Below are positions 1-64,000 of a stretch of DNA of 64,000 nt, in pieces. Source of the stretch: Methanosphaerula palustris E1-9c (GTDB lineage: Archaea; Halobacteriota; Methanomicrobia; Methanomicrobiales; Methanospirillaceae); NCBI RefSeq assembly GCF_000021965.1, contig NC_011832.1, forward strand, positions 744,001 to 808,000, in the 5' to 3' direction. The translations under genes were made by a program, and so were the position numbers. The first letter of the stretch is position 1, and each line of letters begins with the position of its first letter. The notes under the pieces were generated by a model that was given only the letters and a program-made list of their open reading frames with translations, did not search any database and was not told the DNA's origin.

Positions 1-405
1 CCCCTTGGCATCGACGACGAGCACCACCGGAGCCCCGAGCAGTCTGGCCACATGGGCCGTGGAGGCGCATCCGGTTCCGTCGACTCCGTCGTAGAGCCCC
101 ATCACCCCTTCGATCACAGCGATATCGGCGCCGGTCGAGGCCCTGGCGAAGGTCTCGATCACCTGCTCCTCGCCCATCATGAACGGGTCCAGGTTCCGTG
201 AGGGCCGGCCGCAGGTCAGCGTGTGATGGGTCGGGTCGATGAAGTCGGGACCGACCTTGAACGGCTGTACCGTCCGTCCCATCCCGGTCAATGCGGCCAT
301 CAGCCCGCTCGCGACTGTCGTCTTGCCACACCCGCTCCAGGTGCCTGCGATCACCACCCGGGGAATCGTCACCTCATCAGAATCGTCTCTGCCCGTTCGC
401 TGCAT
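1..405 (-). CDS. cfbB: Ni-sirohydrochlorin / cobyrinate a,c-diamide synthase family protein (partial, N-terminal part only)
   Basis: The gene runs off the left edge, so only about 135 N-terminal residues are visible. They begin MQRTGRDDSDEV and lead into a P-loop, AGTWSGCGKTT, followed by FKVGPDFIDP and VIEGVMGLYDG. These are hallmarks of the CbiA/CobB/CfbB amidotransferase family, which amidates the a and c carboxylates of a corrinoid or of Ni-sirohydrochlorin using ATP and glutamine. In a methanogen the Ni-sirohydrochlorin enzyme of coenzyme F430 synthesis (CfbB) and the cobyrinate enzyme (CbiA) look much alike, so the substrate is not settled here. The C-terminal glutaminase half is outside the window. 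It is transcribed in the same direction as the folate-type cluster, about 100 bases downstream of it. A GTG at 373 is a possible later start. Confidence 0.8.
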   Translation of the reverse strand, partial: MQRTGRDDSDEVTIPRVVIAGTWSGCGKTTVASGLMAALTGMGRTVQPFKVGPDFIDPTHHTLTCGRPSRNLDPFMMGEEQVIETFARASTGADIAVIEGVMGLYDGVDGTGCASTAHVARLLGAPVVLVVDAKG

Positions 406-507
406 ACTCTTCACTACTGTGGTCTGCAGATCCTGATAAAAACGTGTATGGCGTGCAGGGGCGGTTCTTCTCGGACCATCTCTCCTAAAAAATAGATGAA
501 CGAATGT

Positions 508-1311
508 TCACTCGTTCCGGTTGTCCGGTGACCTGGTGGGATCTGATGTGAGTCCCCTGACGGCGCCCATGAACAGGCATTCGTCGGCGGCGATCCCTTC
601 GATCCCGACCTCGTCGGTGATGGGGATCCCGAGTCCACGGACCAGGACGCCCGGGGTGCACTCGTCCGCCTCGCCCATCAGCAGTTCGGCTGCCGATACG
701 ATGTTGTCGGCGACCGCCCGTTTGGTCACCTCAAGTTTCCGTCCGAAGAGGTCGTCTCTGCCGCGCTCGTCGACCACCGCCGTAATGCCTGCACAGCCGA
801 TGGCGACTCCTCCGCAGCCGAGCCGCATTGCATGGGTTCTGCTGTCTGCGATCAGCACCCCGATCCTCGCCCCTGAACGAGCCAGGATCGCTGCTTTGAT
901 CGCTGCTGCGCTCTGGTCGGGGTCTGCTGGCAGCGGAACCACGCATCCCAGTGGTGCGTTGGATCCATCCACGCCGGCGTTTGGAAGGAGTGTCCCCTGC
1001 TTCTCACAGAGGAGGAACCCTGGGATTCCGCCGACGATCCGGTCGCTCTCCCGGATCACCACCTCGGCGACGCGGGGGTCCATATGGTACTGTGCTGCGA
1101 GACGCACCGCCTCGCTCCTGGGGGTTACCGATGCGAGTTCCACTGCCCGTCCCTCGGAGGTCGCGAGCGCCGACTCGGCGATTACCAGCAGGTCTCCGTC
1201 CCGGAACCCGTCGGCCACCTCGTCGGCTGTCCTGGAGAGGATGGCAGCCATATCGTCACCGGCCAGAATCACCCGGGTCTTCAGGCCGAAGACGGTGAAT
1301 GCGGCAGTCAT
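508..1311 (-). CDS. CofE-family gamma-glutamyl ligase paralogue, acceptor unknown
   Basis: A 267-residue member of the coenzyme F420-0:L-glutamate ligase family. Recognisable motifs are NAGVDGSNAP near residue 110, LPADPD shortly after, and ADSRTHAMRLGCGGVAIG around residue 155. Its first codon overlaps the folP stop by four bases (ATGA), so the two are translationally coupled. A second, more canonical CofE is present at 53451-54215, so this copy probably does not duplicate F420 synthesis. Position at the end of a folP-folD-glyA cluster suggests gamma-glutamylation of a pterin cofactor. CofE-family proteins have been proposed as alternative folylpolyglutamate synthases in comparative-genomics work (from memory). 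The family assignment is firm; the substrate is inference. Confidence 0.82.
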   Translation of the reverse strand: MTAAFTVFGLKTRVILAGDDMAAILSRTADEVADGFRDGDLLVIAESALATSEGRAVELASVTPRSEAVRLAAQYHMDPRVAEVVIRESDRIVGGIPGFLLCEKQGTLLPNAGVDGSNAPLGCVVPLPADPDQSAAAIKAAILARSGARIGVLIADSRTHAMRLGCGGVAIGCAGITAVVDERGRDDLFGRKLEVTKRAVADNIVSAAELLMGEADECTPGVLVRGLGIPITDEVGIEGIAADECLFMGAVRGLTSDPTRSPDNRNE

Positions 1312-2120
1312 GCCTTCTCTCCCATCTTCTGATGAACGGCGATCAGATCTCTGGTCTCCGGGACGTCATGAGCCCGCACTATCGCGGCCCCTGCTCGGAG
1401 TAACTGCATCGTGACGGCCAGCGTCCCTGCCAGCCGCCCCTCTGCCGGTTCATTGAGGAGATCCCCGATGAAGGTCTTGCGGGAGACGGCCGCGAGCACC
1501 GGGTAGTCGAGGGCCGTGAACGATGCGAAGTGCGTGCAGAGCGCCCAATCATCCTCGACCGTCCGTTCTGCAGTCCAGAGCCCGACGGCCGGATCGAGGA
1601 TCACATCGTTGATTCCGGCCAGTTCACATCGGTCGATCACCGTCTCCAGCGCCTGCAGGGTGGCCGGCACCCCTTTCGGGTCGCCGGGGAGGTGATTCGC
1701 TGCCATCGCGATCACCGGCAGTCCTGCATCGGCAGCGAGGGATGCGAGAGCCGGGTCGGTGAGCCCCCCAATATCGTTCAGGGCATGGACATCATGCCGC
1801 AGGCATGCCTCCAGCACGGCCGGGTACATCGTGTCGACTGACACCGTGATCCCGCTTCCGTCCAGCTGGTTGAGTGCCGCCTCGACCCGCCCGATCTCCT
1901 CTTCGATCGAAAGGAACGGACAACCCGGAGCGGTGGACCGTGCACCGAGATCGATCAGGTCGGCTCCGTCACCGATCATCTGCTCGGCCCGGCGCCGTAT
2001 CTGATCTTCAGGGGTAAAAGAACCGCTAAAAAAGGATTCCGGGCTGCAGTTGATGACACCCATCAGTCTGACCGGCTCCCCGGGTCCGATCGCCAGCCTG
2101 CCTAGTGTACAGTTCTGCAT
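1308..2120 (-). CDS. folP: dihydropteroate synthase family protein
   Basis: A 270-residue TIM-barrel protein of the dihydropteroate synthase (pterin-binding) family, which joins a hydroxymethyl-dihydropterin to p-aminobenzoate or a related arylamine. Visible motifs are [13 protein letters not shown] (canonical MGVxNxTPDSF), [26 protein letters not shown] and a late [10 protein letters not shown] block with the lysine expected to contact pterin. Length matches the family. It overlaps folD upstream by 19 bases and the cofE paralogue downstream by four, so it is an internal gene of a tightly packed operon. In methanogens such proteins may act in tetrahydrofolate or methanopterin synthesis; the folD and glyA neighbours favour a folate-type cofactor. 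Confidence 0.88.
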
Positions 2121-2944
2121 GACTGCATCTTCGCCGCTTTGAAGGTGTTCTCCATCAGGGTGGCGATCGTCATCGGACCGACCCCCCCAGGGACCGGCGT
2201 GATCGCTGCCACCTTTTCACTGACCGATGCAAAGTCGACATCCCCGCAGAGTTTTCCGTCCACGTGATTGATCCCGACATCGATCACCACTGCATCCCCA
2301 CTGACCATATCTCCGGTGATGAACCGGGCTTTACCCATCGCGCTGACGATGATGTCAGCCTTTCTGAGTTCGGCGGCCAGGTCTTTTGTTCTGCTGTGGC
2401 AGACGGTGACCGTCGCATTCGCATTGATCAGCAGTGCGGCCATCGGTCTCCCGACATCGATCGATCGTCCGATCACGACCGCCCGTTTTCCAGCGGGATC
2501 GATCTTGTACTCCTTGAGGAGTGTCATGATCCCGAGCGGGGTGCAGGGGGCGAAGGTCGGTGATCCCCCGAGCAATTTCCCGAGGTTGAAGGGGTGGAAC
2601 CCGTCGACATCCTTCTCCGGCAGGATCGCTTCGATTACCTGCTCGGTATCCACGCCTGCAGGGAGCGGGAGCTGGACGAGGATCCCGTTGATCTCAGGGT
2701 CCTTGTTCAGCCGGTCGATGGTCTCAAGCACCTTGGCAGTCGTCGAGTCCCCGGGAAGGGTGATGCTGATCGAGCCGATATGGACCCGTTCGCAGGCACG
2801 GTGCTTCATCTGCACATAGAGGAGCGATGCAGGGTTGTCCCCTGCGATCACGGTCGCGAGCCGGGGATAGAGCCCTGACTCGTCGATCTCCTCTTTGATG
2901 AGTTCAAGCCTCTTCTCGGAGACCCGCTTGCCATCGATGATCAT
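2102..2944 (-). CDS. folD: bifunctional methylene-tetrahydrofolate dehydrogenase / methenyl-tetrahydrofolate cyclohydrolase
   Basis: A 280-residue FolD. It interconverts 5,10-methylene-, 5,10-methenyl- and 10-formyl-tetrahydrofolate in the cytosol with a pyridine nucleotide cofactor. The sequence shows the catalytic tyrosine/lysine region ([16 protein letters not shown], with Y and K), [24 protein letters not shown], and the Rossmann segment [17 protein letters not shown]. The [18 protein letters not shown] signature is near the C-terminus. The start overlaps the glyA stop region by four bases, so glyA is upstream in the same transcript. A full folD-glyA pair in a methanogen implies tetrahydrofolate-linked serine/glycine one-carbon metabolism alongside the methanopterin pathway. 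Confidence 0.95.
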
Positions 2945-4188
2945 AATGATGGTGGGTAGAGGGAGTAGCGGCTGGCGAGTGCGGTCACTTCGTTCTTGAC
3001 TGCGCTGATCGTTGCTTCGTCCTGAATATCCTTGAGGACTCTGATGATGTACTCCCCGATCTGGTGCATCTCGTCCTCTTTCATACCCCGTGAGGTGACG
3101 GCTGGGGTTCCGATACGCAGCCCGCTCGTGACGAATGGGGACCGATTCTCGTTTGGAATCGTGTTCTTGTTCACGGTGATCCCTGCTTTCCCGAGGGCAA
3201 CCTCTGCTTCCAGCCCGGTCAGCCCGCGGTTGGAAAGGTCGATCAGGATCAGGTGGTTGTCGGTCCCACCGGAGACGAGCCGAAGGCCGGCCTCGCCGAG
3301 TGTCTCTGCCAGTGCCTGTGCGTTCTTCACGACCTGGCGGGAGTACTGTTTGAACGAGGGCTGGAGTGCCTCCTTGAAGCAGACTGCTTTCCCTGCGATG
3401 GTGTGCATCAGGGGGCCGCCCTGCATACCCGGGAAGATCGCCTTGTCGATCATCGCACCGTACTCCTCATTGCACATGATCACACCACCGCGTGGACCGC
3501 GGAGTGTCTTGTGGGTCGTCGAGGTGGTGAAGTTCACGACGTTCACCGGGGATGGGTGAACCCCTGTGGCACAGAGCCCTGCGATATGGGCGATATCCGC
3601 CATGCAGTAGGCACCGACACTGTCAGCGATCTCCTGGAACGCCTTGAAATCGATCTCACGGGGGTACGCGCTCGCACCACAGACGATCACCTTTGGTTTC
3701 ACCTTCTTGGCCATCTCTTCGACAGCACCGTAATCGATCAGTTCGGTCTTGAGGTCGACCCCATACTGGCTCACCTCGTACATCTTTCCGCTGAACGAGA
3801 CCGGTGAGCCGTGGGATAGATGCCCGCCCTGGGTCAGGCTCATGCTCATCATCCGGTCCTTGCCGCACTCCATCACCGAGAAGTAGACGGCCATGTTCGC
3901 CTGGGTACCTGAATGAGGCTGGACGTTCGCATGCTCTGCATTGAAGAGCTGTTTGAGCCGGTCACGGGCCAAGTTTTCAATCCTGTCATGGAACTCGCAG
4001 CCGCCGTAGTAACGCTTGCCGGGATATCCTTCAGCGTACTTGTTGGTCAAGATCGAACCCATCGCTTCAAGTACGGCCTTACTGACGAGGTTCTCCGATG
4101 CGATCAGTTCAAGACCGTTCACCTGGCGCAGCCGTTCACACTCGATTAATTCCGCGATCTCTGGATCGGCGGTGGCAAGATACGACAT
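2941..4188 (-). CDS. glyA: serine hydroxymethyltransferase
   Basis: A 415-residue pyridoxal-phosphate enzyme that interconverts serine and glycine with transfer of a one-carbon unit to a tetrahydropterin. Clear motifs are [37 protein letters not shown], and the PLP lysine block [34 protein letters not shown] follows, and a C-terminal [16 protein letters not shown]. Length and start (ATG, standard [11 protein letters not shown]) fit the family. It is the first gene of the glyA-folD-folP-cofE paralogue operon. The roughly 150-base divergent region to the coiled-coil/smc cluster holds its promoter. Confidence 0.96.
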
Positions 4189-4342
4189 ATGAAAAAAACT
4201 TGGCGCTGTAAGGGTAATAGTGTTTCTTTGATGGCATTTACAGAGGGTCTGGATCAGTTCTTGTTAAAAAAGAGTATTGATATGGGGATGTATGCAAATT
4301 ATTAATGGGTACAGCGCTCATGTTTACTTCTGAGGGGCAGGA

Positions 4343-4981
4343 ATGGCGTTGAAGGATGCGAAGATAAAGTTCCTTGAGCAGGAACTTGAGGAGAAGGAAC
4401 GGGCGATTGAGATGATGCGGGATTCAGAGAATGTGCAACCGCCGGTTCAGCCGGTGGTGCAGCCGCAGGATGACAGCAGGGTTACTGTGCTGGAGCAGAG
4501 GGTGCGCGACCTTGAGGCCGTGGTCAAGGGGTTGATCGAGGAGATCCTCGATATGAAAGCGATGACCCAGAAGATCTATAAGGCTTCTGAGGATCTTACC
4601 TCAAGACCGCAGCAGGTTTCGAGGTCACGAGGATCGGCCTCTACGGTCATGGTTCATCCAAGGAATGCAGATCGGCTGAGCGATCATGCATCCGAACATC
4701 TGGAGAAGCAGATCCTCACCCCAAAACCCTCACGTGCGGTGTCGGTTGAGGAGCCTGCCAAGGCGATGGACCTGATCATGCAGCCGGACGGCACGCTGAA
4801 GCACGAAGTCCGGACGAGCCGGGAGTATATCGTCGCCCCAGCCGGCTATGATACCAAAAACCCGATGCGGAAGGGGAAGACAGTCTCTGGTCAGGGGGCC
4901 CGGAAGAACCCTAACGCCCGGGTCGATGACGTGATCCTTGCGGAGGAGCGCGATATCCCCAGACCTGAGCGAAAGAGATAA
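4343..4981 (+). CDS. coiled-coil protein of unknown function upstream of smc
   Basis: A 212-residue protein I do not recognise. Residues 1-30 are a charged heptad-like helix (KIKFLEQELEEKERAIEMM). A PVQPVVQPQ linker follows, then a second coiled-coil stretch at about residues 48-85. The remainder is basic, low-complexity and probably disordered, ending in RPERKR. There is no signal peptide or membrane segment. An ATG preceded by GAGGGGCAGG fixes the start, with an AT-rich promoter-like stretch (AAATTATTAATGG) around 4295-4307. It ends 12 bases before the smc start, so it is very likely co-transcribed with smc and scpA. A structural or chromosome-associated role is inference from position only. 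Confidence 0.75.
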   Translation: MALKDAKIKFLEQELEEKERAIEMMRDSENVQPPVQPVVQPQDDSRVTVLEQRVRDLEAVVKGLIEEILDMKAMTQKIYKASEDLTSRPQQVSRSRGSASTVMVHPRNADRLSDHASEHLEKQILTPKPSRAVSVEEPAKAMDLIMQPDGTLKHEVRTSREYIVAPAGYDTKNPMRKGKTVSGQGARKNPNARVDDVILAEERDIPRPERKR

Positions 4982-4993
4982 GGAGCCTATCTT

Positions 4994-7900
4994 TTGTTCA
5001 TTAAAGAGCTGGAGATCGACAACTTCAAGTCTTTCGGAAGGAAGACGACAATACCATTTTTTGAGGGTTTCACGGTTGTTTCCGGGCCAAACGGTTCTGG
5101 AAAGAGCAATATTATCGATGCGATCCTCTTCGTGCTGGCACTCTCCAGCTCCCGAAACCTCCGTGCAGAGAAGCTGACCGATCTGATCAATCTGAACTCC
5201 AACCGGAACACCGCCGAGGTTGCCCTGACCTTTTCAGATGGGACCACGATCCGGAGAAAGATCAAGCGGACTGCAGCCGGCTACTACAGTTATAACTACA
5301 TGAACAACCGGCTCTGCAAACAGAGTGAGGTCAGTGCGTACCTCGCCGACCATGGGATCATACCCCACGGCTACAATGTCGTGATGCAGGGAGATATCAC
5401 CAGGATCATGGAGATGAGCGACGGCGAACGGCGCAGGATCCTCGATGAGATCGCCGGCGTCGCCGAGTTCGATCAGAAGCGTGACCAGGCCCTCGCTGAG
5501 CTTGAGGTGGTCAGGGAACGGATCGAGCGGGAGGAATTGCTGTTGCAGGAGGCGAGTCTCCGGCTGGTGGAACTGGAGAAGGAGCGGCAACAGGCCCTGC
5601 TTTACCAGGAACTGCAACAGAAACTGGTTCATTTTCAGGGCTGCAGGGCAGCAGCCCAACTCAATGAGAAAGAGCGGGAGCTCGGCGGGCTGACCTCTCT
5701 CCTGGAGGAGTATAGGATCTCCCAGGACCGGACCGTTCAGGACAGAAGTCTCGAAGTGAACGAGCTTGCCTACCTCCGTGCCGATCAGAAGGAGGTCGAG
5801 GCCGAGATCAACCGGAAATCCGGGGCCGAATACCTGAAGTTGATCAGTCAACTCGAAGAGACCAAGGGGAACATCAGGAGTACCGAGCAGACGATTGCGC
5901 GGCTGAAGCGGGAGAAGGAGACAAATCTCGAGCTCGTCAACCGCGTCTTTATGGATATCAAGCGGGCCGAGGCGAAGGTCACCGCCGATACGGAGGGGAT
6001 CCGGGCGTTGACGATCGATCGGACCACGCTGGCCATGGAGCAGGCGATGATTCGGGCCAGGATCGAGAAGGTCGAGGGGTCCCTGGGGCATCAGCAGGCA
6101 GAGACCGGCGAGGCGCGTGAACGGCTCTTTGGTCTGATCTCCTCCCTTGAGGAGAAGAAAGGGGAGCGATCCACGCTGCTTCATCAGAAGGATATGCTGA
6201 TCGAAAAGAGCCGGATGCGTACCAAGGAGCAGGACCGGCTCTCGCAGCGGCTCACCGAGGTGCGAAACGAGCGTACTGGAAAGGGGGGTCAGCAGCAGGA
6301 GTGGACCGAGGCGAGCAGGGTCATCGGAGAGGAGAAACGAGCGATCGAGCGACGCCTCTCTGATTCTGAACGCGGACTTCTCTCTAGGAGATCCTCACTG
6401 GATGGGGTCAGAAAGGAACTGAAGGCCCGCGAGCAGGAACTGATGCGGTACGAAGCCCAGCAACAGGTGCAGGGGGATGCCGGCGGCCGGGCGCTCGAGG
6501 CTGTGCTCGGGATGGACGGCGTCTACGGGACGATCGCCAGGCTCGGGAAGGTGCCGCCCGAGTACATGACCGCCCTGAATGTTGCAGCCGGCGGCCGGCT
6601 GCATAATGTGGTGGTCGAGGACGACCGGGTGGCGGCCGGAGCGATCCGCTATCTCAAGGAGGAGAAGGCCGGACGGTTGACCTTCCTGCCGCTGACCAAG
6701 CTCAAACCGGTCCCCTTGCCGCCGGTCGACGGGGACGGGATCGTCGGGTACGCCCGGCATCTGATCGCCTATGATCCCCTGTACGACCCCGCCTTTGGGC
6801 AGGTCTTTGGGACCACGCTGGTTGTGGATACCCTCAACCGTGCCAGAACCCTGATGGGAAAGCACCGGATGGTGACCCTGGAGGGTGAACTGGTCGAGAA
6901 GAGTGGGGCGATGACCGGGGGGTTCCTGAAGAAGACGATCAAGGGCTTCTCTGCCTCGGTGGATGACGATATCCGGCGTTTGCAGGCGGTGATCGCCACG
7001 CTCGGTGAAGAGGCGTCCGATCTTGAGAACGGGATCAGCAGACTGACTGCCGAATCTGAGTTGCTCAGGAACCAGCGATCCGAGGCAGATCAGCGAATGG
7101 CCCGGTACCGGATCATGCTCGAGGAGTATGGCCACCGGACCGAGTCGCTGGCCGGGGAGCAGAAGACTCTTGAGGAGACGCTCGCCCAGATGGCCTCAGA
7201 TATGGAGGCCGGCGTCGCCGAGATCACCGGGGTGGAGTCGAATCTGGACCGTATTGGGGATCAGATCGTCACAATCAACGATGAGATTACAGGTCTGAAG
7301 AAACGGCTGGAAGGGACTGAGATCCCGGAACTGACCGAGCAACTCGAGAAGCAGAGGAAGGAACTGGAGGAGACCGAGCGGCGCCTTCGGAACAAGGAGT
7401 CCGACCTGGCCGACCTGCAGCGGGAACGGGCCTACTTTATCAAGCGTGTCGAGGAACTGAACCGCGATCGCGAGCAGGCGATCAGCCGGAACCTGGAGAT
7501 CGATGGGGAGGCCGAGGGGGCCGGGGAACAGATCGCCCGGTATCGTGAGGAGATCGCCCGGCTGGAGGAGGAACAGAAGTCCTTCTCCGGAGAACTCGAA
7601 GTTCTGCAGGAGAAGCGGAGTGGGATCGCCACACAGATTCAGGAATCCGAGCACCGGCTGATCGAGTTCGATACCGGAATTGAACGGGTCAAACTACAGA
7701 TCACCGCAACCCAGGAACGGGTGGCAGTGGTTTCATCTGAGATCGCTGTGATCCGTGAGCAGGCCTCAGGGGTCGAGACGACGCTGACCCTCGATGAGAT
7801 CGAAGAGGGGATCGCCACGACCGATCGGGCGATACGGAAACTTGGGGCGGTGAATATGCTGGCTGTTGAGGAGTATGCCCGTGTCGAAGAGCGTGTGGGT

Positions 7901-8434
7901 GAGCGGCGTGAGAAGAAGGAGATCCTCTCGGTGGAACGGTCCAGTCTGATGGAGCGGATCGAGGGGTTCGAGAAGATGAAGTTCGATGCCTTCATGGCTG
8001 CGTATACAGCGATCAATGAGAACTTCCGGGCGATCTTTGCACGTCTGACCAGCGGAACGGGCCGGCTGATCCTCGACAATGATGAGGACCCGTTCGCCGG
8101 CGGTCTCACCTTTGCGGTGCAGCCCCGGGACAAGGTGGTTCATCTGTTGAATGCTCTGAGTGGTGGTGAGAAGTCGCTCACCACGCTTGCATTCATCTTC
8201 TCGATCCAGCAGTACATCCCGGCGCCGTTCTATGCCCTGGACGAGGTGGATATGTCGCTCGATGGTTCGAACGTCGAACGGATTGCAGCGATGCTCAAGG
8301 AGATCTCCAACACATCGCAGTTCATCATCGTCTCCCTTCGAAAGCCGATGATCGAACAGGCCGACCGGATCCTCGGGGTGACGGTTCGTCCTGACAAGAG
8401 TACCCTTGTGACTGGGGTAAAGATGAATGTCTGA
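4994..8434 (+). CDS. smc: chromosome segregation protein SMC
   Basis: A 1146-residue SMC ATPase. It carries the N-terminal Walker A GPNGSGKSNIIDAILF at about residue 34, a long first coiled coil (about 165-490), a hinge at about 500-670 (VYGTIARLGKVPPEYMTALN through TGGFLKK), a second coiled coil, the ABC signature LNALSGGEKSLTTLAF and the Walker B region FYALDEVDMSLD. It forms the condensin-like ring that organises and segregates the chromosome. The start is a TTG at 4994, supported by TAAGGAG about eight bases upstream and the typical MFIKELEIDNFKSFG opening. It overlaps scpA by eight bases. No scpB is adjacent. Confidence 0.97.
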   Translation: MFIKELEIDNFKSFGRKTTIPFFEGFTVVSGPNGSGKSNIIDAILFVLALSSSRNLRAEKLTDLINLNSNRNTAEVALTFSDGTTIRRKIKRTAAGYYSYNYMNNRLCKQSEVSAYLADHGIIPHGYNVVMQGDITRIMEMSDGERRRILDEIAGVAEFDQKRDQALAELEVVRERIEREELLLQEASLRLVELEKERQQALLYQELQQKLVHFQGCRAAAQLNEKERELGGLTSLLEEYRISQDRTVQDRSLEVNELAYLRADQKEVEAEINRKSGAEYLKLISQLEETKGNIRSTEQTIARLKREKETNLELVNRVFMDIKRAEAKVTADTEGIRALTIDRTTLAMEQAMIRARIEKVEGSLGHQQAETGEARERLFGLISSLEEKKGERSTLLHQKDMLIEKSRMRTKEQDRLSQRLTEVRNERTGKGGQQQEWTEASRVIGEEKRAIERRLSDSERGLLSRRSSLDGVRKELKAREQELMRYEAQQQVQGDAGGRALEAVLGMDGVYGTIARLGKVPPEYMTALNVAAGGRLHNVVVEDDRVAAGAIRYLKEEKAGRLTFLPLTKLKPVPLPPVDGDGIVGYARHLIAYDPLYDPAFGQVFGTTLVVDTLNRARTLMGKHRMVTLEGELVEKSGAMTGGFLKKTIKGFSASVDDDIRRLQAVIATLGEEASDLENGISRLTAESELLRNQRSEADQRMARYRIMLEEYGHRTESLAGEQKTLEETLAQMASDMEAGVAEITGVESNLDRIGDQIVTINDEITGLKKRLEGTEIPELTEQLEKQRKELEETERRLRNKESDLADLQRERAYFIKRVEELNRDREQAISRNLEIDGEAEGAGEQIARYREEIARLEEEQKSFSGELEVLQEKRSGIATQIQESEHRLIEFDTGIERVKLQITATQERVAVVSSEIAVIREQASGVETTLTLDEIEEGIATTDRAIRKLGAVNMLAVEEYARVEERVGERREKKEILSVERSSLMERIEGFEKMKFDAFMAAYTAINENFRAIFARLTSGTGRLILDNDEDPFAGGLTFAVQPRDKVVHLLNALSGGEKSLTTLAFIFSIQQYIPAPFYALDEVDMSLDGSNVERIAAMLKEISNTSQFIIVSLRKPMIEQADRILGVTVRPDKSTLVTGVKMNV

Positions 8435-9143
8435 GGACCCGATCGAGATCCTCGTCCAGCTCGCCGAGCGGGGCGAGATCGACCCCTGGAAGATCGATAT
8501 CGTCGAGGTGACCGACCGGTTCTTCTCAGAGTTGGAACGGCGGAAGGAGATGGACCTGCGGGTCTCAGGAAGGGCTCTCTTCTATGCGTCCCTTCTTCTC
8601 AGGATCAAATCCGAGTGCTTTGGTATTCCGGATGATGATGGTGAAGAGGAGTTCATCGAGGATATTGCAGATGAGGAGGAGGTGCCTGACTGGGATATGG
8701 ATTGTTCGGCTGCGATCTGTGAGAGTCCGATCGATCTGCTCGAACGGGAGATCAAGCGCCGGCTTGAACGGAAGCACCTCCGGAAACGGCCGGAGACGCT
8801 CTTTGAACTGATCACGGCTCTCCGCTATCTGGAGAAGGACGAACGGCGGAGGCAGCGGTCCCGGACCATGGGTGAACGACAGATGATCACGGCAGAGGAC
8901 GTGGTCGGGATCGCTCATGATGAGGGTTATCGGGATGCGGCTCTGGTCGTTCTGGAGTGGTGCACCGAGTCGTTTGCTGAAGGACGGGTGCTGACGGTCG
9001 GGGACCTGGCCGTCGAGATGGGCTGGAACGTGGCTGATGTCTTTATTCCTCTTCTTTTTTTGATGCTGGATGGGAAGGTGGCCCTAGTTCAGGTTGAACC
9101 CTTCGGCGCGATCAGTATTCATCCATATGGCGATGGGGATTGA
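8427..9143 (+). CDS. scpA: segregation and condensation protein ScpA (kleisin)
   Basis: A 238-residue kleisin that bridges the two SMC heads. The start is typical: MSEDPIEILVQLAERGEIDPWKIDIVEVTDRFF, then SGRALFYASLLLRIKSE. The middle is acidic (residues 70-95, EEEFIEDIADEEEV), and a C-terminal winged-helix part follows (TAEDVVGIAHDEGYRDAALV to the end). The ATG lies inside the smc 3' end (ATGAATGTCTGA), so translation is coupled. The partner ScpB is absent from this window, which is common in archaea where ScpB is often elsewhere or missing. Confidence 0.93.
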   Translation: MSEDPIEILVQLAERGEIDPWKIDIVEVTDRFFSELERRKEMDLRVSGRALFYASLLLRIKSECFGIPDDDGEEEFIEDIADEEEVPDWDMDCSAAICESPIDLLEREIKRRLERKHLRKRPETLFELITALRYLEKDERRRQRSRTMGERQMITAEDVVGIAHDEGYRDAALVVLEWCTESFAEGRVLTVGDLAVEMGWNVADVFIPLLFLMLDGKVALVQVEPFGAISIHPYGDGD

Positions 9144-9480
9144 TTTCGATCAGTTCATCTTTTTTGGATCTGCGCGTTCACAGAATTTTCCGGGAGTATC
9201 TGGGTGCGGCCCTGGAACTATACTCTGACGTCGTGCAGGTTTGTTGAATTATCAAGATCGCGTTATCACTTGAATTTTGGAAAATATTCAAATTTTCTCG
9301 TATCTTTTTGCGCGCAATTAATGCAGTTCGATCTCCGGGCTTATTTTTTCCGAGTGTGGTGGGTCTCTTGAAATGATTGGTGCGATCTCTATACCTGCTG
9401 AAAAACGGCGCGATACTGGTGAATTTTTAAAAAAAATTACCGAATTGACGATCACTTTGTGACTGAATTTTGTGATTTAG
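9144..9480. other. intergenic region between scpA and the rRNA promoters, no gene seen
   Basis: An AT-rich stretch with several T-runs just after scpA (TTCATCTTTTTTGGATC near 9160) that could terminate the smc transcript. I see no reading frame with coding character and no recognisable RNA. Confidence 0.5.
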
Positions 9481-9488
9481 GGTCAAGG

Positions 9489-9498
9489 ATTATATATA
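9489..9498 (+). promoter_or_regulatory. upstream rRNA-operon TATA box (P1)
   Basis: TTATATATAG is a good archaeal TATA box about 560 bases before the 16S gene. It stands outside the repeated promoter units and may be the most distal rRNA promoter. Confidence 0.5.
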
Positions 9499-9587
9499 GC
9501 CGGGTGCAATGCTGATATCCAACTATGGTGAAGAACCAAGCGACCTGGTCTGGGATCAGGTTGGTTCTGAGGGTGGATGTGGACAAG

Positions 9588-9844
9588 GTTTATTAAGGCC
9601 TGCGTTCAACATAAGTATCTCGCGTTGCGAAGTCGACACGAGTGATTGTGAAGGGCGTCTTCAGACTCCGATTCGACGAATCGGGATTTGAAGTAAAGTA
9701 TATATGTCCGAGCGTTCAACATAAGTATCTCGCGTTGTAATGGAATGCGAGTGATTGTGAAGAGCGCATGTATCGTTTGCTTCAATGAATCGATTGATAC
9801 TAAGGTATATATGCCTCAGCGTTCAACATAAGTATCTCGCGTTG
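9588..9844 (+). promoter_or_regulatory. three tandem rRNA promoter units with a repeated 26-base start-site element
   Basis: A 26-base sequence beginning GCGTTCAACATAAGTATCTC occurs three times without change, at 9602-9627, 9712-9737 and 9819-9844 (spacing 110 and 107 bases). Each copy is preceded by an AT-rich box: TTTATTAAGG near 9588, TATATAT at 9699-9705 and TATATAT at 9806-9812. A GAGTGATTGTGAAG block also recurs after the first two copies. Archaeal transcription starts about 25 bases past the TATA centre, so the start sites would lie inside the repeated element. This is a promoter array for strong rRNA transcription. Confidence 0.8.
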
Positions 9845-9969
9845 TAACAAACAACGACCGCGAGCAAACGTCTGCATGAGAGTGCAGATAGTTTACGGTA
9901 ATACCATAGAATATTACCCTCTGTGATGGAGAATCGAGTTCCCCGGCGTGTTTCGGGATCGGTTCTGAC

Positions 9970-10015
9970 ATTGATACTGGCAATGTGGAATTTTGTTTAG
10001 TAACTGCCAATTCCA
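9970..10015 (+). other. 5' strand of the pre-16S processing stem
   Basis: ATTGATACTGGC through CTGCCAATTCC pairs with 11533-11571 downstream of 16S. Examples are AACTGCC with GGCAGTT and ATACTGGC with GCCAGTGT. This is the long helix that archaeal pre-rRNA uses for excision by the splicing endonuclease. Confidence 0.75.
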
Positions 10016-10051
10016 TAAAATTTCAGATAGTATAGTGTGTATTTCAACTTA

Positions 10052-11518
<1,467 letters not shown>

Positions 11519-11532
11519 AATGAATTTGGGAT

Positions 11533-11571
11533 GGCAGTTGCTGAACAGAACACAAAATAGCCAGTGTCAAT
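11533..11571 (+). other. 3' strand of the pre-16S processing stem
   Basis: GGCAGTTGCTGAACAG through GCCAGTGTCAAT is complementary to 9970-10015 and closes the 16S precursor helix, ahead of the spacer tRNA. Confidence 0.75.
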
Positions 11572-11579
11572 AAAGCAGA

Positions 11580-11652
11580 GGGCTCATAGCTCAGTTGGAA
11601 GAGCGCCACCCTTGTGGGGTGGAGGCCATAGGTTCAAATCCTATTGAGTCCA
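11580..11652 (+). tRNA. spacer tRNA: UGU anticodon (Thr) on an alanine-type body
   Basis: A 73-nt cloverleaf with acceptor GGGCTCA/TGAGTCC, D stem GCTC/GAGC, anticodon stem CCACC/GGTGG, T stem ATAGG/CCTAT and discriminator A73. CCA is not encoded. The loop between the perfect five-base anticodon stem is CTTGTGG, so the anticodon reads UGU (threonine). Position 3-70 is a G-U pair, the classic alanine identity element, and the overall body resembles the tRNA-Ala usually found in this spacer. G37 is unusual for an ANN-decoding tRNA. Isotype is therefore uncertain: tRNA-Thr by anticodon, tRNA-Ala by identity elements. Confidence 0.85.
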
Positions 11653-11725
11653 CTTTCGATGCACCTGGAGATGTGAATCATCAGGGAAGGGCTGAAGGTT
11701 AATGACCTGACGATGCCGTGTAATG

Positions 11726-11771
11726 GTTTAGCACTCTGGACGTTAAATGGGTTCAACATCAAAGAGTACTA

Positions 11772-11773
<2 letters not shown>
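11726..11773 (+). other. 5' strand of the pre-23S processing stem
   Basis: GTTTAGCACTC, GGGTTCAAC and GTACTAGA in this stretch are complementary to blocks in 14678-14730, forming the helix that brackets 23S rRNA. Confidence 0.7.
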
Positions 11774-14677
<2,904 letters not shown>

Positions 14678-14680
<3 letters not shown>

Positions 14681-14730
14681 TAGTACTTGCAAACTTGAGT
14701 TGAACCCAGACGAAATCTGGAGTGCTAAAA
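14678..14730 (+). other. 3' strand of the pre-23S processing stem
   Basis: TCTAGTAC, GTTGAACCC and GAGTGCTAAA here are complementary to 11726-11773. Together they form the precursor helix around 23S. Confidence 0.7.
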
Positions 14731-14796
14731 TTATACGAAACCATTATGTTTATTGCTTATCTAAGCGATAACTGTATTGGTTTTCTTTACACGGCT

Positions 14797-14868
14797 GCCA
14801 AGGTGGCGGAGCGGCCACGCGGCTGATTGCAGATCAGCTACACTCCGGTTCAATTCCGGACCTTGGCT
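14797..14868 (+). tRNA. tRNA-Cys (GCA anticodon)
   Basis: A cloverleaf with acceptor GCCAAGG/CCTTGGC, anticodon stem GCTGA/TCAGC around the loop TTGCAGA (anticodon GCA, cysteine), a T arm TCCGG/CCGGA with loop TTCAATT, and discriminator U73. CCA is not encoded. It lies between 23S and the first 5S gene and ends two bases before the 5S terminal stem, so the three are processed from one precursor. Confidence 0.93.
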
Positions 14869-14870
14869 TC

Positions 14871-14999
14871 GGGTAATAGCGGCCATAGCAGCTGGGACAC
14901 ACCTGGACCCATTCCGAACCCAGAAGTTAAGCCAGTTCACGTACTATATTGTACTGAGGTACGCGAGTCCTCGGGAACTATAATACGCTGCTATTACCC
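14871..14999 (+). rRNA. 5S ribosomal RNA, copy 1
   Basis: About 129 nt with terminal stem GGGTAATAG/CTATTACCC and the conserved core ACACCTGGACCCATTCCGAA followed by CCCAGAAGTTAAGCC. It directly follows tRNA-Cys. The opposite strand of the downstream stem and loop E region is intact, so it looks functional. Confidence 0.95.
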
Positions 15000-15112
15000 T
15001 TCTTATGCATCGATAAAAAGTATGCTGTTTTTCGTAATTGTGATTCGTGAAGAGTTACAACGTTTCTGTTCATTCCACTATTCGTCTGATTCTCGAATGG
15101 ATATTCTTACTG

Positions 15113-15136
15113 ATCATCATCATCATCATCATCATC
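15113..15136 (+). repeat. ATC trinucleotide microsatellite, eight units
   Basis: Eight uninterrupted ATC units lie directly before the second 5S gene. It is non-coding on this strand as far as I can tell. Confidence 0.95.
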
Positions 15137-15139
15137 TTC

Positions 15140-15266
15140 GATACTGGCGGCCATAGCAATCGGGATACACCTGGACCCATGCCGAACCCAGTAGTTAAGC
15201 CGGTTTACGTCGTATGCTGTACTGAGGTACGCGAATCCTCGGGAACCATACAACGCTGCCAGTATC
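15140..15266 (+). rRNA. 5S ribosomal RNA, copy 2 (diverged)
   Basis: About 127 nt with terminal stem GATACTGGC/GCCAGTATC and the core ACACCTGGACCCATGCCGAA. It differs from copy 1 at many places, and the two strands of the terminal stem have changed together, so base pairing is retained. That argues for a selected, working gene rather than a relic. It is separated from copy 1 by about 140 bases, enough for its own promoter or for processing from the operon transcript. Confidence 0.93.
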
Positions 15267-15545
15267 GTTTCATACCAATCGCTATTTTATCGAGTTTTTC
15301 GGGAAAGAGGATTGGCATATGAGCCAGTCCCTGCCATTGTGATATCCACTCATTTGTAGAATAGGTTTTTTTAGAGGGGATATTTTATTATATAATCAAT
15401 TGTTATGATGGCCAGCACTCCATGATATTCATGATGCCATACGGATAGGCGTTATACCGAGTTGAAATGTTTCTGACGTTCGCTTGTCTATTCATTTTGT
15501 TTGGATAAACAATGTCACGAGTTCGGTTATTAGCGTTTTTTTGTT

Positions 15546-15800
15546 TTAATGTTCCTGTATTATCAGCCAGATTGCAATGAGCATCACGATATTTGCGACA
15601 AGGAATAGAAATCCATCAATTCCGGCAATAATCGGGATCATACCCATACGCGAGAGATCAAAACAGACATAAAGCCCAAACGTAGCTGCAATTGCCCAGC
15701 CAAAATGTCTCTGTTTTTTTACTGCAATGAACACTGCTCCTGCTGCGATAATAATTTCGATGAATACGGAGAGCACCTGAAGGAGATCAATACCAGACAT
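15546..15800 (-). CDS. small three-helix membrane protein of unknown function
   Basis: An 84-residue hydrophobic protein with about three membrane segments: VLSVFIEIIIAAGAVFIAV, a central FGWAIAATFGLYVCF, and FLFLVANIVMLIAIWLII. I chose the internal ATG (MSGIDLLQVL); the frame stays open 18 codons further upstream to 15854. I do not recognise a family. It stands alone in a sparse, low-GC region behind the rRNA operon. Confidence 0.5.
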   Translation of the reverse strand: MSGIDLLQVLSVFIEIIIAAGAVFIAVKKQRHFGWAIAATFGLYVCFDLSRMGMIPIIAGIDGFLFLVANIVMLIAIWLIIQEH

Positions 15801-16242
15801 AATCCAGGAATTATCTGTCTGCTGGTATAAAGGAGTATGGCGGGTCCACGACACATTCTGCTCTCAAAACTCATAGAAATTCATGCATAGTCTCGAAGGT
15901 TACGTTCCATGCTCTCACATCACCTTCAATTTCCCTTTTTTATGGGGATCCTGACGGAGGGATTTTATTTTCATCCTGTTTGCTTATGGCCTTCGGCATC
16001 ATATCTGTTTTCTTGCAAATCTCTCATCGGAATCTGTTATGCAGGCGATGACAACCAGCCCTAGATATAGATTCTTCGAGTCCCTCATTTCAGGGTGAGA
16101 TCGTTCCAAATCTCCTGACTCAACTGAAGAACCGTTCAACTGCCCCAGAGCGACAGATGATGGGAGAAATCGATAATTAAAGAGAATAATCCAGTAATCA
16201 CTTCTAAAAATAAATAAATATCATCCTGTTGTGAATATACCT
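15801..16242. other. intergenic, no gene seen
   Basis: An AT-rich non-coding stretch. A TATA-like TAAATAAATATC near 16209-16222 is a plausible promoter for the lipoprotein gene at 16243. Confidence 0.4.
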
Positions 16243-16710
16243 ATGAAAAAAGGAATAATCGCTATTATTTGTTTGATGGTACTCATGGTTTTTATTGGAG
16301 GGTGCTCATCTGTACTGAAGGAGCCGGAAATAACAGTTCAGAATGTGGAACTTGTCAATATAACTCCTACCGATCTGAACCTGAATGTGAGTCTTGCCAT
16401 CAATAATTCGAATATGTTTGGAATAAAGCTCGATACCCTGACCTGTAATGTCTCTTATCAGAATTCCAGTGCCTGGTCACCACTGACTCAAATTAGTATG
16501 AAAAACATTCAGGTTGACAAGGGATCCAGTTCTCTGGTGATTCCTGTGCATATGAAAAATGCTGATCTCATCAAGGCCGGTTTTAGTCTTATGAAAGATA
16601 AGGAATTCACCCTGAAGATAGAAGGATCCGCAAATCCATCCTGGTACGGCATTTCACTACCTGTTACCGTACCATTTACCAAAACCATACTCCTCAACAA
16701 AACTTTTTGA
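16243..16710 (+). CDS. LEA14-like (WHy domain) lipoprotein
   Basis: A 155-residue secreted lipoprotein. An ATG start gives MKKGIIAIICLMVLMVFIGGCSS, with the lipobox IGGC and cysteine at about residue 20; an in-frame GTG four codons earlier is less likely. The mature part (EITVQNVELVNITPTDLNLN, then VSLAINNSNMFGIKLDTLTC) matches the LEA type 2/WHy beta-sandwich pattern, where Nφ-N-P/S-N strings precede a hydrophobic strand. Such proteins are widespread in methanogens; their function is unknown, with desiccation or envelope-stress roles suggested for relatives. It appears monocistronic. Confidence 0.75.
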   Translation: MKKGIIAIICLMVLMVFIGGCSSVLKEPEITVQNVELVNITPTDLNLNVSLAINNSNMFGIKLDTLTCNVSYQNSSAWSPLTQISMKNIQVDKGSSSLVIPVHMKNADLIKAGFSLMKDKEFTLKIEGSANPSWYGISLPVTVPFTKTILLNKTF

Positions 16711-17031
16711 TACTTCCCTTTTTATAGTATTATGAATGGCTGGTTTTTCCGAGAGGCAGGAAAAGAGTAACTATCAGTACAATCCCTTTCAGGTCAATTA
16801 ATTGAATGAATATCGTTTCGGAACAGCAGCAGATCAGATCAGTATCAGATTTGTAGCCTCGTCTTCATCTGATGTTTAAATATAAAAATGATAATTCCTC
16901 GTTGGAAACTTGAAAGAAGGTATATTTATATCGATTATCCACTTAACCATTATCAGCCGGCATACGTGTATCTTTCATAGAATATCTTCAAACGAGACGA
17001 TGATGAGCGTATCTTCATCACTTTGAATAAT
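16711..17031. other. intergenic, no gene seen
   Basis: AT-rich. A TATATTTATATCG motif near 16921-16933 is a likely TATA box for the membrane protein that follows, or a more distant upstream start. No coding frame is supported. Confidence 0.4.
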
Positions 17032-17931
17032 ATGACCAAAATCGATGATTATCTGGATCAACTCCATCATGGTGTCTGGGAAGTGGTGATACCAAAAGAT
17101 GATGTTACCGATCCGTTGAGTGATGAATGGAAGCGGTCTCCCATCAATATTCCAACCCCTGGTACCCTCGCGAGTTATAGAAAAGGCCAATACCATGTTC
17201 ATGAGACAAAAAACGAGTGGCGGGTTCATCTGGATAGATACGACCCAAAAGTCCATCCTACTCTTCATCTGATCGATGACGCTCCCCTTTTTCTCATGAT
17301 CTTTGATACGATGGTGATGCTCTTCTCTGAAGCACGGGGAAGATCGAACACTATTGAAAATAAAATGAAGGATCAGCAGACATTATTAAAGAATGGGTTT
17401 TCTTTTGGCATATTTCTCCTCTTCCTTGGATCAACCTTCATAATCTCTCCTACATTTTATTATTACGGTATTTTCCAGGTATTTCTCCCGTTTGTTGTCA
17501 TTATTATTGGATTCGTATTTATTGGTAGGGGTATTTCCTGGCACCCTTTGCAGAGTGCTGAACCGAAAAAAATTGTCAAAGGAGGAGCAATAATACTGAT
17601 AGGGCTCGTTCTCTCAGCATTTCCGATAATGATCTGGAATGTTATTTTGCTTTCAGTTCTCTGTATCTGGATGTTATCGAGTGCAATTCTGCTACTTAAC
17701 AGGGTTCGGAAAGGAAAATCTGCTGTTATAGAAGGTTTTTATAGCCGATTTGCCATTGCCGTCGTATCGTTGCTCCTCGCTATTGGAGTTTTCATCATTC
17801 CAGGGGAAATTCTTACGTTATTCATGATGATCTCAGGTGTTATAATAATCTTAATCGGTTGTACCGTGATCGGTACCACCCTCAAACTGAGGAGCAGATC
17901 TCATATATCTCCAAAAAATATGCTGTCATAG
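17032..17931 (+). CDS. membrane protein with soluble N-terminal domain, unknown function
   Basis: A 299-residue protein. Residues 1-120 are soluble and charged. Residues 125-290 hold about six membrane helices in pairs (SFGIFLLFLGSTFIISP, FLPFVVIIIGFVFIGRG, GGAIILIGLVLSAFPIMI, and so on). The C-terminal half has the repeated short-helix look of HdeD/DUF308-type proteins, but the match is weak. The start is taken at the ATG at 17032; a TTG three codons upstream is in frame. No partner genes are adjacent. Confidence 0.6.
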   Translation: MTKIDDYLDQLHHGVWEVVIPKDDVTDPLSDEWKRSPINIPTPGTLASYRKGQYHVHETKNEWRVHLDRYDPKVHPTLHLIDDAPLFLMIFDTMVMLFSEARGRSNTIENKMKDQQTLLKNGFSFGIFLLFLGSTFIISPTFYYYGIFQVFLPFVVIIIGFVFIGRGISWHPLQSAEPKKIVKGGAIILIGLVLSAFPIMIWNVILLSVLCIWMLSSAILLLNRVRKGKSAVIEGFYSRFAIAVVSLLLAIGVFIIPGEILTLFMMISGVIIILIGCTVIGTTLKLRSRSHISPKNMLS

Positions 17932-18209
17932 TCCTGCCAATATCAGTATTCTTACGCGAAATGTTATTGCATTTTTAATAAAAAAGTACTCCTATTTGTG
18001 ATTTGTTAAAACCCTCAGTTTTAACCCTCATTCAGTGTCCTTATATCAATAAGGATACTATTTGCGAATGGTGTAAAGGGATTCAACAGACCCCTTTTTA
18101 ATTGAAATCCGAAAATCCCTTCAATGAGGTAACCGAGGGAGCCAGATGGATACCTCTGTTGCATCGTGCCAGTGCTGTAGTTTTAGTGGTGGGAGTGGAG
18201 GCCGGAAGG

Positions 18210-18982
18210 TTAACCGGGATTTATTGTTTGCCTTTTGGTTCCTGCAAACCAGGGGCATTCTATCACGCAGAGGCTACACCTGATGCCACCCCGGCGATAT
18301 CCACAGGGCAAGTGGGGCTTCACATTTCAGCAGTATCTGCTGACCAAGCAGCCACGTTACAACCGGAATGAGATGGGGAGATATCCTGGCCCTCACCTTC
18401 TGGCACCGGAACATATCGATGCCATCCAGCCCGAATGCATCTCCGGGGCAAACCCGAACGCAACGTCCGCACCCTGTGCAGAGGCCGGCATCAAGAGATC
18501 CTGTTTCAGATCTCGCCGTATCGTCAGGTCTGTTTTCCGAGACTGGCACGCTGGTTATAACACCACTCAGCAGCAGCCTCGAGCCATATTGGGGTGAGAG
18601 CAAAAGGGAATTTCCTATTGACCCAAGTTTCCAGATGCAGCGACCTGTTTTAACCGGACAAGACCCTGCGCCTGTCCATCCAGCATTCTTATGGGCAGGT
18701 AGAGGGGAACGGCGAGGGTTGGTTTCTGTTCGTTGTTCAGGCCTTCTGCGAGTCGGCCGGCCGAGTTATCAAGAGCCCCGGCAATCCGAAGCATCACCCT
18801 GGTCTTCTCTTTCGGTGGTGATCGAGGTGTCTGAGCGGGGACTTCTTTTCCGAACACAATAATGGTTCTGGCTGCCGGGAATGTCTGCATTACGTGAGTC
18901 CGGTCGGTCTCCAGCAGGTCAGAAATGCTCACCTCTGCAAAAACGTCAACTCCTTCCTCGCTAAAAAAGTCTTAAGATCCAA
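18210..18982 (-). pseudogene. decayed double 4Fe-4S cluster protein, epoxyqueuosine-reductase (QueG)-like
   Basis: Pieces of one protein lie in successive frames on the minus strand. A TTG start after GGGAGGAG gives MDLKTF. A T-run then shifts the frame to SEEGVDVFAEVSISDLLETD, followed by FPAARTIIVFGKEVP and a VMLRIAG segment. After another shift near 18610 come SPQYGSRLLLSGVITS and the first cluster, CTGCGRCVRVCP. A third shift near 18280 gives the second, CSLCVIECP. The order and motifs match short archaeal QueG-like ferredoxin-domain proteins. At least three frameshifts mean it is not functional. Confidence 0.75.
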
Positions 18983-19294
18983 GTTCTCCTCCCTAATATT
19001 CAATCAGACTCATCCAGGTACCCTTCGCGATTTACGGTCAATTTCAGGTTCACCCAGGGAAGTGCCATTCATTGTTCAAAGGCTCTCTCTATATTCCAGA
19101 TTGAAGATGAAGTACCCGAATGTGCTCATGAAAAAATTAACATCGATAAAGATATAAATGTAAGTTTGGGTTAATTCCTATCTTCTGGATATAATCCAAA
19201 TTATTGATGATTATCGTCGTATCTCTCTAAAATATCTGATAATCAAGAATCTCAAATATCAATCAGGCAACTCAATAATTTCCATGTGTGATAT
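18983..19294. other. intergenic, no gene seen
   Basis: AT-rich and without a supported reading frame. It probably contains the promoter of the PAP2-like gene. Confidence 0.4.
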
Positions 19295-20209
19295 ATGATG
19301 AATATTCCTGCATTCGAGGTTTCAGAAACCAAAAAAAATCGATTTGCGGAGTTTGTTTCCAATTTCACACATCCCCCGTTCCTTTCAATTCCCACATTTA
19401 TCGTTTTAAATTTATTTTTATTGGATCCTCATAATTTTTTTGTAATCACCGGTATTTGTGTCTTTTTTGCAGCGATTTTACCCGTTGGTATCCTGATTTT
19501 CTGGGCAAAAACAATTACAAAAGATGAGTTGGATTTTCCAATCAAAGAAGATCGGCGTTATCCATTACTCATTGTAATCCTGTCCTATCTTATCGGCACC
19601 GTCATTTTATTTACTCTCCATGCACCCCCAATGGCGACCAGTTTGATGTTCTGTTATTTTTCAAATACATTGGTTGTTTTTTTCATCAATCTCTATTGGA
19701 AGATCAGTATCCATTCCATGGGTATTGCGGGACCCACGACTGCGTTATTTATTGTATTTGGTTTTTTCGGTTCTATCCTTGCATGGTTAATTCCGGTTGT
19801 CATGTGGAGCAGGGTATATCTAAAACGGCATACGATGTCTCAGGTAATTGCCGGGGCATCTCTTGGGTTTGTATTCACGGGAATCCAGATAAAAATCCTC
19901 TATGGATTCATATTTAGGATAAATTTAGATGTATTTCCAATTTTCTGGCTGGTATATGCTTTTATTGGCCCTGCAATTGTACTGAGTATTGCCGGTTATC
20001 TGAATAATAAAGGAATGAAGGATGGTTATACTCGGAAAACCATCGTATTTTTCGGATTCATTTCAATTGTCATATACTTATATCTTGCACCGATTGGAGC
20101 TACAGTTTTTCTTCTTATTTCTGGTTGTCTCTATGTTGCAATTGCGTTTTTTTCTAGTCCTGGTTTTTTATGGTTCGATGGAATTCGAAGAATATTGGAT
20201 GCCCCTTGA
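19295..20209 (+). CDS. PAP2-superfamily-like membrane protein
   Basis: A 304-residue polytopic protein with about eight membrane helices. The PAP2 phosphatase motifs are partly visible: PIKEDRRYP for the first K...RP block, KISIHSMGIAG for the PSGH block and SRVYLKRHTMSQV for SRxxxxxHxxxD. The final aspartate is replaced by glutamine, and the second motif is altered. PAP2 proteins remove phosphate from lipid phosphates or polyprenyl diphosphates at the membrane. With these changes, catalytic activity is doubtful. The first ATG (MMNIPAF) is used. The low GC content matches the surrounding region. Confidence 0.65.
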   Translation: MMNIPAFEVSETKKNRFAEFVSNFTHPPFLSIPTFIVLNLFLLDPHNFFVITGICVFFAAILPVGILIFWAKTITKDELDFPIKEDRRYPLLIVILSYLIGTVILFTLHAPPMATSLMFCYFSNTLVVFFINLYWKISIHSMGIAGPTTALFIVFGFFGSILAWLIPVVMWSRVYLKRHTMSQVIAGASLGFVFTGIQIKILYGFIFRINLDVFPIFWLVYAFIGPAIVLSIAGYLNNKGMKDGYTRKTIVFFGFISIVIYLYLAPIGATVFLLISGCLYVAIAFFSSPGFLWFDGIRRILDAP

Positions 20210-20291
20210 AATATTCTATGAGAATAACTCTCAGCACCCCTTTTTATCTTACCACACCCAGTCAGACATATATTCCCAATTCCACTTTCAT

Positions 20292-20956
20292 ATGGCCGAC
20301 TATGAAATTTTTCCTGGAGTGCACAAGGTACCGGGCGTGAATGGGAACTGCTATCTCCTCGATCGGGACGGACTTGTTCTGATCGATTCGGGTTTGCCGC
20401 GAAGCAGTTCAAAGATTGTCTCGTTTATACAGGATACCCTCCAGAGAAAAACCCGGGATCTGAAGTCATTATTCTCACCCATTATCATATGGACATGTAG
20501 GGTCTGCGGAGGATCTCGTAGAGCTCACCAGCGCACAGGTTGCTATTTTTGAGACAGATGCGGATTACTTTTCAAGAACGGTTCGCCTGCCTCCGCCCCG
20601 GTGGGGTTCTGGGACTTCTTCTCAGAATCATGACGGTCTTCTTTTCATCCAAACCTGTGAATCCGGTTATTCTACTCCATGATGGGGATCAGATAGCCGG
20701 GCTTGTGTGTATCCATACACCTGGGAGCATCTGTCTGTATGACCCTGAAAGCGAGGTGTTATTTACTGGAGATACGCTCACGACTAGGAAAGGAGTTATC
20801 AGCATCTCTCCTTCGGCGCCAACGCATGATCTGATGGAAGCACGAGAATCGGTGAAGAGGATCGACTTGCTGGATGTGAACGTCTTTCTGTCCGGACATG
20901 GGGTACCCGTTACGGGTCAGGTCGCAGAGAAAATACGTGAATATAGTCAGAGATGA
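20292..20956 (+). pseudogene. frameshifted metallo-beta-lactamase-fold hydrolase
   Basis: The N-terminus reads MADYEIFPGVHKVPGVNGNC and LVLIDSGLPRSS, typical of the MBL fold. Near 20465 the frame must change to read VIILTHYHMD. It must change again within the metal motif (HxHxDH; the next residues are broken) to read HVGSAEDLVELTSAQVAIFE. Later pieces give LFTGDTL (metal-binding aspartate) and VFLSGHGVPV (last metal histidine) in a third frame, ending IREYSQR. All landmarks of a full-length enzyme are present in order, but at least three frame changes break it. Confidence 0.8.
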
Positions 20957-21294
20957 AGTGTCCGGGTTGGAGTCGGTCGGTCCTTCTCCCCTTCTCTCCC
21001 GGGCTGGCAATGGCGCCGTTCTTCTGATGATGGAGGTCTCTGGCGGCCGGTGTACCGGAAAGGGCTGGCGATCCGGATGTGATCCCAGAGATGTCGGCGC
21101 CGGGATCGGTTCTACCGGCTCAGGTTGATCAAAGATGCCGTATTCGAAGTGTTTTACACTATGGACTATGCGGACCAGAGTGACTGACTCCTGCTCGGTC
21201 CTGGTAGCGAGTGGGCCTTACTTCTCTCTCATGATCGCCTGCCTGCTGGCTCATCTGTGATCGGTGAGGTCGACCGATAGTCTCATCATCTCTC
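20957..21294. other. intergenic, possible relic coding only
   Basis: GC rises here relative to the preceding 5 kb. Short open pieces such as RLIKDAVFEVFYTMDYADQ near 21125-21180 look protein-like but are cut by stops, and I could not assign them. Confidence 0.35.
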
Positions 21295-23178
21295 ATGTAT
21301 TATTCACGGCTTATGAAACCAGTATCATTTCTGATTCTCCTGGTTCTGCTCTGTGCCGTTATTCATACTGTCTCTGCTGAAGAGATGTATGTCTTCACCG
21401 GGACATGGGGGACCAACGGCTCCGGAGACGGTCAGTTCAATTATCCCCAGGGAATCGCGGTAGACGGTGCCGGAAACATCTACGTGGCTGATAACGGCAA
21501 CAAACAGGTCCAGAAGTTCACGTCGAGCGGGACGTTTGTTACGGCGTGGGGAACCGCGGGTCCCGAGGACGACAGGTTCAGCGAGCCCAGTGGTATCGCG
21601 GTGGATAGTGAGGGAAATGTGTACGTCACGGACACGGGTAAGTTCCGCGTCCAAAAGTTCACGCCGACCGGCACCCTGATCACGGAGTGGGGGACCGAGG
21701 GCACCGGCGACGGACAGTTCTACTCCCCCAATGCTGTCGCGGTGGACGGCGAGGGCTCCGTCTACGTCACTGATATTCGTTACTCAGGCAGCGGGCCCCG
21801 CATCCAGAAGTTCACGTCGAACGGGACGTTCGTCACGAAGTGGATGACGTATGGCGATGAGGTCATGTATAGCCAGCCGATGGGTATCGCGGCGGACAGT
21901 GCGGGCTCAGTCTATGTCGTCGATCTGAGGAGAGATCGTATCCTGAAGTTCACGTCGACCGGTACCCTGCTTTCGGAGTGGGGGACTACGGGCTCTGGGG
22001 ACGGTCAGTTCAACAACCCGATGGGTATCGCGGTGGACAGCGAGGGTTACGTCTATGTCACGGAACCCTACGCCAACCGGGTCCAGAAGTTCACGCCGAA
22101 CGGGACGTTCGTCACGAATTGGGGGACCGAGGGCTCTGGGAACGGTCAGTTCAACAACCCGAGGGGTATCGCGGTCGACAGTGCGGGCACTGTCTATGTC
22201 GTCGACAGTAATAATCACCGGGTTCAGATATTCGAACAAGGAACGACGCCGTCGCTGACGCCGACCGTACCCCCAACATCCACGCCGACGATGATTGCAA
22301 CACCGACATCTACACCGGATGGGAATGATACACCCATAGCCACGCTGACGACAACCACGTTCACGCCGTCACCGACGGTGATTTCGGTGACGCCACAGAC
22401 GACACCCTATGGTGCCGGCAACACCATCCCCGGGCGGATCGAGGCGGAGAACTTCGATACGAGCGGCACCGGGGCGGCCGACGCATCCTACGCTGACACA
22501 ACCCCCGCGAACGAGGGCGGTGCATACCGCCCGTCCGAGAGTGTCGACATCGAGTATACGGCCGGCATCGGGTCGTACGACGTCGGCTGGATTCGCGCTG
22601 GCGAATACCTGATATACACGGTCCAGGTCGCGAACACGGGTCAATATACGGCGCAATTCAACGCCGCAAACCCTGATGCGTGGAGCAAGGCGGTCGACGT
22701 ATACGTCGACGGTACGAAGTTCGGCACGGTGCCGATCGGCAGTACCGGCTCGTTTACGACCTTTACGACGTTCGCCTTCCCGATCTCGCTTCCTGCCGGC
22801 AGGCACCAGATCAAGCTCGCCTTCCCATCCGATCGCCTGAACCTGGACTACATCGAGTTCGCACAGGGCGACACCCCGGTTACGACCGCCACGACTCCAT
22901 CCCCGACGACGGGGTCGGCGACCTTCATCGCTGTTCCGGCATCGGCTCCTCACGGTTCCGCGTTCATGTTCTCCGTGACCCCGTCGCCTGGCAAGTTCAT
23001 CAGCTCGGCCTGGTGGTCGTTCGACTACCCAGCCCACTGGAACACCTGGAACTCGCGGGAGGTCGACCCGACGTTCTTCTATCCGTGGGCGGGCACCTAC
23101 AGCCCGCATGTGAAACTGACCTACACGGACGGCACGACTGAAGAGGTCACCAGAGGCAATTACATCACTTCTACCTGA
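21295..23178 (+). CDS. secreted six-bladed NHL-repeat protein with CBM6 and PKD-like domains
   Basis: A 627-residue exported protein. A signal peptide (MKPVSFLILLVLLCAVIHTVSA; start at 21295 or the in-frame ATG at 21313) is followed by six NHL repeats at residues about 38-325. Their consensus is WGT.GSGDGQFNNP.GIAVDS.G.VYV....RVQKF, predicting a six-bladed beta-propeller. A Thr/Pro-rich linker runs to about 375. A CBM6-type carbohydrate-binding domain follows (residues about 377-525: GRIEAENFD, YDVGWIRAGEYLIYTV, LDYIEFAQG), and a PKD-like domain ends the protein (541-625, SAWWSFDYP). There is no membrane anchor. It is probably an extracellular adhesive or glycan-binding protein. Higher GC than its upstream neighbours. 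Confidence 0.85.
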   Translation: MYYSRLMKPVSFLILLVLLCAVIHTVSAEEMYVFTGTWGTNGSGDGQFNYPQGIAVDGAGNIYVADNGNKQVQKFTSSGTFVTAWGTAGPEDDRFSEPSGIAVDSEGNVYVTDTGKFRVQKFTPTGTLITEWGTEGTGDGQFYSPNAVAVDGEGSVYVTDIRYSGSGPRIQKFTSNGTFVTKWMTYGDEVMYSQPMGIAADSAGSVYVVDLRRDRILKFTSTGTLLSEWGTTGSGDGQFNNPMGIAVDSEGYVYVTEPYANRVQKFTPNGTFVTNWGTEGSGNGQFNNPRGIAVDSAGTVYVVDSNNHRVQIFEQGTTPSLTPTVPPTSTPTMIATPTSTPDGNDTPIATLTTTTFTPSPTVISVTPQTTPYGAGNTIPGRIEAENFDTSGTGAADASYADTTPANEGGAYRPSESVDIEYTAGIGSYDVGWIRAGEYLIYTVQVANTGQYTAQFNAANPDAWSKAVDVYVDGTKFGTVPIGSTGSFTTFTTFAFPISLPAGRHQIKLAFPSDRLNLDYIEFAQGDTPVTTATTPSPTTGSATFIAVPASAPHGSAFMFSVTPSPGKFISSAWWSFDYPAHWNTWNSREVDPTFFYPWAGTYSPHVKLTYTDGTTEEVTRGNYITST

Positions 23179-23278
23179 ACCGGACCATTTCGCCCCGGTT
23201 CATTTTTCCGTCCCCTTACTCTGTTTTCGGCTCATCTCGGCCAGAGGGACGCCGTTTCTCTCTAATAAAAATGAATGA

Positions 23279-24757
23279 TCATCGACGGTTGTATTTCCTG
23301 AACATGTAATACACCCCGCTCCCTATGAGCAAGAGAAGGGCAATCCCGAAGATTGCGATGAGTGACTGTTCATGCACGACGACCCGGAAATCATCGCTCT
23401 TCTCAGTCTGGTCCGAGGTCACCTTCACCGAGACCTTGTACTCACTTGCCACGATATTTCCCGGGGGGACGATCCGCAGTTTCACGGTGGCGGACTCTCC
23501 CGGGGGAATACCGGCGATCGTTTCGGGAGAGATATCGGCGTTCCAGCCGTCCGGCGCAGATATGACGGTGCTGACATTCGTGAGGGTTCCGGCATTGCCG
23601 GTATTTGTCAGGCGGATACTGAAGGTGAGGGAGTCTCCCTTGTTCACAGAATACTGGTACTGGTCGGCGTATACCTTGAGTTCGTAACTTCCCTTGATCT
23701 TTGCTGTCAGGTTCTCGGCATAGGATGTCGCTGACGAATCGATAACGAGCGGGATCTGGTAATCACCCACCGTGACATTTTGCGGTGGGATTGCCTCGAC
23801 GACCATCGCCTTCTCCTCCCCGCTCTTGAGGAAGACCTCTGAGATATCCGTCCCGGGGGCGGCTTTAGCCTCGTACCGGACGTACCAGCCCTGTGATAGA
23901 TTTTCGGAACCGAGGCGGAACGTGTCATCGCTCTTCCCAATGTTATGGATCGTCAGGTCGTACCGGGGTTTCGTGTCGGCCGTGGTCGTGATCACCGGGG
24001 AGTTGAGGGTGATCTCAGCAGCGAACTGGTTCTTCTCCAGCATCACCGTTCCTGCATCGGTCGTGTTCCCGCCTTTGATCTGGATATCTTTCTTCTCCAC
24101 ATCCTTATAGCCGGCCCGGCCGATCCGGAGGGTGTACTTCCCCGGCGGGACATCAGTTGAAACTTTCCCATCGGAGGTGCTCATCACCTGGTCGATGTTG
24201 ACTTGATCCGAATTCCTGATGATGGCTACCTGTGCTCCCTTGATCTTCTCGCCATCCTTATCGGCAACACTGAGTTGAAGCGTCCCTTTCTCCCCGATAT
24301 GGGTCTTGGAGATGGTCATATACACCCAGTACCAGCCGTCTCCAATATGGACCCGAAGGGCATATTCACCAACCGGGGTCTCCGAACTCGTGTCGACAAC
24401 CAGTTTGATGGATTTTGATCCGTTCGTAGGGAGAGAGATCTTGTTGATCTCCGTATCCCCATCCTTGAACCGGACCTCCCATCCGTACTTTCCACTATCG
24501 GACGATTCACACCATATATTCCTGTTGATCTCCTCTCCGCGATTCAGGATATTCAGGTCGAATGTTGTGGTCGTCCCCGCCTCAATCACCTGTCCGGGGA
24601 GATCGCAGGATATGGCGATATCGGTATCCTGCGAAAAAGACTGGTCCGCCGAGGCCGGCTCTGGGAGGAGAAGAAGAACTCCTGCAACGATGATCAGGCT
24701 GATGATGAGGAGAGGATTTGCCCCCCCCTGGTTTGTGTATCCGAACCCGGTCATCAT
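23279..24757 (-). CDS. secreted, C-terminally anchored NEW3/PEGA-domain protein of an ABC export cluster
   Basis: A 492-residue protein with an N-terminal signal segment (PLLIISLIIVAGVLLLLPEPASA). Beta-sandwich repeats of the NEW3 (alpha-galactosidase associated) type follow, with a PEGA/carboxypeptidase-regulatory-like domain at about residues 155-235 (GTLQLSVADKDGEKIKGAQV, PPGKYTLRIGRAGYKDVE) and further NEW3 repeats. A C-terminal helix, LIAIFGIALLLLIGSGVYYM, precedes FRKYNRR. It is anchored outside the cell. Its ATG overlaps the permease stop by four bases, so it is translationally coupled to the ABC exporter and probably works with it or is its cargo partner. Confidence 0.82.
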   Translation of the reverse strand: MMTGFGYTNQGGANPLLIISLIIVAGVLLLLPEPASADQSFSQDTDIAISCDLPGQVIEAGTTTTFDLNILNRGEEINRNIWCESSDSGKYGWEVRFKDGDTEINKISLPTNGSKSIKLVVDTSSETPVGEYALRVHIGDGWYWVYMTISKTHIGEKGTLQLSVADKDGEKIKGAQVAIIRNSDQVNIDQVMSTSDGKVSTDVPPGKYTLRIGRAGYKDVEKKDIQIKGGNTTDAGTVMLEKNQFAAEITLNSPVITTTADTKPRYDLTIHNIGKSDDTFRLGSENLSQGWYVRYEAKAAPGTDISEVFLKSGEEKAMVVEAIPPQNVTVGDYQIPLVIDSSATSYAENLTAKIKGSYELKVYADQYQYSVNKGDSLTFSIRLTNTGNAGTLTNVSTVISAPDGWNADISPETIAGIPPGESATVKLRIVPPGNIVASEYKVSVKVTSDQTEKSDDFRVVVHEQSLIAIFGIALLLLIGSGVYYMFRKYNRR

Positions 24758-25857
24758 CGCACATCCATCCGCATGAACCGCATGTAGGCAAGACCGAAGA
24801 ACACTGCAGGGAAGAGGAGGAGGGCTATAATATTGGCGATGATCTTTCCCAGGATATCCTCGACACCGGCAGACGCCGTCTTGGTGGTGCTGAATGAGGT
24901 GACGCTATTGGTCGATCTCCCTATCATCTCGGTGTTGGAGGTCCGGTAGGTGATGGACGAAGTGATTGCTTCATAATTCATGGTAGGAGAGAAGAGGGCG
25001 AGCGTGTCGTGTATCATCTGGCGCTTCTCAGAGTAGACCTGCATACGATCAGTGTATTTTTTCCAGGCATCGCTGTTGCCGGTATTGACCGGGCTACTCA
25101 CGACAACTGTGGCCGTCGATGAACCGGTGGAATTGGGTGAGATCTGCATCTGGTCGAGGAGTTCCTGTGGGAGTTCAGGCTGGCTGCCGATCACGTTCTC
25201 CATCACCGTGTCGTTGGCCAGCGTCGGGACGAGGACTGACAGTACGATGAAGATGATGATGGTGTAGATGAGTGACGACCCGCTCTCGTCCATGGTCGTT
25301 GACATGAAGAGGGCGATGGCGAAGTATGAGAAGATCAACAGGAACGAGACCCCGCCAAACACGGCGATCAGGACGAGTTCGTTCCCGTCCGGGATGATGC
25401 CGTACACCAGCAGGGTTGCAAGGGCGATGAAGAGCACCACCCCGAGCGCACACCCGAGGGCGACGATCCCGCCCAGTGCCTTGCCGTTGATCACCTCATC
25501 GCGATATACCGGATGGGAGAGGAGGATCTTCAGCGACTTGCTCTCCTTCTCCTTGGAGACGAGGTCGAACCCCATGGCGATCCCAAGCACGCCTCCGACA
25601 AATACGAGGTACGTGGCGACCGAGGAGAAAACCCCGAGGATGGATGGTTTCTCTGTCATCTCCCCGCCGATATCCGAAGAGATGGTGGACTGGCCTTTGT
25701 TATACTGATCGAGGGTCTTGTTATACTCGGAGATCCCTCCGATCATGCCGACAATGGCAACGACAAGGAGGATCCCGAAGATTAAGAGGAATTTGCGGCT
25801 TCTGATGTGGTCGAAGAACTCCTTCTGTGCGATGGTGAAAAGTCTGTTTCCCGTCAT
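24754..25857 (-). CDS. ABC-2 type transporter permease
   Basis: A 367-residue permease starting MTGNRLFTIAQKEFFDHIRS, characteristic of NosY/COG1277-type ABC-2 permeases. The first helix is FLLIFGILLVVAIVGMIGG. A large extracytoplasmic segment (with VVVSSPVNTGNS) lies between later helices, and the last is IIALLLFPAVFFGLAYMRF. The frame is open further upstream to 26022, but that part overlaps the ATPase in another frame. The ATG at 25857 lies just four bases after the ATPase stop. It forms the membrane part of an exporter with the next gene. Confidence 0.88.
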   Translation of the reverse strand: MTGNRLFTIAQKEFFDHIRSRKFLLIFGILLVVAIVGMIGGISEYNKTLDQYNKGQSTISSDIGGEMTEKPSILGVFSSVATYLVFVGGVLGIAMGFDLVSKEKESKSLKILLSHPVYRDEVINGKALGGIVALGCALGVVLFIALATLLVYGIIPDGNELVLIAVFGGVSFLLIFSYFAIALFMSTTMDESGSSLIYTIIIFIVLSVLVPTLANDTVMENVIGSQPELPQELLDQMQISPNSTGSSTATVVVSSPVNTGNSDAWKKYTDRMQVYSEKRQMIHDTLALFSPTMNYEAITSSITYRTSNTEMIGRSTNSVTSFSTTKTASAGVEDILGKIIANIIALLLFPAVFFGLAYMRFMRMDVR

Positions 25858-25861
25858 TTTC

Positions 25862-26779
25862 TCACTCCGCCATCCGGTAATATGAGAGGAAGGTCTCTTC
25901 AAGCGACAGTCCTTCGCGGGAGAGCCCCCGCAGCCGCACGCCGTTCTGTGCGAGGTGGCCGGCGAGGTCGTCCCGTATATCCGAGCGGGCGATGAGTACG
26001 GCCGTGCACCGGTCGTGGTCATAGTTCATGCTGATGAGATCCGTGTGGTGGAACTCCGGTATCGGGTCCAGCGTCTCCACCCGGATTGTGATCTGGGATG
26101 CAGACCGGTCGGACAGATCCCGGGCAAGGTCCTGCCAGGAACCCTGGGCCACCAGTTTTCCGGCAGAAAGGATCCCAATCGAGGTGCTGACTCTGCTGAC
26201 CTCTTCGAGGATATGTGAGGAAACGATCACCGTCTTCCCTTCGCGGGCAACATCCCTGATGATCCGGCGGTAGTCGGCGACGCCCTGCGGGTCGAGGTTC
26301 GCGGTCGGTTCATCGAGGATGATGACGGACGGCTCGTTGAGCAGGGCCTTGGCAAGACCGAGGCGCTGGCGCATCCCCTTGGAATAGCCGCTGACATGCT
26401 TGGTCACGCCTTCAAGACCGACGAGGGGGAGCAGGTCGCTGCAACGCTTCGCACAGGTGCGGGAATCCATCCCGTACAGTCTGCCGAAATAGGTGAGGTT
26501 CTCTTCAGCGCTGAGCGTCGGGTAGAACCCCACGTCTTCCGGCATGTACCCGATCTGCTGCTTGACGGTGATCGGGTCGCGGGCAACGTCCAGCCCGTTC
26601 ACCAGGCAGCGGCCGGCGGTCGGTTCGATAAGGCCTACCAGCATCAGGATCGCTGTACTCTTCCCGGCGCCGTTGGGGCCGAGCAGGCCGAATATTTCTC
26701 CATCCGGGATTGCGATGGTCAGATCGTCGACCGCCCGGACGCCGTGATATTCTTTTGAGAGATGTTCGAGTTGTATCAT
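25862..26779 (-). CDS. ABC transporter ATP-binding protein
   Basis: A 305-residue ATPase with Walker A GLLGPNGAGKST (about residue 33), Q-loop QIGYMPEDVGFYP, signature SGYSKGMRQRLGLAKAL, Walker B VIILDEPTANLD and the switch histidine VSSHILEEV. A C-terminal extension of about 90 residues is typical of ABC-2 exporters (CcmA/NosF type). It is the first gene of a three-gene operon with the permease and the NEW3/PEGA protein. Its promoter region holds a 17-base element (26856-26872) repeated before the divergent gene at 27035. Confidence 0.95.
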   Translation of the reverse strand: MIQLEHLSKEYHGVRAVDDLTIAIPDGEIFGLLGPNGAGKSTAILMLVGLIEPTAGRCLVNGLDVARDPITVKQQIGYMPEDVGFYPTLSAEENLTYFGRLYGMDSRTCAKRCSDLLPLVGLEGVTKHVSGYSKGMRQRLGLAKALLNEPSVIILDEPTANLDPQGVADYRRIIRDVAREGKTVIVSSHILEEVSRVSTSIGILSAGKLVAQGSWQDLARDLSDRSASQITIRVETLDPIPEFHHTDLISMNYDHDRCTAVLIARSDIRDDLAGHLAQNGVRLRGLSREGLSLEETFLSYYRMAE

Positions 26780-26855
26780 GGTTGTTCTCCTGGCCGGAAC
26801 GGTTCCGGTCGAATGGATGCACGCCAGTTCGCCAGGAACTTAAAAAGGAGTTGTC

Positions 26856-26872
26856 GCACAGGTCTCTACATG
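26856..26872 (-). promoter_or_regulatory. shared regulatory element upstream of the ABC operon
   Basis: On the minus strand this reads CATGTAGAGACCTGTGC. It lies nine bases before a TATA-like TTTTTAA (about 26841-26847). A 15-of-17 match sits in the same place and orientation before the divergent gene (26980-26996). Its placement next to BRE/TATA fits an activator site. Confidence 0.6.
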
Positions 26873-26979
26873 TCAGACCGCCGAAAAAGAACTGTGCCAG
26901 AGCATTTAAATGCGACAGAAAACCCGTACTCAGATTTTTTCTATTTTTTCCACGGTTCCGGTTCCTGCCGCACCCGCAA

Positions 26980-26996
26980 CGTGTAGAGACTTGTGC
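26980..26996 (+). promoter_or_regulatory. shared regulatory element upstream of the secreted protein/regulator operon
   Basis: CGTGTAGAGACTTGTGC lies about seven bases before the TATA-like CTTTATTTA (27003-27011), matching the element before the ABC operon at 15 of 17 positions. The predicted start site is only a few bases before the ATG at 27035, so this mRNA would be nearly leaderless. Confidence 0.6.
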
Positions 26997-27034
26997 CAGA
27001 TACTTTATTTATCGTCCGCACTTGATACCTAAGC

Positions 27035-27724
27035 ATGCATTACCGGACGGTTATAGGGATCTGGATACTGGCTGCGGTGTGTATCGTCCCCATTGTAACT
27101 GCATTCCCCTCTGTGAATGCATTCTTCGTGGAACCCACGAGAGAAACGGCCGTCAGGACCGGAAATGTAACCGTTATGACAGAGGATAACCTTGGATCAT
27201 GGGAGAAGACCAACGTCGTTTATGTGGGGGGCGACGTCTTCGAACTTCCGGCGAATGCGGTATCGGTATCCAAATCGGACGGTGTCGTCTATGTTTCCAT
27301 GGCTACGACCTCTGATTTGAATCCCGTGACCTTTCCCCTTCTTTCAACATCAAGAGGGGAGACCGGGTATGCCGTCAGTACCGTCACGGTTGTAAAGGAT
27401 GGGAATCCACTGCTCGTGAATGACAAGGCCTTTTCTGTGATGCCTTCAACAGCGAACTATTATGCTGATGAGGTTCCGGCGGAGAAGCACCACGAGTGGG
27501 TCGACCTTGACTGGAGAGATGAAACAAAGGATCTCAGTCTTACCGTGTACGCACCGGATGCGACCTTTGGTCCCTTTATGGATATGGCTGACGGTAAAAA
27601 AGACGGTCGGATATTCCTCGATGTGAGCAGCCAGCTGAATGTGACGCCCGGTCACTGGTTCTTCAAGATCCAGAATAGTAACCCGGACCGAACCGATTAT
27701 ACCCTGAATACCTATTCCGTGTGA
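27035..27724 (+). CDS. secreted protein of unknown function, linked to a membrane regulator
   Basis: A 229-residue protein with a signal peptide (MHYRTVIGIWILAAVCIVPIVTAFP) and a beta-rich exported body. It contains no cysteine other than one in the signal, and no recognised domain. The ending is soluble, without an anchor. The next gene starts at 27721, overlapping its stop, so the two are coupled. It is probably an extracytoplasmic sensor or envelope protein working with that regulator; this is inferred from position. Confidence 0.7.
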   Translation: MHYRTVIGIWILAAVCIVPIVTAFPSVNAFFVEPTRETAVRTGNVTVMTEDNLGSWEKTNVVYVGGDVFELPANAVSVSKSDGVVYVSMATTSDLNPVTFPLLSTSRGETGYAVSTVTVVKDGNPLLVNDKAFSVMPSTANYYADEVPAEKHHEWVDLDWRDETKDLSLTVYAPDATFGPFMDMADGKKDGRIFLDVSSQLNVTPGHWFFKIQNSNPDRTDYTLNTYSV

Positions 27725-28479
27725 GTGAACCCATGAGACCATTCCCTGTTTTTTTCCTTGTGGCGACGGTCCTTCTCCTCATGCTGATTGTGCCCTTCGT
27801 CTCTGCCCAGGAATATATCGTGCAGTCGGGGTACGACAGCCCGGTGACGCCGGATGCTGAATCCCGGGTTCCGGTCCCGGTTCCATTCTATGCCTTGCCT
27901 CTCTGGGTGATACTCGCCCAGCTGGTGCTTGTCCCTTATGAACTCCTGTTAACGATAAAATTCTGGGCATATCTGGGGATTCGGCGGATCTCGAGCGCCA
28001 ATGTCCTCGACCAGGAGGTTCGGGCACAGATCTACGATCATATCAAAAAGAACCCGGGGATTCATCTCAGAGGACTTGCCGGCGAGATGGAGATGAAGAT
28101 GGGGACACTGCGGTATCACCTGAATATCCTGCGGATCACGCATAAAATCGCAGTCAGCGAGGATGTCGCTTCGGTCAGGTTCTATGAGAATAGCGGAACT
28201 TATAGTCTGGAGGAGCAGCACATCCTCAAATACCTCCGTAACGAGACGACTCGGAAGATCCTGTCCGTCCTCATCGACCGGCCGATGGTGACCAGGCAGG
28301 AGATTGCCGATGCTGTCGGTGTCTCCGGGCCGTCCGTCTCATGGCATATGAAGAGGCTCGAGGATGACAACATCATCACAACCCGGCGCGAGGGGAGAGT
28401 CACCGCGTACGAGATCCCGGTCCCTGTCGCCCGGTATATCAGCCGGCAGATCCAGACGCCGGTAAGGGCGAACGGATAG
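27721..28479 (+). CDS. membrane-anchored tandem winged-helix transcriptional regulator
   Basis: About 248-252 residues (GTG at 27721 or ATG at 27733). A signal-like first helix (FPVFFLVATVLLLMLIVPFV) is followed by about 35 exported residues and a second helix (LPLWVILAQLVLVPYELLLT). Two winged-helix units then lie on the cytoplasmic side. The first, IYDHIKKNPGIHLRGLAGEM, is followed by MGTLRYHLNILR; the second is RPMVTRQEIADAVGVSGPSV followed by SWHMKRLEDDNII. This is the layout of archaeal one-component membrane regulators. It is the best candidate for binding the paired 17-base elements at 26856 and 26980. Confidence 0.83.
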   Translation: MSEPMRPFPVFFLVATVLLLMLIVPFVSAQEYIVQSGYDSPVTPDAESRVPVPVPFYALPLWVILAQLVLVPYELLLTIKFWAYLGIRRISSANVLDQEVRAQIYDHIKKNPGIHLRGLAGEMEMKMGTLRYHLNILRITHKIAVSEDVASVRFYENSGTYSLEEQHILKYLRNETTRKILSVLIDRPMVTRQEIADAVGVSGPSVSWHMKRLEDDNIITTRREGRVTAYEIPVPVARYISRQIQTPVRANG

Positions 28480-28674
28480 GGCTGATGATCTCAGACTCTG
28501 TTGAAACCCTCAAAAATCACCATTTTTCCCGTCATGGTATTGAATGACGAAGGAGTCTTTTCCTCCTCTTCTCTGAGTCGTCTTATGGAGAAGGGTCTCG
28601 GATTTCTCCCTCATGATGATCAATCACGAGGGTTTTTCCAGGTGGAACCGACGGGATCTGGTATGATCAGTTCC

Positions 28675-28855
28675 TCACCGCACTTCCACGCCAGACTCCC
28701 CGCTCCCGATCCACCTAGATTTGTCGACGGCCTCGTTCATGAAGTTATTCGTCCTGGTCGTCTCCGGACCGGAAGGCCGGTCAGGTTCCTTGTGATGACC
28801 CCGGTGTTTGCGGTGTCCTGCATTCCGCGGATCGTGTCGACGCTGTTGGGATTAA
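28675..28855 (-). pseudogene. C-terminal relic of a Cache-domain lipoprotein
   Basis: Translating the minus strand gives VDTIRGM, then TGVITRNLTGLPVR, then AVDKSRWIGSG and GVEVR-stop. These match three separated parts of the intact protein at 30485-31921 (VDTIRGM, TGVVTGNLTGLPVR, AVDESWWIGSG, GVEVR-stop). Internal deletions and frame changes have removed the rest. Flanking sequence to 29132 shows no other gene. Confidence 0.75.
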
Positions 28856-29132
28856 ATTGGGAAAAAATGGTATAATTGGAGTATTTTTCTCGGCGTTAAC
28901 GGCCCGGATTGATTCTCCTTCCGTTGGAGATCCCTGAAATGTTTAATTAGCATCAATTGGATGCAAGAAGTGACCCGCGGACGTGCGAGGGATTTGGGGT
29001 TTGGGGGGGATTGGGGATCCCCGTCCGCCCCCCGGTATCCGGAATGTCAGAAGCATGGAGAGGACTGTGTTGCCGGACCAGCATGTTCCTGCTCATGCTG
29101 GGTCCGCACTCCATATCCATGCAACTGCTCAT

Positions 29133-30068
29133 TCACTGAGGAATCATCATCTGGAGATCGCCCATGGACTTCTTCATGCGGGATCCCATGCAGCCGGATG
29201 CCATGTCCGGGACCATCTTGCATATGGACTCTCGGAACTGAGCCATGCACCTGGACATCATCATCACACAGTCGCTCATCGGCTTCATCATGGCTGCGTC
29301 CATGCACATCGACTCAGTGCACTTGGAATCCATGCACTTGGAGTTCATGCACATGCGGTCCATGCACTCGGACATCATGATCATGCAGTCGCTCATGGCT
29401 TTCATCATGAGTGTGTCCATGCTTTTTGATTCCATACCCTTGGGCATCATGGTCATGCAGACACACATGGACTTCATCATGGGTACCATCATCTGCATCA
29501 TGCCCATCGGTGCCATCTCCATGAACTGAGTCATGCACTGGCCCATCATCATCATGCAGTCGCACATGGGCTTCATCATGGAAGCATCCATGCACTCTGA
29601 CTCCATGCACTGGCTCATCATCATCATGCAGTCGCACATCGACTTCATCATGGATGAGTCCATGCATTTTGATTCCATGCAGGTGGACATCATGGCCATG
29701 CAGTCCTCCATGCCCTTCATCATGTCCTTGTCCATGGACTTTGCCTCCATGCAGGTGGACATCGTGGCCATGCAGTTCTTCATGGACATTGCCATGGCAT
29801 CGTTCATCGGCATGGTCATGGGCGCCATCATCATGCACTGGGACATGCACCGGTCCATCAGGGTCATGCAGTCGTTCATGGACTTTGCCATGGCGTCGCT
29901 CATCGGCATGTCCTTCATCGAGTTCGAGGTCATGCACTGGGACATGCACTGGGACATAACGGCCTGGAGATCGCAGAGTGCTTTTTCCATGCGCATATCC
30001 ATACAGTTCATCATCGGGCTACAAGTGTTGTTCAGGTCCATTTCGGACTGGTTCATCATTGCTTTCAT
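29133..30068 (-). CDS. methionine/cysteine-rich 24-residue-repeat protein, putative cytoplasmic metal-binding protein
   Basis: A 311-residue protein with about 99 Met and 32 Cys by hand count, some 42% of all residues. The middle is made of 24-residue units with consensus MMK.M.DCM.MMS.CMESKCMD.S, for example starting MMKSMCDCMMMMSQCMES and MMKPMCDCMMMMGQCM. Some units carry insertions. There is no signal peptide or membrane helix, so it should be cytosolic. The ATG at 30068 follows GAGGAAGACCAC; an upstream ATG at 30170 would read through the operator and is unlikely. Thiol and thioether ligands suggest binding of Cu(I) or another soft metal, comparable in idea to Cys-rich four-helix copper storage proteins (Csp/DUF326). 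I recognise no actual family. The opposite strand is also open because of CAT-rich codons; those frames are artefacts. Confidence 0.75.
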   Translation of the reverse strand: MKAMMNQSEMDLNNTCSPMMNCMDMRMEKALCDLQAVMSQCMSQCMTSNSMKDMPMSDAMAKSMNDCMTLMDRCMSQCMMMAPMTMPMNDAMAMSMKNCMATMSTCMEAKSMDKDMMKGMEDCMAMMSTCMESKCMDSSMMKSMCDCMMMMSQCMESECMDASMMKPMCDCMMMMGQCMTQFMEMAPMGMMQMMVPMMKSMCVCMTMMPKGMESKSMDTLMMKAMSDCMIMMSECMDRMCMNSKCMDSKCTESMCMDAAMMKPMSDCVMMMSRCMAQFRESICKMVPDMASGCMGSRMKKSMGDLQMMIPQ

Positions 30069-30081
30069 GTGGTCTTCCTCA

Positions 30082-30098
30082 AACCGAAATTTTCGGTT
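30082..30098 (-). promoter_or_regulatory. perfect inverted repeat, putative operator of the Met/Cys-rich gene
   Basis: AACCGAAA-N-TTTCGGTT is an 8+1+8 perfect palindrome ending 13 bases before the ATG at 30068. A TATA-like TTTATACT (minus strand, about 30121-30128) lies about 25-30 bases upstream, which puts the transcription start at the edge of the palindrome. A repressor bound here would block initiation. Confidence 0.6.
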
Positions 30099-30484
30099 AA
30101 GAAATAGATAAATTACCAGGAGTATAAACGTATCTGCGCGTCCGTTTCGATTTTGAGCAATTATAGGCAAGTATTGCCGGTAGTATAATAATCCTGTAAT
30201 AAAAATTGGGGCCTGCGGAAATGTGGCTTAATTTTTTATTACTTGTGAGCATATTACGGGTAGGAAAATTATGCCGTCCGCGCCTAGTTGGCGGAAAAAG
30301 CGGGAGATCCCCTCGGGTCTCTCCTGCGAACGCTTTAGTCTTCCTGCCCCGCGTGTCTCCCTCAGACTTCCATCCCTCAGCCACAACTCCCGGTTCATCT
30401 CCTCCGCTCATCGGAATCATCACTCCCGAAAAGGTCTACTTGATCGACCTGAAACGATTCTCTCGACTCCTCTTCACCATCTCC
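30099..30484. other. intergenic, promoter of the Met/Cys-rich gene and no other supported gene
   Basis: Contains the TATA-like box for the minus-strand gene. The part from 30250 to 30484 is more GC-rich, with open frames on both strands that lack coding character. Confidence 0.4.
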
Positions 30485-31921
30485 TCACCGTACTTCCACG
30501 CCATACAATCCGCTCCCGATCCACCAGGATTCGTCGACGGCCTTCTGATAGATCAGTTTCGGTATCAGGGTCGTCCCGTTCACCGAGGTGTCGGGGAAGA
30601 GTGCATGGGAGAACCCGGTACCGTTCTGCATGGCTTCGAGTCCGACCTTCGTCGTATTCATGCCATAGCGATCGAAGTCGTCGATGAAGTTCTTCCCGAT
30701 GCCGGTTTTCCAGTAGGGGTCGGCGAGGACCGTGCCGTCGGTCGACTCCGCCCAGACGGAGAGGTTGCCCCTGACAAACGGCCCGTGAGGGTTGTCGATC
30801 GCTGCGAGGGTCTTCTCCTTCCCGTTCGCCTGTGCATAGGCGACGGCCTCGTTTACGAGGGCGTAGACCTCAGTCCTGGTCTCGTTCCGAACAGGGAGGC
30901 CGGTCAGGTTCCCGGTGACGACCCCGGTATACGCCGGATCGATGATCCCGGCGAAGAGCCACCAGGTGTTATTCACCGGCTCCATATAATCGATCTTCGG
31001 GAGATAGATGTCCTTTCCGTCCACGGTGACCCGTGCGACCGTGTAGAGGAATCCCCCTCCGTTTCTCGCGATCTCCCGCATCCCGCGGATCGTGTCGACG
31101 CCGTCGGGGTCCTGGTAGTTGATCAGGTTGATTCGGTTCGCCGCCACGTCGGCGGCGTAGGGCGGGCCGGCCAGGGTCGTACCGTTCATGTCGAAGGCCA
31201 TGACCGCGAGCTGTCCACGGATGGTGGAGCCGTTCGGGTCGTTGAAGGTGGCGAGGGCCTTCTCTCTTCCGTTCGCCCGTGCAGAGGCGGTCGCATTCCT
31301 GATATAGGTGACCAGGTCGTCGACGCCGGGCTGCTTCCCTGACATGTTCAGGACGACCGAGGGGTAGATATCGGCGTCGGAGGCATAGATCCCGGCGCCC
31401 ACATAGTAGGTCCCGTCCACGTCCTCGACGACCGAGAGTTTGGATTCGACCGTGGCGTTCTTCCCGGGGTTCGGATAGGCGTAACTCACGAAGCCCCGGC
31501 CGAAGCGTGCGGTCTCCTCGAGGTTCCGGACCAGCGGGGTCCCGAAGGAGTCGGTCATCCCTGATATATTGGTGCCAACGATCCCGGGCTCGAGCGGCTC
31601 GGCGAGGGCGGTCCCGTTGTAGTCCTCGGCAAAGATGTAGAGGTTGCCGGCCACGAAGGACCCGTTCGGATTGTTGAAGGCGGCGATGGCCTTCGCCTTC
31701 CCGTTCTCGCGAGCGTAGTCGGCCGCCCGGTGGACGAAGGCGATCAGACCGGTGGTGTTCGTGATATTCGCCGGCGGCGATGGGTAAGCGGAGACGCCGG
31801 TGGTGGTTCCGGCGGGTGGCGATGTTGCGTTCACTGCCGGCTGGGGACTCTGGATGCAGCCGGCGGCGAGGATCATCATGACGAGCATGGATGCGACGAT
31901 GAGGAACTGACGGACGGTCAT
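30485..31921 (-). CDS. lipoprotein with three tandem Cache sensory domains
   Basis: A 478-residue exported lipoprotein (MTVRQFLIVASMLVMMILAAGC, lipobox LAAGC at about residues 18-22). Three units of about 140 residues repeat. Each has a helix ending YARENGK / SARANGREK / YAQANGKEK, then A.FN.PNGSFV.GNLYIFA.D.NGT.LA.P, a GTN-type loop, and a closing strand pair such as YYVGAGIY or WWIGSGLY. This is the single Cache_2 fold known from ligand-binding parts of chemoreceptors. Here there is no kinase, membrane or methyl-acceptor part, so it acts as a surface-bound solute binder. Decayed copies of its end (28675) and its beginning (33631) flank it. Confidence 0.85.
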   Translation of the reverse strand: MTVRQFLIVASMLVMMILAAGCIQSPQPAVNATSPPAGTTTGVSAYPSPPANITNTTGLIAFVHRAADYARENGKAKAIAAFNNPNGSFVAGNLYIFAEDYNGTALAEPLEPGIVGTNISGMTDSFGTPLVRNLEETARFGRGFVSYAYPNPGKNATVESKLSVVEDVDGTYYVGAGIYASDADIYPSVVLNMSGKQPGVDDLVTYIRNATASARANGREKALATFNDPNGSTIRGQLAVMAFDMNGTTLAGPPYAADVAANRINLINYQDPDGVDTIRGMREIARNGGGFLYTVARVTVDGKDIYLPKIDYMEPVNNTWWLFAGIIDPAYTGVVTGNLTGLPVRNETRTEVYALVNEAVAYAQANGKEKTLAAIDNPHGPFVRGNLSVWAESTDGTVLADPYWKTGIGKNFIDDFDRYGMNTTKVGLEAMQNGTGFSHALFPDTSVNGTTLIPKLIYQKAVDESWWIGSGLYGVEVR

Positions 31922-32243
31922 GAACTGGGGTTGTGCCGGTGAGGGGAAAAGGGTTGTGAAGTTGGGTGGAAGAGACCCTGGAGAAGGGGGAGTCTTACCA
32001 TGAATGGACCGATGTGGTCTCCTTCCCCGGCATGATCTCCACCATGGATGCTCAATCCCGTATCCTGGAAGTCGGGGCCGCCATTGGAATAATAAATATT
32101 TTTATAGCAGCCGGTGAACGGTCGCTTCGTTGATCTTTCAGACGCCCGGGTTCAGGACGGCGATGATTCCTCTTCCTCGATGATAATTTCCGATCCTGAT
32201 CCCAGCGGGATGGGTATTCTGACAAAAAAGGGTAAATTTTAGT
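31922..32243. other. intergenic, no gene seen
   Basis: Upstream region of the Cache lipoprotein. The first 45 bases are closely similar to the region before the relic at 33420-33631, so the leader was duplicated along with the gene. AATAATAAATATTTTTATAG near 32089-32108 could be a TATA region. Confidence 0.4.
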
Positions 32244-32807
32244 TTACAGTGAAGCCTGTGCTTTTTTGATAAGGAACGAAACGAATATCGTGGATATTCC
32301 TACCAAGATCGCAAAGATCCCTGCAATAAAGGGGAGTGCGATTGCTCCTGCATAGGGGTAGGCGAGGAGGATGAAACCGAAAATGATGCTCAGCAGACCA
32401 AGAACACCTGCCCCGGCATCCTTCTTTACGAAGGCTTCGTATAACTTGGTACCTCCGATAAGAAGCCCCCAGAATCCAATCAGGGTGGTAAACACCGTCA
32501 GGACCAGAAGCGAACTGTAAATCGGGTACGACATGATACCAATTCCGGCTATTATACTGATAACTGCCAGGAATGTCTTCCATCCCCAATTCGATCGGTC
32601 CGTGAAGAGACTCGCCAGGGTAAAAATACCTCCAATTAACCAGTATACTCCGATGAAGAGGATCAAGGTAAAGGCGGTGGCCAGTGGCGTTGTGACCAGC
32701 ATGAGCCCGACGATCAATGCCATTATTCCCCAGATCAAGATGAGCCACCATGACATGCTGCCGACAACAGCTGTCATTTCAGCGCTTGTAGATATGTCTT
32801 CTTCCAT
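32244..32807 (-). CDS. HdeD/DUF308 family membrane protein
   Basis: A 187-residue protein with six short membrane helices arranged as three pairs, including WWLILIWGIMALIVGLMLV, FTLILFIGVYWLIGGIFTL and IALPFIAGIFAILVGISTIF. Each pair has the G..ALI.G and YP..S/A pattern of HdeD proteins, known in enterobacteria for acid resistance. Function in archaea is unproven. It appears to be transcribed alone. Confidence 0.85.
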   Translation of the reverse strand: MEEDISTSAEMTAVVGSMSWWLILIWGIMALIVGLMLVTTPLATAFTLILFIGVYWLIGGIFTLASLFTDRSNWGWKTFLAVISIIAGIGIMSYPIYSSLLVLTVFTTLIGFWGLLIGGTKLYEAFVKKDAGAGVLGLLSIIFGFILLAYPYAGAIALPFIAGIFAILVGISTIFVSFLIKKAQASL

Positions 32808-33419
32808 ATTACCAAACCAATGTCCATATTGTCATTGCATATTTGATTAATTTTGGGATAAATTCATGGAAAAAATTCGACACACTCGCGATACGAACGA
32901 ATATTCTTCATTTGTCTGGCGAAACGTTCGGTGACACCCCGGTTACGGTGGACGTGGGGTTGAATCGATCGTCCGTCCTCTCTTGGTCTCCTGCGATTAT
33001 CCGGATTGACCGGGATCATCGTCTTCATTCCCTGTCTGCGATCGCTCGTTCTGATCGCACCGGAATCATATCGATCGCTCACTGGAAATGGGAACCCCTC
33101 CCGTATTCCGTGCTTTCGTCACGATGGTCCGATCAGTGAGGATCCCGAAGCCCTTCGCGTGGACTCATACCGGGGCATCATACACCCCGGTCTGGAATAA
33201 CTCATACACAGTCCGACAATCAAGGCGCTTGTTGCGCTCACCGGGCAGCTGTTTCGCCGTAAAGACCCCTGTGTCCGCTGCCCATCCTCCATTAGAAGGA
33301 TCTCGACCCCTTTCCCATCGGACTTCGCGGGCGTACGAGAGACCGACCGTGCCGGCGTCCCCTTCCCAGGAAGCCGGCACTCGATACGATCGCCCGGTCG
33401 TCCCTGCACAACCTGGGGG
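32808..33419. other. intergenic, relic sequence only
   Basis: About 600 bases without a supported gene. The minus strand at 33165-33380 has short open pieces (for example SYAREVRWERGRD), which may be further remains of the Cache paralogue that begins at 33631, but the similarity is too thin to claim. Confidence 0.35.
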
Positions 33420-33631
33420 TCACATGCCCGCTTCCCGGAATTTTCTTCCCCGGGCATCGGCTGCCTGGTGCACGAAGGCGATCGGGGCGGTGGTGTTCGT
33501 CACCTTCGCCGGCGGTGACAACAAGACGGCGGCGGTCGAGGTAGCCCTGGCGGGGGACTCTGGATGCAGCCGGCGGTGAAGATTATAAAGACAAGGACGG
33601 AGGCGACGATGAGCAGCGGATAGATGGTCAT
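33420..33631 (-). pseudogene. N-terminal relic of a Cache-domain lipoprotein
   Basis: The minus strand begins MTIYPLLIVASVLVFIIFTA-GCIQSP, nearly the signal and lipobox of the intact protein at 31921. After a one-base frame change come LLSPPAKVTNTT and IAFVHQAAD, matching YPSPPANITNTT and IAFVHRAAD there. Homology then stops. The upstream leader (GGGGTTTTGCCGTTGAGG) also matches. It is a truncated, frameshifted copy. Confidence 0.8.
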
Positions 33632-33801
33632 GAATGGGGGTTTTGCCGTTGAGGAAAAAAAGGGTTGTGAAGTGTGGTAAGGTTCTCTGTTTGTTGTTAC
33701 AGTTGGAAGATCCTTATATCACATTTTTTGTTGGTGATAAAAGTTCAAAAGTAAATATGATGAATAATTTGGTAGATGATTTGATGATTTAAAAAAGGAG
33801 T

Positions 33802-35811
33802 TTAATTAAAACTAAACAATGATTCTTCATTCCTAAAAGGGCCCGCTGGGACAAATCCATATTCTTTTAATTTCTCAATTTTATTATGATCTTTGTAATC
33901 TTTTTCAGGAATTGCCCAAGCAAGTAAAAATTTTGGACGTGAACTGGCAACATATGCTAAACGTGCTGATTCACCTTTGGCATTTTTTATGTTAAGCCAG
34001 TCTTCCCAATATCCACTACCTTCTTTTGATGACGAGGAACGATCAGATGAAAACAACAGAATTGCATCAAATTCTTTTCCTTTTGCAGAATGGATTGTTG
34101 ATACTTGGATTGATTTCTCAGAGTTTAATTGCGGTTTATTTGTACCAATTGTATCTATCACCCTCGAATCTTTTTCATTATTAGGAGCGGATTTAATCTT
34201 GGATTTATCAAATCTTGATGAATCTATCCAATCGTATTGTGTTTGATAATTTTCGAGTATTTTAGGAAAAATACTGTTATAATTATTTTTCCAATCTGTC
34301 CATTTTTTTGAAAAATCTGCAATTACATCTGATTTGTTGCAACTTTCTAATACATTTGCTAAAAAAATTCTCCATTGATAATTTTTAATTTCTCTTGGAC
34401 AATGATAATTTCGATAATTAAGATCTTTGTCGAAAAAAAGATTTGCTGCAAGATATTTTCCTATCAAATTTAACGACTCTATTTTCAATCTGATATCCAT
34501 TTGAGACCAGAAATAAATCGCAATTGGGGGGACCTTTGCTTTTGGAATGTTGGATACAACTTGTCCGAGTATTACTTCCTTTCTTGAGTTATTCCTTACT
34601 AAAATTGCAGATTTTTTTACATCATAATTATTTCTCGATAAATAACTTTCAAATAAATTTGATATTTCTGGAATTGTATCTTTTTTATAACTAAAAACTA
34701 AGCAATGGTCTTGTCTGGGTTTATCATCTTCTCCTTTTATATCTTCAGTATTGTTAACAATTTTGCTACAAGTATCTACGATTCTCTGAACACTTCTAAA
34801 ATTTTTTGTTAACAAAAAAACTTTGCTTTCTCTTTTTTGAGTGAGTTGGGAATTTTTTTCAAAATTTACGTTGTTATAATTAAAAATTGATTGATTGATA
34901 TCTCCGACAAAATGAAAAACAGTTCCTTGATTTTCCAATAAATTAAAAATTTTAATTTTTATTGGTGACATATCTTGGTATTCGTCTATTATAATATGAT
35001 TAAATCGACCTACGATTAATTTGCATATCTCTATATTTTCTTTTAATAAATTATAACAAATTATTTCAGTATCCTGATGAGTAAGATATCCAGATTTCCA
35101 AAATTCCTGTTTCATCCGACTCAATTTCTCTACTAATCCTGGGGTTAGGGAGGAATTATTTCTGATTGTATCGGTGGGAATATTTCCAGAAGAGAAATAG
35201 ATCTTATCGCATTCAGGATTCATATAATACTGATTTGCAAAAATTTTGCCACCTTTTTTAAATGTGGGGGAAAATATAGAAAATTTTCGATTTTGTAAAA
35301 AATGAGCCTGGCTGGAATTTTCAATTATTTTGATGCTCCGATCTTCATTATCCCCAGGATAATGGGTAATCAGATGAGCAAATGGGCTTAAAATATACCC
35401 ATATAACCAACTATCAATGGTTCCTATGAAATGGGGATGAGAAATTCCTGATGAGCCATTAAATTGGAGAACTCGCTCGATTATTACATCAACTGCTGCA
35501 TTAGTAAATGTAAGAACTGCAATTCCTCTCGTTTTTTTTTGCCATTTCCCGATCTCATATGCAGTTTTTAAACCAACAACTTCAGTCTTTCCACTTCCTG
35601 GACATGCCTTTAAATAACTGTTTTCATTTAAAGAATGTACGATGAATTCAAGTTGCTCAAGTGTTTTTTCTGCAATCCTACACATTTTATAGTTTTTACA
35701 TGGAGAATCTGAATATCTATGAAGTAAATAACAATCATCATGAGACAAGTGATGATTATAACATAGTATCGATGAAATTTGTTGAAATAATTCTTCTTTT
35801 CTTTTAGACAT
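33802..35811 (-). CDS. gajB: Gabija-type UvrD-like helicase GajB with an extra Cys/His-rich N-terminus
   Basis: A 669-residue superfamily 1 helicase. Motifs are LKACPGSGKTEVV (motif I, residue about 68), AVLTFTNAAV (Ia), IIIDEYQDMSP (II), FHFVGDINQSIF (III), VFLLTKNFRS (IV), STIHSAKGKEFDAILLF (V) and LAYVASSRPKFLLAW (VI). Residues 15-45 contain CYNHHLSHDDCYLLHRY then CKNYKMC, resembling a zinc-binding module not typical of the family. It is longer than usual GajB. Its ATG overlaps the gajA end by eight bases. In Gabija, GajB senses DNA ends and works with the GajA nuclease against phage. AT-rich relative to the chromosome, as expected for transferred defence genes. Confidence 0.85.
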   Translation of the reverse strand: MSKRKEELFQQISSILCYNHHLSHDDCYLLHRYSDSPCKNYKMCRIAEKTLEQLEFIVHSLNENSYLKACPGSGKTEVVGLKTAYEIGKWQKKTRGIAVLTFTNAAVDVIIERVLQFNGSSGISHPHFIGTIDSWLYGYILSPFAHLITHYPGDNEDRSIKIIENSSQAHFLQNRKFSIFSPTFKKGGKIFANQYYMNPECDKIYFSSGNIPTDTIRNNSSLTPGLVEKLSRMKQEFWKSGYLTHQDTEIICYNLLKENIEICKLIVGRFNHIIIDEYQDMSPIKIKIFNLLENQGTVFHFVGDINQSIFNYNNVNFEKNSQLTQKRESKVFLLTKNFRSVQRIVDTCSKIVNNTEDIKGEDDKPRQDHCLVFSYKKDTIPEISNLFESYLSRNNYDVKKSAILVRNNSRKEVILGQVVSNIPKAKVPPIAIYFWSQMDIRLKIESLNLIGKYLAANLFFDKDLNYRNYHCPREIKNYQWRIFLANVLESCNKSDVIADFSKKWTDWKNNYNSIFPKILENYQTQYDWIDSSRFDKSKIKSAPNNEKDSRVIDTIGTNKPQLNSEKSIQVSTIHSAKGKEFDAILLFSSDRSSSSKEGSGYWEDWLNIKNAKGESARLAYVASSRPKFLLAWAIPEKDYKDHNKIEKLKEYGFVPAGPFRNEESLFSFN

Positions 35812-37675
35812 TTTTTATCTCACAAACCCAATTAATCGCGTCTTTGATATATTTAGGAATTTCAAATGATGTACAATCTTTCAATAATAAATCTGCGAGT
35901 TCTTGAGCATATCGTCCCTTTCCGATTTTAGATGAATCGATGCGAAGAAGTAATTTTTGCGCAACTATCTCTTTTGTATCACGGGAAGCGTCTTCCCATT
36001 TGACTTCTAAATAATCAGTGAACTCTTTCCGAATTGGTCCGTTCGTATCTAGACATTTTAAGAATATTTGGATCATAGGAGTAAGATTCCCTCCTTCCAA
36101 TGCCAAGTCATATTCAAAGGTTTTTAAATTTGAAAATATTCGAGAATTCTCAGATTTATTTATACGATTGACCAATTGAAGTATCGGGTTGTTTCCTTCA
36201 ATTGGTTCTAGATGTGTAGAGTTTGAAGGAGGGTCATTATCAGTAATTCCAACGCACCTCAATGGAATTGAAAATGCGGGTTGAGAATCTTCATTAATAT
36301 TACAGAATAGTTGCATGAAATGCTTAAAATTAATTCCGTTAATATTTATCACAGAAATTCCCTGTTCTTCCAGAGTTCCAGGTAATTTTGTCTTATATTC
36401 ACTATTATACTTTTTTATCACTCTCTTTGCTAGTTCTGGAATTAGCATCGCTTCAGCAATCCCTTCAACTAATATTACACCTTTTGCAAAAAAAATAGTT
36501 GATTTGGTTGCGTCAAGCCATCTTGTAAGAAATGCTTTACTTGGAGAAGGAAGTCCACATTTTCTAATGGGTGTGGCAATTGTTTTCCTATCTTTACTGA
36601 ACGATAAATGAATAATGGCGTCAATAGAAACCGCTGAAGCGAGTACAGGAGAGTGAGTTGTAATAATTATTTGAATGTTTGAATTTTCTGTCTCTTTCTG
36701 AAGATACTTCAGTAATTTTATCTGTAATTGAGGATGTAAATGCGCTTCAGGTTCTTCAATAAGTAATATTTTTAAAAATTCTGGTTCATCGGATTCAACT
36801 TCTTTGATAGGTCTTAATTCTGCAAGCACAGTTGCTAGATAAATCAGATTGTTGTATCCTAAACTATTTTCTTCAAGACTTCTATAGTTGAATTCTTGTC
36901 CATTTTGGTTTATTTCTGGAAAGAAAAACAATCTTAGATTTTCAATAATTCTATTAATATTTGTTTCTGAAAATTGTATTCGGGTATCTTGCCCAAAGAC
37001 AGTTCCAATCGCATTTTTAAGACTATTCTTGATCAATTCATTAGCTTTAAAAATGGGTTCATTCTTGTCATTTACAATATCATTATAGAATGAATTCACT
37101 TTTTCTTCAATTTTTAGAGATTTTCCGTCTCGTTTTGCTTTTAAAAATTCTTCTTTATTTAAATTCAATATTAATCGTGCTAGACGGGATCCACGGCCTT
37201 CGCGTAATTTTGCTTCGGCATCTCTCAACGGGGGCAAATAAATACAATTTATCAGTTCAACAAGTTCTTTTTCATATGGATTACTTTGCGATACCCCCCC
37301 CCAAATTTTCCTATTGTATCGTCCTCGATTATTTTGAGTGTCATCAATCACCAATGAAAGCCGAGCCTCATTTTTGTCTTCTCTCCAAGGTAAAAATGCA
37401 ATTTCTTCGAAATCAGATAATTCGTCAAAATGAGCAACAATTTTAATTTTATTTGAAGCAACTGAATCTTTGACGAATGGTCTATGAAAATCCTTCTCAG
37501 AAATCCCTGATCGTCCGTATTCATCTTCTGAAAGTATTAACCGAATTGCATCAATAATCGAACTTTTTCCAACCCCGTTCTCTCCAACTAGAACATTTAG
37601 ACCCGAAGAAAAACAAATCTCAAAATTTTCATTAAAATTTTTATAACCCGAAATGGAGATTTTTTCTAAAAACAT
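35804..37675 (-). CDS. gajA: Gabija-type OLD-family ATPase/TOPRIM nuclease GajA
   Basis: A 623-residue protein. The ATP-binding part has Walker A LVGENGVGKSSIIDAIRL (residue about 32) and a later LIEEPEAHLHPQLQIKLL (Walker B and D-loop region, about residue 310), followed by the switch THSPVLAS. The C-terminal TOPRIM domain shows ILVEGIAEAMLIP (catalytic glutamate) and VGITDNDPPS (paired aspartates). The start at 37675 follows GAGGAG four bases upstream; a TTG at 37687 is in frame but less likely. In Gabija, GajA is a sequence-specific nicking endonuclease controlled by nucleotide levels. It is paired and overlapping with gajB. Confidence 0.88.
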   Translation of the reverse strand: MFLEKISISGYKNFNENFEICFSSGLNVLVGENGVGKSSIIDAIRLILSEDEYGRSGISEKDFHRPFVKDSVASNKIKIVAHFDELSDFEEIAFLPWREDKNEARLSLVIDDTQNNRGRYNRKIWGGVSQSNPYEKELVELINCIYLPPLRDAEAKLREGRGSRLARLILNLNKEEFLKAKRDGKSLKIEEKVNSFYNDIVNDKNEPIFKANELIKNSLKNAIGTVFGQDTRIQFSETNINRIIENLRLFFFPEINQNGQEFNYRSLEENSLGYNNLIYLATVLAELRPIKEVESDEPEFLKILLIEEPEAHLHPQLQIKLLKYLQKETENSNIQIIITTHSPVLASAVSIDAIIHLSFSKDRKTIATPIRKCGLPSPSKAFLTRWLDATKSTIFFAKGVILVEGIAEAMLIPELAKRVIKKYNSEYKTKLPGTLEEQGISVININGINFKHFMQLFCNINEDSQPAFSIPLRCVGITDNDPPSNSTHLEPIEGNNPILQLVNRINKSENSRIFSNLKTFEYDLALEGGNLTPMIQIFLKCLDTNGPIRKEFTDYLEVKWEDASRDTKEIVAQKLLLRIDSSKIGKGRYAQELADLLLKDCTSFEIPKYIKDAINWVCEIKNV

Positions 37676-38086
37676 AAAACTCCTCAATTAATATTAATAA
37701 TTGAATTTATGGCATTTGCGTTTTTGTTTTTTAAATTGTTATTTTTTAAGACATCTTATACCAATTCTTGAAGATGGGTGCGGTATCTGCGCCAGGATCC
37801 TCTGCTAACCCGGCGGGATCCGGTCGAGAACAGGTCTGCAGCACTAACGTTGGAACAGCCGGCGCCGTCCCACTGCCGCATTGGAGATGGAGTGCGGAAA
37901 GGAGACTAGATCTGGCGATTCAAGTTCTGTGTGTTCATCTTATGTTTTGAAAGATAGAAACCACAACCTCCTTGGAATAGACCCGGCTCTGACTTTTGAT
38001 GCGCTCACCTTTATCGTCTCTCATACCTTTGTGGCTGATCCAGATGATCATACAACCACCCACAAAACACTCATCCCCCGCCGGCA
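37676..38086. other. junction between the defence genes and GC-rich chromosome
   Basis: The left part (to about 37755) is very AT-rich and holds the gajA promoter. The right part abruptly becomes GC-rich with broken coding-like pieces (for example around 37770-37915) that I could not assign. The change probably marks the edge of the inserted defence island. Confidence 0.45.
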
Positions 38087-38565
38087 ATGAAGAGAGCGAT
38101 GACTCCTGAGGAATTCTTCTACCATGTCTTCGAATCCCTCCGCCGCCTGGGCCCGGGGTGCACCGGTGCGACATGGAAGGCCTGGTCGTACCTCCTTCCG
38201 GTGGACGCACAGATCCTCGATATGGGATGCGGAACCGGAGCCCAGACCCGGGACCTCGCCGGCCTCTCCGCCGGCACGATCCCCGCGGTCGACACCCACC
38301 AGCCGTTCCTCGACACCATCACGGCATGGGCAGATCGGGAGGGGATGAGCGAACGGGTCCGGACCGTCAACCCCTCCATGGACGACCTCCCGTTTGAGAC
38401 GGACAGTTCGATCTCATCCGGTCCGAAGGTGACATCTGGAATGTCGAACACAACCATCCCTGGCCAATCGTAGAATCAGAAAGGTCGGATGTCGACCAAT
38501 TGTGGGATCGGATGCGTTTGTTCGCTTCCCCAAGTACGGGTAAACCTGAATTTGAGAAAACCTGA
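38087..38565 (+). pseudogene. truncated and frameshifted class I SAM-dependent methyltransferase
   Basis: The frame from 38087 gives MTPEEFFYHVFESL, the SAM motif ILDMGCGTGAQTRDLAG, and VDTHQPFLDTI. Motif IV should follow DLPFETD. After a one-base shift near 38400 the next frame reads QFDLIRSEGDIWNVE, which is the expected continuation, and then runs to a stop at 38565 with little further homology. The product is too short (about 160 codons against about 250). Confidence 0.75.
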
Positions 38566-38623
38566 CGGTAGAATCAGTCAGGTTTCAGGCATTATTTCTT
38601 AAAATTTTAAAAATTGTAGTGCT

Positions 38624-40729
38624 TTACGTCCCGGATGCAGGCTGCGACATATGAATCCCGATGTGCCGATACAGAGCCTCCATGTCGGGTTCCTTCCCCA
38701 GGAAATTTTTCAGGAGCACGCTGCCGTCCTCCATGTTACCCCGGGCAAGTATCTCCTGCCGGAACTTCATGCCGGTGGTCTGGTTGGTCATCCCGTCGCG
38801 TTTGAATGTATCAACGATGCTGAGAGCGTACACTTTCGACCACAGATAACTGTAATACCCTGCATCGTACCCGTCCATGATATGGTCGAACGATGCAGGT
38901 TGGTGCGTCCCTGCAAGCTGAGGTATGCCCATTACCTCCTCGTAGGTCTGGTATGATACCTCTGTCACGTTGACCGGTTCTGCAGCCGTGTGGAAACGCA
39001 TATCCTCCAGTGATTTCTCCATACGGTTGCTGTAATCACTTCCCATGGAAGCTTGCTGTGCGGCAATGACCCGGTCGCGGAGGTCCGCGGGGATCTTCTG
39101 GGAGGTATTCGTATAGTGGCCTGAGATGGATTCCAGCAGCTGAGGGTCCCAGACCCACTCCTCAAGCGCCTGTGAGGGAGTCTCGACAAAATCCCACTCG
39201 ACACTGGTCCCGGACATCGTACCATAGGGCGCGGTGGTGAGAAGACTGTGCATGGCATGCCCGCTTTCATGGAAGAGCGTCTCCAGATCGTAGGGGGTCA
39301 GGAGCGAGGGTTTGTCTCCTGACGGGGCCTGGAAATTTGCAATAATTGCAGCAACCGGGACCTGATACGAGCCGTTGTTCTGCCTTCCTTTGATAACATC
39401 GGACTCGGAGAACCACGCATCCTTACCGTCCCGCGGATAGAGATCGAGATACAGGTACCCGACCGTGGCGTTGTCGGAGAGGTTCCTCACACGGAACAGG
39501 CGCACTTCGGGCGACCAGACCGGGGCACCCTTCACCTCATCGAACCCGATGCCAAAGAGGGTGCCATAGATCGAGAAGAGGCCCTGCAGCACGTTGTCCA
39601 TCGGGAAGTATTCCCGGACCTCGTCGTCGTTGTACGCATACTGCTGTTTCTTCCGGATCTCCTGCAGGTACATAATATCCCAGGGATCGACCGTCGTTGC
39701 CTGGGGATCGAGCCCTTTCTTGATCGCTAGAAGTCCTGTGAATTCTTCCCTGGTCTTCTCCCGCAGGGGTTCTTGTAACGTTGTGAGGAATGTCATGACC
39801 GTGCCGGTGCTCTTCGCCATCCTCCCGTCCAACTGGAAGTCGGCCCAGGTGGCATACCCGAGTTCCTGCGCAATCTGCCGGCGGAGATCGATAGCCTGTT
39901 CAAGGAGGGCGGTGTTCGCCTCTGCCTGCCGGTTAAAGTAGGCGGCATACATCTTCTTCCGGGTTTCGCTCCTGTCGGCGTTCGCCATCACGGAGGTGTA
40001 GTCAGGGTATTTCGTTGTAACGATGCAGGTTCCCTGCGGTGTCTTTTTGAATGTGGCGATCGTTGCTGCCGGGACGCCGGTCAGTTCCTCTTCCGTGAAC
40101 TCAAGCGTGGTAGTGTCGTTGTTCAGGTTGAACAGGTACTGTGATTCAAGAGAACTCAGGTTCGCCCGCATCTCTCTGACCCTGGCCAGCCGGTCGTCCG
40201 GAAGCCTCAGCCCGTTGTGCTCGAATTCGCGGATGGTCTCGTTATAGAGCCGGACTTCATCCGGGGTTTGCGGAACCTGACCCTTCAGTGCACTGTACAG
40301 GTCGCGCCGCGTGGTCACTCCATTGAGAAAGATCTGGGAGGATGTTGCGACCTCACTGCCTTCAGCGGCGATGGCCGGATCCGGATATACATACCGCATC
40401 AGCGTGAGTGGTCCGATCGCATCGTTGTAATCGGATAGTATCCGGTCGTACGCAAGGAGGGTGTTCTCGACCGTACGCTCCCCGGGGGGAATGGCGGCTA
40501 TAGCATTGAGTGAGGCAGTAGCCTCCTCTTCTGCCTGATCATTGATCCTGGTAATCTCTCCGGTTGAATACCGGGTCTGGATTGGTGCTGCCGGTGTCGT
40601 GCGATTCTGTTCAGAGTCTGCCGATGTGCCGTCCTGGAGGCATCCTGCGATCATCAGGAGGGCAACGAGGAGCGCAACTACGCCGGCAGTTACTGGGTAA
40701 TACCGGATGGTCCTGAGTCGTGGAGGCAT
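38624..40729 (-). CDS. exported M3-family (oligoendopeptidase F-like) zinc metallopeptidase lipoprotein
   Basis: A 701-residue protein. The N-terminus VTAGVVALLVALLMIAGC is a signal with a lipobox at about residues 26-30, so it should sit outside the cell. The rest is an M3 peptidase: mostly helical, with ETLFHESGHAMHSLL (HEXGH zinc site, about residue 488) and the downstream WDFVETPSQALEEWVWD block carrying the third zinc ligand. GYDAGYYSYLWSKVYALS, the substrate-binding tyrosine region, is near the C-terminus. M3 enzymes cut short peptides and are normally cytoplasmic. Export here suggests peptide scavenging or envelope turnover. It is monocistronic. Confidence 0.9.
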   Translation of the reverse strand: MPPRLRTIRYYPVTAGVVALLVALLMIAGCLQDGTSADSEQNRTTPAAPIQTRYSTGEITRINDQAEEEATASLNAIAAIPPGERTVENTLLAYDRILSDYNDAIGPLTLMRYVYPDPAIAAEGSEVATSSQIFLNGVTTRRDLYSALKGQVPQTPDEVRLYNETIREFEHNGLRLPDDRLARVREMRANLSSLESQYLFNLNNDTTTLEFTEEELTGVPAATIATFKKTPQGTCIVTTKYPDYTSVMANADRSETRKKMYAAYFNRQAEANTALLEQAIDLRRQIAQELGYATWADFQLDGRMAKSTGTVMTFLTTLQEPLREKTREEFTGLLAIKKGLDPQATTVDPWDIMYLQEIRKKQQYAYNDDEVREYFPMDNVLQGLFSIYGTLFGIGFDEVKGAPVWSPEVRLFRVRNLSDNATVGYLYLDLYPRDGKDAWFSESDVIKGRQNNGSYQVPVAAIIANFQAPSGDKPSLLTPYDLETLFHESGHAMHSLLTTAPYGTMSGTSVEWDFVETPSQALEEWVWDPQLLESISGHYTNTSQKIPADLRDRVIAAQQASMGSDYSNRMEKSLEDMRFHTAAEPVNVTEVSYQTYEEVMGIPQLAGTHQPASFDHIMDGYDAGYYSYLWSKVYALSIVDTFKRDGMTNQTTGMKFRQEILARGNMEDGSVLLKNFLGKEPDMEALYRHIGIHMSQPASGT

Positions 40730-40963
40730 GGATGATCAGTACCATACCTGCGATGTAACGGAGGATAAATGGAGCTGGATGGGTAAGAGCCAAAGGGCCC
40801 CCTCTGATCGATCCCCCGCCAGATCGGCACCGGTCTGCCTGCGCCGCAACCTGAGGATCTGGTCTGGACCGGATACTATCGGATTATCTGCATGGATGCC
40901 GGCATGAACGTGAATTGTGGACGAACGAAAAAAATAGGGGGAACACTGAGAATCGTCGGAATA

Positions 40964-41836
40964 TTATCTCCGGACGCCGTTCCAGAGATACGTAGCATTA
41001 TTCTGGACATATGCTCCGTCTTGTGTGTAAGTCCATGTTCCAGTGAAGGAATTTCCGTCGGCTGACAGTTCAAATTTCATTGGTCCGCCATATGTCCCGG
41101 TTTTATCGTTCTCAGACCAGGTGCCGTTCAGCCAGGCTCCCTGTACGGTACCCGTAAGTGAACCCGTGTAATTTCCCGAGGCATTAATGTACGTCCCGGT
41201 CACCGATGAGCCGGTCTGGGTGAAGGTAATGTCGTCCCCGGCTGTCAGGTTTGAATTATCCTCAGAAGTCCATATCGTGCTCCACATGCCGGACCAGGAC
41301 TTTTTCTCGGATGCTGACGCGGCTGCTGGTGCTGTCATGGTGGCGGGCACCATCACACCATTCCAGAACTGGGTGGTGTTCTTCAGGGCATCTGCACCAT
41401 CAGCGGTGTTTACCCAGCGGCCGGTGAACGAGTTCTTATCTGCGGATCGATTGAATGCGAAGAATCCGGAATACGTCCCGTTGGCGTCGGAGTCGTGCCA
41501 GATACCGGTCAACCTGCCTTCCTGCACCGTTCCATTGAGGGTACCTTTGCCAGCGTGATAGGTCCCGATTACGGAAGAACCGGTCTGCGTCAGCGTAATA
41601 ACTTCTGTGACCGCTCCGTCCGTACCGTTACTATAGGAGGTATTCCAGGTTCCGGACCATGACGGGGACTCTGGAGCCGATACGGCTGGTGTCGGTACTG
41701 TCGGAAGAGTTGTCATCGGAGCCGCGGTCGTGGCAGCGGGTGTTGCCGGTGTCGTACCGGGGGAGCTCGTGCAGCCGGCAGCGAACAGCATGACACAAAC
41801 AACGCCGGCCAGAATAATAACTGGTATTTTTTTCAT
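40964..41836 (-). CDS. secreted lipoprotein with two related beta-rich repeats
   Basis: A 290-residue lipoprotein: MKKIPVIILAGVVCVMLFAA then GC, lipobox FAAGC. A Thr/Pro/Ala linker precedes two homologous units of about 105 residues. The first is WSGTWNTSYSNGTDGAV...LTQTGSSVIGTYHAGKGTLNG and the second WSGMWSTIWTSEDNSN...FTQTGSSVTGTYINASGNYTG. Each ends FTG.W.....DGA...N.T..WNGV. The strand pattern looks like a lipocalin- or avidin-like small barrel. The role is unknown. Transcribed away from the HdrE-like gene. Confidence 0.72.
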   Translation of the reverse strand: MKKIPVIILAGVVCVMLFAAGCTSSPGTTPATPAATTAAPMTTLPTVPTPAVSAPESPSWSGTWNTSYSNGTDGAVTEVITLTQTGSSVIGTYHAGKGTLNGTVQEGRLTGIWHDSDANGTYSGFFAFNRSADKNSFTGRWVNTADGADALKNTTQFWNGVMVPATMTAPAAASASEKKSWSGMWSTIWTSEDNSNLTAGDDITFTQTGSSVTGTYINASGNYTGSLTGTVQGAWLNGTWSENDKTGTYGGPMKFELSADGNSFTGTWTYTQDGAYVQNNATYLWNGVRR

Positions 41837-41999
41837 AGGGCGATCTCCTGAATTTTGCTCTCAATGGTAATGTAATTATCTCTGGCGAAATGATGCTTAC
41901 AACACTTGCAGGCTCCTCCAGCCATCCGACTGACCCTGAGTTCTCGTGGAGCGTAATGATAAATGTCCCGGTGATAAACATTTTTACAGCAGCATTTTT

Positions 42000-42719
42000 A
42001 TGGCCGTCCACTCCCTGAACCTGGATTATATGTACTGGCCCCTGATCGTGGTATCGATTATCGTCTGCATTGCCGGCACGTGGCTCATGGCAGTTTCCTG
42101 GGGGCACGGTCGACCCGGCCGGTTCCTCTCCGCATGGGTCCGCGAGGCGTTCCGCGACGGAGCAGCGGTATTTTTTCGGACGCTCGTTCTCGATGTATTT
42201 CTTCTCCGCAGGGTCTGGAACCGGAGCAGGCGCCGGTGGGCCGTGCACATGTCGATCTTCTGGGTCTTTGTCATTCTGGGCGCCTTCACGCTCGCCTCGG
42301 CTCTTGCCATCGTCCTTGCTCTCATCGACCCGACCGGTGCAGGTGGGGCCTTCTTCCAGTACCTCCAAAAACTCAGCCTTCCCTACTCCCTGCTGGCGTA
42401 CCCGCTCGTGCTTGGGTCCTCTGTTGCACTCGCACGTCGGGTTTATGTTAAGGAGGTCCGGGAACGGACCCGGTCCCATGACTATCTCATCCTCATCTCC
42501 GTGTTATTAATCGGGCTATCCGGGATGTTCGCAGAATGGTTCAGTGGATTTGATCTCTTTATCGGCACGTCCCTGATCAACTGGGATCTTGCCCTTGTGA
42601 TCCTCATGGTGCATATCTACGCATCCTTCCTGCTCTTTATCATGCTCATCCCGTTTACCCGGTTCCGGCATATCCTTGCAACCCCGCTCCTGTTGCTCGC
42701 CCGAAGGGGAGGCGACTGA
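42000..42719 (+). CDS. HdrE/NarI-like membrane cytochrome b subunit
   Basis: A 239-residue protein with five membrane helices (YWPLIVVSIIVCIAGTWLMA, VHMSIFWVFVILGAFTLASA, SLLAYPLVLGSSVALARR, and so on). Histidines in the second and last helices (RWAVHMSIFW, and ILMVHIYASFLL with RFRHIL) are placed like the heme ligands of HdrE and nitrate reductase gamma subunits. The next gene, an HdrD-like iron-sulfur protein, starts two bases after its stop. Together they form a membrane electron-transfer unit. The frame extends upstream to 41946, but that part is not protein-like. Confidence 0.8.
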   Translation: MAVHSLNLDYMYWPLIVVSIIVCIAGTWLMAVSWGHGRPGRFLSAWVREAFRDGAAVFFRTLVLDVFLLRRVWNRSRRRWAVHMSIFWVFVILGAFTLASALAIVLALIDPTGAGGAFFQYLQKLSLPYSLLAYPLVLGSSVALARRVYVKEVRERTRSHDYLILISVLLIGLSGMFAEWFSGFDLFIGTSLINWDLALVILMVHIYASFLLFIMLIPFTRFRHILATPLLLLARRGGD

Positions 42720-42720
42720 G

Positions 42721-43941
42721 ATGGGCGGGCAGGACATCAGGAAGATCTGGTCCCGTCACTTCTCCCCCCTCCAGATGCTGGAACTGGATGCCTGCACCCG
42801 GTGCCAGGAATGCGTTGATGCCTGCCCGGTGGTCCGGGCGGGTTATCCCGATGGCGCGATGGAACGAATAGCCGGCTGGAGGAGGCTTGTGACCCCGAAA
42901 ACCAGGATTCTCTCCCGCTTGACCGGCACTCCCATCGTTGAAGATGGCGAGGCAGCACTCTTCTCAAGTCTGTTCCGGTGTACCTCCTGCGGTGCCTGTT
43001 CCGTTGTCTGCGAATCTGGGATCGCCACAGTCCCGCTCTGGGAATCGATCATGGGTGCAGGACGGGAGATGGGATTTTTGGATCCTGCGATCGAGCAGAT
43101 GGCCCGTACTATTATTGATAAAAAAAGCCCGTATGGCGACCCACGTGCAGACCGGGTTGCATGGATCCCGGCGGGAATCCCTGTTGCCGATGCAGCGCCG
43201 GTAGCGCTCTTTACAGGATGCACGGTAGCGTTCCGGCAGCCGGAGATCGGGCAGGCCGCCCTGCGGATCCTTGCAAAATCCGGAACAGAATTCTGCATGG
43301 TACAGGAGGAGTCCTGCTGCGGTTCGTTCCTGTTTCGGACCGGTTCGTCGGAGGAGTACGCGGGGACCATCCGAGCCATGATCGAGGATCTCAGGGCCAG
43401 GGGTGTCAGAACCCTTCTTGTCACCTGTGCCGGGTGCTTAAAGACGATCACGGTCGACTGGCCCCGCGTGTACGGGAAGGAGCTGCCGTTTGTGACCATG
43501 CCGTTTACCGCATTTGTCCGTGAACTTATCCGGCAGAAGAAGATCCAGTTCAGACCCACACCGCACCTGCGGGTCGTGTACCATGACCCCTGTCATGCCG
43601 GCAGGCACCTGGTGCACCACCTGGGACCTGATCTGGCGTTTGAGGCGCCCCGTGATCTGCTCCGTGCAATGCCGGGGGTCGAACTTCTTGAATATGAGAA
43701 GAACCGGAAGAACCAGGTCTGCTGCGGTGCTGGCGGGGGCACCAAGACCCGGGACCCGGAGCTGGCCATCGCGATTGCAAAAGAGAAGATTTCCGCTGCA
43801 GACCGGATGGATGCCGGTATCCTCGCCTCGGTCTGCCCGTTCTGCCGGAGAAACCTTGAGGATACGCGTGTTATTGTGGGATCATCTATCGAGGTGCTCG
43901 ATCTCATCCAGCTGGTTGACCGGATGATGGATTCCCCGTAA
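42721..43941 (+). CDS. HdrD-like iron-sulfur protein (two 4Fe-4S clusters and two CCG domains)
   Basis: A 406-residue protein. Two ferredoxin-type clusters (CTRCQECVDACP at about residue 25 and CTSCGACSVVCE at about 93) are followed by two cysteine-rich CCG domains. The first is EESCCGSFLFRTG with VTCAGC; the second is HDPCHAGRH with QVCCGAGGG and SVCPFC. This is the HdrD/GlpC/LldE architecture, which in methanogens reduces the CoM-S-S-CoB heterodisulfide at a special cluster held by the CCG domains. A paired HdrE-like cytochrome is encoded just upstream. Whether it is a true heterodisulfide reductase or acts on another disulfide or organic acid cannot be told from sequence. Confidence 0.85.
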   Translation: MGGQDIRKIWSRHFSPLQMLELDACTRCQECVDACPVVRAGYPDGAMERIAGWRRLVTPKTRILSRLTGTPIVEDGEAALFSSLFRCTSCGACSVVCESGIATVPLWESIMGAGREMGFLDPAIEQMARTIIDKKSPYGDPRADRVAWIPAGIPVADAAPVALFTGCTVAFRQPEIGQAALRILAKSGTEFCMVQEESCCGSFLFRTGSSEEYAGTIRAMIEDLRARGVRTLLVTCAGCLKTITVDWPRVYGKELPFVTMPFTAFVRELIRQKKIQFRPTPHLRVVYHDPCHAGRHLVHHLGPDLAFEAPRDLLRAMPGVELLEYEKNRKNQVCCGAGGGTKTRDPELAIAIAKEKISAADRMDAGILASVCPFCRRNLEDTRVIVGSSIEVLDLIQLVDRMMDSP

Positions 43942-44009
43942 GGCAATCTCGCGGACGGAACAGGGAGGCTTCCCGTGATCGCTTGACAGCCCCGGCACCT
44001 CCGGGGGTA

Positions 44010-45113
44010 TCACATCCCCGCTGCACTGAATTTTCTTCCCCTGGCATCTGCCGCCATCAGGGCGTCAAACATCATATCAGGCGTCACGGTGAACGGCATA
44101 CTGTCCATAAAATTCTGCGGACTGCATGCAGTCACCGCAACGCTCATGAGTTCATCACGGGTGAGATCCCGTGTACTTAATTCAGCTAATGAAACCGGGA
44201 GTCCCACGCTGGTGCAGAACCGGAGGACCTCTGCAATCTCCGCATCCGTCCTTTCTTCGAGGAGCATCTGAACGAGAGTACCAAATGCAACAAGTTCGCC
44301 GTGGTACATGGAGTGGCATGGGGGCAGTGCAGTAAAAGCATTGTAGACTGAATGGGCACAGGCAAGTCCGTTGCTCTCAAAACCCACCCCGCTGAGATAA
44401 ATATTCGCTTCAATGATATTCTCGAGCTCCGGGGAACAGACCCGCTCTTCTGCAGAACGTTTGGCTTTCAGGCCGTCACGGATCAGGATCTCATAACACA
44501 CCCGTGCCAGTGCCACAGAAGTAGTGGTCGGTTTTCCGCCGGCACAATTGTCATGGCCCGAGGCAGTGTTTGCCATGGCCTCGAAATACGTGGATAATGC
44601 ATCCCCCATGCCGGCAACGAGAAACCGGACCGGTGCCTGGATGATGACATCCGTATCGACCAGGACCAGTTCCGGGTTTTGGGGAAGGAGAATATTGCCG
44701 TCAAAGACATGGTCTTCTGTGTAGGTAACGGCGATTGCGCTGGTGGGAGCGTCGGTCGATGCAATCGTGGGGACTGAAATAACCGGGCCCCTCTCATAAA
44801 ATGCAACACCTTTTGCGGTATCGAGGGCCTTCCCTCCGCCTACCCCCACCACCACGGTGCAGTGATTCGCCCGGTACCTGGCCCGTATCTGGTCGATCTC
44901 GTTCCGTGTGCATTCTCCGCCGAATTTTTCAAAGACCGGTGCAGATCCGGAATCTCTGTAACTCTCCTCAATGACGCCTTTCAGATGATTGTATGCAAAA
45001 CCCCCCATGACGAACAGAACCGGCCCGCCCAGGTAGGAGATGCGGTCTTTTATTCGTGAAAGTTCGCCTGGTCCCTGGATATATTTTGATGGTGATGCCA
45101 ATACTCTGGACAT
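44010..45113 (-). CDS. gldA: iron-type glycerol dehydrogenase family protein
   Basis: A 367-residue member of the iron-containing alcohol dehydrogenase superfamily, closest to GldA. NAD-binding VVVGVGGGKALDTAKG, then VPTIASTDAPTSAIAVTY, metal ligands in VAGMGDALSTYFEA (Asp) and in LACAHSVYNAF and MYHGELVAFGT (His). It would interconvert glycerol and dihydroxyacetone with NAD. Some archaeal relatives make glycerol-1-phosphate for lipids, but that enzyme differs at these motifs. Convergent with the HdrD-like gene; transcribed alone. Confidence 0.87.
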   Translation of the reverse strand: MSRVLASPSKYIQGPGELSRIKDRISYLGGPVLFVMGGFAYNHLKGVIEESYRDSGSAPVFEKFGGECTRNEIDQIRARYRANHCTVVVGVGGGKALDTAKGVAFYERGPVISVPTIASTDAPTSAIAVTYTEDHVFDGNILLPQNPELVLVDTDVIIQAPVRFLVAGMGDALSTYFEAMANTASGHDNCAGGKPTTTSVALARVCYEILIRDGLKAKRSAEERVCSPELENIIEANIYLSGVGFESNGLACAHSVYNAFTALPPCHSMYHGELVAFGTLVQMLLEERTDAEIAEVLRFCTSVGLPVSLAELSTRDLTRDELMSVAVTACSPQNFMDSMPFTVTPDMMFDALMAADARGRKFSAAGM

Positions 45114-45515
45114 ACGATAATATCTCCTCGCTGTAACAGATTATTGTCGCTTCATACATAAACAGCAGACTTCAGCCGTAGTAAGAAGGAGAGGGGGCAG
45201 CAAAGGGACGCCGGCACTGATACGTCCTTGATGAGCAGACCCTGAACAGTACGGACCGGGCTCGTGGCGATTGGGTGGAGTGTATATTGGAAATACCGAT
45301 ACTCTGGAACTGATCGATCATTTCCGGGATTGAAGAGCGGGAGAATAGTAGCGCCGTAAAACTGGAATGAATCCCCGGGAAATTCTCAAAAAGGTAATGT
45401 CTGGTCTCTCCCGAAGATCTTCCTACCCGGAGTCCCGTCCGGTTATTATCGGCCCGGCCGTTCCCTTGCCCCGCACCTGGGCCGGCACGCACCATATACC
45501 GACCGGTTCCGTTCT
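45114..45515. other. intergenic, no supported gene
   Basis: The promoter of gldA lies at the left. The minus strand near 45270-45370 has a short protein-like piece (IHSSFTALLFSRSSIPEMID) without start or family, probably relic. Confidence 0.4.
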
Positions 45516-45977
45516 TCACACACCAGGAAAGGATTGCCCTGCACTCTGTTCGCCATAGGGCATGGAGAAGTGGATCTGCTCGATGGACCACCGGCTTCCG
45601 GTATTTTTCAGCACCATCGTCGACCGGCCGTGCATGATCTGCGCTGGGGACTCGCCAGCCGTGAAGGTGATGGACGACCGGGTCGTGACCCATGCAACCG
45701 TTCCATCGCCGGCAATCTTCGTATCCGAAAAATCGACTGCAAGAACCGTTGCCTGGCTCATGTCACGCCGGATCTGCCGGATAAAATCCTGGCGATTCTC
45801 GATAACCTCGTCCGGCCCGCTGCCAAACCCGGAGATTTCGGGGGAGAATATCGCCATCATCTCCTGGAAGTCCTTCGTCCGGTATGCCGTGGCATACGCA
45901 TCCATCGTTGCTCTGACCTCCGCCTTCTGTACATCTGTAAGAGTCATACCGGTTATCAGTGCCGAACCAATATCCAT
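45516..45977 (-). CDS. NTF2-like / SnoaL-like domain protein
   Basis: A 153-residue protein of the SgcJ/EcaC-type NTF2 fold. It has an N-terminal helix (VQKAEVRATMDAYATAYRTKD), MMAIFSPEISGFGSGPDEV, a central strand pair (VLAVDFSDTKIAGDGTVAWV) and STMVLKNTGSRWSIEQIHFS. Such domains bind small ligands or act as simple enzymes; no catalytic residues can be assigned. The ATG at 45977 is used. An internal ATG at 45947 (MTLTDV) is equally possible since neither has a strong ribosome-binding site. Confidence 0.75.
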   Translation of the reverse strand: MDIGSALITGMTLTDVQKAEVRATMDAYATAYRTKDFQEMMAIFSPEISGFGSGPDEVIENRQDFIRQIRRDMSQATVLAVDFSDTKIAGDGTVAWVTTRSSITFTAGESPAQIMHGRSTMVLKNTGSRWSIEQIHFSMPYGEQSAGQSFPGV

Positions 45978-46170
45978 CTTTCTGTCCGGATGTGTGCACG
46001 ACAGGATACCTGGTCCGGATCCGCATCTGCTTCTCCTGTCTGATACCGGAGTGCGGATCCCCTTTCTGGTACCATCCTCCGATCCCCGGTCCGGTTCCCG
46101 ATGTAATCCTCAAACCCGGTACTCCCGGTCCGGCAGAAGACGGATTGGCATGCACAGAAGAGTGATCTGA

Positions 46171-46509
46171 GTGAGGACTATCAGGATTCTGGATATCGGG
46201 GATATGCAGAACGGCATTTTGCTGAATGATGGCAGCCTCTCCATCCATGGGGGCCCTATCATCATCGCACCGGCATGAGCGTTCCTGCTGCAGGCGGCAG
46301 GTGACGGACTTTTCGATCCTACCTTCGTTGAGATGGACACACATTTTGTTGAGGAATATGCCCTTATCGGAGGAGAACAGGCAGCCCCCGATCCATTGCG
46401 GGTACGGGGCGCGGAACTCCGAAAGACCCACGAATTCGACCCTGACGATGCGGCCGTCCTCGACTCCTGCGAGCGCGAAGCAGCGATCTATCCAAAATAT
46501 AAATGGTAG
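46171..46509 (+). pseudogene. 112-codon reading frame of unknown family interrupted by one in-frame TGA
   Basis: From GTG at 46171 the frame reads MRTIRILDIGDMQNGILLND-GSLSIHGGPIIIAPA, then TGA at 46276-46278 (codon 36). It continues open as AFLLQAAGDGLFDPTFVE and RKTHEFDPDDAAVLDSC to a TAG at 46507. Composition on both sides of the TGA is protein-like and in one frame. The simplest reading is a nonsense mutation of CGA (arginine). I do not recognise the family. Confidence 0.55.
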
Positions 46510-46575
46510 TATGGGAACACGTTCTTTGTGATGCAGGCGATCTGATCGCCTTCTGATAAAAAAAGAAAAAAAGAG

Positions 46576-47067
46576 TTATACCACTGCAAGACTGACCGTC
46601 TGCTTCTGGACCGCCGTCCCTGAAGTGGCCGTCACCACGCCGTTCAGATTGATGTTCGCCGGGATACTGTCTGGAATCGTCAGTGGGTAGGTGAACGACT
46701 GGGGATAGGGCGGTTGCAGGGTGCCGAGATCATAGGTCTTCTTGAAGATCCCGGCACTGGCGGCGAGCGAGATCTGCACCGGCCCGGTGAACCCCTGTTG
46801 AGCCGTGACCTCTCCTGCGTAGGTGATCGTATCCCCTGCATGCCCGGTCGCCGAGGCCGGCGAGATCTTGAACGAGAACGGGGTTGCAGCACTGATTTCA
46901 GCCTGTGCAGCCGGCGTCGTCGTGGCCGTCTGATCGACGGTGGAATAGGGGAGCAGATCGGGAACAAAATGTTCTGCGATGAAGAGCGCCGTGCAGACGA
47001 TCATCACCATCAGCACTATCCCCTTGATCGTACCCCAGAGCAATGATGGTCTCTTATTTCTGGCCAT
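46576..47067 (-). CDS. membrane-anchored extracytoplasmic protein of unknown function
   Basis: A 163-residue protein with one N-terminal helix (LLWGTIKGIVLMVMIVCTAL) after a basic MARNKRPS. A Thr/Ala linker leads to a beta-rich exported domain (FSFKISPASATGHAGDTITY, then GFTGPVQISLAASAG and INLNGVVTATSGTAVQKQTV). This has the look of an immunoglobulin-like or NEW3-type sandwich. The frame is open far upstream to 47619, but that part is antisense to the MFS gene and is rejected. Confidence 0.7.
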   Translation of the reverse strand: MARNKRPSLLWGTIKGIVLMVMIVCTALFIAEHFVPDLLPYSTVDQTATTTPAAQAEISAATPFSFKISPASATGHAGDTITYAGEVTAQQGFTGPVQISLAASAGIFKKTYDLGTLQPPYPQSFTYPLTIPDSIPANINLNGVVTATSGTAVQKQTVSLAVV

Positions 47068-47114
47068 TATCTGTACTGTTGGAGAAGAAAACGCATTAAA
47101 TGATTGTTCGGGGA

Positions 47115-48197
47115 TCAGAAGACCCGCTTCAGACTGCACCCCGTGCACCGCCGGATCGTGATGGTGACGATGCCGACCATCCCGGCGACCACCAGAAAGG
47201 CCGGCACGCTCCCCATGTACTGAAAGACCGCTCCGCTGATCGTTGGCAGAATCGACATCCCGGCGTAGGTGGCTGAATTGTACAGCCCCATCGTCACCCC
47301 CTGCCCGGCGCCGGTCTCGGCCAGGAAGGCCATCTGTGCGATGGTCACGACCCCGGCGGCTGCCCCCATCACCGCGAACCCGACCGGCGTCAGGTAGCAG
47401 AGCAGGACCGAGAGCCCGAGAATCACCGACCCGGCCTGGATGGTGGGGATCGGATCGAGCCGGAACCGGGAGGCGACGAGAACCGCGATGATCGTTCCGA
47501 TGTTCTGGAGGGCGATCTGCATCCCGAGCAGTTCTGCACTCTGGTCGGTGAATTCGGGGTACAGAGCGGTCACCGCCCCGGTAGCCCCCATCAGCAGAAA
47601 TGCCGAGACATAGAGCCACCAGTGCGAGCGGAGTGCACCAGTGATCGGCTCCCTGGGGCTCAGCGGGCAGTCCACCTCCCTGACACCTGCACTCAATAGC
47701 AATGCGAGCGCTATCATCACCGTGAAGAGGATGAAACTCCCTGGAATCGTGTTGTATGAGTACTGTGCCGGGATCAGACCGGTGAGGATCAGGCCGGCGA
47801 TCAGGCCTGCATTGATCGATGCCATGAACCAGCCGCTCAGAGGTCCATGGTCGGGCTGTGAATTCACCCAGGCCATGGCAGAGGAGATGAAGAGCCCTGC
47901 TCCAATCCCCTCAAGTAACCTCGCCCCGAGGATCACCATCGGGCCGGGCAGAAGGATCATCAGGACGCCACTGACAAGGCTCAGCAGCAACCCCGCCTGG
48001 ATGAGCGGCACCCTGCCGAACCGTTCGCAGAGGACACCACCTGGAAGGACCATGCAGAGGGCTCCAATAAAGTACGCCGCGTACAAAAGGCCCTGCATCG
48101 CTGCCCCCTCTGCAAAGTGGGGGAGCACCGGGACGATGACATTGGAGAGGGCCATCACGGTAAATACGGCCAGGCAGAGGGTCAGGCGCTGTTTCAT
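47115..48197 (-). CDS. major facilitator superfamily transporter
   Basis: A 360-residue protein with about 11-12 membrane helices. The loop 2-3 signature appears as GGVLCERFGRVPLIQAGLLL. LLEGIGAGLFISSAMAWVNS (helix 4-5) follows, with a weaker repeat of the pattern in the second half. It is probably an exporter of drugs or metabolites; substrate unknown. It lies 27 bases after the aCPSF1 stop and could be co-transcribed. Confidence 0.9.
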   Translation of the reverse strand: MKQRLTLCLAVFTVMALSNVIVPVLPHFAEGAAMQGLLYAAYFIGALCMVLPGGVLCERFGRVPLIQAGLLLSLVSGVLMILLPGPMVILGARLLEGIGAGLFISSAMAWVNSQPDHGPLSGWFMASINAGLIAGLILTGLIPAQYSYNTIPGSFILFTVMIALALLLSAGVREVDCPLSPREPITGALRSHWWLYVSAFLLMGATGAVTALYPEFTDQSAELLGMQIALQNIGTIIAVLVASRFRLDPIPTIQAGSVILGLSVLLCYLTPVGFAVMGAAAGVVTIAQMAFLAETGAGQGVTMGLYNSATYAGMSILPTISGAVFQYMGSVPAFLVVAGMVGIVTITIRRCTGCSLKRVF

Positions 48198-48224
48198 AAA
48201 AACGGGGTGAGATTCGAGTGGGTA

Positions 48225-50117
48225 TCAGATCATCCGGTAGGTCTCGAGGTTCATCGGAGAGTGAGTCTCGATGTGATACCGCTTATAAATAGAACTGGCC
48301 AGATCGATCGTCTTGTTCTCGTCCCCATGGATCGTGAAGATCTTCTCGGGATGCGGCTGGACATGCCCGACAAAGTTCATCAACTGCCGCCGGTCGGAGT
48401 GACCGCTGAATCCGTCGACCGTCACGATCTCCAGATTGATCACGATCGTCTCGCGCCGGCCGAGCGGAACTTCCCGCCATCCCTTCTGGATTCTGCGGCC
48501 GAGGGTTCCGTCCGCCTGGTACCCGACAAAGACCAGGGCATTCTTCTCGTCGCCGGCCAGGTTGTGGAGGTACTCCATGACCGGCCCTCCGTTCATCATA
48601 CCGCTGGTCGTGATGATCACGCACGGGTCGCCGAGCACCACCTTCTCACGGAGTTCGTTTGAGTCGACCTGCACGAAACATTCGGCCAGGAACGGGTTCA
48701 GCCCTTCGCGGAAGATCAGGTTTCGCAGGTCGCTGTTCAGATATTCCGGATAGGTGGTGTGGATCGCGGTCGCCTCTTTGATCATCCCGTCCAGATAGAT
48801 CTTGACATTCGGGATCTTTCCAAGCCGCATCCCCTCCTCCAGGGCCAGCATCACCTCCTGTGAACGTCCGACTGCGAACGCAGGAATGATCACCTTACCG
48901 CTCCGTTCGAGCACCTTATTCACGGTCTCGTAGAGTTTCTCCTCGGCGTCCTTACGGGCCGGCTGCATATCGTTCGCCCCACCGTAGGTGCTCTCCATGA
49001 AGAGCGCTTCGAGCCGGGGGAACGTCGAGACGGCCGGGTTGAAGAGACGGCTCTTCCCATAGTTGAAGTCCCCGGTGAACGCGATATTGTACAGCCCGTC
49101 CCCGAGGTGGAAGTGGGCGATGGCTGACCCGAGGATATGCCCTGCATTGTGGAAGGTCAACTTGATATCCGGAGCGATATCGGTGACACTCCCATAGTTC
49201 AGGACGATCGAGTGTTTCAGGTAACTCTTGACATCGGCGGAGGTGTAGGGAATCTTCTTGTCCTCTTTCCTGATCACCTCGAGATAGTCGAGTTGGAGCA
49301 TCGATGCGAGGTCGCGGGTCGGCGGTGTGCTGTAGACCGGCCCTTCATAGCCGTATTTATACAGCAGGGGAATCAGTGCGCAGTGGTCGAGGTGAGCGTG
49401 GGTCAGCACGACCGCATCGAGCTGAGAGAGTGGGTGGATCTCAGGCACATAGAGGTATGGCGTCCCGTTGTTATTGTTGTCGGGCTTCTCGCCACAGTCG
49501 ATCAGCACCTTGCTCTCCGGTGTCGAGAGGAGGAATGCCGCTCTCCCGACCTCCCTGCAACATCCGAGCGTCGTGACCCTGACCCACTGGTCCTTGTTGG
49601 TGATCTCCCGGTGGATCCGTCGCCCGATCGTCCGCAGAAAGTCCTTCCGCTCGTCATTGACCGAGCGCATGAACTGGCGAACCTGCTTGACGGTGGTACT
49701 TTCGATCGGGGGGGTTCTGACCACCTTCGGCGTCCAGCCGATGGCCTTGGTAATCTCGCGGAGAGTTGCTCCGTTCTTTCCGATCACGACCCCTGGCTTC
49801 TCAGCCTCGATCAGTACTTCCCCGGTATCGGCATCGAAGAAGATGTCGGTGATGCCGGCACCCTCCGGGACGACCGACTTGATATCGTTCACCGCCTTCT
49901 CAGGCTCTTCGAGGATCGTCGGACGGATCACGATCCGCTTCCGCAGGTCACGGGCCAGGATCCGGATCAGGTCTGCCTCGTCGGCAAACCGCTTGGGGTC
50001 GTCTGTATAGATGGCCAGTTCCGGGCCTTCAAATTCCACCTGCGATACTGTGATGCCTGCCGGCACCTTCTCGTTGATCTTATCTCTGAGCTCCTTAAGC
50101 CTCTCTTCGATGACCAT
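48225..50117 (-). CDS. fttA: archaeal KH/beta-CASP ribonuclease aCPSF1 (transcription termination factor FttA)
   Basis: A 630-residue nuclease. N-terminal KH-like domains occupy residues 1 to about 170 (including [19 protein letters not shown]). The metallo-beta-lactamase core has [14 protein letters not shown] (residue about 238), NAGHILGSA and FTGDFNYG. The beta-CASP part has [49 protein letters not shown] and a final FTIHGD. It cuts RNA 3' ends and, from published work on archaea, mediates transcription termination. It follows psmB by 22 bases, an order conserved in many euryarchaea. Confidence 0.96.
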
Positions 50118-50139
50118 TAATATCGTCCTAAAAAAAAGT

Positions 50140-50775
50140 TTATGCGGTGACAGCAGCGGTATACTGCTCTAACCGTTCTTCAGATAATTCTGAATATGCG
50201 TCCTTGGTGATGATCACCACATGGATCCCTTCCCCTGATGCCGAGTCCCGCCGCATCGCTGCACGAAGTGCCCGGATCGCGAGTTCGATCGCCTCATCCT
50301 CAGTGAGGTCCTTCTTGTACCGGTCCTCAAGAACCCCGTAGGCCATCGGCGAACCGGAGCCTGTAGCGACGATATCGCTCTCTCTGGTCGCACCGCCCAT
50401 GGCGTCGACCGAGTAGACACTCGGTCCTGTCGCATCGACACCGCCCACCAGCAGCTGAACATAGTAGGGGTAGCCCCGGTTCTGGTTCAGATAGTTCGAC
50501 AGGAGCGTCGAGGATGCACCGACCGAGATGGACCGCCCGCGGCGGATCTGGTACAGGTTGCATTCAACAGACATGATCCGTGCCAGCTGCTGGGCATCCC
50601 CAACGCCGCCGGCCGTTGTCATTCCGATACGGTCTGCTACCTGGTATACCTTCTTCGCCCGCTTGCTTGCGATCATACTTCCCATGGTGGCACGCTTCTC
50701 AGTTGCGAGAATGATGCCGTCTTTAAAAACAATCCCGATGGTTGTCGTTCCTTTTAATGTCTCTGCTTCTGACAT
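50140..50775 (-). CDS. psmB: 20S proteasome beta subunit
   Basis: A 211-residue proteasome subunit with a nine-residue propeptide (MSEAETLKG) before the catalytic threonine in [20 protein letters not shown]. Asp/Lys of the active site lie in that block, and the closing [15 protein letters not shown] and [15 protein letters not shown] segments are typical. It degrades unfolded proteins in the cytoplasm with the alpha ring (not in this window). A TATA-like CTTTTTATACTC at about 50806-50817 (minus strand) should be its promoter. Confidence 0.97.
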
Positions 50776-50872
50776 TGAAACACCCCAAAAATATTACACG
50801 CTATAATGAGTATAAAAAGCGCTTGCACGATATACAAAGCCCTTATGAAATTTATAGATTTGGTTAAAAGTA

Positions 50873-51691
50873 CTAATTACAGAGCACTTTTATCAGTTCA
50901 CGGTCAAAAAGCATCGCAATGAGCCTTTTATCCCCGTTGATCACAGGGAGCTGGTCGATACGTGCCCGCTTCATCTTCAGGGCACATTCGCTGACCTCCG
51001 CATTCAGAGGAACAGCGACGACGTTCTTCACCATTGCGTTCTTGACCGCCTTCTTCGGCAGCTGCACCTTGCTGATACTGTAACTGAGCGTATGATTGTC
51101 CCTGATACTCTCCCAGGTCCACTCATCATCGTCAGTTCCATTGGAGAAGTCGCTGACCCCGACACTGTCCTCGATCACCGTCGACCGGATCAGGTCGCGT
51201 TCAGAGATGATCCCTTTGAGGGTATTCTCGGAATCGAGGATCGGAATTGCATCGAACCCGGAGATCTCCATCACCTTGCCGACGACGGTCAGGGGGGTTT
51301 CTTCCCAGATCGCGAAGGTCTGGCTCGTATAGGTCCCCTTGATCACGTCAGTGATCTTCATATGTGCAATCGCATGGATCAGGTCTGAGACACTGATCAG
51401 CCCGATCAGGGAGTCATCCTCAACAACCGGAAGCCTGCGGATATTATGCTTGACCAGCAGCCGTGCGGCATCCCGAATCGTTGCACCGGGCCCGATCGTG
51501 ATCGGGTCGGGTGTCATCAGCAGACCGAGTTGCGTCTCGTCTGGCTTTCTGAGCAGATCCTTCCGGGTGATGATCCCGATCAGACGCCCTTCCTTGATCA
51601 CCGGAACGCCACTGATCCCGGTCCTCTTTAAGATCTTCAGGACATCGTCGCGGTTGCCTGGAATCTCCACACTGACCACATCAGAGGTCAT
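50873..51691 (-). CDS. protein with four CBS domains
   Basis: A 272-residue protein made of two CBS pairs. The first has VSVEIPGNRDDVLKILKRTG and GVPVIKEGRLIGIITRKDLL; the second LVKHNIRRLPVVEDDSLIGL and SVSDLIHA; the third FDAIPILDSENTLKGIISER; the fourth ARIDQLPVINGDKRLIAM. CBS pairs bind adenine nucleotides or SAM and act as energy or ligand sensors. With no enzyme domain, it probably regulates another protein. It follows the Usp gene by 23 bases. Confidence 0.9.
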   Translation of the reverse strand: MTSDVVSVEIPGNRDDVLKILKRTGISGVPVIKEGRLIGIITRKDLLRKPDETQLGLLMTPDPITIGPGATIRDAARLLVKHNIRRLPVVEDDSLIGLISVSDLIHAIAHMKITDVIKGTYTSQTFAIWEETPLTVVGKVMEISGFDAIPILDSENTLKGIISERDLIRSTVIEDSVGVSDFSNGTDDDEWTWESIRDNHTLSYSISKVQLPKKAVKNAMVKNVVAVPLNAEVSECALKMKRARIDQLPVINGDKRLIAMLFDRELIKVLCN

Positions 51692-51714
51692 GTAGTCCTG
51701 TACAAGCGCCTCCG

Positions 51715-52143
51715 TTATTCTCTCACCACCATTGTCGTTATCCTGCTGTTCATCACAACAAATGAACTGACACTCCCGAGGAGCAACCGTTCGATGTTAC
51801 TCTTTCCGAGGGACCCGACAACGATCAGATCTACTGATATCTCTTCGGCAAGGGTGATGATCTCCTGGCCGGCATGTCCCTGTTTCAGATGGATGGTCAT
51901 CTCAACCCCGACATCAGCAGCTTTCTTCGTTGCAGCGGAGAGAATCTCCTTTCCTTCCTTCTCCAGAAGGCTGTACATGACCTCCCAGGTATTGTCTACC
52001 GGGAGCGATGAGAAGAGACCGATCTCGACGACATATATCGCATGAAGTTCGGCATTCCAGGTCTTCGCCTCATCGATAGCCCGCTCCAGAGACTTCAGAC
52101 TCTGACTCGACCCGTCTATTGCTACAAGTACTTTGTGGAACAT
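51715..52143 (-). CDS. universal stress protein (UspA family)
   Basis: A 142-residue Usp with MFHKVLVAIDGSSQSLKSLE at the N-terminus and the ATP-binding signature GSLGKSNIERLLLGSVS (G2xG9xS) near the end, followed by TTMVV. The ATG at 52143 is chosen because GAGG lies about seven bases before it; a GTG two codons upstream overlaps that site. Paired with a CBS protein in the same direction, both suited to sensing adenine nucleotides. Confidence 0.93.
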   Translation of the reverse strand: MFHKVLVAIDGSSQSLKSLERAIDEAKTWNAELHAIYVVEIGLFSSLPVDNTWEVMYSLLEKEGKEILSAATKKAADVGVEMTIHLKQGHAGQEIITLAEEISVDLIVVGSLGKSNIERLLLGSVSSFVVMNSRITTMVVRE

Positions 52144-52169
52144 ATACACCTCTGGAAAACAGCCAAGTA

Positions 52170-53213
52170 CTATTCCTTTTTTTGTTTTATAAGAGTATTG
52201 GACAGAACAGACCGGTCGACCCTTCTCACGATGCTCGTCACCATATCCTGGGAATGGATTAAACTCGTATTATGAGTATTTATCAATAAGAACTCTGCAG
52301 CACTCCCTTCTTTGATGTAAGGAGAACTGCCGGTCAGCAATGCTCCGTCGATCGCCGCATGCAACAATACGCGCGGATCTATCTGGTAGATCATCGATGT
52401 GAACGCCATCTCAGAGAAGAGGTCAGGTTCAACGAACATCACATTGTCGGTCCCGAGCAGTACCCTGCAGCCGGCATCGATCATCCTTCTCAGCGGCGGG
52501 TGATCCCGGGAGTCGGTGACCCCCAGCATCCAGTTTGAACGCGGACAGACAGCGATCGGTATCCCCTGGTCCGCGGCCTTTCTCAACTGTCGATCGGTGG
52601 CATGGGTCATATGGATCAGCAGGTCCGGATTATAACTGAGTGCTCTGTCGACATCAAACCGATCCCGTTCACCTGCATGGAATGCGACAAGTTTTTTGGC
52701 TATACGGGATCTGCTGACCGTTCCCTCGACATCCGGGCAGTCCCGGACGCTTGAGATTCCTGCCCCGTCGGCCACAGCCTCCCCGCCGTCCCGCCCGAGG
52801 ATCACCGGTCGGCACGGGAGTCCTGTCGCGGCCTCCTTCAGAGCGGTCACCCCCTCGGTACCGCCCTCACGGAAATCGGCAAACCCGTGTATCCCGGCAC
52901 TGATCATCCGCTCGATGCTCTGGTGCATTCCACAGGTCAGCGACTGGTGGCTCGCCGCCCGGAGCAGTCGGTGCTTGAGCCCGTCTGGCGGGGTCACCAG
53001 GTCAGTCAGATCGCCTTTTGCTGGACAATCCATCGCGATCGTATCGCCGAGATGGGTGTGGGCATTGAAGAAGGACGGGCAGATCCAGATCTCAGGTGCG
53101 GCACGAACCTCCTCTATCCGGTGGATGATCCCATTCAGGACTGAGATCTCCACGCACCGCTCCTCGAGGTCCTCCCCGATCAGTGCTCGTCCGCAACAGG
53201 TCTCTTCTGACAT
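52170..53213 (-). CDS. amidohydrolase-superfamily metal-dependent hydrolase
   Basis: A 347-residue hydrolase of the cytosine-deaminase/chlorohydrolase type. It has the metal motif PSFFNAHTHLGDT (HxH), a later LLIHMTHATDRQL (His), and LGTDNVMFVEPD (Asp). It is shorter than the SAH/5'-deoxyadenosine deaminases of methanogens (about 420-430 residues), so the substrate stays open. It is divergent from the Sec61-beta gene. Confidence 0.85.
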   Translation of the reverse strand: MSEETCCGRALIGEDLEERCVEISVLNGIIHRIEEVRAAPEIWICPSFFNAHTHLGDTIAMDCPAKGDLTDLVTPPDGLKHRLLRAASHQSLTCGMHQSIERMISAGIHGFADFREGGTEGVTALKEAATGLPCRPVILGRDGGEAVADGAGISSVRDCPDVEGTVSRSRIAKKLVAFHAGERDRFDVDRALSYNPDLLIHMTHATDRQLRKAADQGIPIAVCPRSNWMLGVTDSRDHPPLRRMIDAGCRVLLGTDNVMFVEPDLFSEMAFTSMIYQIDPRVLLHAAIDGALLTGSSPYIKEGSAAEFLLINTHNTSLIHSQDMVTSIVRRVDRSVLSNTLIKQKKE

Positions 53214-53263
53214 CTCGTTCCTCGGTGATTATTTAATATATTGATAAGGTGAAATATATCGGT

Positions 53264-53425
53264 ATGGCAAAAAAGAAAGGCGGACGGTTGATCTCATCTG
53301 CCGGTCTTGTCAACTACTATGAGAGTGAAGACCGCAGGGCAATCCATATCGATCCGATGATAGTCATAGCGGTGGCAGCCGCAGTCGGTGTCATCATCTT
53401 TCTCCTGAACTATCTTGTAAAATAA
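53264..53425 (+). CDS. preprotein translocase Sec61-beta subunit
   Basis: A 53-residue protein, MAKKKGGRLISSAGLVNYYE then SEDRRAIHIDPMIVIAV. It has the archaeal Sec61-beta layout: a basic cytoplasmic start, the invariant GLxxYYExED block and one C-terminal membrane helix (MIVIAVAAAVGVIIFLLNYL) ending LVK. It is the small third subunit of the SecYEbeta protein-conducting channel. AAGGTG at 53246-53251 serves as ribosome-binding site, and TTTAATATA at 53232-53240 as a TATA box. Confidence 0.92.
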   Translation: MAKKKGGRLISSAGLVNYYESEDRRAIHIDPMIVIAVAAAVGVIIFLLNYLVK

Positions 53426-53440
53426 GGGTATCCCTTTTTT
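53424..53440 (+). terminator. stem and T-run after Sec61-beta
   Basis: AAGGG-TAT-CCCTT followed by a run of T (53435-53440). It overlaps the stop codon region and could terminate the short transcript. Confidence 0.4.
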
Positions 53441-53450
53441 CACAAATTTG

Positions 53451-54215
53451 TTATTCCTTCTGCTCATTTGCAGCCTGACTGGTCAGCGCCCTTCGAGTCA
53501 GATCTTCGTTCCGGTTGAAGTACAGGTTGTCGTGTCCTGACCAGGTCTCGCATCCCCTCACAACGACCACCGGCACACCGTTGTTGCTCTCGCCCATCAC
53601 AAAGTTGGCGAACCCTGCAATCTCATCGATCACGGCTTCTTCGGTGATTGCAAGTTCATGACCGAAGAGATCGGTATCCCCACGGAAGTCACGGATCGCG
53701 GTCATCCCGCTCCAGCCGATCGCATGGCCCGTCTGCCCGCGTCGAAAGGACCGTCCGCAGGTGTCGGTGATGATCACCCGGATCTTCCTGCCAGTCAGTG
53801 CCTGCACCTGCTCCTGCACCTCGGCTGCGGCGCCCATCGGGTCGGATGGGAGCAGAATCACCTTTCCATCCTCGATGTTGGAATGGTCGACCCCGGCCCT
53901 GACCCCGATATGCCCGCATGTCAGGGCAGAGAGGATGAACGGTTCTTCAAGGATCAGTTCCTCTGATGCATCCAGCACCGCCTGCACAAACCGGGGATCT
54001 TCCCCGTTTCGTGCTGCCAGATGCTCTGCCTGTGCTCCTGGCTGTATGGTCGAGAGGTCCCGGGTATTTCCCTTCGCCTTGGAGTAGACGGTCGAGGCGA
54101 TCACCAGGATGTCGCCGTCCAGAAGGGGGATCGAATCGGTGATCATCTTTTCGAGGTTATCCCCTGCTCTGATCAGAGGAAGGCCCTCCACCGGAAGGAC
54201 GGTGATCGGTTGCAT
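53451..54215 (-). CDS. cofE: coenzyme F420-0:L-glutamate ligase
   Basis: A 254-residue CofE that adds gamma-linked glutamates to F420-0 using GTP. The start MQPITVLPVEGLPLIRAGDN is the canonical form of characterised archaeal CofE. GVRAGVDHSNIEDGKVILLP, TDTCGRSFRRGQTGHAIGWS, DLFGHELAITEEAVIDEIAG and NFVMGESNNGVPVVVVRG follow. It is the better match of the two family members here and most likely serves F420 synthesis. Confidence 0.93.
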   Translation of the reverse strand: MQPITVLPVEGLPLIRAGDNLEKMITDSIPLLDGDILVIASTVYSKAKGNTRDLSTIQPGAQAEHLAARNGEDPRFVQAVLDASEELILEEPFILSALTCGHIGVRAGVDHSNIEDGKVILLPSDPMGAAAEVQEQVQALTGRKIRVIITDTCGRSFRRGQTGHAIGWSGMTAIRDFRGDTDLFGHELAITEEAVIDEIAGFANFVMGESNNGVPVVVVRGCETWSGHDNLYFNRNEDLTRRALTSQAANEQKE

Positions 54216-54675
54216 GGGTAGATTATCTGTCTGGATCCCGATAAATGGATAAGTTCCCTGCTGGGTATGATCGACCTCTGGAGTATTCTAACCTGTCCGG
54301 TTGCTTTTTGGCCGACACACCTTCTGTCAGAACACCCCTCCTCTGTCGATGGAATTTCTAGGGCTGATCTTCATCAGCGCGGTGATGAAGATTCTCCTGA
54401 TACATATCTCCACCGGTCCTGACCTTCACCAGATGGTCTACCTGGTGGATTAAGGGATCCCCAGGTTGTTTGGGCTCATCCTCTTCAAAATTATAGCCGG
54501 ACATCGCCTCTTTTCAGAGTTCGTTGAATTAGAGTTTTATTGTGGTAATCTCGTGGCAGGGTCATATCATCTTCGAGGAGTATCGGAATGAACTCATGAT
54601 GCAGGTAGACCATGCCGGCGTATGCCAAATTTATAAACACTCATAGAAGAGAATTTTTATGAAATGGAGGGTCAG
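54216..54675. other. intergenic with aglB promoter, no gene seen
   Basis: A clean archaeal TATA box AAATTTATAAAC lies at 54627-54638, giving a start site near 54657 and a short leader for aglB. The rest has no supported gene. Confidence 0.6.
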
Positions 54676-57330
54676 ATGACTCACGTGGATCTCAAAGACT
54701 ACAGAACATATCTAATTCCACTGCTCGTTGCTGTCTTTACGGCATTTGCGCTCTGGATCCGGATCCTGCCCGCTCTGCACATGGGCAGCTCCGATATTCT
54801 CAACTTTGTCGGCAGCGACGATCCGATCTATAATGTCAGGCTCGCCGAACTGATGGTCAATAACTTCCCGAACTATCCCTGGTTCGATCCGATGACCTAC
54901 TTCCCGCAGGGGACGCATATCTTCTGGGGACCCCTCTTCACCACGATCATCGCTTCACTCTGTATGCTGACCGGGGCCCACACCAGTTCTGCGATCATCT
55001 TCGTCGCACTGCTGGTCCCGCCGCTGATGGCCGCGGCCATGGTTCCGATCACCTATAAGATTGGAGCAGTGCTCGGGAACTGGAAGACCGGTCTGTTCGC
55101 CGCGGCGTTCATCTCGGTGGTCTCAGGCCAGTACTTCTATCGTTCCCTCTTTGGGTACAGCGATCACCATATCGGCGAGGTCCTCTTCAGCACAATCTTC
55201 TGTCTGGCCTACATCTATGTGGTCCGGTACACTAGAACCCATACCGTTGATCTGGCAGACCGGTCGACATTGATGATGCCAGCTCTTCTCTCAGTTGCTG
55301 CCGGGATTGCCTATTTCCTCGGCCTGTTGCTGATGCCGACGATGATCCTGTTCGCGATGCTGGTTGGGATCTTCACGATCGTCCAGTTCATGATCGATGT
55401 CTATCGGAAGCATGAGACCTTTTCGCTATTGTTGATCAATACGATCACCTTCGGCGTGGCGATCATCTGCTTCCTGATCTTCGGCGTGAAATCATCAGGA
55501 TTTGGGTTTGCTGCATACACCCTCGGTCACCCTATCGCGTATCTTTTGTTGATCGCGATGACGGCAGTGCTGTACCTGCTCGCCCAGAGACTTCACCTCA
55601 AGGAGGTCTACTATTATCCCCTGGTCCTTGCCGGTATTGCAATCGTCGGCGGGTTGATCCTGTTCCTCGTCATGCCTCAGGTCTATGGAGCGTTGATGGA
55701 TAATCTGCTCGGCTTCTTTGGACAGAACTACATGTCCACCACCATCCAGGAGGCCCGGGGGTGGAGTGTTGAAGCGGCCTGGTCGACGTTCCATTTCGGC
55801 CTGCTGCTGATGTTCCTCGGGTTTGGCGTGCTCTTCTACCGGTGCTGGAACGAGCACCGCCCTGAGCACCTCTTCGTCCTCATCTGGTCGGTGGTGATCC
55901 TCTTTGCAACGATGCAGCACATCCGGTACGAGTATTACCTCGCTGCAAACATTGCGATCGTCGGAGGGCTTGCTGCCTCTACCTTCCTGGAACGCGGGTG
56001 GAAGGATATATCCCTGTTGCTCGGGATCAACGGCAAGAAGGCTGAAAAGCCGGCCCTGGTTGCTGATGTTGCCGGAGAGTCCCCAAAGAAACAGAAGAAG
56101 GCGCCGGTGAAGGCGAAGCATGTCCCTACCGCGTCAAGGGTCAACACGGTGAACCTCGGGATTTTTGTGGCGATCATCATCGTTTCCCTTCTGTTCGCCT
56201 ACTGCTCGCTCTTTGCGGTGGATCTCAATAAAGACGGTTCCTCTGACTTTGTCCCGGCCTACTCGACAGCGAACTCCAATGTCTTTTCGATGAACGGGGA
56301 CTGGCGTGAGGCGCTCGAATGGATGAAGGCCGAGACTCCCGATACCGGCATGGATATGAAGAAGATCTACAACGCAGAGAACTTCACCTATCCGCAGCAG
56401 GCCTATGGCGTGATGTCCTGGTGGGACTACGGTCATATGATCACCTACATTGCGCAGCGGATGCCGAATGCAAATCCATTCCAGGAAGGGGTCGACGGAC
56501 CGACTGGGGCTGCCGCCTACTTCATGGCCACCAATGAGTCTGATGCTGACAAGATCCTCGATACGCTCAAGACCCGGTTTGTGGTGACTGATATCGAGAT
56601 GGATGTCAGCAAATTCTGGGCGATGTCGACCTGGTACAACAGCACCGCTGCGTCGACCCCCTATCAACCGACGATGCTCACCACGACCTCATCGAGTTCG
56701 AGTTCGTACCAGACGGTGACGATCAACAACCAGTTGTATTATATGACCATGATCGCCCGGCTTCACACCTTCGATGGCTCGATGACCGATCCGACGACAG
56801 CCTACTACATCGAGTACAAGGACGCGGCCGCTGCCAAGACCAATTACCCGGTGATCACCAAGGCCGAGAGTCAGAACGCGACCGAAGCCCAGAAGAATGC
56901 CGATGCGTACAATCTCAAACCCGCAGCAGGCATGCATGCGATGGTTGGGAACCCGAACAACTTCCTGCCGGTCGGGCAGGTTCCTGCACTGCAGCACTAC
57001 CGGCTCGTGCATGAGTCCTCCACCAATGGCGCTCAGAGCCTGATGGGTACTCAAACGGGAGTGCCTGACATCAAGTATGTGAAGGTCTTTGAGTACGTGA
57101 AGGGAGCGCATATCAAGGGAGATGGTGTGATCGAGGTGCCGGTCGTTACGAACACCGGCAGAACCTACACCTACCGACAGCAGAGCGTGAACGGTGAGTT
57201 CATCGTTCCGTATGCCACATCGGGCAACCCCTATGAGGTCAAAACGACCGGGTCGTATCATATCGTCGGCTCGGACAAGTCGTACGACGTGACCGAGTCT
57301 GATATACAGACCGGAGCCACGGTCGCCTGA
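54676..57330 (+). CDS. aglB: dolichyl-phosphooligosaccharide-protein glycotransferase AglB
   Basis: An oligosaccharyltransferase of the STT3 family, about 884 residues. The first half has about 12-13 membrane helices and the metal/catalytic motifs GSDDPIYNVRLAE (residue about 45), HIFWGPLF and YSDHHIGEVLF. A charged cytoplasmic insert (KKAEKPALVADVAG to KKQKKAPVKAKHVP) interrupts the helices. The exported half begins with the acceptor-binding WWDYGHMITYIAQR (about residue 582) and is Ser/Thr-rich. It transfers lipid-linked glycan to asparagines of exported proteins. The ATG at 54676 is preferred because GGAGG lies seven bases before it; an in-frame ATG four codons upstream exists. Confidence 0.95.
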   Translation: MTHVDLKDYRTYLIPLLVAVFTAFALWIRILPALHMGSSDILNFVGSDDPIYNVRLAELMVNNFPNYPWFDPMTYFPQGTHIFWGPLFTTIIASLCMLTGAHTSSAIIFVALLVPPLMAAAMVPITYKIGAVLGNWKTGLFAAAFISVVSGQYFYRSLFGYSDHHIGEVLFSTIFCLAYIYVVRYTRTHTVDLADRSTLMMPALLSVAAGIAYFLGLLLMPTMILFAMLVGIFTIVQFMIDVYRKHETFSLLLINTITFGVAIICFLIFGVKSSGFGFAAYTLGHPIAYLLLIAMTAVLYLLAQRLHLKEVYYYPLVLAGIAIVGGLILFLVMPQVYGALMDNLLGFFGQNYMSTTIQEARGWSVEAAWSTFHFGLLLMFLGFGVLFYRCWNEHRPEHLFVLIWSVVILFATMQHIRYEYYLAANIAIVGGLAASTFLERGWKDISLLLGINGKKAEKPALVADVAGESPKKQKKAPVKAKHVPTASRVNTVNLGIFVAIIIVSLLFAYCSLFAVDLNKDGSSDFVPAYSTANSNVFSMNGDWREALEWMKAETPDTGMDMKKIYNAENFTYPQQAYGVMSWWDYGHMITYIAQRMPNANPFQEGVDGPTGAAAYFMATNESDADKILDTLKTRFVVTDIEMDVSKFWAMSTWYNSTAASTPYQPTMLTTTSSSSSSYQTVTINNQLYYMTMIARLHTFDGSMTDPTTAYYIEYKDAAAAKTNYPVITKAESQNATEAQKNADAYNLKPAAGMHAMVGNPNNFLPVGQVPALQHYRLVHESSTNGAQSLMGTQTGVPDIKYVKVFEYVKGAHIKGDGVIEVPVVTNTGRTYTYRQQSVNGEFIVPYATSGNPYEVKTTGSYHIVGSDKSYDVTESDIQTGATVA

Positions 57331-57733
57331 ATGCCCGACTTTCCTCTCTTTTTTTTGATTACTGTCGTGTATCACCACAGTCCTTTTCATATGATCCGGA
57401 AGAAGATCATCATTGATTTTTATCATTGGTGGAACCCAGCGATGGAGATACTCTGATGTTTTGGATCTCTCTCATTTTCGTCATGCTTGGTAATTGAAGA
57501 GAAGGAAATGGTTCTCTTCCCTTGTCGGTGCAGCCTCCCAGAATCATCGGTTACATATCAGAAGAGAAGAAATATCGGAATTTCTTAGAGGAGAGATGTA
57601 TCGACACCACGTCAGCGTATCTTGGAAGGGTCAGTCCCAGTCAGGAAGAATAGAATGGTGTGGATCTTCGACAAGACCCCAGCAGAAATGTTCACGTAAA
57701 AAAAGAGTATAATATGAGAAAAATTGAGTATTA
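57331..57733. other. intergenic, T-run terminator and no gene
   Basis: A run of eight T at 57349-57356 directly after aglB is a likely archaeal terminator. The remaining sequence has only short unsupported frames. Confidence 0.5.
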
Positions 57734-58198
57734 CTATCCGACCACGGTCGGGTAGCCGGCATCCTTCCATTTACCAATGCCGCCCTTCATATTATAGATC
57801 TGAGTATAACCGAGGTCCTGCATGATCTTGGCCGCTGTGGTGCTCCGCGTCCCGCTCTGGCAATAGACCAGGTAGGTCTTTGACATATCCATCCCCTTGC
57901 TCTTCATCTGGTCGCGGAAGACTCCAGCAGTGACGTCACGGTTGATCGCCCCGCTGATATGTTCTGCCTGGAACTCGGCCTGCGTCCTGACATCGAGGAT
58001 TACCAGCTGATCGCTGTTGCTGTTCTGCTGTATCAGGGCGCTGGCCTCCTGGGGGGTGATATCGCGGATCGTTGAATTCTGGGAACTGTTCGCATCTTGT
58101 GAGGTGGTGCCCTGCAGTGCAGTACACCCGGCAAGGGCCACCACCACACCGATGAGGACAAGCACCAGGATCATTGAAAGTGCCGGCCTGGTCTTCAT
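57734..58198 (-). CDS. exported rhodanese-domain lipoprotein
   Basis: A 154-residue protein. The signal MILVLVLIGVVVALAGC has a lipobox at about residues 21-24. A short linker leads to one rhodanese domain: ITPQEASALIQQN, VILDVRTQAEFQAEHISGAI, and the active loop YLVYCQSGTRSTTAA with the catalytic cysteine, then NMKGGIGKWKDAGYP. It would handle sulfane sulfur outside the cell or act as a binding domain. Confidence 0.9.
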   Translation of the reverse strand: MKTRPALSMILVLVLIGVVVALAGCTALQGTTSQDANSSQNSTIRDITPQEASALIQQNSNSDQLVILDVRTQAEFQAEHISGAINRDVTAGVFRDQMKSKGMDMSKTYLVYCQSGTRSTTAAKIMQDLGYTQIYNMKGGIGKWKDAGYPTVVG

Positions 58199-58309
58199 TG
58201 TATCAGTAGTAGTCTATCACCTGTTCACATAAGTCATTTATCTGTCGAGGATCGCTGAAGAGATCCCTTAAATACAGGCGTCACCCCCTATAGATCAGGG
58301 TGAAATAAC

Positions 58310-58873
58310 GTGGATATCATCTCAATTGTTATCATTGCAGTCATTCTCCTGATCATCATCGGGCTTGTCCTGTATGTGGTCGGGATCTATAACCGGTTCT
58401 TCAATCTGAAGAACTCGGCCGAAGCGACGCTTGGACAGATCCGGGTCGCGATGAAGAAACGGCTCGATATGATCGAGCAGCTGCTCGGCTCAGTGAAGAG
58501 TTATGCGGCGTTTGAGAAGGATACGCTCGAGAAGGTGACCGGTCTCCGGGCCAGTGTCCTGAAGGCTTCTCCAGGGGAACTGAACGCCATCGAGCAGCAG
58601 TCCCGCTCCTTACTCGGCAGCCTCTATGCAGTCGCAGAGAACTATCCTGACCTGAAGACGTCGACGACGGTGCAGGAACTGATGAGTGCGATCAAAGGGG
58701 TGGAGGATGAGATCGCCCGGCAGCGGTACACCTATAACAATATCGCCCAGCAGTTGAACACGATGACCGACACGATCCCCTCCAACATCGTCGCACGGAT
58801 GATTGGGATGCAGAAACTTGAGTATCTGCAGTTCGAAGAGGCCATTGAGAAGGCACCGAAGATTGAGTTCTAG
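58310..58873 (+). CDS. lemA: LemA family protein
   Basis: A 187-residue protein with an N-terminal membrane helix ([20 protein letters not shown]) and the LemA helical core: [75 protein letters not shown]. The GTG start follows a TATA-like CCCTTAAATAC near 58266-58276. It is paired with the DUF2207 gene nine bases downstream, a widespread partnership of unknown but envelope-related role. Confidence 0.93.
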
Positions 58874-58882
58874 ACGGGGCTT

Positions 58883-60733
58883 GTGGTGAGTGAAACACGG
58901 CAGCTCGTGGTCCTCCTGGCGATCACCCTTCTCATCGGGTGTGCTGCCCTCGGGATCACGACATATCTCCCTCAGATGACCGAGGGAAACCTGGTTGTCG
59001 ATCAGTACAGTGCAGTCTACTCTCCCAACGGGACACTCGTCGAGGAGTACACCTACCAGGTCAAAACATCGGGTTCCTACCGGATGCTCTATCGTGACTT
59101 TGACGATCAGTTGACCACTGTTCTGACCAATACGTCACATATTCAGTTCGTGGGGATGAAGGGGCCGGCCGGGTTGACCGGGTATGTCAGGGACGCCTCC
59201 GGCACGGTGACTCTGTATGATCCGGATACCGGGGCAGCGATCTCGTCGGCTCCCGGAAGTGGACTGATCGCTTCGCTTGCAGAGAAGAACGAGGTCGGGA
59301 TCTTCAACCCCCAGTACTTTTCGGCCGGCACCTACACCGTACAGTTTGTCTATTCGGTAATGCCGCCGGTGGAGTATGATGCATCGGCGGTGCATATCAA
59401 CCTGAAACTCGCCCGCCTGCACATCCCATACCGGAACGTGGCGATCACGCTCCCTTCGGACCAGGTCCAGCATGTCTATGCCTACCCGCCAGGACTCAAG
59501 GAGTCGCAGTCCGGATCGACGATCAATCTGGTCGGTTCGGCGGGCAAGGACGAGACGATCGCCGTCGAACTCCTGCTGAATCGGGACGCCCTCTCGACAG
59601 TGACTGGGATCCCATCGGTGGTGGAAGATGTATCTGGAAAGGCTGCGAGTGCGAGTTTCTGGTACAACGTCCCGTACACCCTCTCGCTCGTGCTGAAGGT
59701 AGTGGGTGGAGCGATGGTGCTCCTGATGCCGCTGCTGTTGCTGCTGATTTACCGCAGGTTCGGGCGGGAGAAGGTCTTCACCGTCCCTGAATACCTGAGC
59801 ACAACGCCGAACAATACGATCAAGCCCTGGGCGGTGAACCTGCTCTTCAACAAGAACGCCGGTTCGTTCGATCAGGACGGATTCTATGCGACCCTGCTCG
59901 ACCTCCACCGGAGAAAGATGGTGCATATCACCGAGCATCCGGATGAGAAGGCCAGCGGCGACGGTGGGGTGAAGATCGAGGTGCTGCAGAGCACTGCAGA
60001 TGACAACTACGAACAGCGGGTGCTCAATTACTTGAATTTTGTGGGGGTCGACGGCGTGGTCGAGACCGGCCGAATCGCCACGATGGCTGAGCAGGCGAAG
60101 AAGGACACGAACCTGGCTGGGACCGTGGTAAAGTTCCAGACCGAGCTGACCAGCATCACCTCCTATGCCGATGCCAGGACCTTGAACCGGTATGTCGCAG
60201 ACGGAAAGGTACATGTTCTCCCGCTGGCCCTGGTGGCCGCGGTGCTGGCTGCAGTGATCGTCGCCGTGATGGTCCTGCTCCCGCAGGGGCAGTCGCTGAT
60301 GGTGATCCCCCTCTTTCTCTGGCTGGTCGTGCTGGCGCAGGCCGGCATTGCACTGGCCACGCCGGCCACTCTCTTTGGGACCTGGAAGGCGGATACCTAC
60401 AAGGAGAAACTTGAATGGGATGCCTTCCGGCACTTCCTCTCAGATCTTGCGATGATCAAGCAGTACTCGCCTGCTGATCTCTCGATGTGGGGCGAGTGGC
60501 TGGTCTACGGGACGGCCCTTGGTGTCGGCGACCGTGTCGCGGCGGCGATGAAGGATCTGAAGATCTCGATCCCCAACGACGATATCGCTCCGTTCCATCT
60601 GAATATGGCCTTTGCACCGATCATCTTCTTCGCACCCCCCAGCCAGGGTTCTGGCGGAGGATTCGGCGGTTTTGGTGGCGGTGGCTTCGGCGGTGGTGGC
60701 GGATTCGGCGGCGGTGGCGCTGGAGGCCGATGA
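58883..60733 (+). CDS. DUF2207 membrane protein
   Basis: A 616-residue protein: signal/anchor helix (QLVVLLAITLLIGCAALGIT), a large exported beta-rich domain (residues about 35-260), and a helix VVGGAMVLLMPLLLLLIYRR. A cytoplasmic segment with winged-helix character (FDQDGFYATLLDLHRRKMV) follows, then two more helices and a Gly/Phe-rich tail (GGGFGGFGGGGF). This is the standard DUF2207 architecture, usually found with LemA as here. GTG start at 58883 or 58886. Confidence 0.92.
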   Translation: MVSETRQLVVLLAITLLIGCAALGITTYLPQMTEGNLVVDQYSAVYSPNGTLVEEYTYQVKTSGSYRMLYRDFDDQLTTVLTNTSHIQFVGMKGPAGLTGYVRDASGTVTLYDPDTGAAISSAPGSGLIASLAEKNEVGIFNPQYFSAGTYTVQFVYSVMPPVEYDASAVHINLKLARLHIPYRNVAITLPSDQVQHVYAYPPGLKESQSGSTINLVGSAGKDETIAVELLLNRDALSTVTGIPSVVEDVSGKAASASFWYNVPYTLSLVLKVVGGAMVLLMPLLLLLIYRRFGREKVFTVPEYLSTTPNNTIKPWAVNLLFNKNAGSFDQDGFYATLLDLHRRKMVHITEHPDEKASGDGGVKIEVLQSTADDNYEQRVLNYLNFVGVDGVVETGRIATMAEQAKKDTNLAGTVVKFQTELTSITSYADARTLNRYVADGKVHVLPLALVAAVLAAVIVAVMVLLPQGQSLMVIPLFLWLVVLAQAGIALATPATLFGTWKADTYKEKLEWDAFRHFLSDLAMIKQYSPADLSMWGEWLVYGTALGVGDRVAAAMKDLKISIPNDDIAPFHLNMAFAPIIFFAPPSQGSGGGFGGFGGGGFGGGGGFGGGGAGGR

Positions 60734-60808
60734 AGACCTCCCTTCCATCCCCGATTTTTTAACGAATTAAAAAAAGATTTTTATGAGATCTTCTGCCTTC
60801 TTCTCTGA

Positions 60809-61684
60809 TCACTTGAAGTATGGTTCGCGCTGCATCACTGCTTTGGAGAAACACGCTTTGAGTTCTTCTCCATGAAGCCCGCGGATATCGATCAGATTGT
60901 CATTCCTGAGCAGACACGGTTTCAACTTCCCGTCCGAGGTCAGACGGAGGCGGTTGCAGAACGAACAGAACTCGGTGTTATGGAGCGGCCGAACCACCTC
61001 GACTTCGGCACCGTCGATCAGATACTTCTTCCGATGGTGCATCCGCCGCGTAACCACCTCGTCGGCCTTGCCGGCGATCAGTTCTTCGAGCCCTTTTACA
61101 TCTCCATGGTACGGACAGTTCCGGAACTCCATCAGTTCGATCAGTTGCAGGATCAGGTTCTTGTCTCCCCTGACAAAGTCGATGAACGAGTCGATCTCAT
61201 CCTCATTGATATTCTCGAGCACGACCATGTTCAGCTTCACCGGGGTCAGCCCGGCGTCGACCGCCGCCTCGATCCCTGCAAATACATCCGACAGGCAGTC
61301 CTTTCCGGTGATCTGCTTATAGCGTTCCGGGATCATTGTATCAAGGCTGATGTTCGCCCGGGAAAGGCCAGCATCGTGCAGGTCGTAGGCCTTATCGGCC
61401 AGATGCGTCGCATTGGTGGTGATGGAGGTCTCGATTCCGGACGGTACTGCCTGGATGATCGAGGTCAGATCCTCTCTGAGCAGCGGCTCTCCCCCGGTGA
61501 ACTTTACACTTCGGACTCCGAAATCTGTTGCAACCCGGATAATCTCACCGATCTCCTCTGCAGAGAGTTGAACTGAGGGATTCACCTCACCCTCTGCATG
61601 ACAGTAGATGCAGTTCAGATCGCAGGCCTGGGTCAGGCTGACCCGAAGGTTCGTGACCGGTCTATTGAATGTGTCCCTCAACAT
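60809..61684 (-). CDS. moaA: GTP 3',8-cyclase MoaA (molybdenum cofactor synthesis)
   Basis: A 291-residue radical SAM enzyme with the CDLNCIYCHAEGE cluster (CxxxCxxC), VKFTGGEPLLREDL, and NISLDTMIPERYKQITG. The C-terminal second cluster region is CSFCNRLRLTSDGKLKPCLL. It converts GTP to 3',8-cyclo-dihydro-GTP, the first step of molybdopterin/tungstopterin synthesis needed by formylmethanofuran and formate dehydrogenases. The ATG at 61684 (MLRDTFNRP) is chosen; the frame stays open ten codons upstream. It overlaps rlmE by 23 bases. Confidence 0.94.
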   Translation of the reverse strand: MLRDTFNRPVTNLRVSLTQACDLNCIYCHAEGEVNPSVQLSAEEIGEIIRVATDFGVRSVKFTGGEPLLREDLTSIIQAVPSGIETSITTNATHLADKAYDLHDAGLSRANISLDTMIPERYKQITGKDCLSDVFAGIEAAVDAGLTPVKLNMVVLENINEDEIDSFIDFVRGDKNLILQLIELMEFRNCPYHGDVKGLEELIAGKADEVVTRRMHHRKKYLIDGAEVEVVRPLHNTEFCSFCNRLRLTSDGKLKPCLLRNDNLIDIRGLHGEELKACFSKAVMQREPYFK

Positions 61685-62273
61685 CTCCTGAACTCCCGAT
61701 AAAGTTCTTTGCAACGATATAGATCTCTGTGGACCCGCGCCTGGTCGATTTGGTATGGAAGGTCTTTACTACGTAGAAGTGTTTTTTGACCTCTTCAAGG
61801 AGTTCATGGAACATCTCTCCCTGGAAGGACTTCATCGCCATATTGCCGCCCTGCTTCATGGTCCTGGCCGCGAACATCAGCGCATCCTCCCCGAGACCTA
61901 TCGCTCGTGCCTGGTCGTAGCACTTGTGCCCGCTCAGCTTCGGAGAGGCATCACAGAGCACCACGTTCACAACCCCGACCAGGTCCTTCACCTGTTGCTG
62001 GACCTCTGATGTGGTCAGATCCCCGACAACTGTCATGACCCCATCGATCGAGGGTATCGGGTTGAGGTCCACCCCCAGCACCTTCCCTTTGGTCAGCGTC
62101 CGCTCGACCTGCAACCAGGATCCTGGTGCAGCCCCGAGGTCGACGATATTGTCATCTTCTCTGATGATCGAGAACCGTTCCTGGATCTCCTGGAGTTTGT
62201 ATGCTGCCCTGGACCGGAACCCCTCGTTCATCGCTCTTCGATAGACTTTGTCTTTTCCCCACTGTGAACCCAT
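61662..62273 (-). CDS. rlmE: 23S rRNA (uridine-2'-O-)methyltransferase RlmE/FtsJ
   Basis: A 203-residue RrmJ-type methyltransferase. FRSRAAYKLQEIQERF holds the catalytic lysine, VDLGAAPGSWLQV is the SAM motif, VLCDASPKLSGHKCYD carries the catalytic aspartate, and MKSFQGEMFHELLEEVKKHF and TKSTRRGSTEIYIVA close the fold. It methylates a ribose in the peptidyl-transferase centre. The ATG at 62273 (MGSQWGKDKVYRRA) matches the usual N-terminus; the frame's first ATG at 62333 adds 20 unlikely residues. Confidence 0.94.
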   Translation of the reverse strand: MGSQWGKDKVYRRAMNEGFRSRAAYKLQEIQERFSIIREDDNIVDLGAAPGSWLQVERTLTKGKVLGVDLNPIPSIDGVMTVVGDLTTSEVQQQVKDLVGVVNVVLCDASPKLSGHKCYDQARAIGLGEDALMFAARTMKQGGNMAMKSFQGEMFHELLEEVKKHFYVVKTFHTKSTRRGSTEIYIVAKNFIGSSGDVEGHIQ

Positions 62274-62579
62274 ATTGACTGACCTCAACCTCTGTCTTTT
62301 TCCAGAGTTGATACAGAACGGAGGTATTGTCAAAGCCCGACGATTGTCATCTCATTCGGGCTTCTTCAACAGTGGTGAGCGCAACGCCATGTATCGTGCA
62401 CGCACAGATTTTCATCTGGTATTTGTACACGTTTTTGATACACGTCTCATTTCGATCCGGTCAAAAAATGCTCGCGCATTGCCTGATTTGTCTGAAATGT
62501 TGCGTTAACCACAATATTTTCTCCGATATTATTAAAACTATGATTATATAGTTTATAATAGAGTTTGTTAAGGGAGTTC

Positions 62580-63326
62580 ATGATGTTGGATGCTACTATA
62601 GATGCAGACGTCTTCAGAGAGTCGGTGGATGCGATCGCAGCGCTGGTGACCGAATGCCGCCTGCATGCCACAGAGCAGGGACTGCGGACCAGGACTGTCG
62701 ACACGGCGAATGTTGCGATGATCTCGCTTGAGCTGGATAAGGATGTCTTCGAGTCATATCAGGCCACCTCCAGCGAGATGGGCATCGATATTGTGAAGAT
62801 CAAGAATGTCCTCTCGATGATGGGCAAGGGGGATCCGGTTCACCTTGCGCTTGCAGAGGAGAGCAGGAAACTGGAGGTCAGTTTCCAGAGTTATCAGTAT
62901 TCGATCACCCTGCTCGACACCAATACCATACGCAAGGACCCGAACGCCCCGACGATCGAACTGCCCGGCAAGGTGGTAATATCCGGGGCGGCGCTCAGTG
63001 CAGCAATCAAAGCCGCCTCAGTGGTATCGGACAAGATTGCACTTGGGATCGACCCTGAAAAGGGGATCTTCTATATGGAGGCTGAGGGGGATACCGATCA
63101 TATCCGGCTCGAACTCGGGGATGACAAACTGATCTCTCTGGTGCCGGTGCAGGCCCGCTCGCTCTTCTCGCTCGATTATCTGAAAGATATGGGCAAGACG
63201 ATGAGCAAGGCCGAGAAGGTCGAGATCAGCCTCGGCATCGACCACCCCGTGGAGTTCACCTTCGATATTGCGGACGGCAAAGGGCACGTGATGTACCTGC
63301 TCGCCCCCCGTATCGAGGCAGACTGA
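62580..63326 (+). CDS. pcn: DNA polymerase sliding clamp (PCNA)
   Basis: A 247-248-residue clamp: MLDATIDADVFRESVDAIAA, TVDTANVAMISLELDKDVFE, KIKNVLSMMGKGDPVHLALA, and a C-terminal FDIADGKGHVMYLLAPRIEAD that packs against client PIP motifs. AAGGGAG six bases upstream supports the ATG at 62580 or 62583. Preceding TATATA at 62545-62550 and TTTATAATA at 62552-62560 are candidate TATA boxes. The primase gene follows after one base, so replication genes are co-transcribed. Confidence 0.96.
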   Translation: MMLDATIDADVFRESVDAIAALVTECRLHATEQGLRTRTVDTANVAMISLELDKDVFESYQATSSEMGIDIVKIKNVLSMMGKGDPVHLALAEESRKLEVSFQSYQYSITLLDTNTIRKDPNAPTIELPGKVVISGAALSAAIKAASVVSDKIALGIDPEKGIFYMEAEGDTDHIRLELGDDKLISLVPVQARSLFSLDYLKDMGKTMSKAEKVEISLGIDHPVEFTFDIADGKGHVMYLLAPRIEAD

Positions 63327-63327
63327 T

Positions 63328-64000
63328 ATGCAGGTCCGGCTCGATATCAAGGACCTTGCACGATACCCATTTTTAAAAGAATCACAGCAGTATGTCGGGA
63401 CGCAATCGGAGTCCCTCGACCAGTTTCTCGCCGGCAGCCAGGGGGGACTGGCGCTGGGGAAGGCCGCTGACCGGGTGAACCTGGCCATCACTTTTCGCAG
63501 ATCAAAGGATGAAGGAGAGAAACGTCCTGAGGTCCCTGCGGACGATATCCATGTGAAACTTGAGATCTTCAGTTACGGGCTCGCACGGGTGCTGGTCTCC
63601 TGCATGAAGGACCGGACGCTGATCGACCGGCTGGCGAGGTATGAGGCACGGCGCGCCGCCCAGTTCCTGGCTGATGAAGATCCTGATAAGAAGGCCTACG
63701 TCGCAGAGAGCCTGGGGATGGATCTCAATGAGGCCCGGATGCCGCTGGTCGCCTACGTCGACCTGGTCGCGCCGCTCCGGGACGAACGGTGGCGCCTGGT
63801 GAACCGTTCGGTGCATTCCGGGTCGGTCCTCCTCAGGGGTGATGATGAACAGAGGGAGATCGATGAACTGCTGGCCGAACGGATCCGCGTGGTGCTGCTC
63901 AGACAACTTCCGCTTCAGGTTCCGCCTTCGGTCTGTGAACAGGTCAGGCCGATCACCGAGCACCTGAACGCCACCTACCAGCAGCAGATGCTGCGGGACC
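63328..64000 (+). CDS. priL: DNA primase large subunit PriL (partial, 3' end outside window)
   Basis: About 224 N-terminal residues are visible. The protein opens MQVRLDIKDLARYPFLKES and then has DQFLAGSQGG, a helical block FSYGLARVLVSCMKDRTLID, RRAAQFLADE, and LVAYVDLVAPLRDERWRLVN followed by a basic SVHSGSVLL. These fit the N-terminal region of archaeal PriL, which regulates the PriS catalytic subunit. The Fe-S cluster domain is beyond the right edge. It begins one base after the pcn stop. Confidence 0.88.
   Translation, partial: MQVRLDIKDLARYPFLKESQQYVGTQSESLDQFLAGSQGGLALGKAADRVNLAITFRRSKDEGEKRPEVPADDIHVKLEIFSYGLARVLVSCMKDRTLIDRLARYEARRAAQFLADEDPDKKAYVAESLGMDLNEARMPLVAYVDLVAPLRDERWRLVNRSVHSGSVLLRGDDEQREIDELLAERIRVVLLRQLPLQVPPSVCEQVRPITEHLNATYQQQMLRD

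Follow-up and report, generated by a model that had tools for sequence, protein, structure and literature searches.

An open reading frame of Methanosphaerula palustris E1-9c, encoding a 311-residue protein of which 42% is sulfur-bearing (Met and Cys), is a true protein-coding gene under purifying selection. We identified it in a window of 64,000 nucleotides taken from the closed genome of this methanogen (2,922,917 bp). The small archaeal family to which it belongs is new and has a distinctive 24-residue repeat. As to function, we consider it possible, though somewhat short of probable, that the protein is soluble and works in the cytosol as a sponge of high capacity, whose sulfur ligands would take up soft metals of the class of Cu(I), Ag(I) and Hg(II). 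The features of the gene and its flanking regions are collected in Table 1.

Table 1. Features of the Met/Cys repeat gene and its surroundings. Positions are those of the window, unless a contig of the 2.54-Mb genome G003 is given.
Feature	Position	Strand	Basis or remark
Met/Cys-rich 24-residue-repeat protein, 311 residues, TGA stop	29133..30068	-	Translation; homologues in three other genomes
N-terminal cap repeat MEKALCDLQAVMSQCMSQCMTSNS with CXXXC, residues 27-50	29919..29990	-	Best-conserved stretch in all four homologues
Array core, contiguous 24-residue units from residues 116, 140 and 164	29508..29723	-	TRF, repeat analysis
Shine-Dalgarno region GAGGAAG	30074..30080	-	Read from the sequence
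Probable 5'-leader hairpin AACCGAAAATTTCGGTT, -30 to -14, directly 5' of the Shine-Dalgarno region	30082..30098	-	
TATA-like TTTATAC, about 60 bp upstream of the start	30122..30128	-	Aligned with TTTATATT of the 74% homologue
Conserved palindrome GGCAATACTTGCC, about -110, upstream of the TATA-like element; candidate operator	30166..30178	-	
Putative relic C-terminal tail beyond the TGA	29106..29135	-	PQ*MSSCMDMEC aligns with PQCMTQCTDVQC of the MAG homologues
Stable 3' hairpin GGACCCAGCATG...CATGCTGGTCC, just downstream of the stop	29075..29105	-	
Copies of the 13-mer GGCAAAATTTGCC in G003	L054:9464, L055:9330, L048:1501		

Composition and repeat architecture

The original prediction had counted about 99 Met and 32 Cys by hand, and translation gives exactly these numbers (31.8% and 10.3%), with His, Trp and Tyr at zero each. 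For comparison, 11 sampled ORFs of the window contain on average 2.8% Met and 0.9% Cys. The 24-residue period that had been read from the sequence is borne out by the autocorrelations of Met, Cys and Lys, all of which peak at lag 24, and TRF found a 72-bp array at 29532-29724. The protein comprises nine whole repeat units, beginning at residues 27, 60, 92, 116, 140, 164, 197, 221 and 260, and one cut last unit. The spacing is strictly 24 residues only within 92-116-140-164 and 197-221, and the remaining steps measure 33, 32, 33 and 39 residues. As had also been proposed, insertions occur in some units: inserts of 8-15 residues, e.g., MAPMTMPMN, interrupt the array in several places.

A position-weight search over the four homologues yielded 30 units with the consensus MMKSM[CS]D[CL]MMMMSxCMxx[CK]CMDAS. 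Cys occupies position 15 in 27 of the 30 units, with Gly in one and His, another metal ligand, in two; the His cases rest on one aligned unit and are probably a single event. Position 8 alternates between Cys and Leu, and Met is at times replaced by Ile, Leu or Val. The CXXXC motif (C15-C19) occurs in 10 of the 30 units and always in the N-terminal cap. The first unit (MEKALCDLQAVMSQCMSQCM) and the last unit (MKKALCDLQMMIPQCMTQC) are more ordinary in composition than the core units, as is usual for capping repeats. Inspection by eye revealed no export signal in the 311-residue protein, in agreement with the earlier reading.

The amphipathic helices suggested by the original prediction are supported, as the protein is predicted to be helical with one amphipathic helix per repeat. 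The AlphaFold2 models computed from a four-row alignment have pLDDT values of 37 and 34, yield no usable tertiary fold and serve for helix boundaries at most; both place one helix, mostly of 19-29 residues, on each repeat and a turn at the KCMD segment. Along the repeat, Met and Cys are arranged on one face of a helix (helical moment at 100 degrees, P=0.007), with the polar residues on the opposite side. The stripe M1-M5-C8-M12-C15 corresponds to the spacing i, i+4, i+7, i+11, i+14. This stripe and the helical periodicity are the main physical argument for a putative sulfur-lined helical core.

Two further repeats lie in the window, namely a 141-bp tandem repeat present in three copies (69% match) at 21803-22228 within the ORF 21295-23178, and a Gly-rich low-complexity repeat with an 18-24 bp period at 60647-60719, where the ORF 58883-60733 nears its end.

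Conservation and genomic distribution

The expectation of homologues with a conserved repeat in related genomes was confirmed in three other Methanoregulaceae, where the family is found at full length with 74, 59 and 50% identity. The closest homologue consists of 312 residues, is 74% identical over its full length and resides in a genome of 2,542,943 bp (G003, here the 2.54-Mb genome), and two Methanoregula MAGs (L004 and L005) encode versions of 247 and 217 residues. Met accounts for 31.8, 33.0, 24.3 and 25.3% of the four homologues. Selection acts on the frame that had been proposed, as dN/dS ranges from 0.15 to 0.34 in all six pairs (Nei-Gojobori), and codon differences among the homologues are commonest at position 3 and fewest at position 2. 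Between the two closest homologues, 93 of 99 Met and 31 of 32 Cys are kept, which amounts to 124/131 for Met and Cys together versus 105/178 for the other residues (Fisher P=7e-14). Met and Cys are nowhere exchanged for each other between these two proteins, and they are exchanged twice in the comparisons with MAG L005. All four homologues agree at 12 Cys and 37 Met columns of the alignment.

The gene is rare, being carried by 4 of 108 Methanoregulaceae genomes and 4 of 232 genomes of the order. Among 393 genomes sampled from the phylum, we found only two already known members and two chance matches. These two weak matches, L025 and L026 (E 0.008-0.009), were rejected upon inspection, one being a different low-complexity repeat and the other lacking a matching Met/Cys ORF. 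A homologue scan of the genome collection yielded the two Methanoregula MAGs and nothing else, and the viral, phage and plasmid collections contained no relative in a search limited in part by the low-complexity masking of BLAST.

The four loci are unrelated, and the neighborhoods differ in each genome. In MAG L005, a DUF2099 gene flanks it on one side and a Cys/Met PLP enzyme on the other, and it abuts a cluster for Cys/Met metabolism (CysRS, cysteine synthase and Cys/Met PLP enzymes); in the genome of M. palustris, the DUF2099 gene and the Cys/Met enzyme adjoin with no Met/Cys gene between them. The copy in MAG L004 is preceded by a MacB-type ABC ATPase and lies next to a sulfonate/nitrate-type ABC cluster; the 2.54-Mb genome has the same cluster, rearranged, with the Met/Cys gene absent there. 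The region directly upstream in this MAG (L004:5347-7709) encodes a DUF4418 membrane protein with a Met-containing loop, an FtsX permease and the MacB-type ATPase. One genome has a convergent ArsR-type regulator with a CVC motif as the nearest downstream neighbor, the only such locus.

The rare, patchy occurrence and the unrelated loci suggest that the gene may be horizontally mobile between methanogens. The two long versions differ by a dS of 0.64 at 74% amino-acid identity, and the pair of Cu-ATPases from the same two genomes by a dS of 1.29 at 59% identity; the dS of MsrA is also above 0.64. The lower dS of the Met/Cys gene than of these yardsticks would suit horizontal transfer, with the caveats of yardstick paralogy and of a codon usage bound by Met.

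Elsewhere in the window, 4 kb from the Met/Cys gene, PADLOC detected a complete Gabija anti-phage system at 33802-37687 on the minus strand (GajA 828 bits, GajB 631 bits), located on a strikingly AT-rich island with 28-37% GC compared with about 50-60% around it.

Leader, upstream palindromes and 3' end

The ribosome-binding site claimed for the start at 30068 is present as the Shine-Dalgarno sequence GAGGAAGACCACATG, and all four homologous genes have one at similar spacing. The claim of a palindromic promoter element did not hold: AACCGAAAATTTCGGTT is not at a promoter position, lying about 25-45 bp downstream of the TATA-like element. Both MAG homologues have a hairpin at the same place with an unrelated sequence (GGCAGGA...TCCTGCC), and the 74% homologue has hardly any. 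Because AACCGAAAATTTCGGTT is located between TATA and start, and because the MAG hairpins share its place with a different sequence, it is probably a 5'-leader hairpin rather than an operator. Unlike AACCGAAAATTTCGGTT, the palindrome GGCAATACTTGCC is conserved with the 74% homologue, and the two long versions have GGCAANANTTGCC in common upstream of TATA.

The exact 13-mer GGCAAAATTTGCC occurs three times in the 2.54-Mb genome, each time outside genes: one copy precedes the Met/Cys gene, a second precedes the sulfonate/nitrate-type ABC operon, and the third stands between the genes for rubredoxin and a DsrE-like protein. We rejected GGCAAAATTTGCC as a family-wide regulon, since all 11 occurrences in other Methanoregulaceae lie within coding sequence and the total of 14 is not far above the control of 6-7. 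A site near the Cys/Met enzyme of the M. palustris genome (L053:6987), which may fall in a methyltransferase coding region, was not counted. The three sites of the 2.54-Mb genome give a small-number hint of a link to sulfur/redox functions.

At the 3' end, the in-frame TGA stands at a Cys codon (TGT/TGC) of the MAG homologues, and the family profile match runs through one TGA of the gene. Folding of the region around the 3' hairpin gave -43.7 kcal/mol (z -4.5). The local signature of Sec is present, with a UGA aligned to Cys, homology continuing downstream and a hairpin downstream; Sec use and Sec machinery are not known from Methanomicrobiales. The simplest reading of the alignment, far likelier than Sec, is that the TGA is probably a nonsense change by which a short Cys-rich tail was lost.

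Relation to known proteins and possible function

Pfam, NCBIfam, PADLOC and PDB contain no match to the Met/Cys protein, in line with the unknown family that had been claimed; the PDB searches by sequence and by profile returned only chance matches (E 0.46 and 0.64). It had also been set apart from Csp/DUF326, rightly so: PF03860 gave no match in any of the four homologues at E<=10, the DUF326 profile is absent from the 12 Methanoregulaceae genomes tested, all four carriers included, and hhalign of the family profile against four archaeal DUF326 proteins of the same phylum resulted in a probability of 0 with one column aligned. The MXKDX pentapeptide-repeat proteins, an NCBIfam family, gave no match for any homologue at E<=10. 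A literature search turned up no account of the family. The novelty claimed for the system was overstated, because proteins of such Met/Cys composition are already known, MRP1/FeNos being on record (PMC3514235); the family is new, its kind is not.

By composition, the nearest known kind is the Met-rich proteins of that study, with MRP1 closest. All four homologues contain >20% Met over >50 residues, the threshold of the class (PMC3514235). MRP1 (FeNos, from Nostoc PCC 73102), which is likened here by composition only, contains 33% Met plus 12% Cys and is expressed in soluble form in E. coli (PMC3514235), but comprises only about 124 residues as computed from its Met count; MRP2-MRP6 differ in being Cys-poor (PMC3514235). 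Csp3/DUF326 (PF03860) would resemble the methanogen protein in being cytosolic, signal-less and helical with interior sulfur ligands, CXXXC motifs and occasional Met ligands (PMC5171941; PMC10155185). However, Csp3 folds into a short bundle of four helices and contains 18-19 Cys but few Met, whereas the methanogen protein has a Met:Cys ratio of 3:1, a 24-residue tandem repeat and up to 311 residues. The CXXXC-on-helix trait of Csp is found in it in 10/30 units, on predicted helices. The bacterial metallothioneins SmtA and MymT are small cytosolic sulfur-ligand metal buffers like the proposed sponge, but are Cys-based, short and non-helical, and the methanogen protein has no Pfam match. PcoE and SilE are periplasmic, Met-rich and bind soft metals at multiple sites, but are exported and His-rich, whereas the methanogen homologues have 0-2 His and no visible export signal.

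As we infer its fold, cytosolic location, metal binding and metal identity, the protein would be soluble and cytosolic, with each 24-residue repeat forming one of some ten amphipathic helices and with hardly any residues other than Met and Cys on their non-polar side. The metal ions would be anchored by pairs of Cys (C8...C15 in core repeats, CXXXC in cap repeats), and the surrounding thioethers would provide weaker ligands and a flexible non-polar core. The protein would act like cytosolic Csp3 or metallothionein, with kinship to neither. The CXXXC motif forms Cu(I) sites within the helices of Csp3 (PMC5171941), and one Csp3 can use Met ligands too (PMC10155185). We put soft-metal binding first because the Cys at position 15 is near-fixed, CXXXC occurs as in Csp3, DUF326 is absent, and Cu-type P1B ATPases are present in 12 of 12 Methanoregulaceae tested. 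The purifying selection, the preferential retention of Met and Cys with their invariant columns, the Met/Cys face opposite the polar residues and the single helix per repeat in the low-confidence models also speak for it. Against the sponge, none of the four loci has a dedicated Cu/Ag/Hg gene adjacent, the convergent ArsR-type regulator of one genome being the sole hint, and the weak evidence from promoter and neighbors favors a tie to sulfur/redox genes. The Cys/Leu alternation at position 8 and the replacement of Met by Ile, Leu or Val suggest that some of the sulfur may serve simply for hydrophobic packing, and in a reducing cytosol Met binds Cu(I) weakly in comparison with thiolate. It seems rather doubtful that the protein is the first of an archaeal class of Met-dominated, Cys-anchored helical-repeat cytosolic metal sponges in wetland methanogens, a way of storing or detoxifying soft metals that would be independent of Csp and metallothionein, mobile between methanogens, and under a sulfur/redox operator (GGCAANANTTGCC).

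The main rival to the metal sponge, in our judgment unlikely, is an oxidant buffer, whose Met and Cys would be sacrificially oxidized upon entry of O2 or peroxide and re-reduced by MsrA/thioredoxin, as is proposed in general for Met-rich proteins. The dominance of Met over Cys agrees with such a role, as do the recurrence of GGCAAAATTTGCC between the rubredoxin and the DsrE-like gene and the behavior of the similarly composed Nostoc MRP1, which is oxidized by H2O2 and fully re-reduced by MsrA and MsrB in vitro (PMC3514235). MsrA is found in 11 of the 12 Methanoregulaceae tested, including 3 of the 4 carriers, but it is near-universal in the family regardless of carriage and lacks discriminating power; moreover, the regulon evidence comprises three sites only, and a sacrificial sponge would not need a position-specific separation of Cys and Met. 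We hold it for quite improbable that the protein is a sulfur reserve, in which Met and Cys would be stored against periods when sulfur is scarce, as in the Met-rich seed storage proteins. Sulfur in 42% of the residues would fit, as would the Cys/Met-metabolism cluster abutting the gene in MAG L005 and the sulfonate/nitrate-type ABC cluster beside it in MAG L004, the latter bearing the promoter palindrome in the genome of the 74% homologue. However, the neighborhoods vary by genome and the gene looks inserted, and the strict 24-residue pattern, the invariant CXXXC and the non-exchange of Cys and Met exceed the needs of storage.

Scarcely as much weight goes to a methionine-bristle binder of client proteins, in the manner of the SRP54 M domain and calmodulin, in which flexible Met-lined helices would bind exposed hydrophobic segments and sulfur chemistry would be secondary. 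The amphipathic helices with four-Met runs and the partial exchange of Met, Ile, Leu and Val at core positions 5, 11 and 12 would suit this role, but Cys, which hydrophobic binding does not need, is kept better than Met (31/32) and fills 12 invariant columns. It is very improbable that the ORF is non-functional, i.e., a non-coding element or a simple-sequence repeat of which several frames are open by chance. Both strands of the repeat do carry long ORFs, and the archaeal C/D-box RNA sR14 matches the repeat weakly (E 0.007-0.03, far below the gathering score). However, homologues exist in four genomes, dN/dS is 0.15-0.34 with the codon-position pattern of coding sequence, and the start region with its Shine-Dalgarno sequence is conserved; we rejected a chance or repeat artifact because of the homologues and the codon-level selection. 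The sR14 candidates at 29600-29655, 29529-29583 and 29230-29295 (minus strand), where ATGATGA resembles a C box and CTGA-like words occur too, were likewise rejected.

Cytosolic metal stores are expected to be Cys-based, and Met-rich sites are regarded as extracytoplasmic. A 311-residue protein with 42% Met and Cys in strict wetland anaerobes would test thioethers as a bulk intracellular buffer of metals or oxidants. If the oxidant buffer were true, the protein would be a natural counterpart to Met-rich proteins, which have hitherto served mainly as laboratory sensors. The preferred reading as a soft-metal sponge could bear on the handling of copper, silver or mercury by wetland methanogens.
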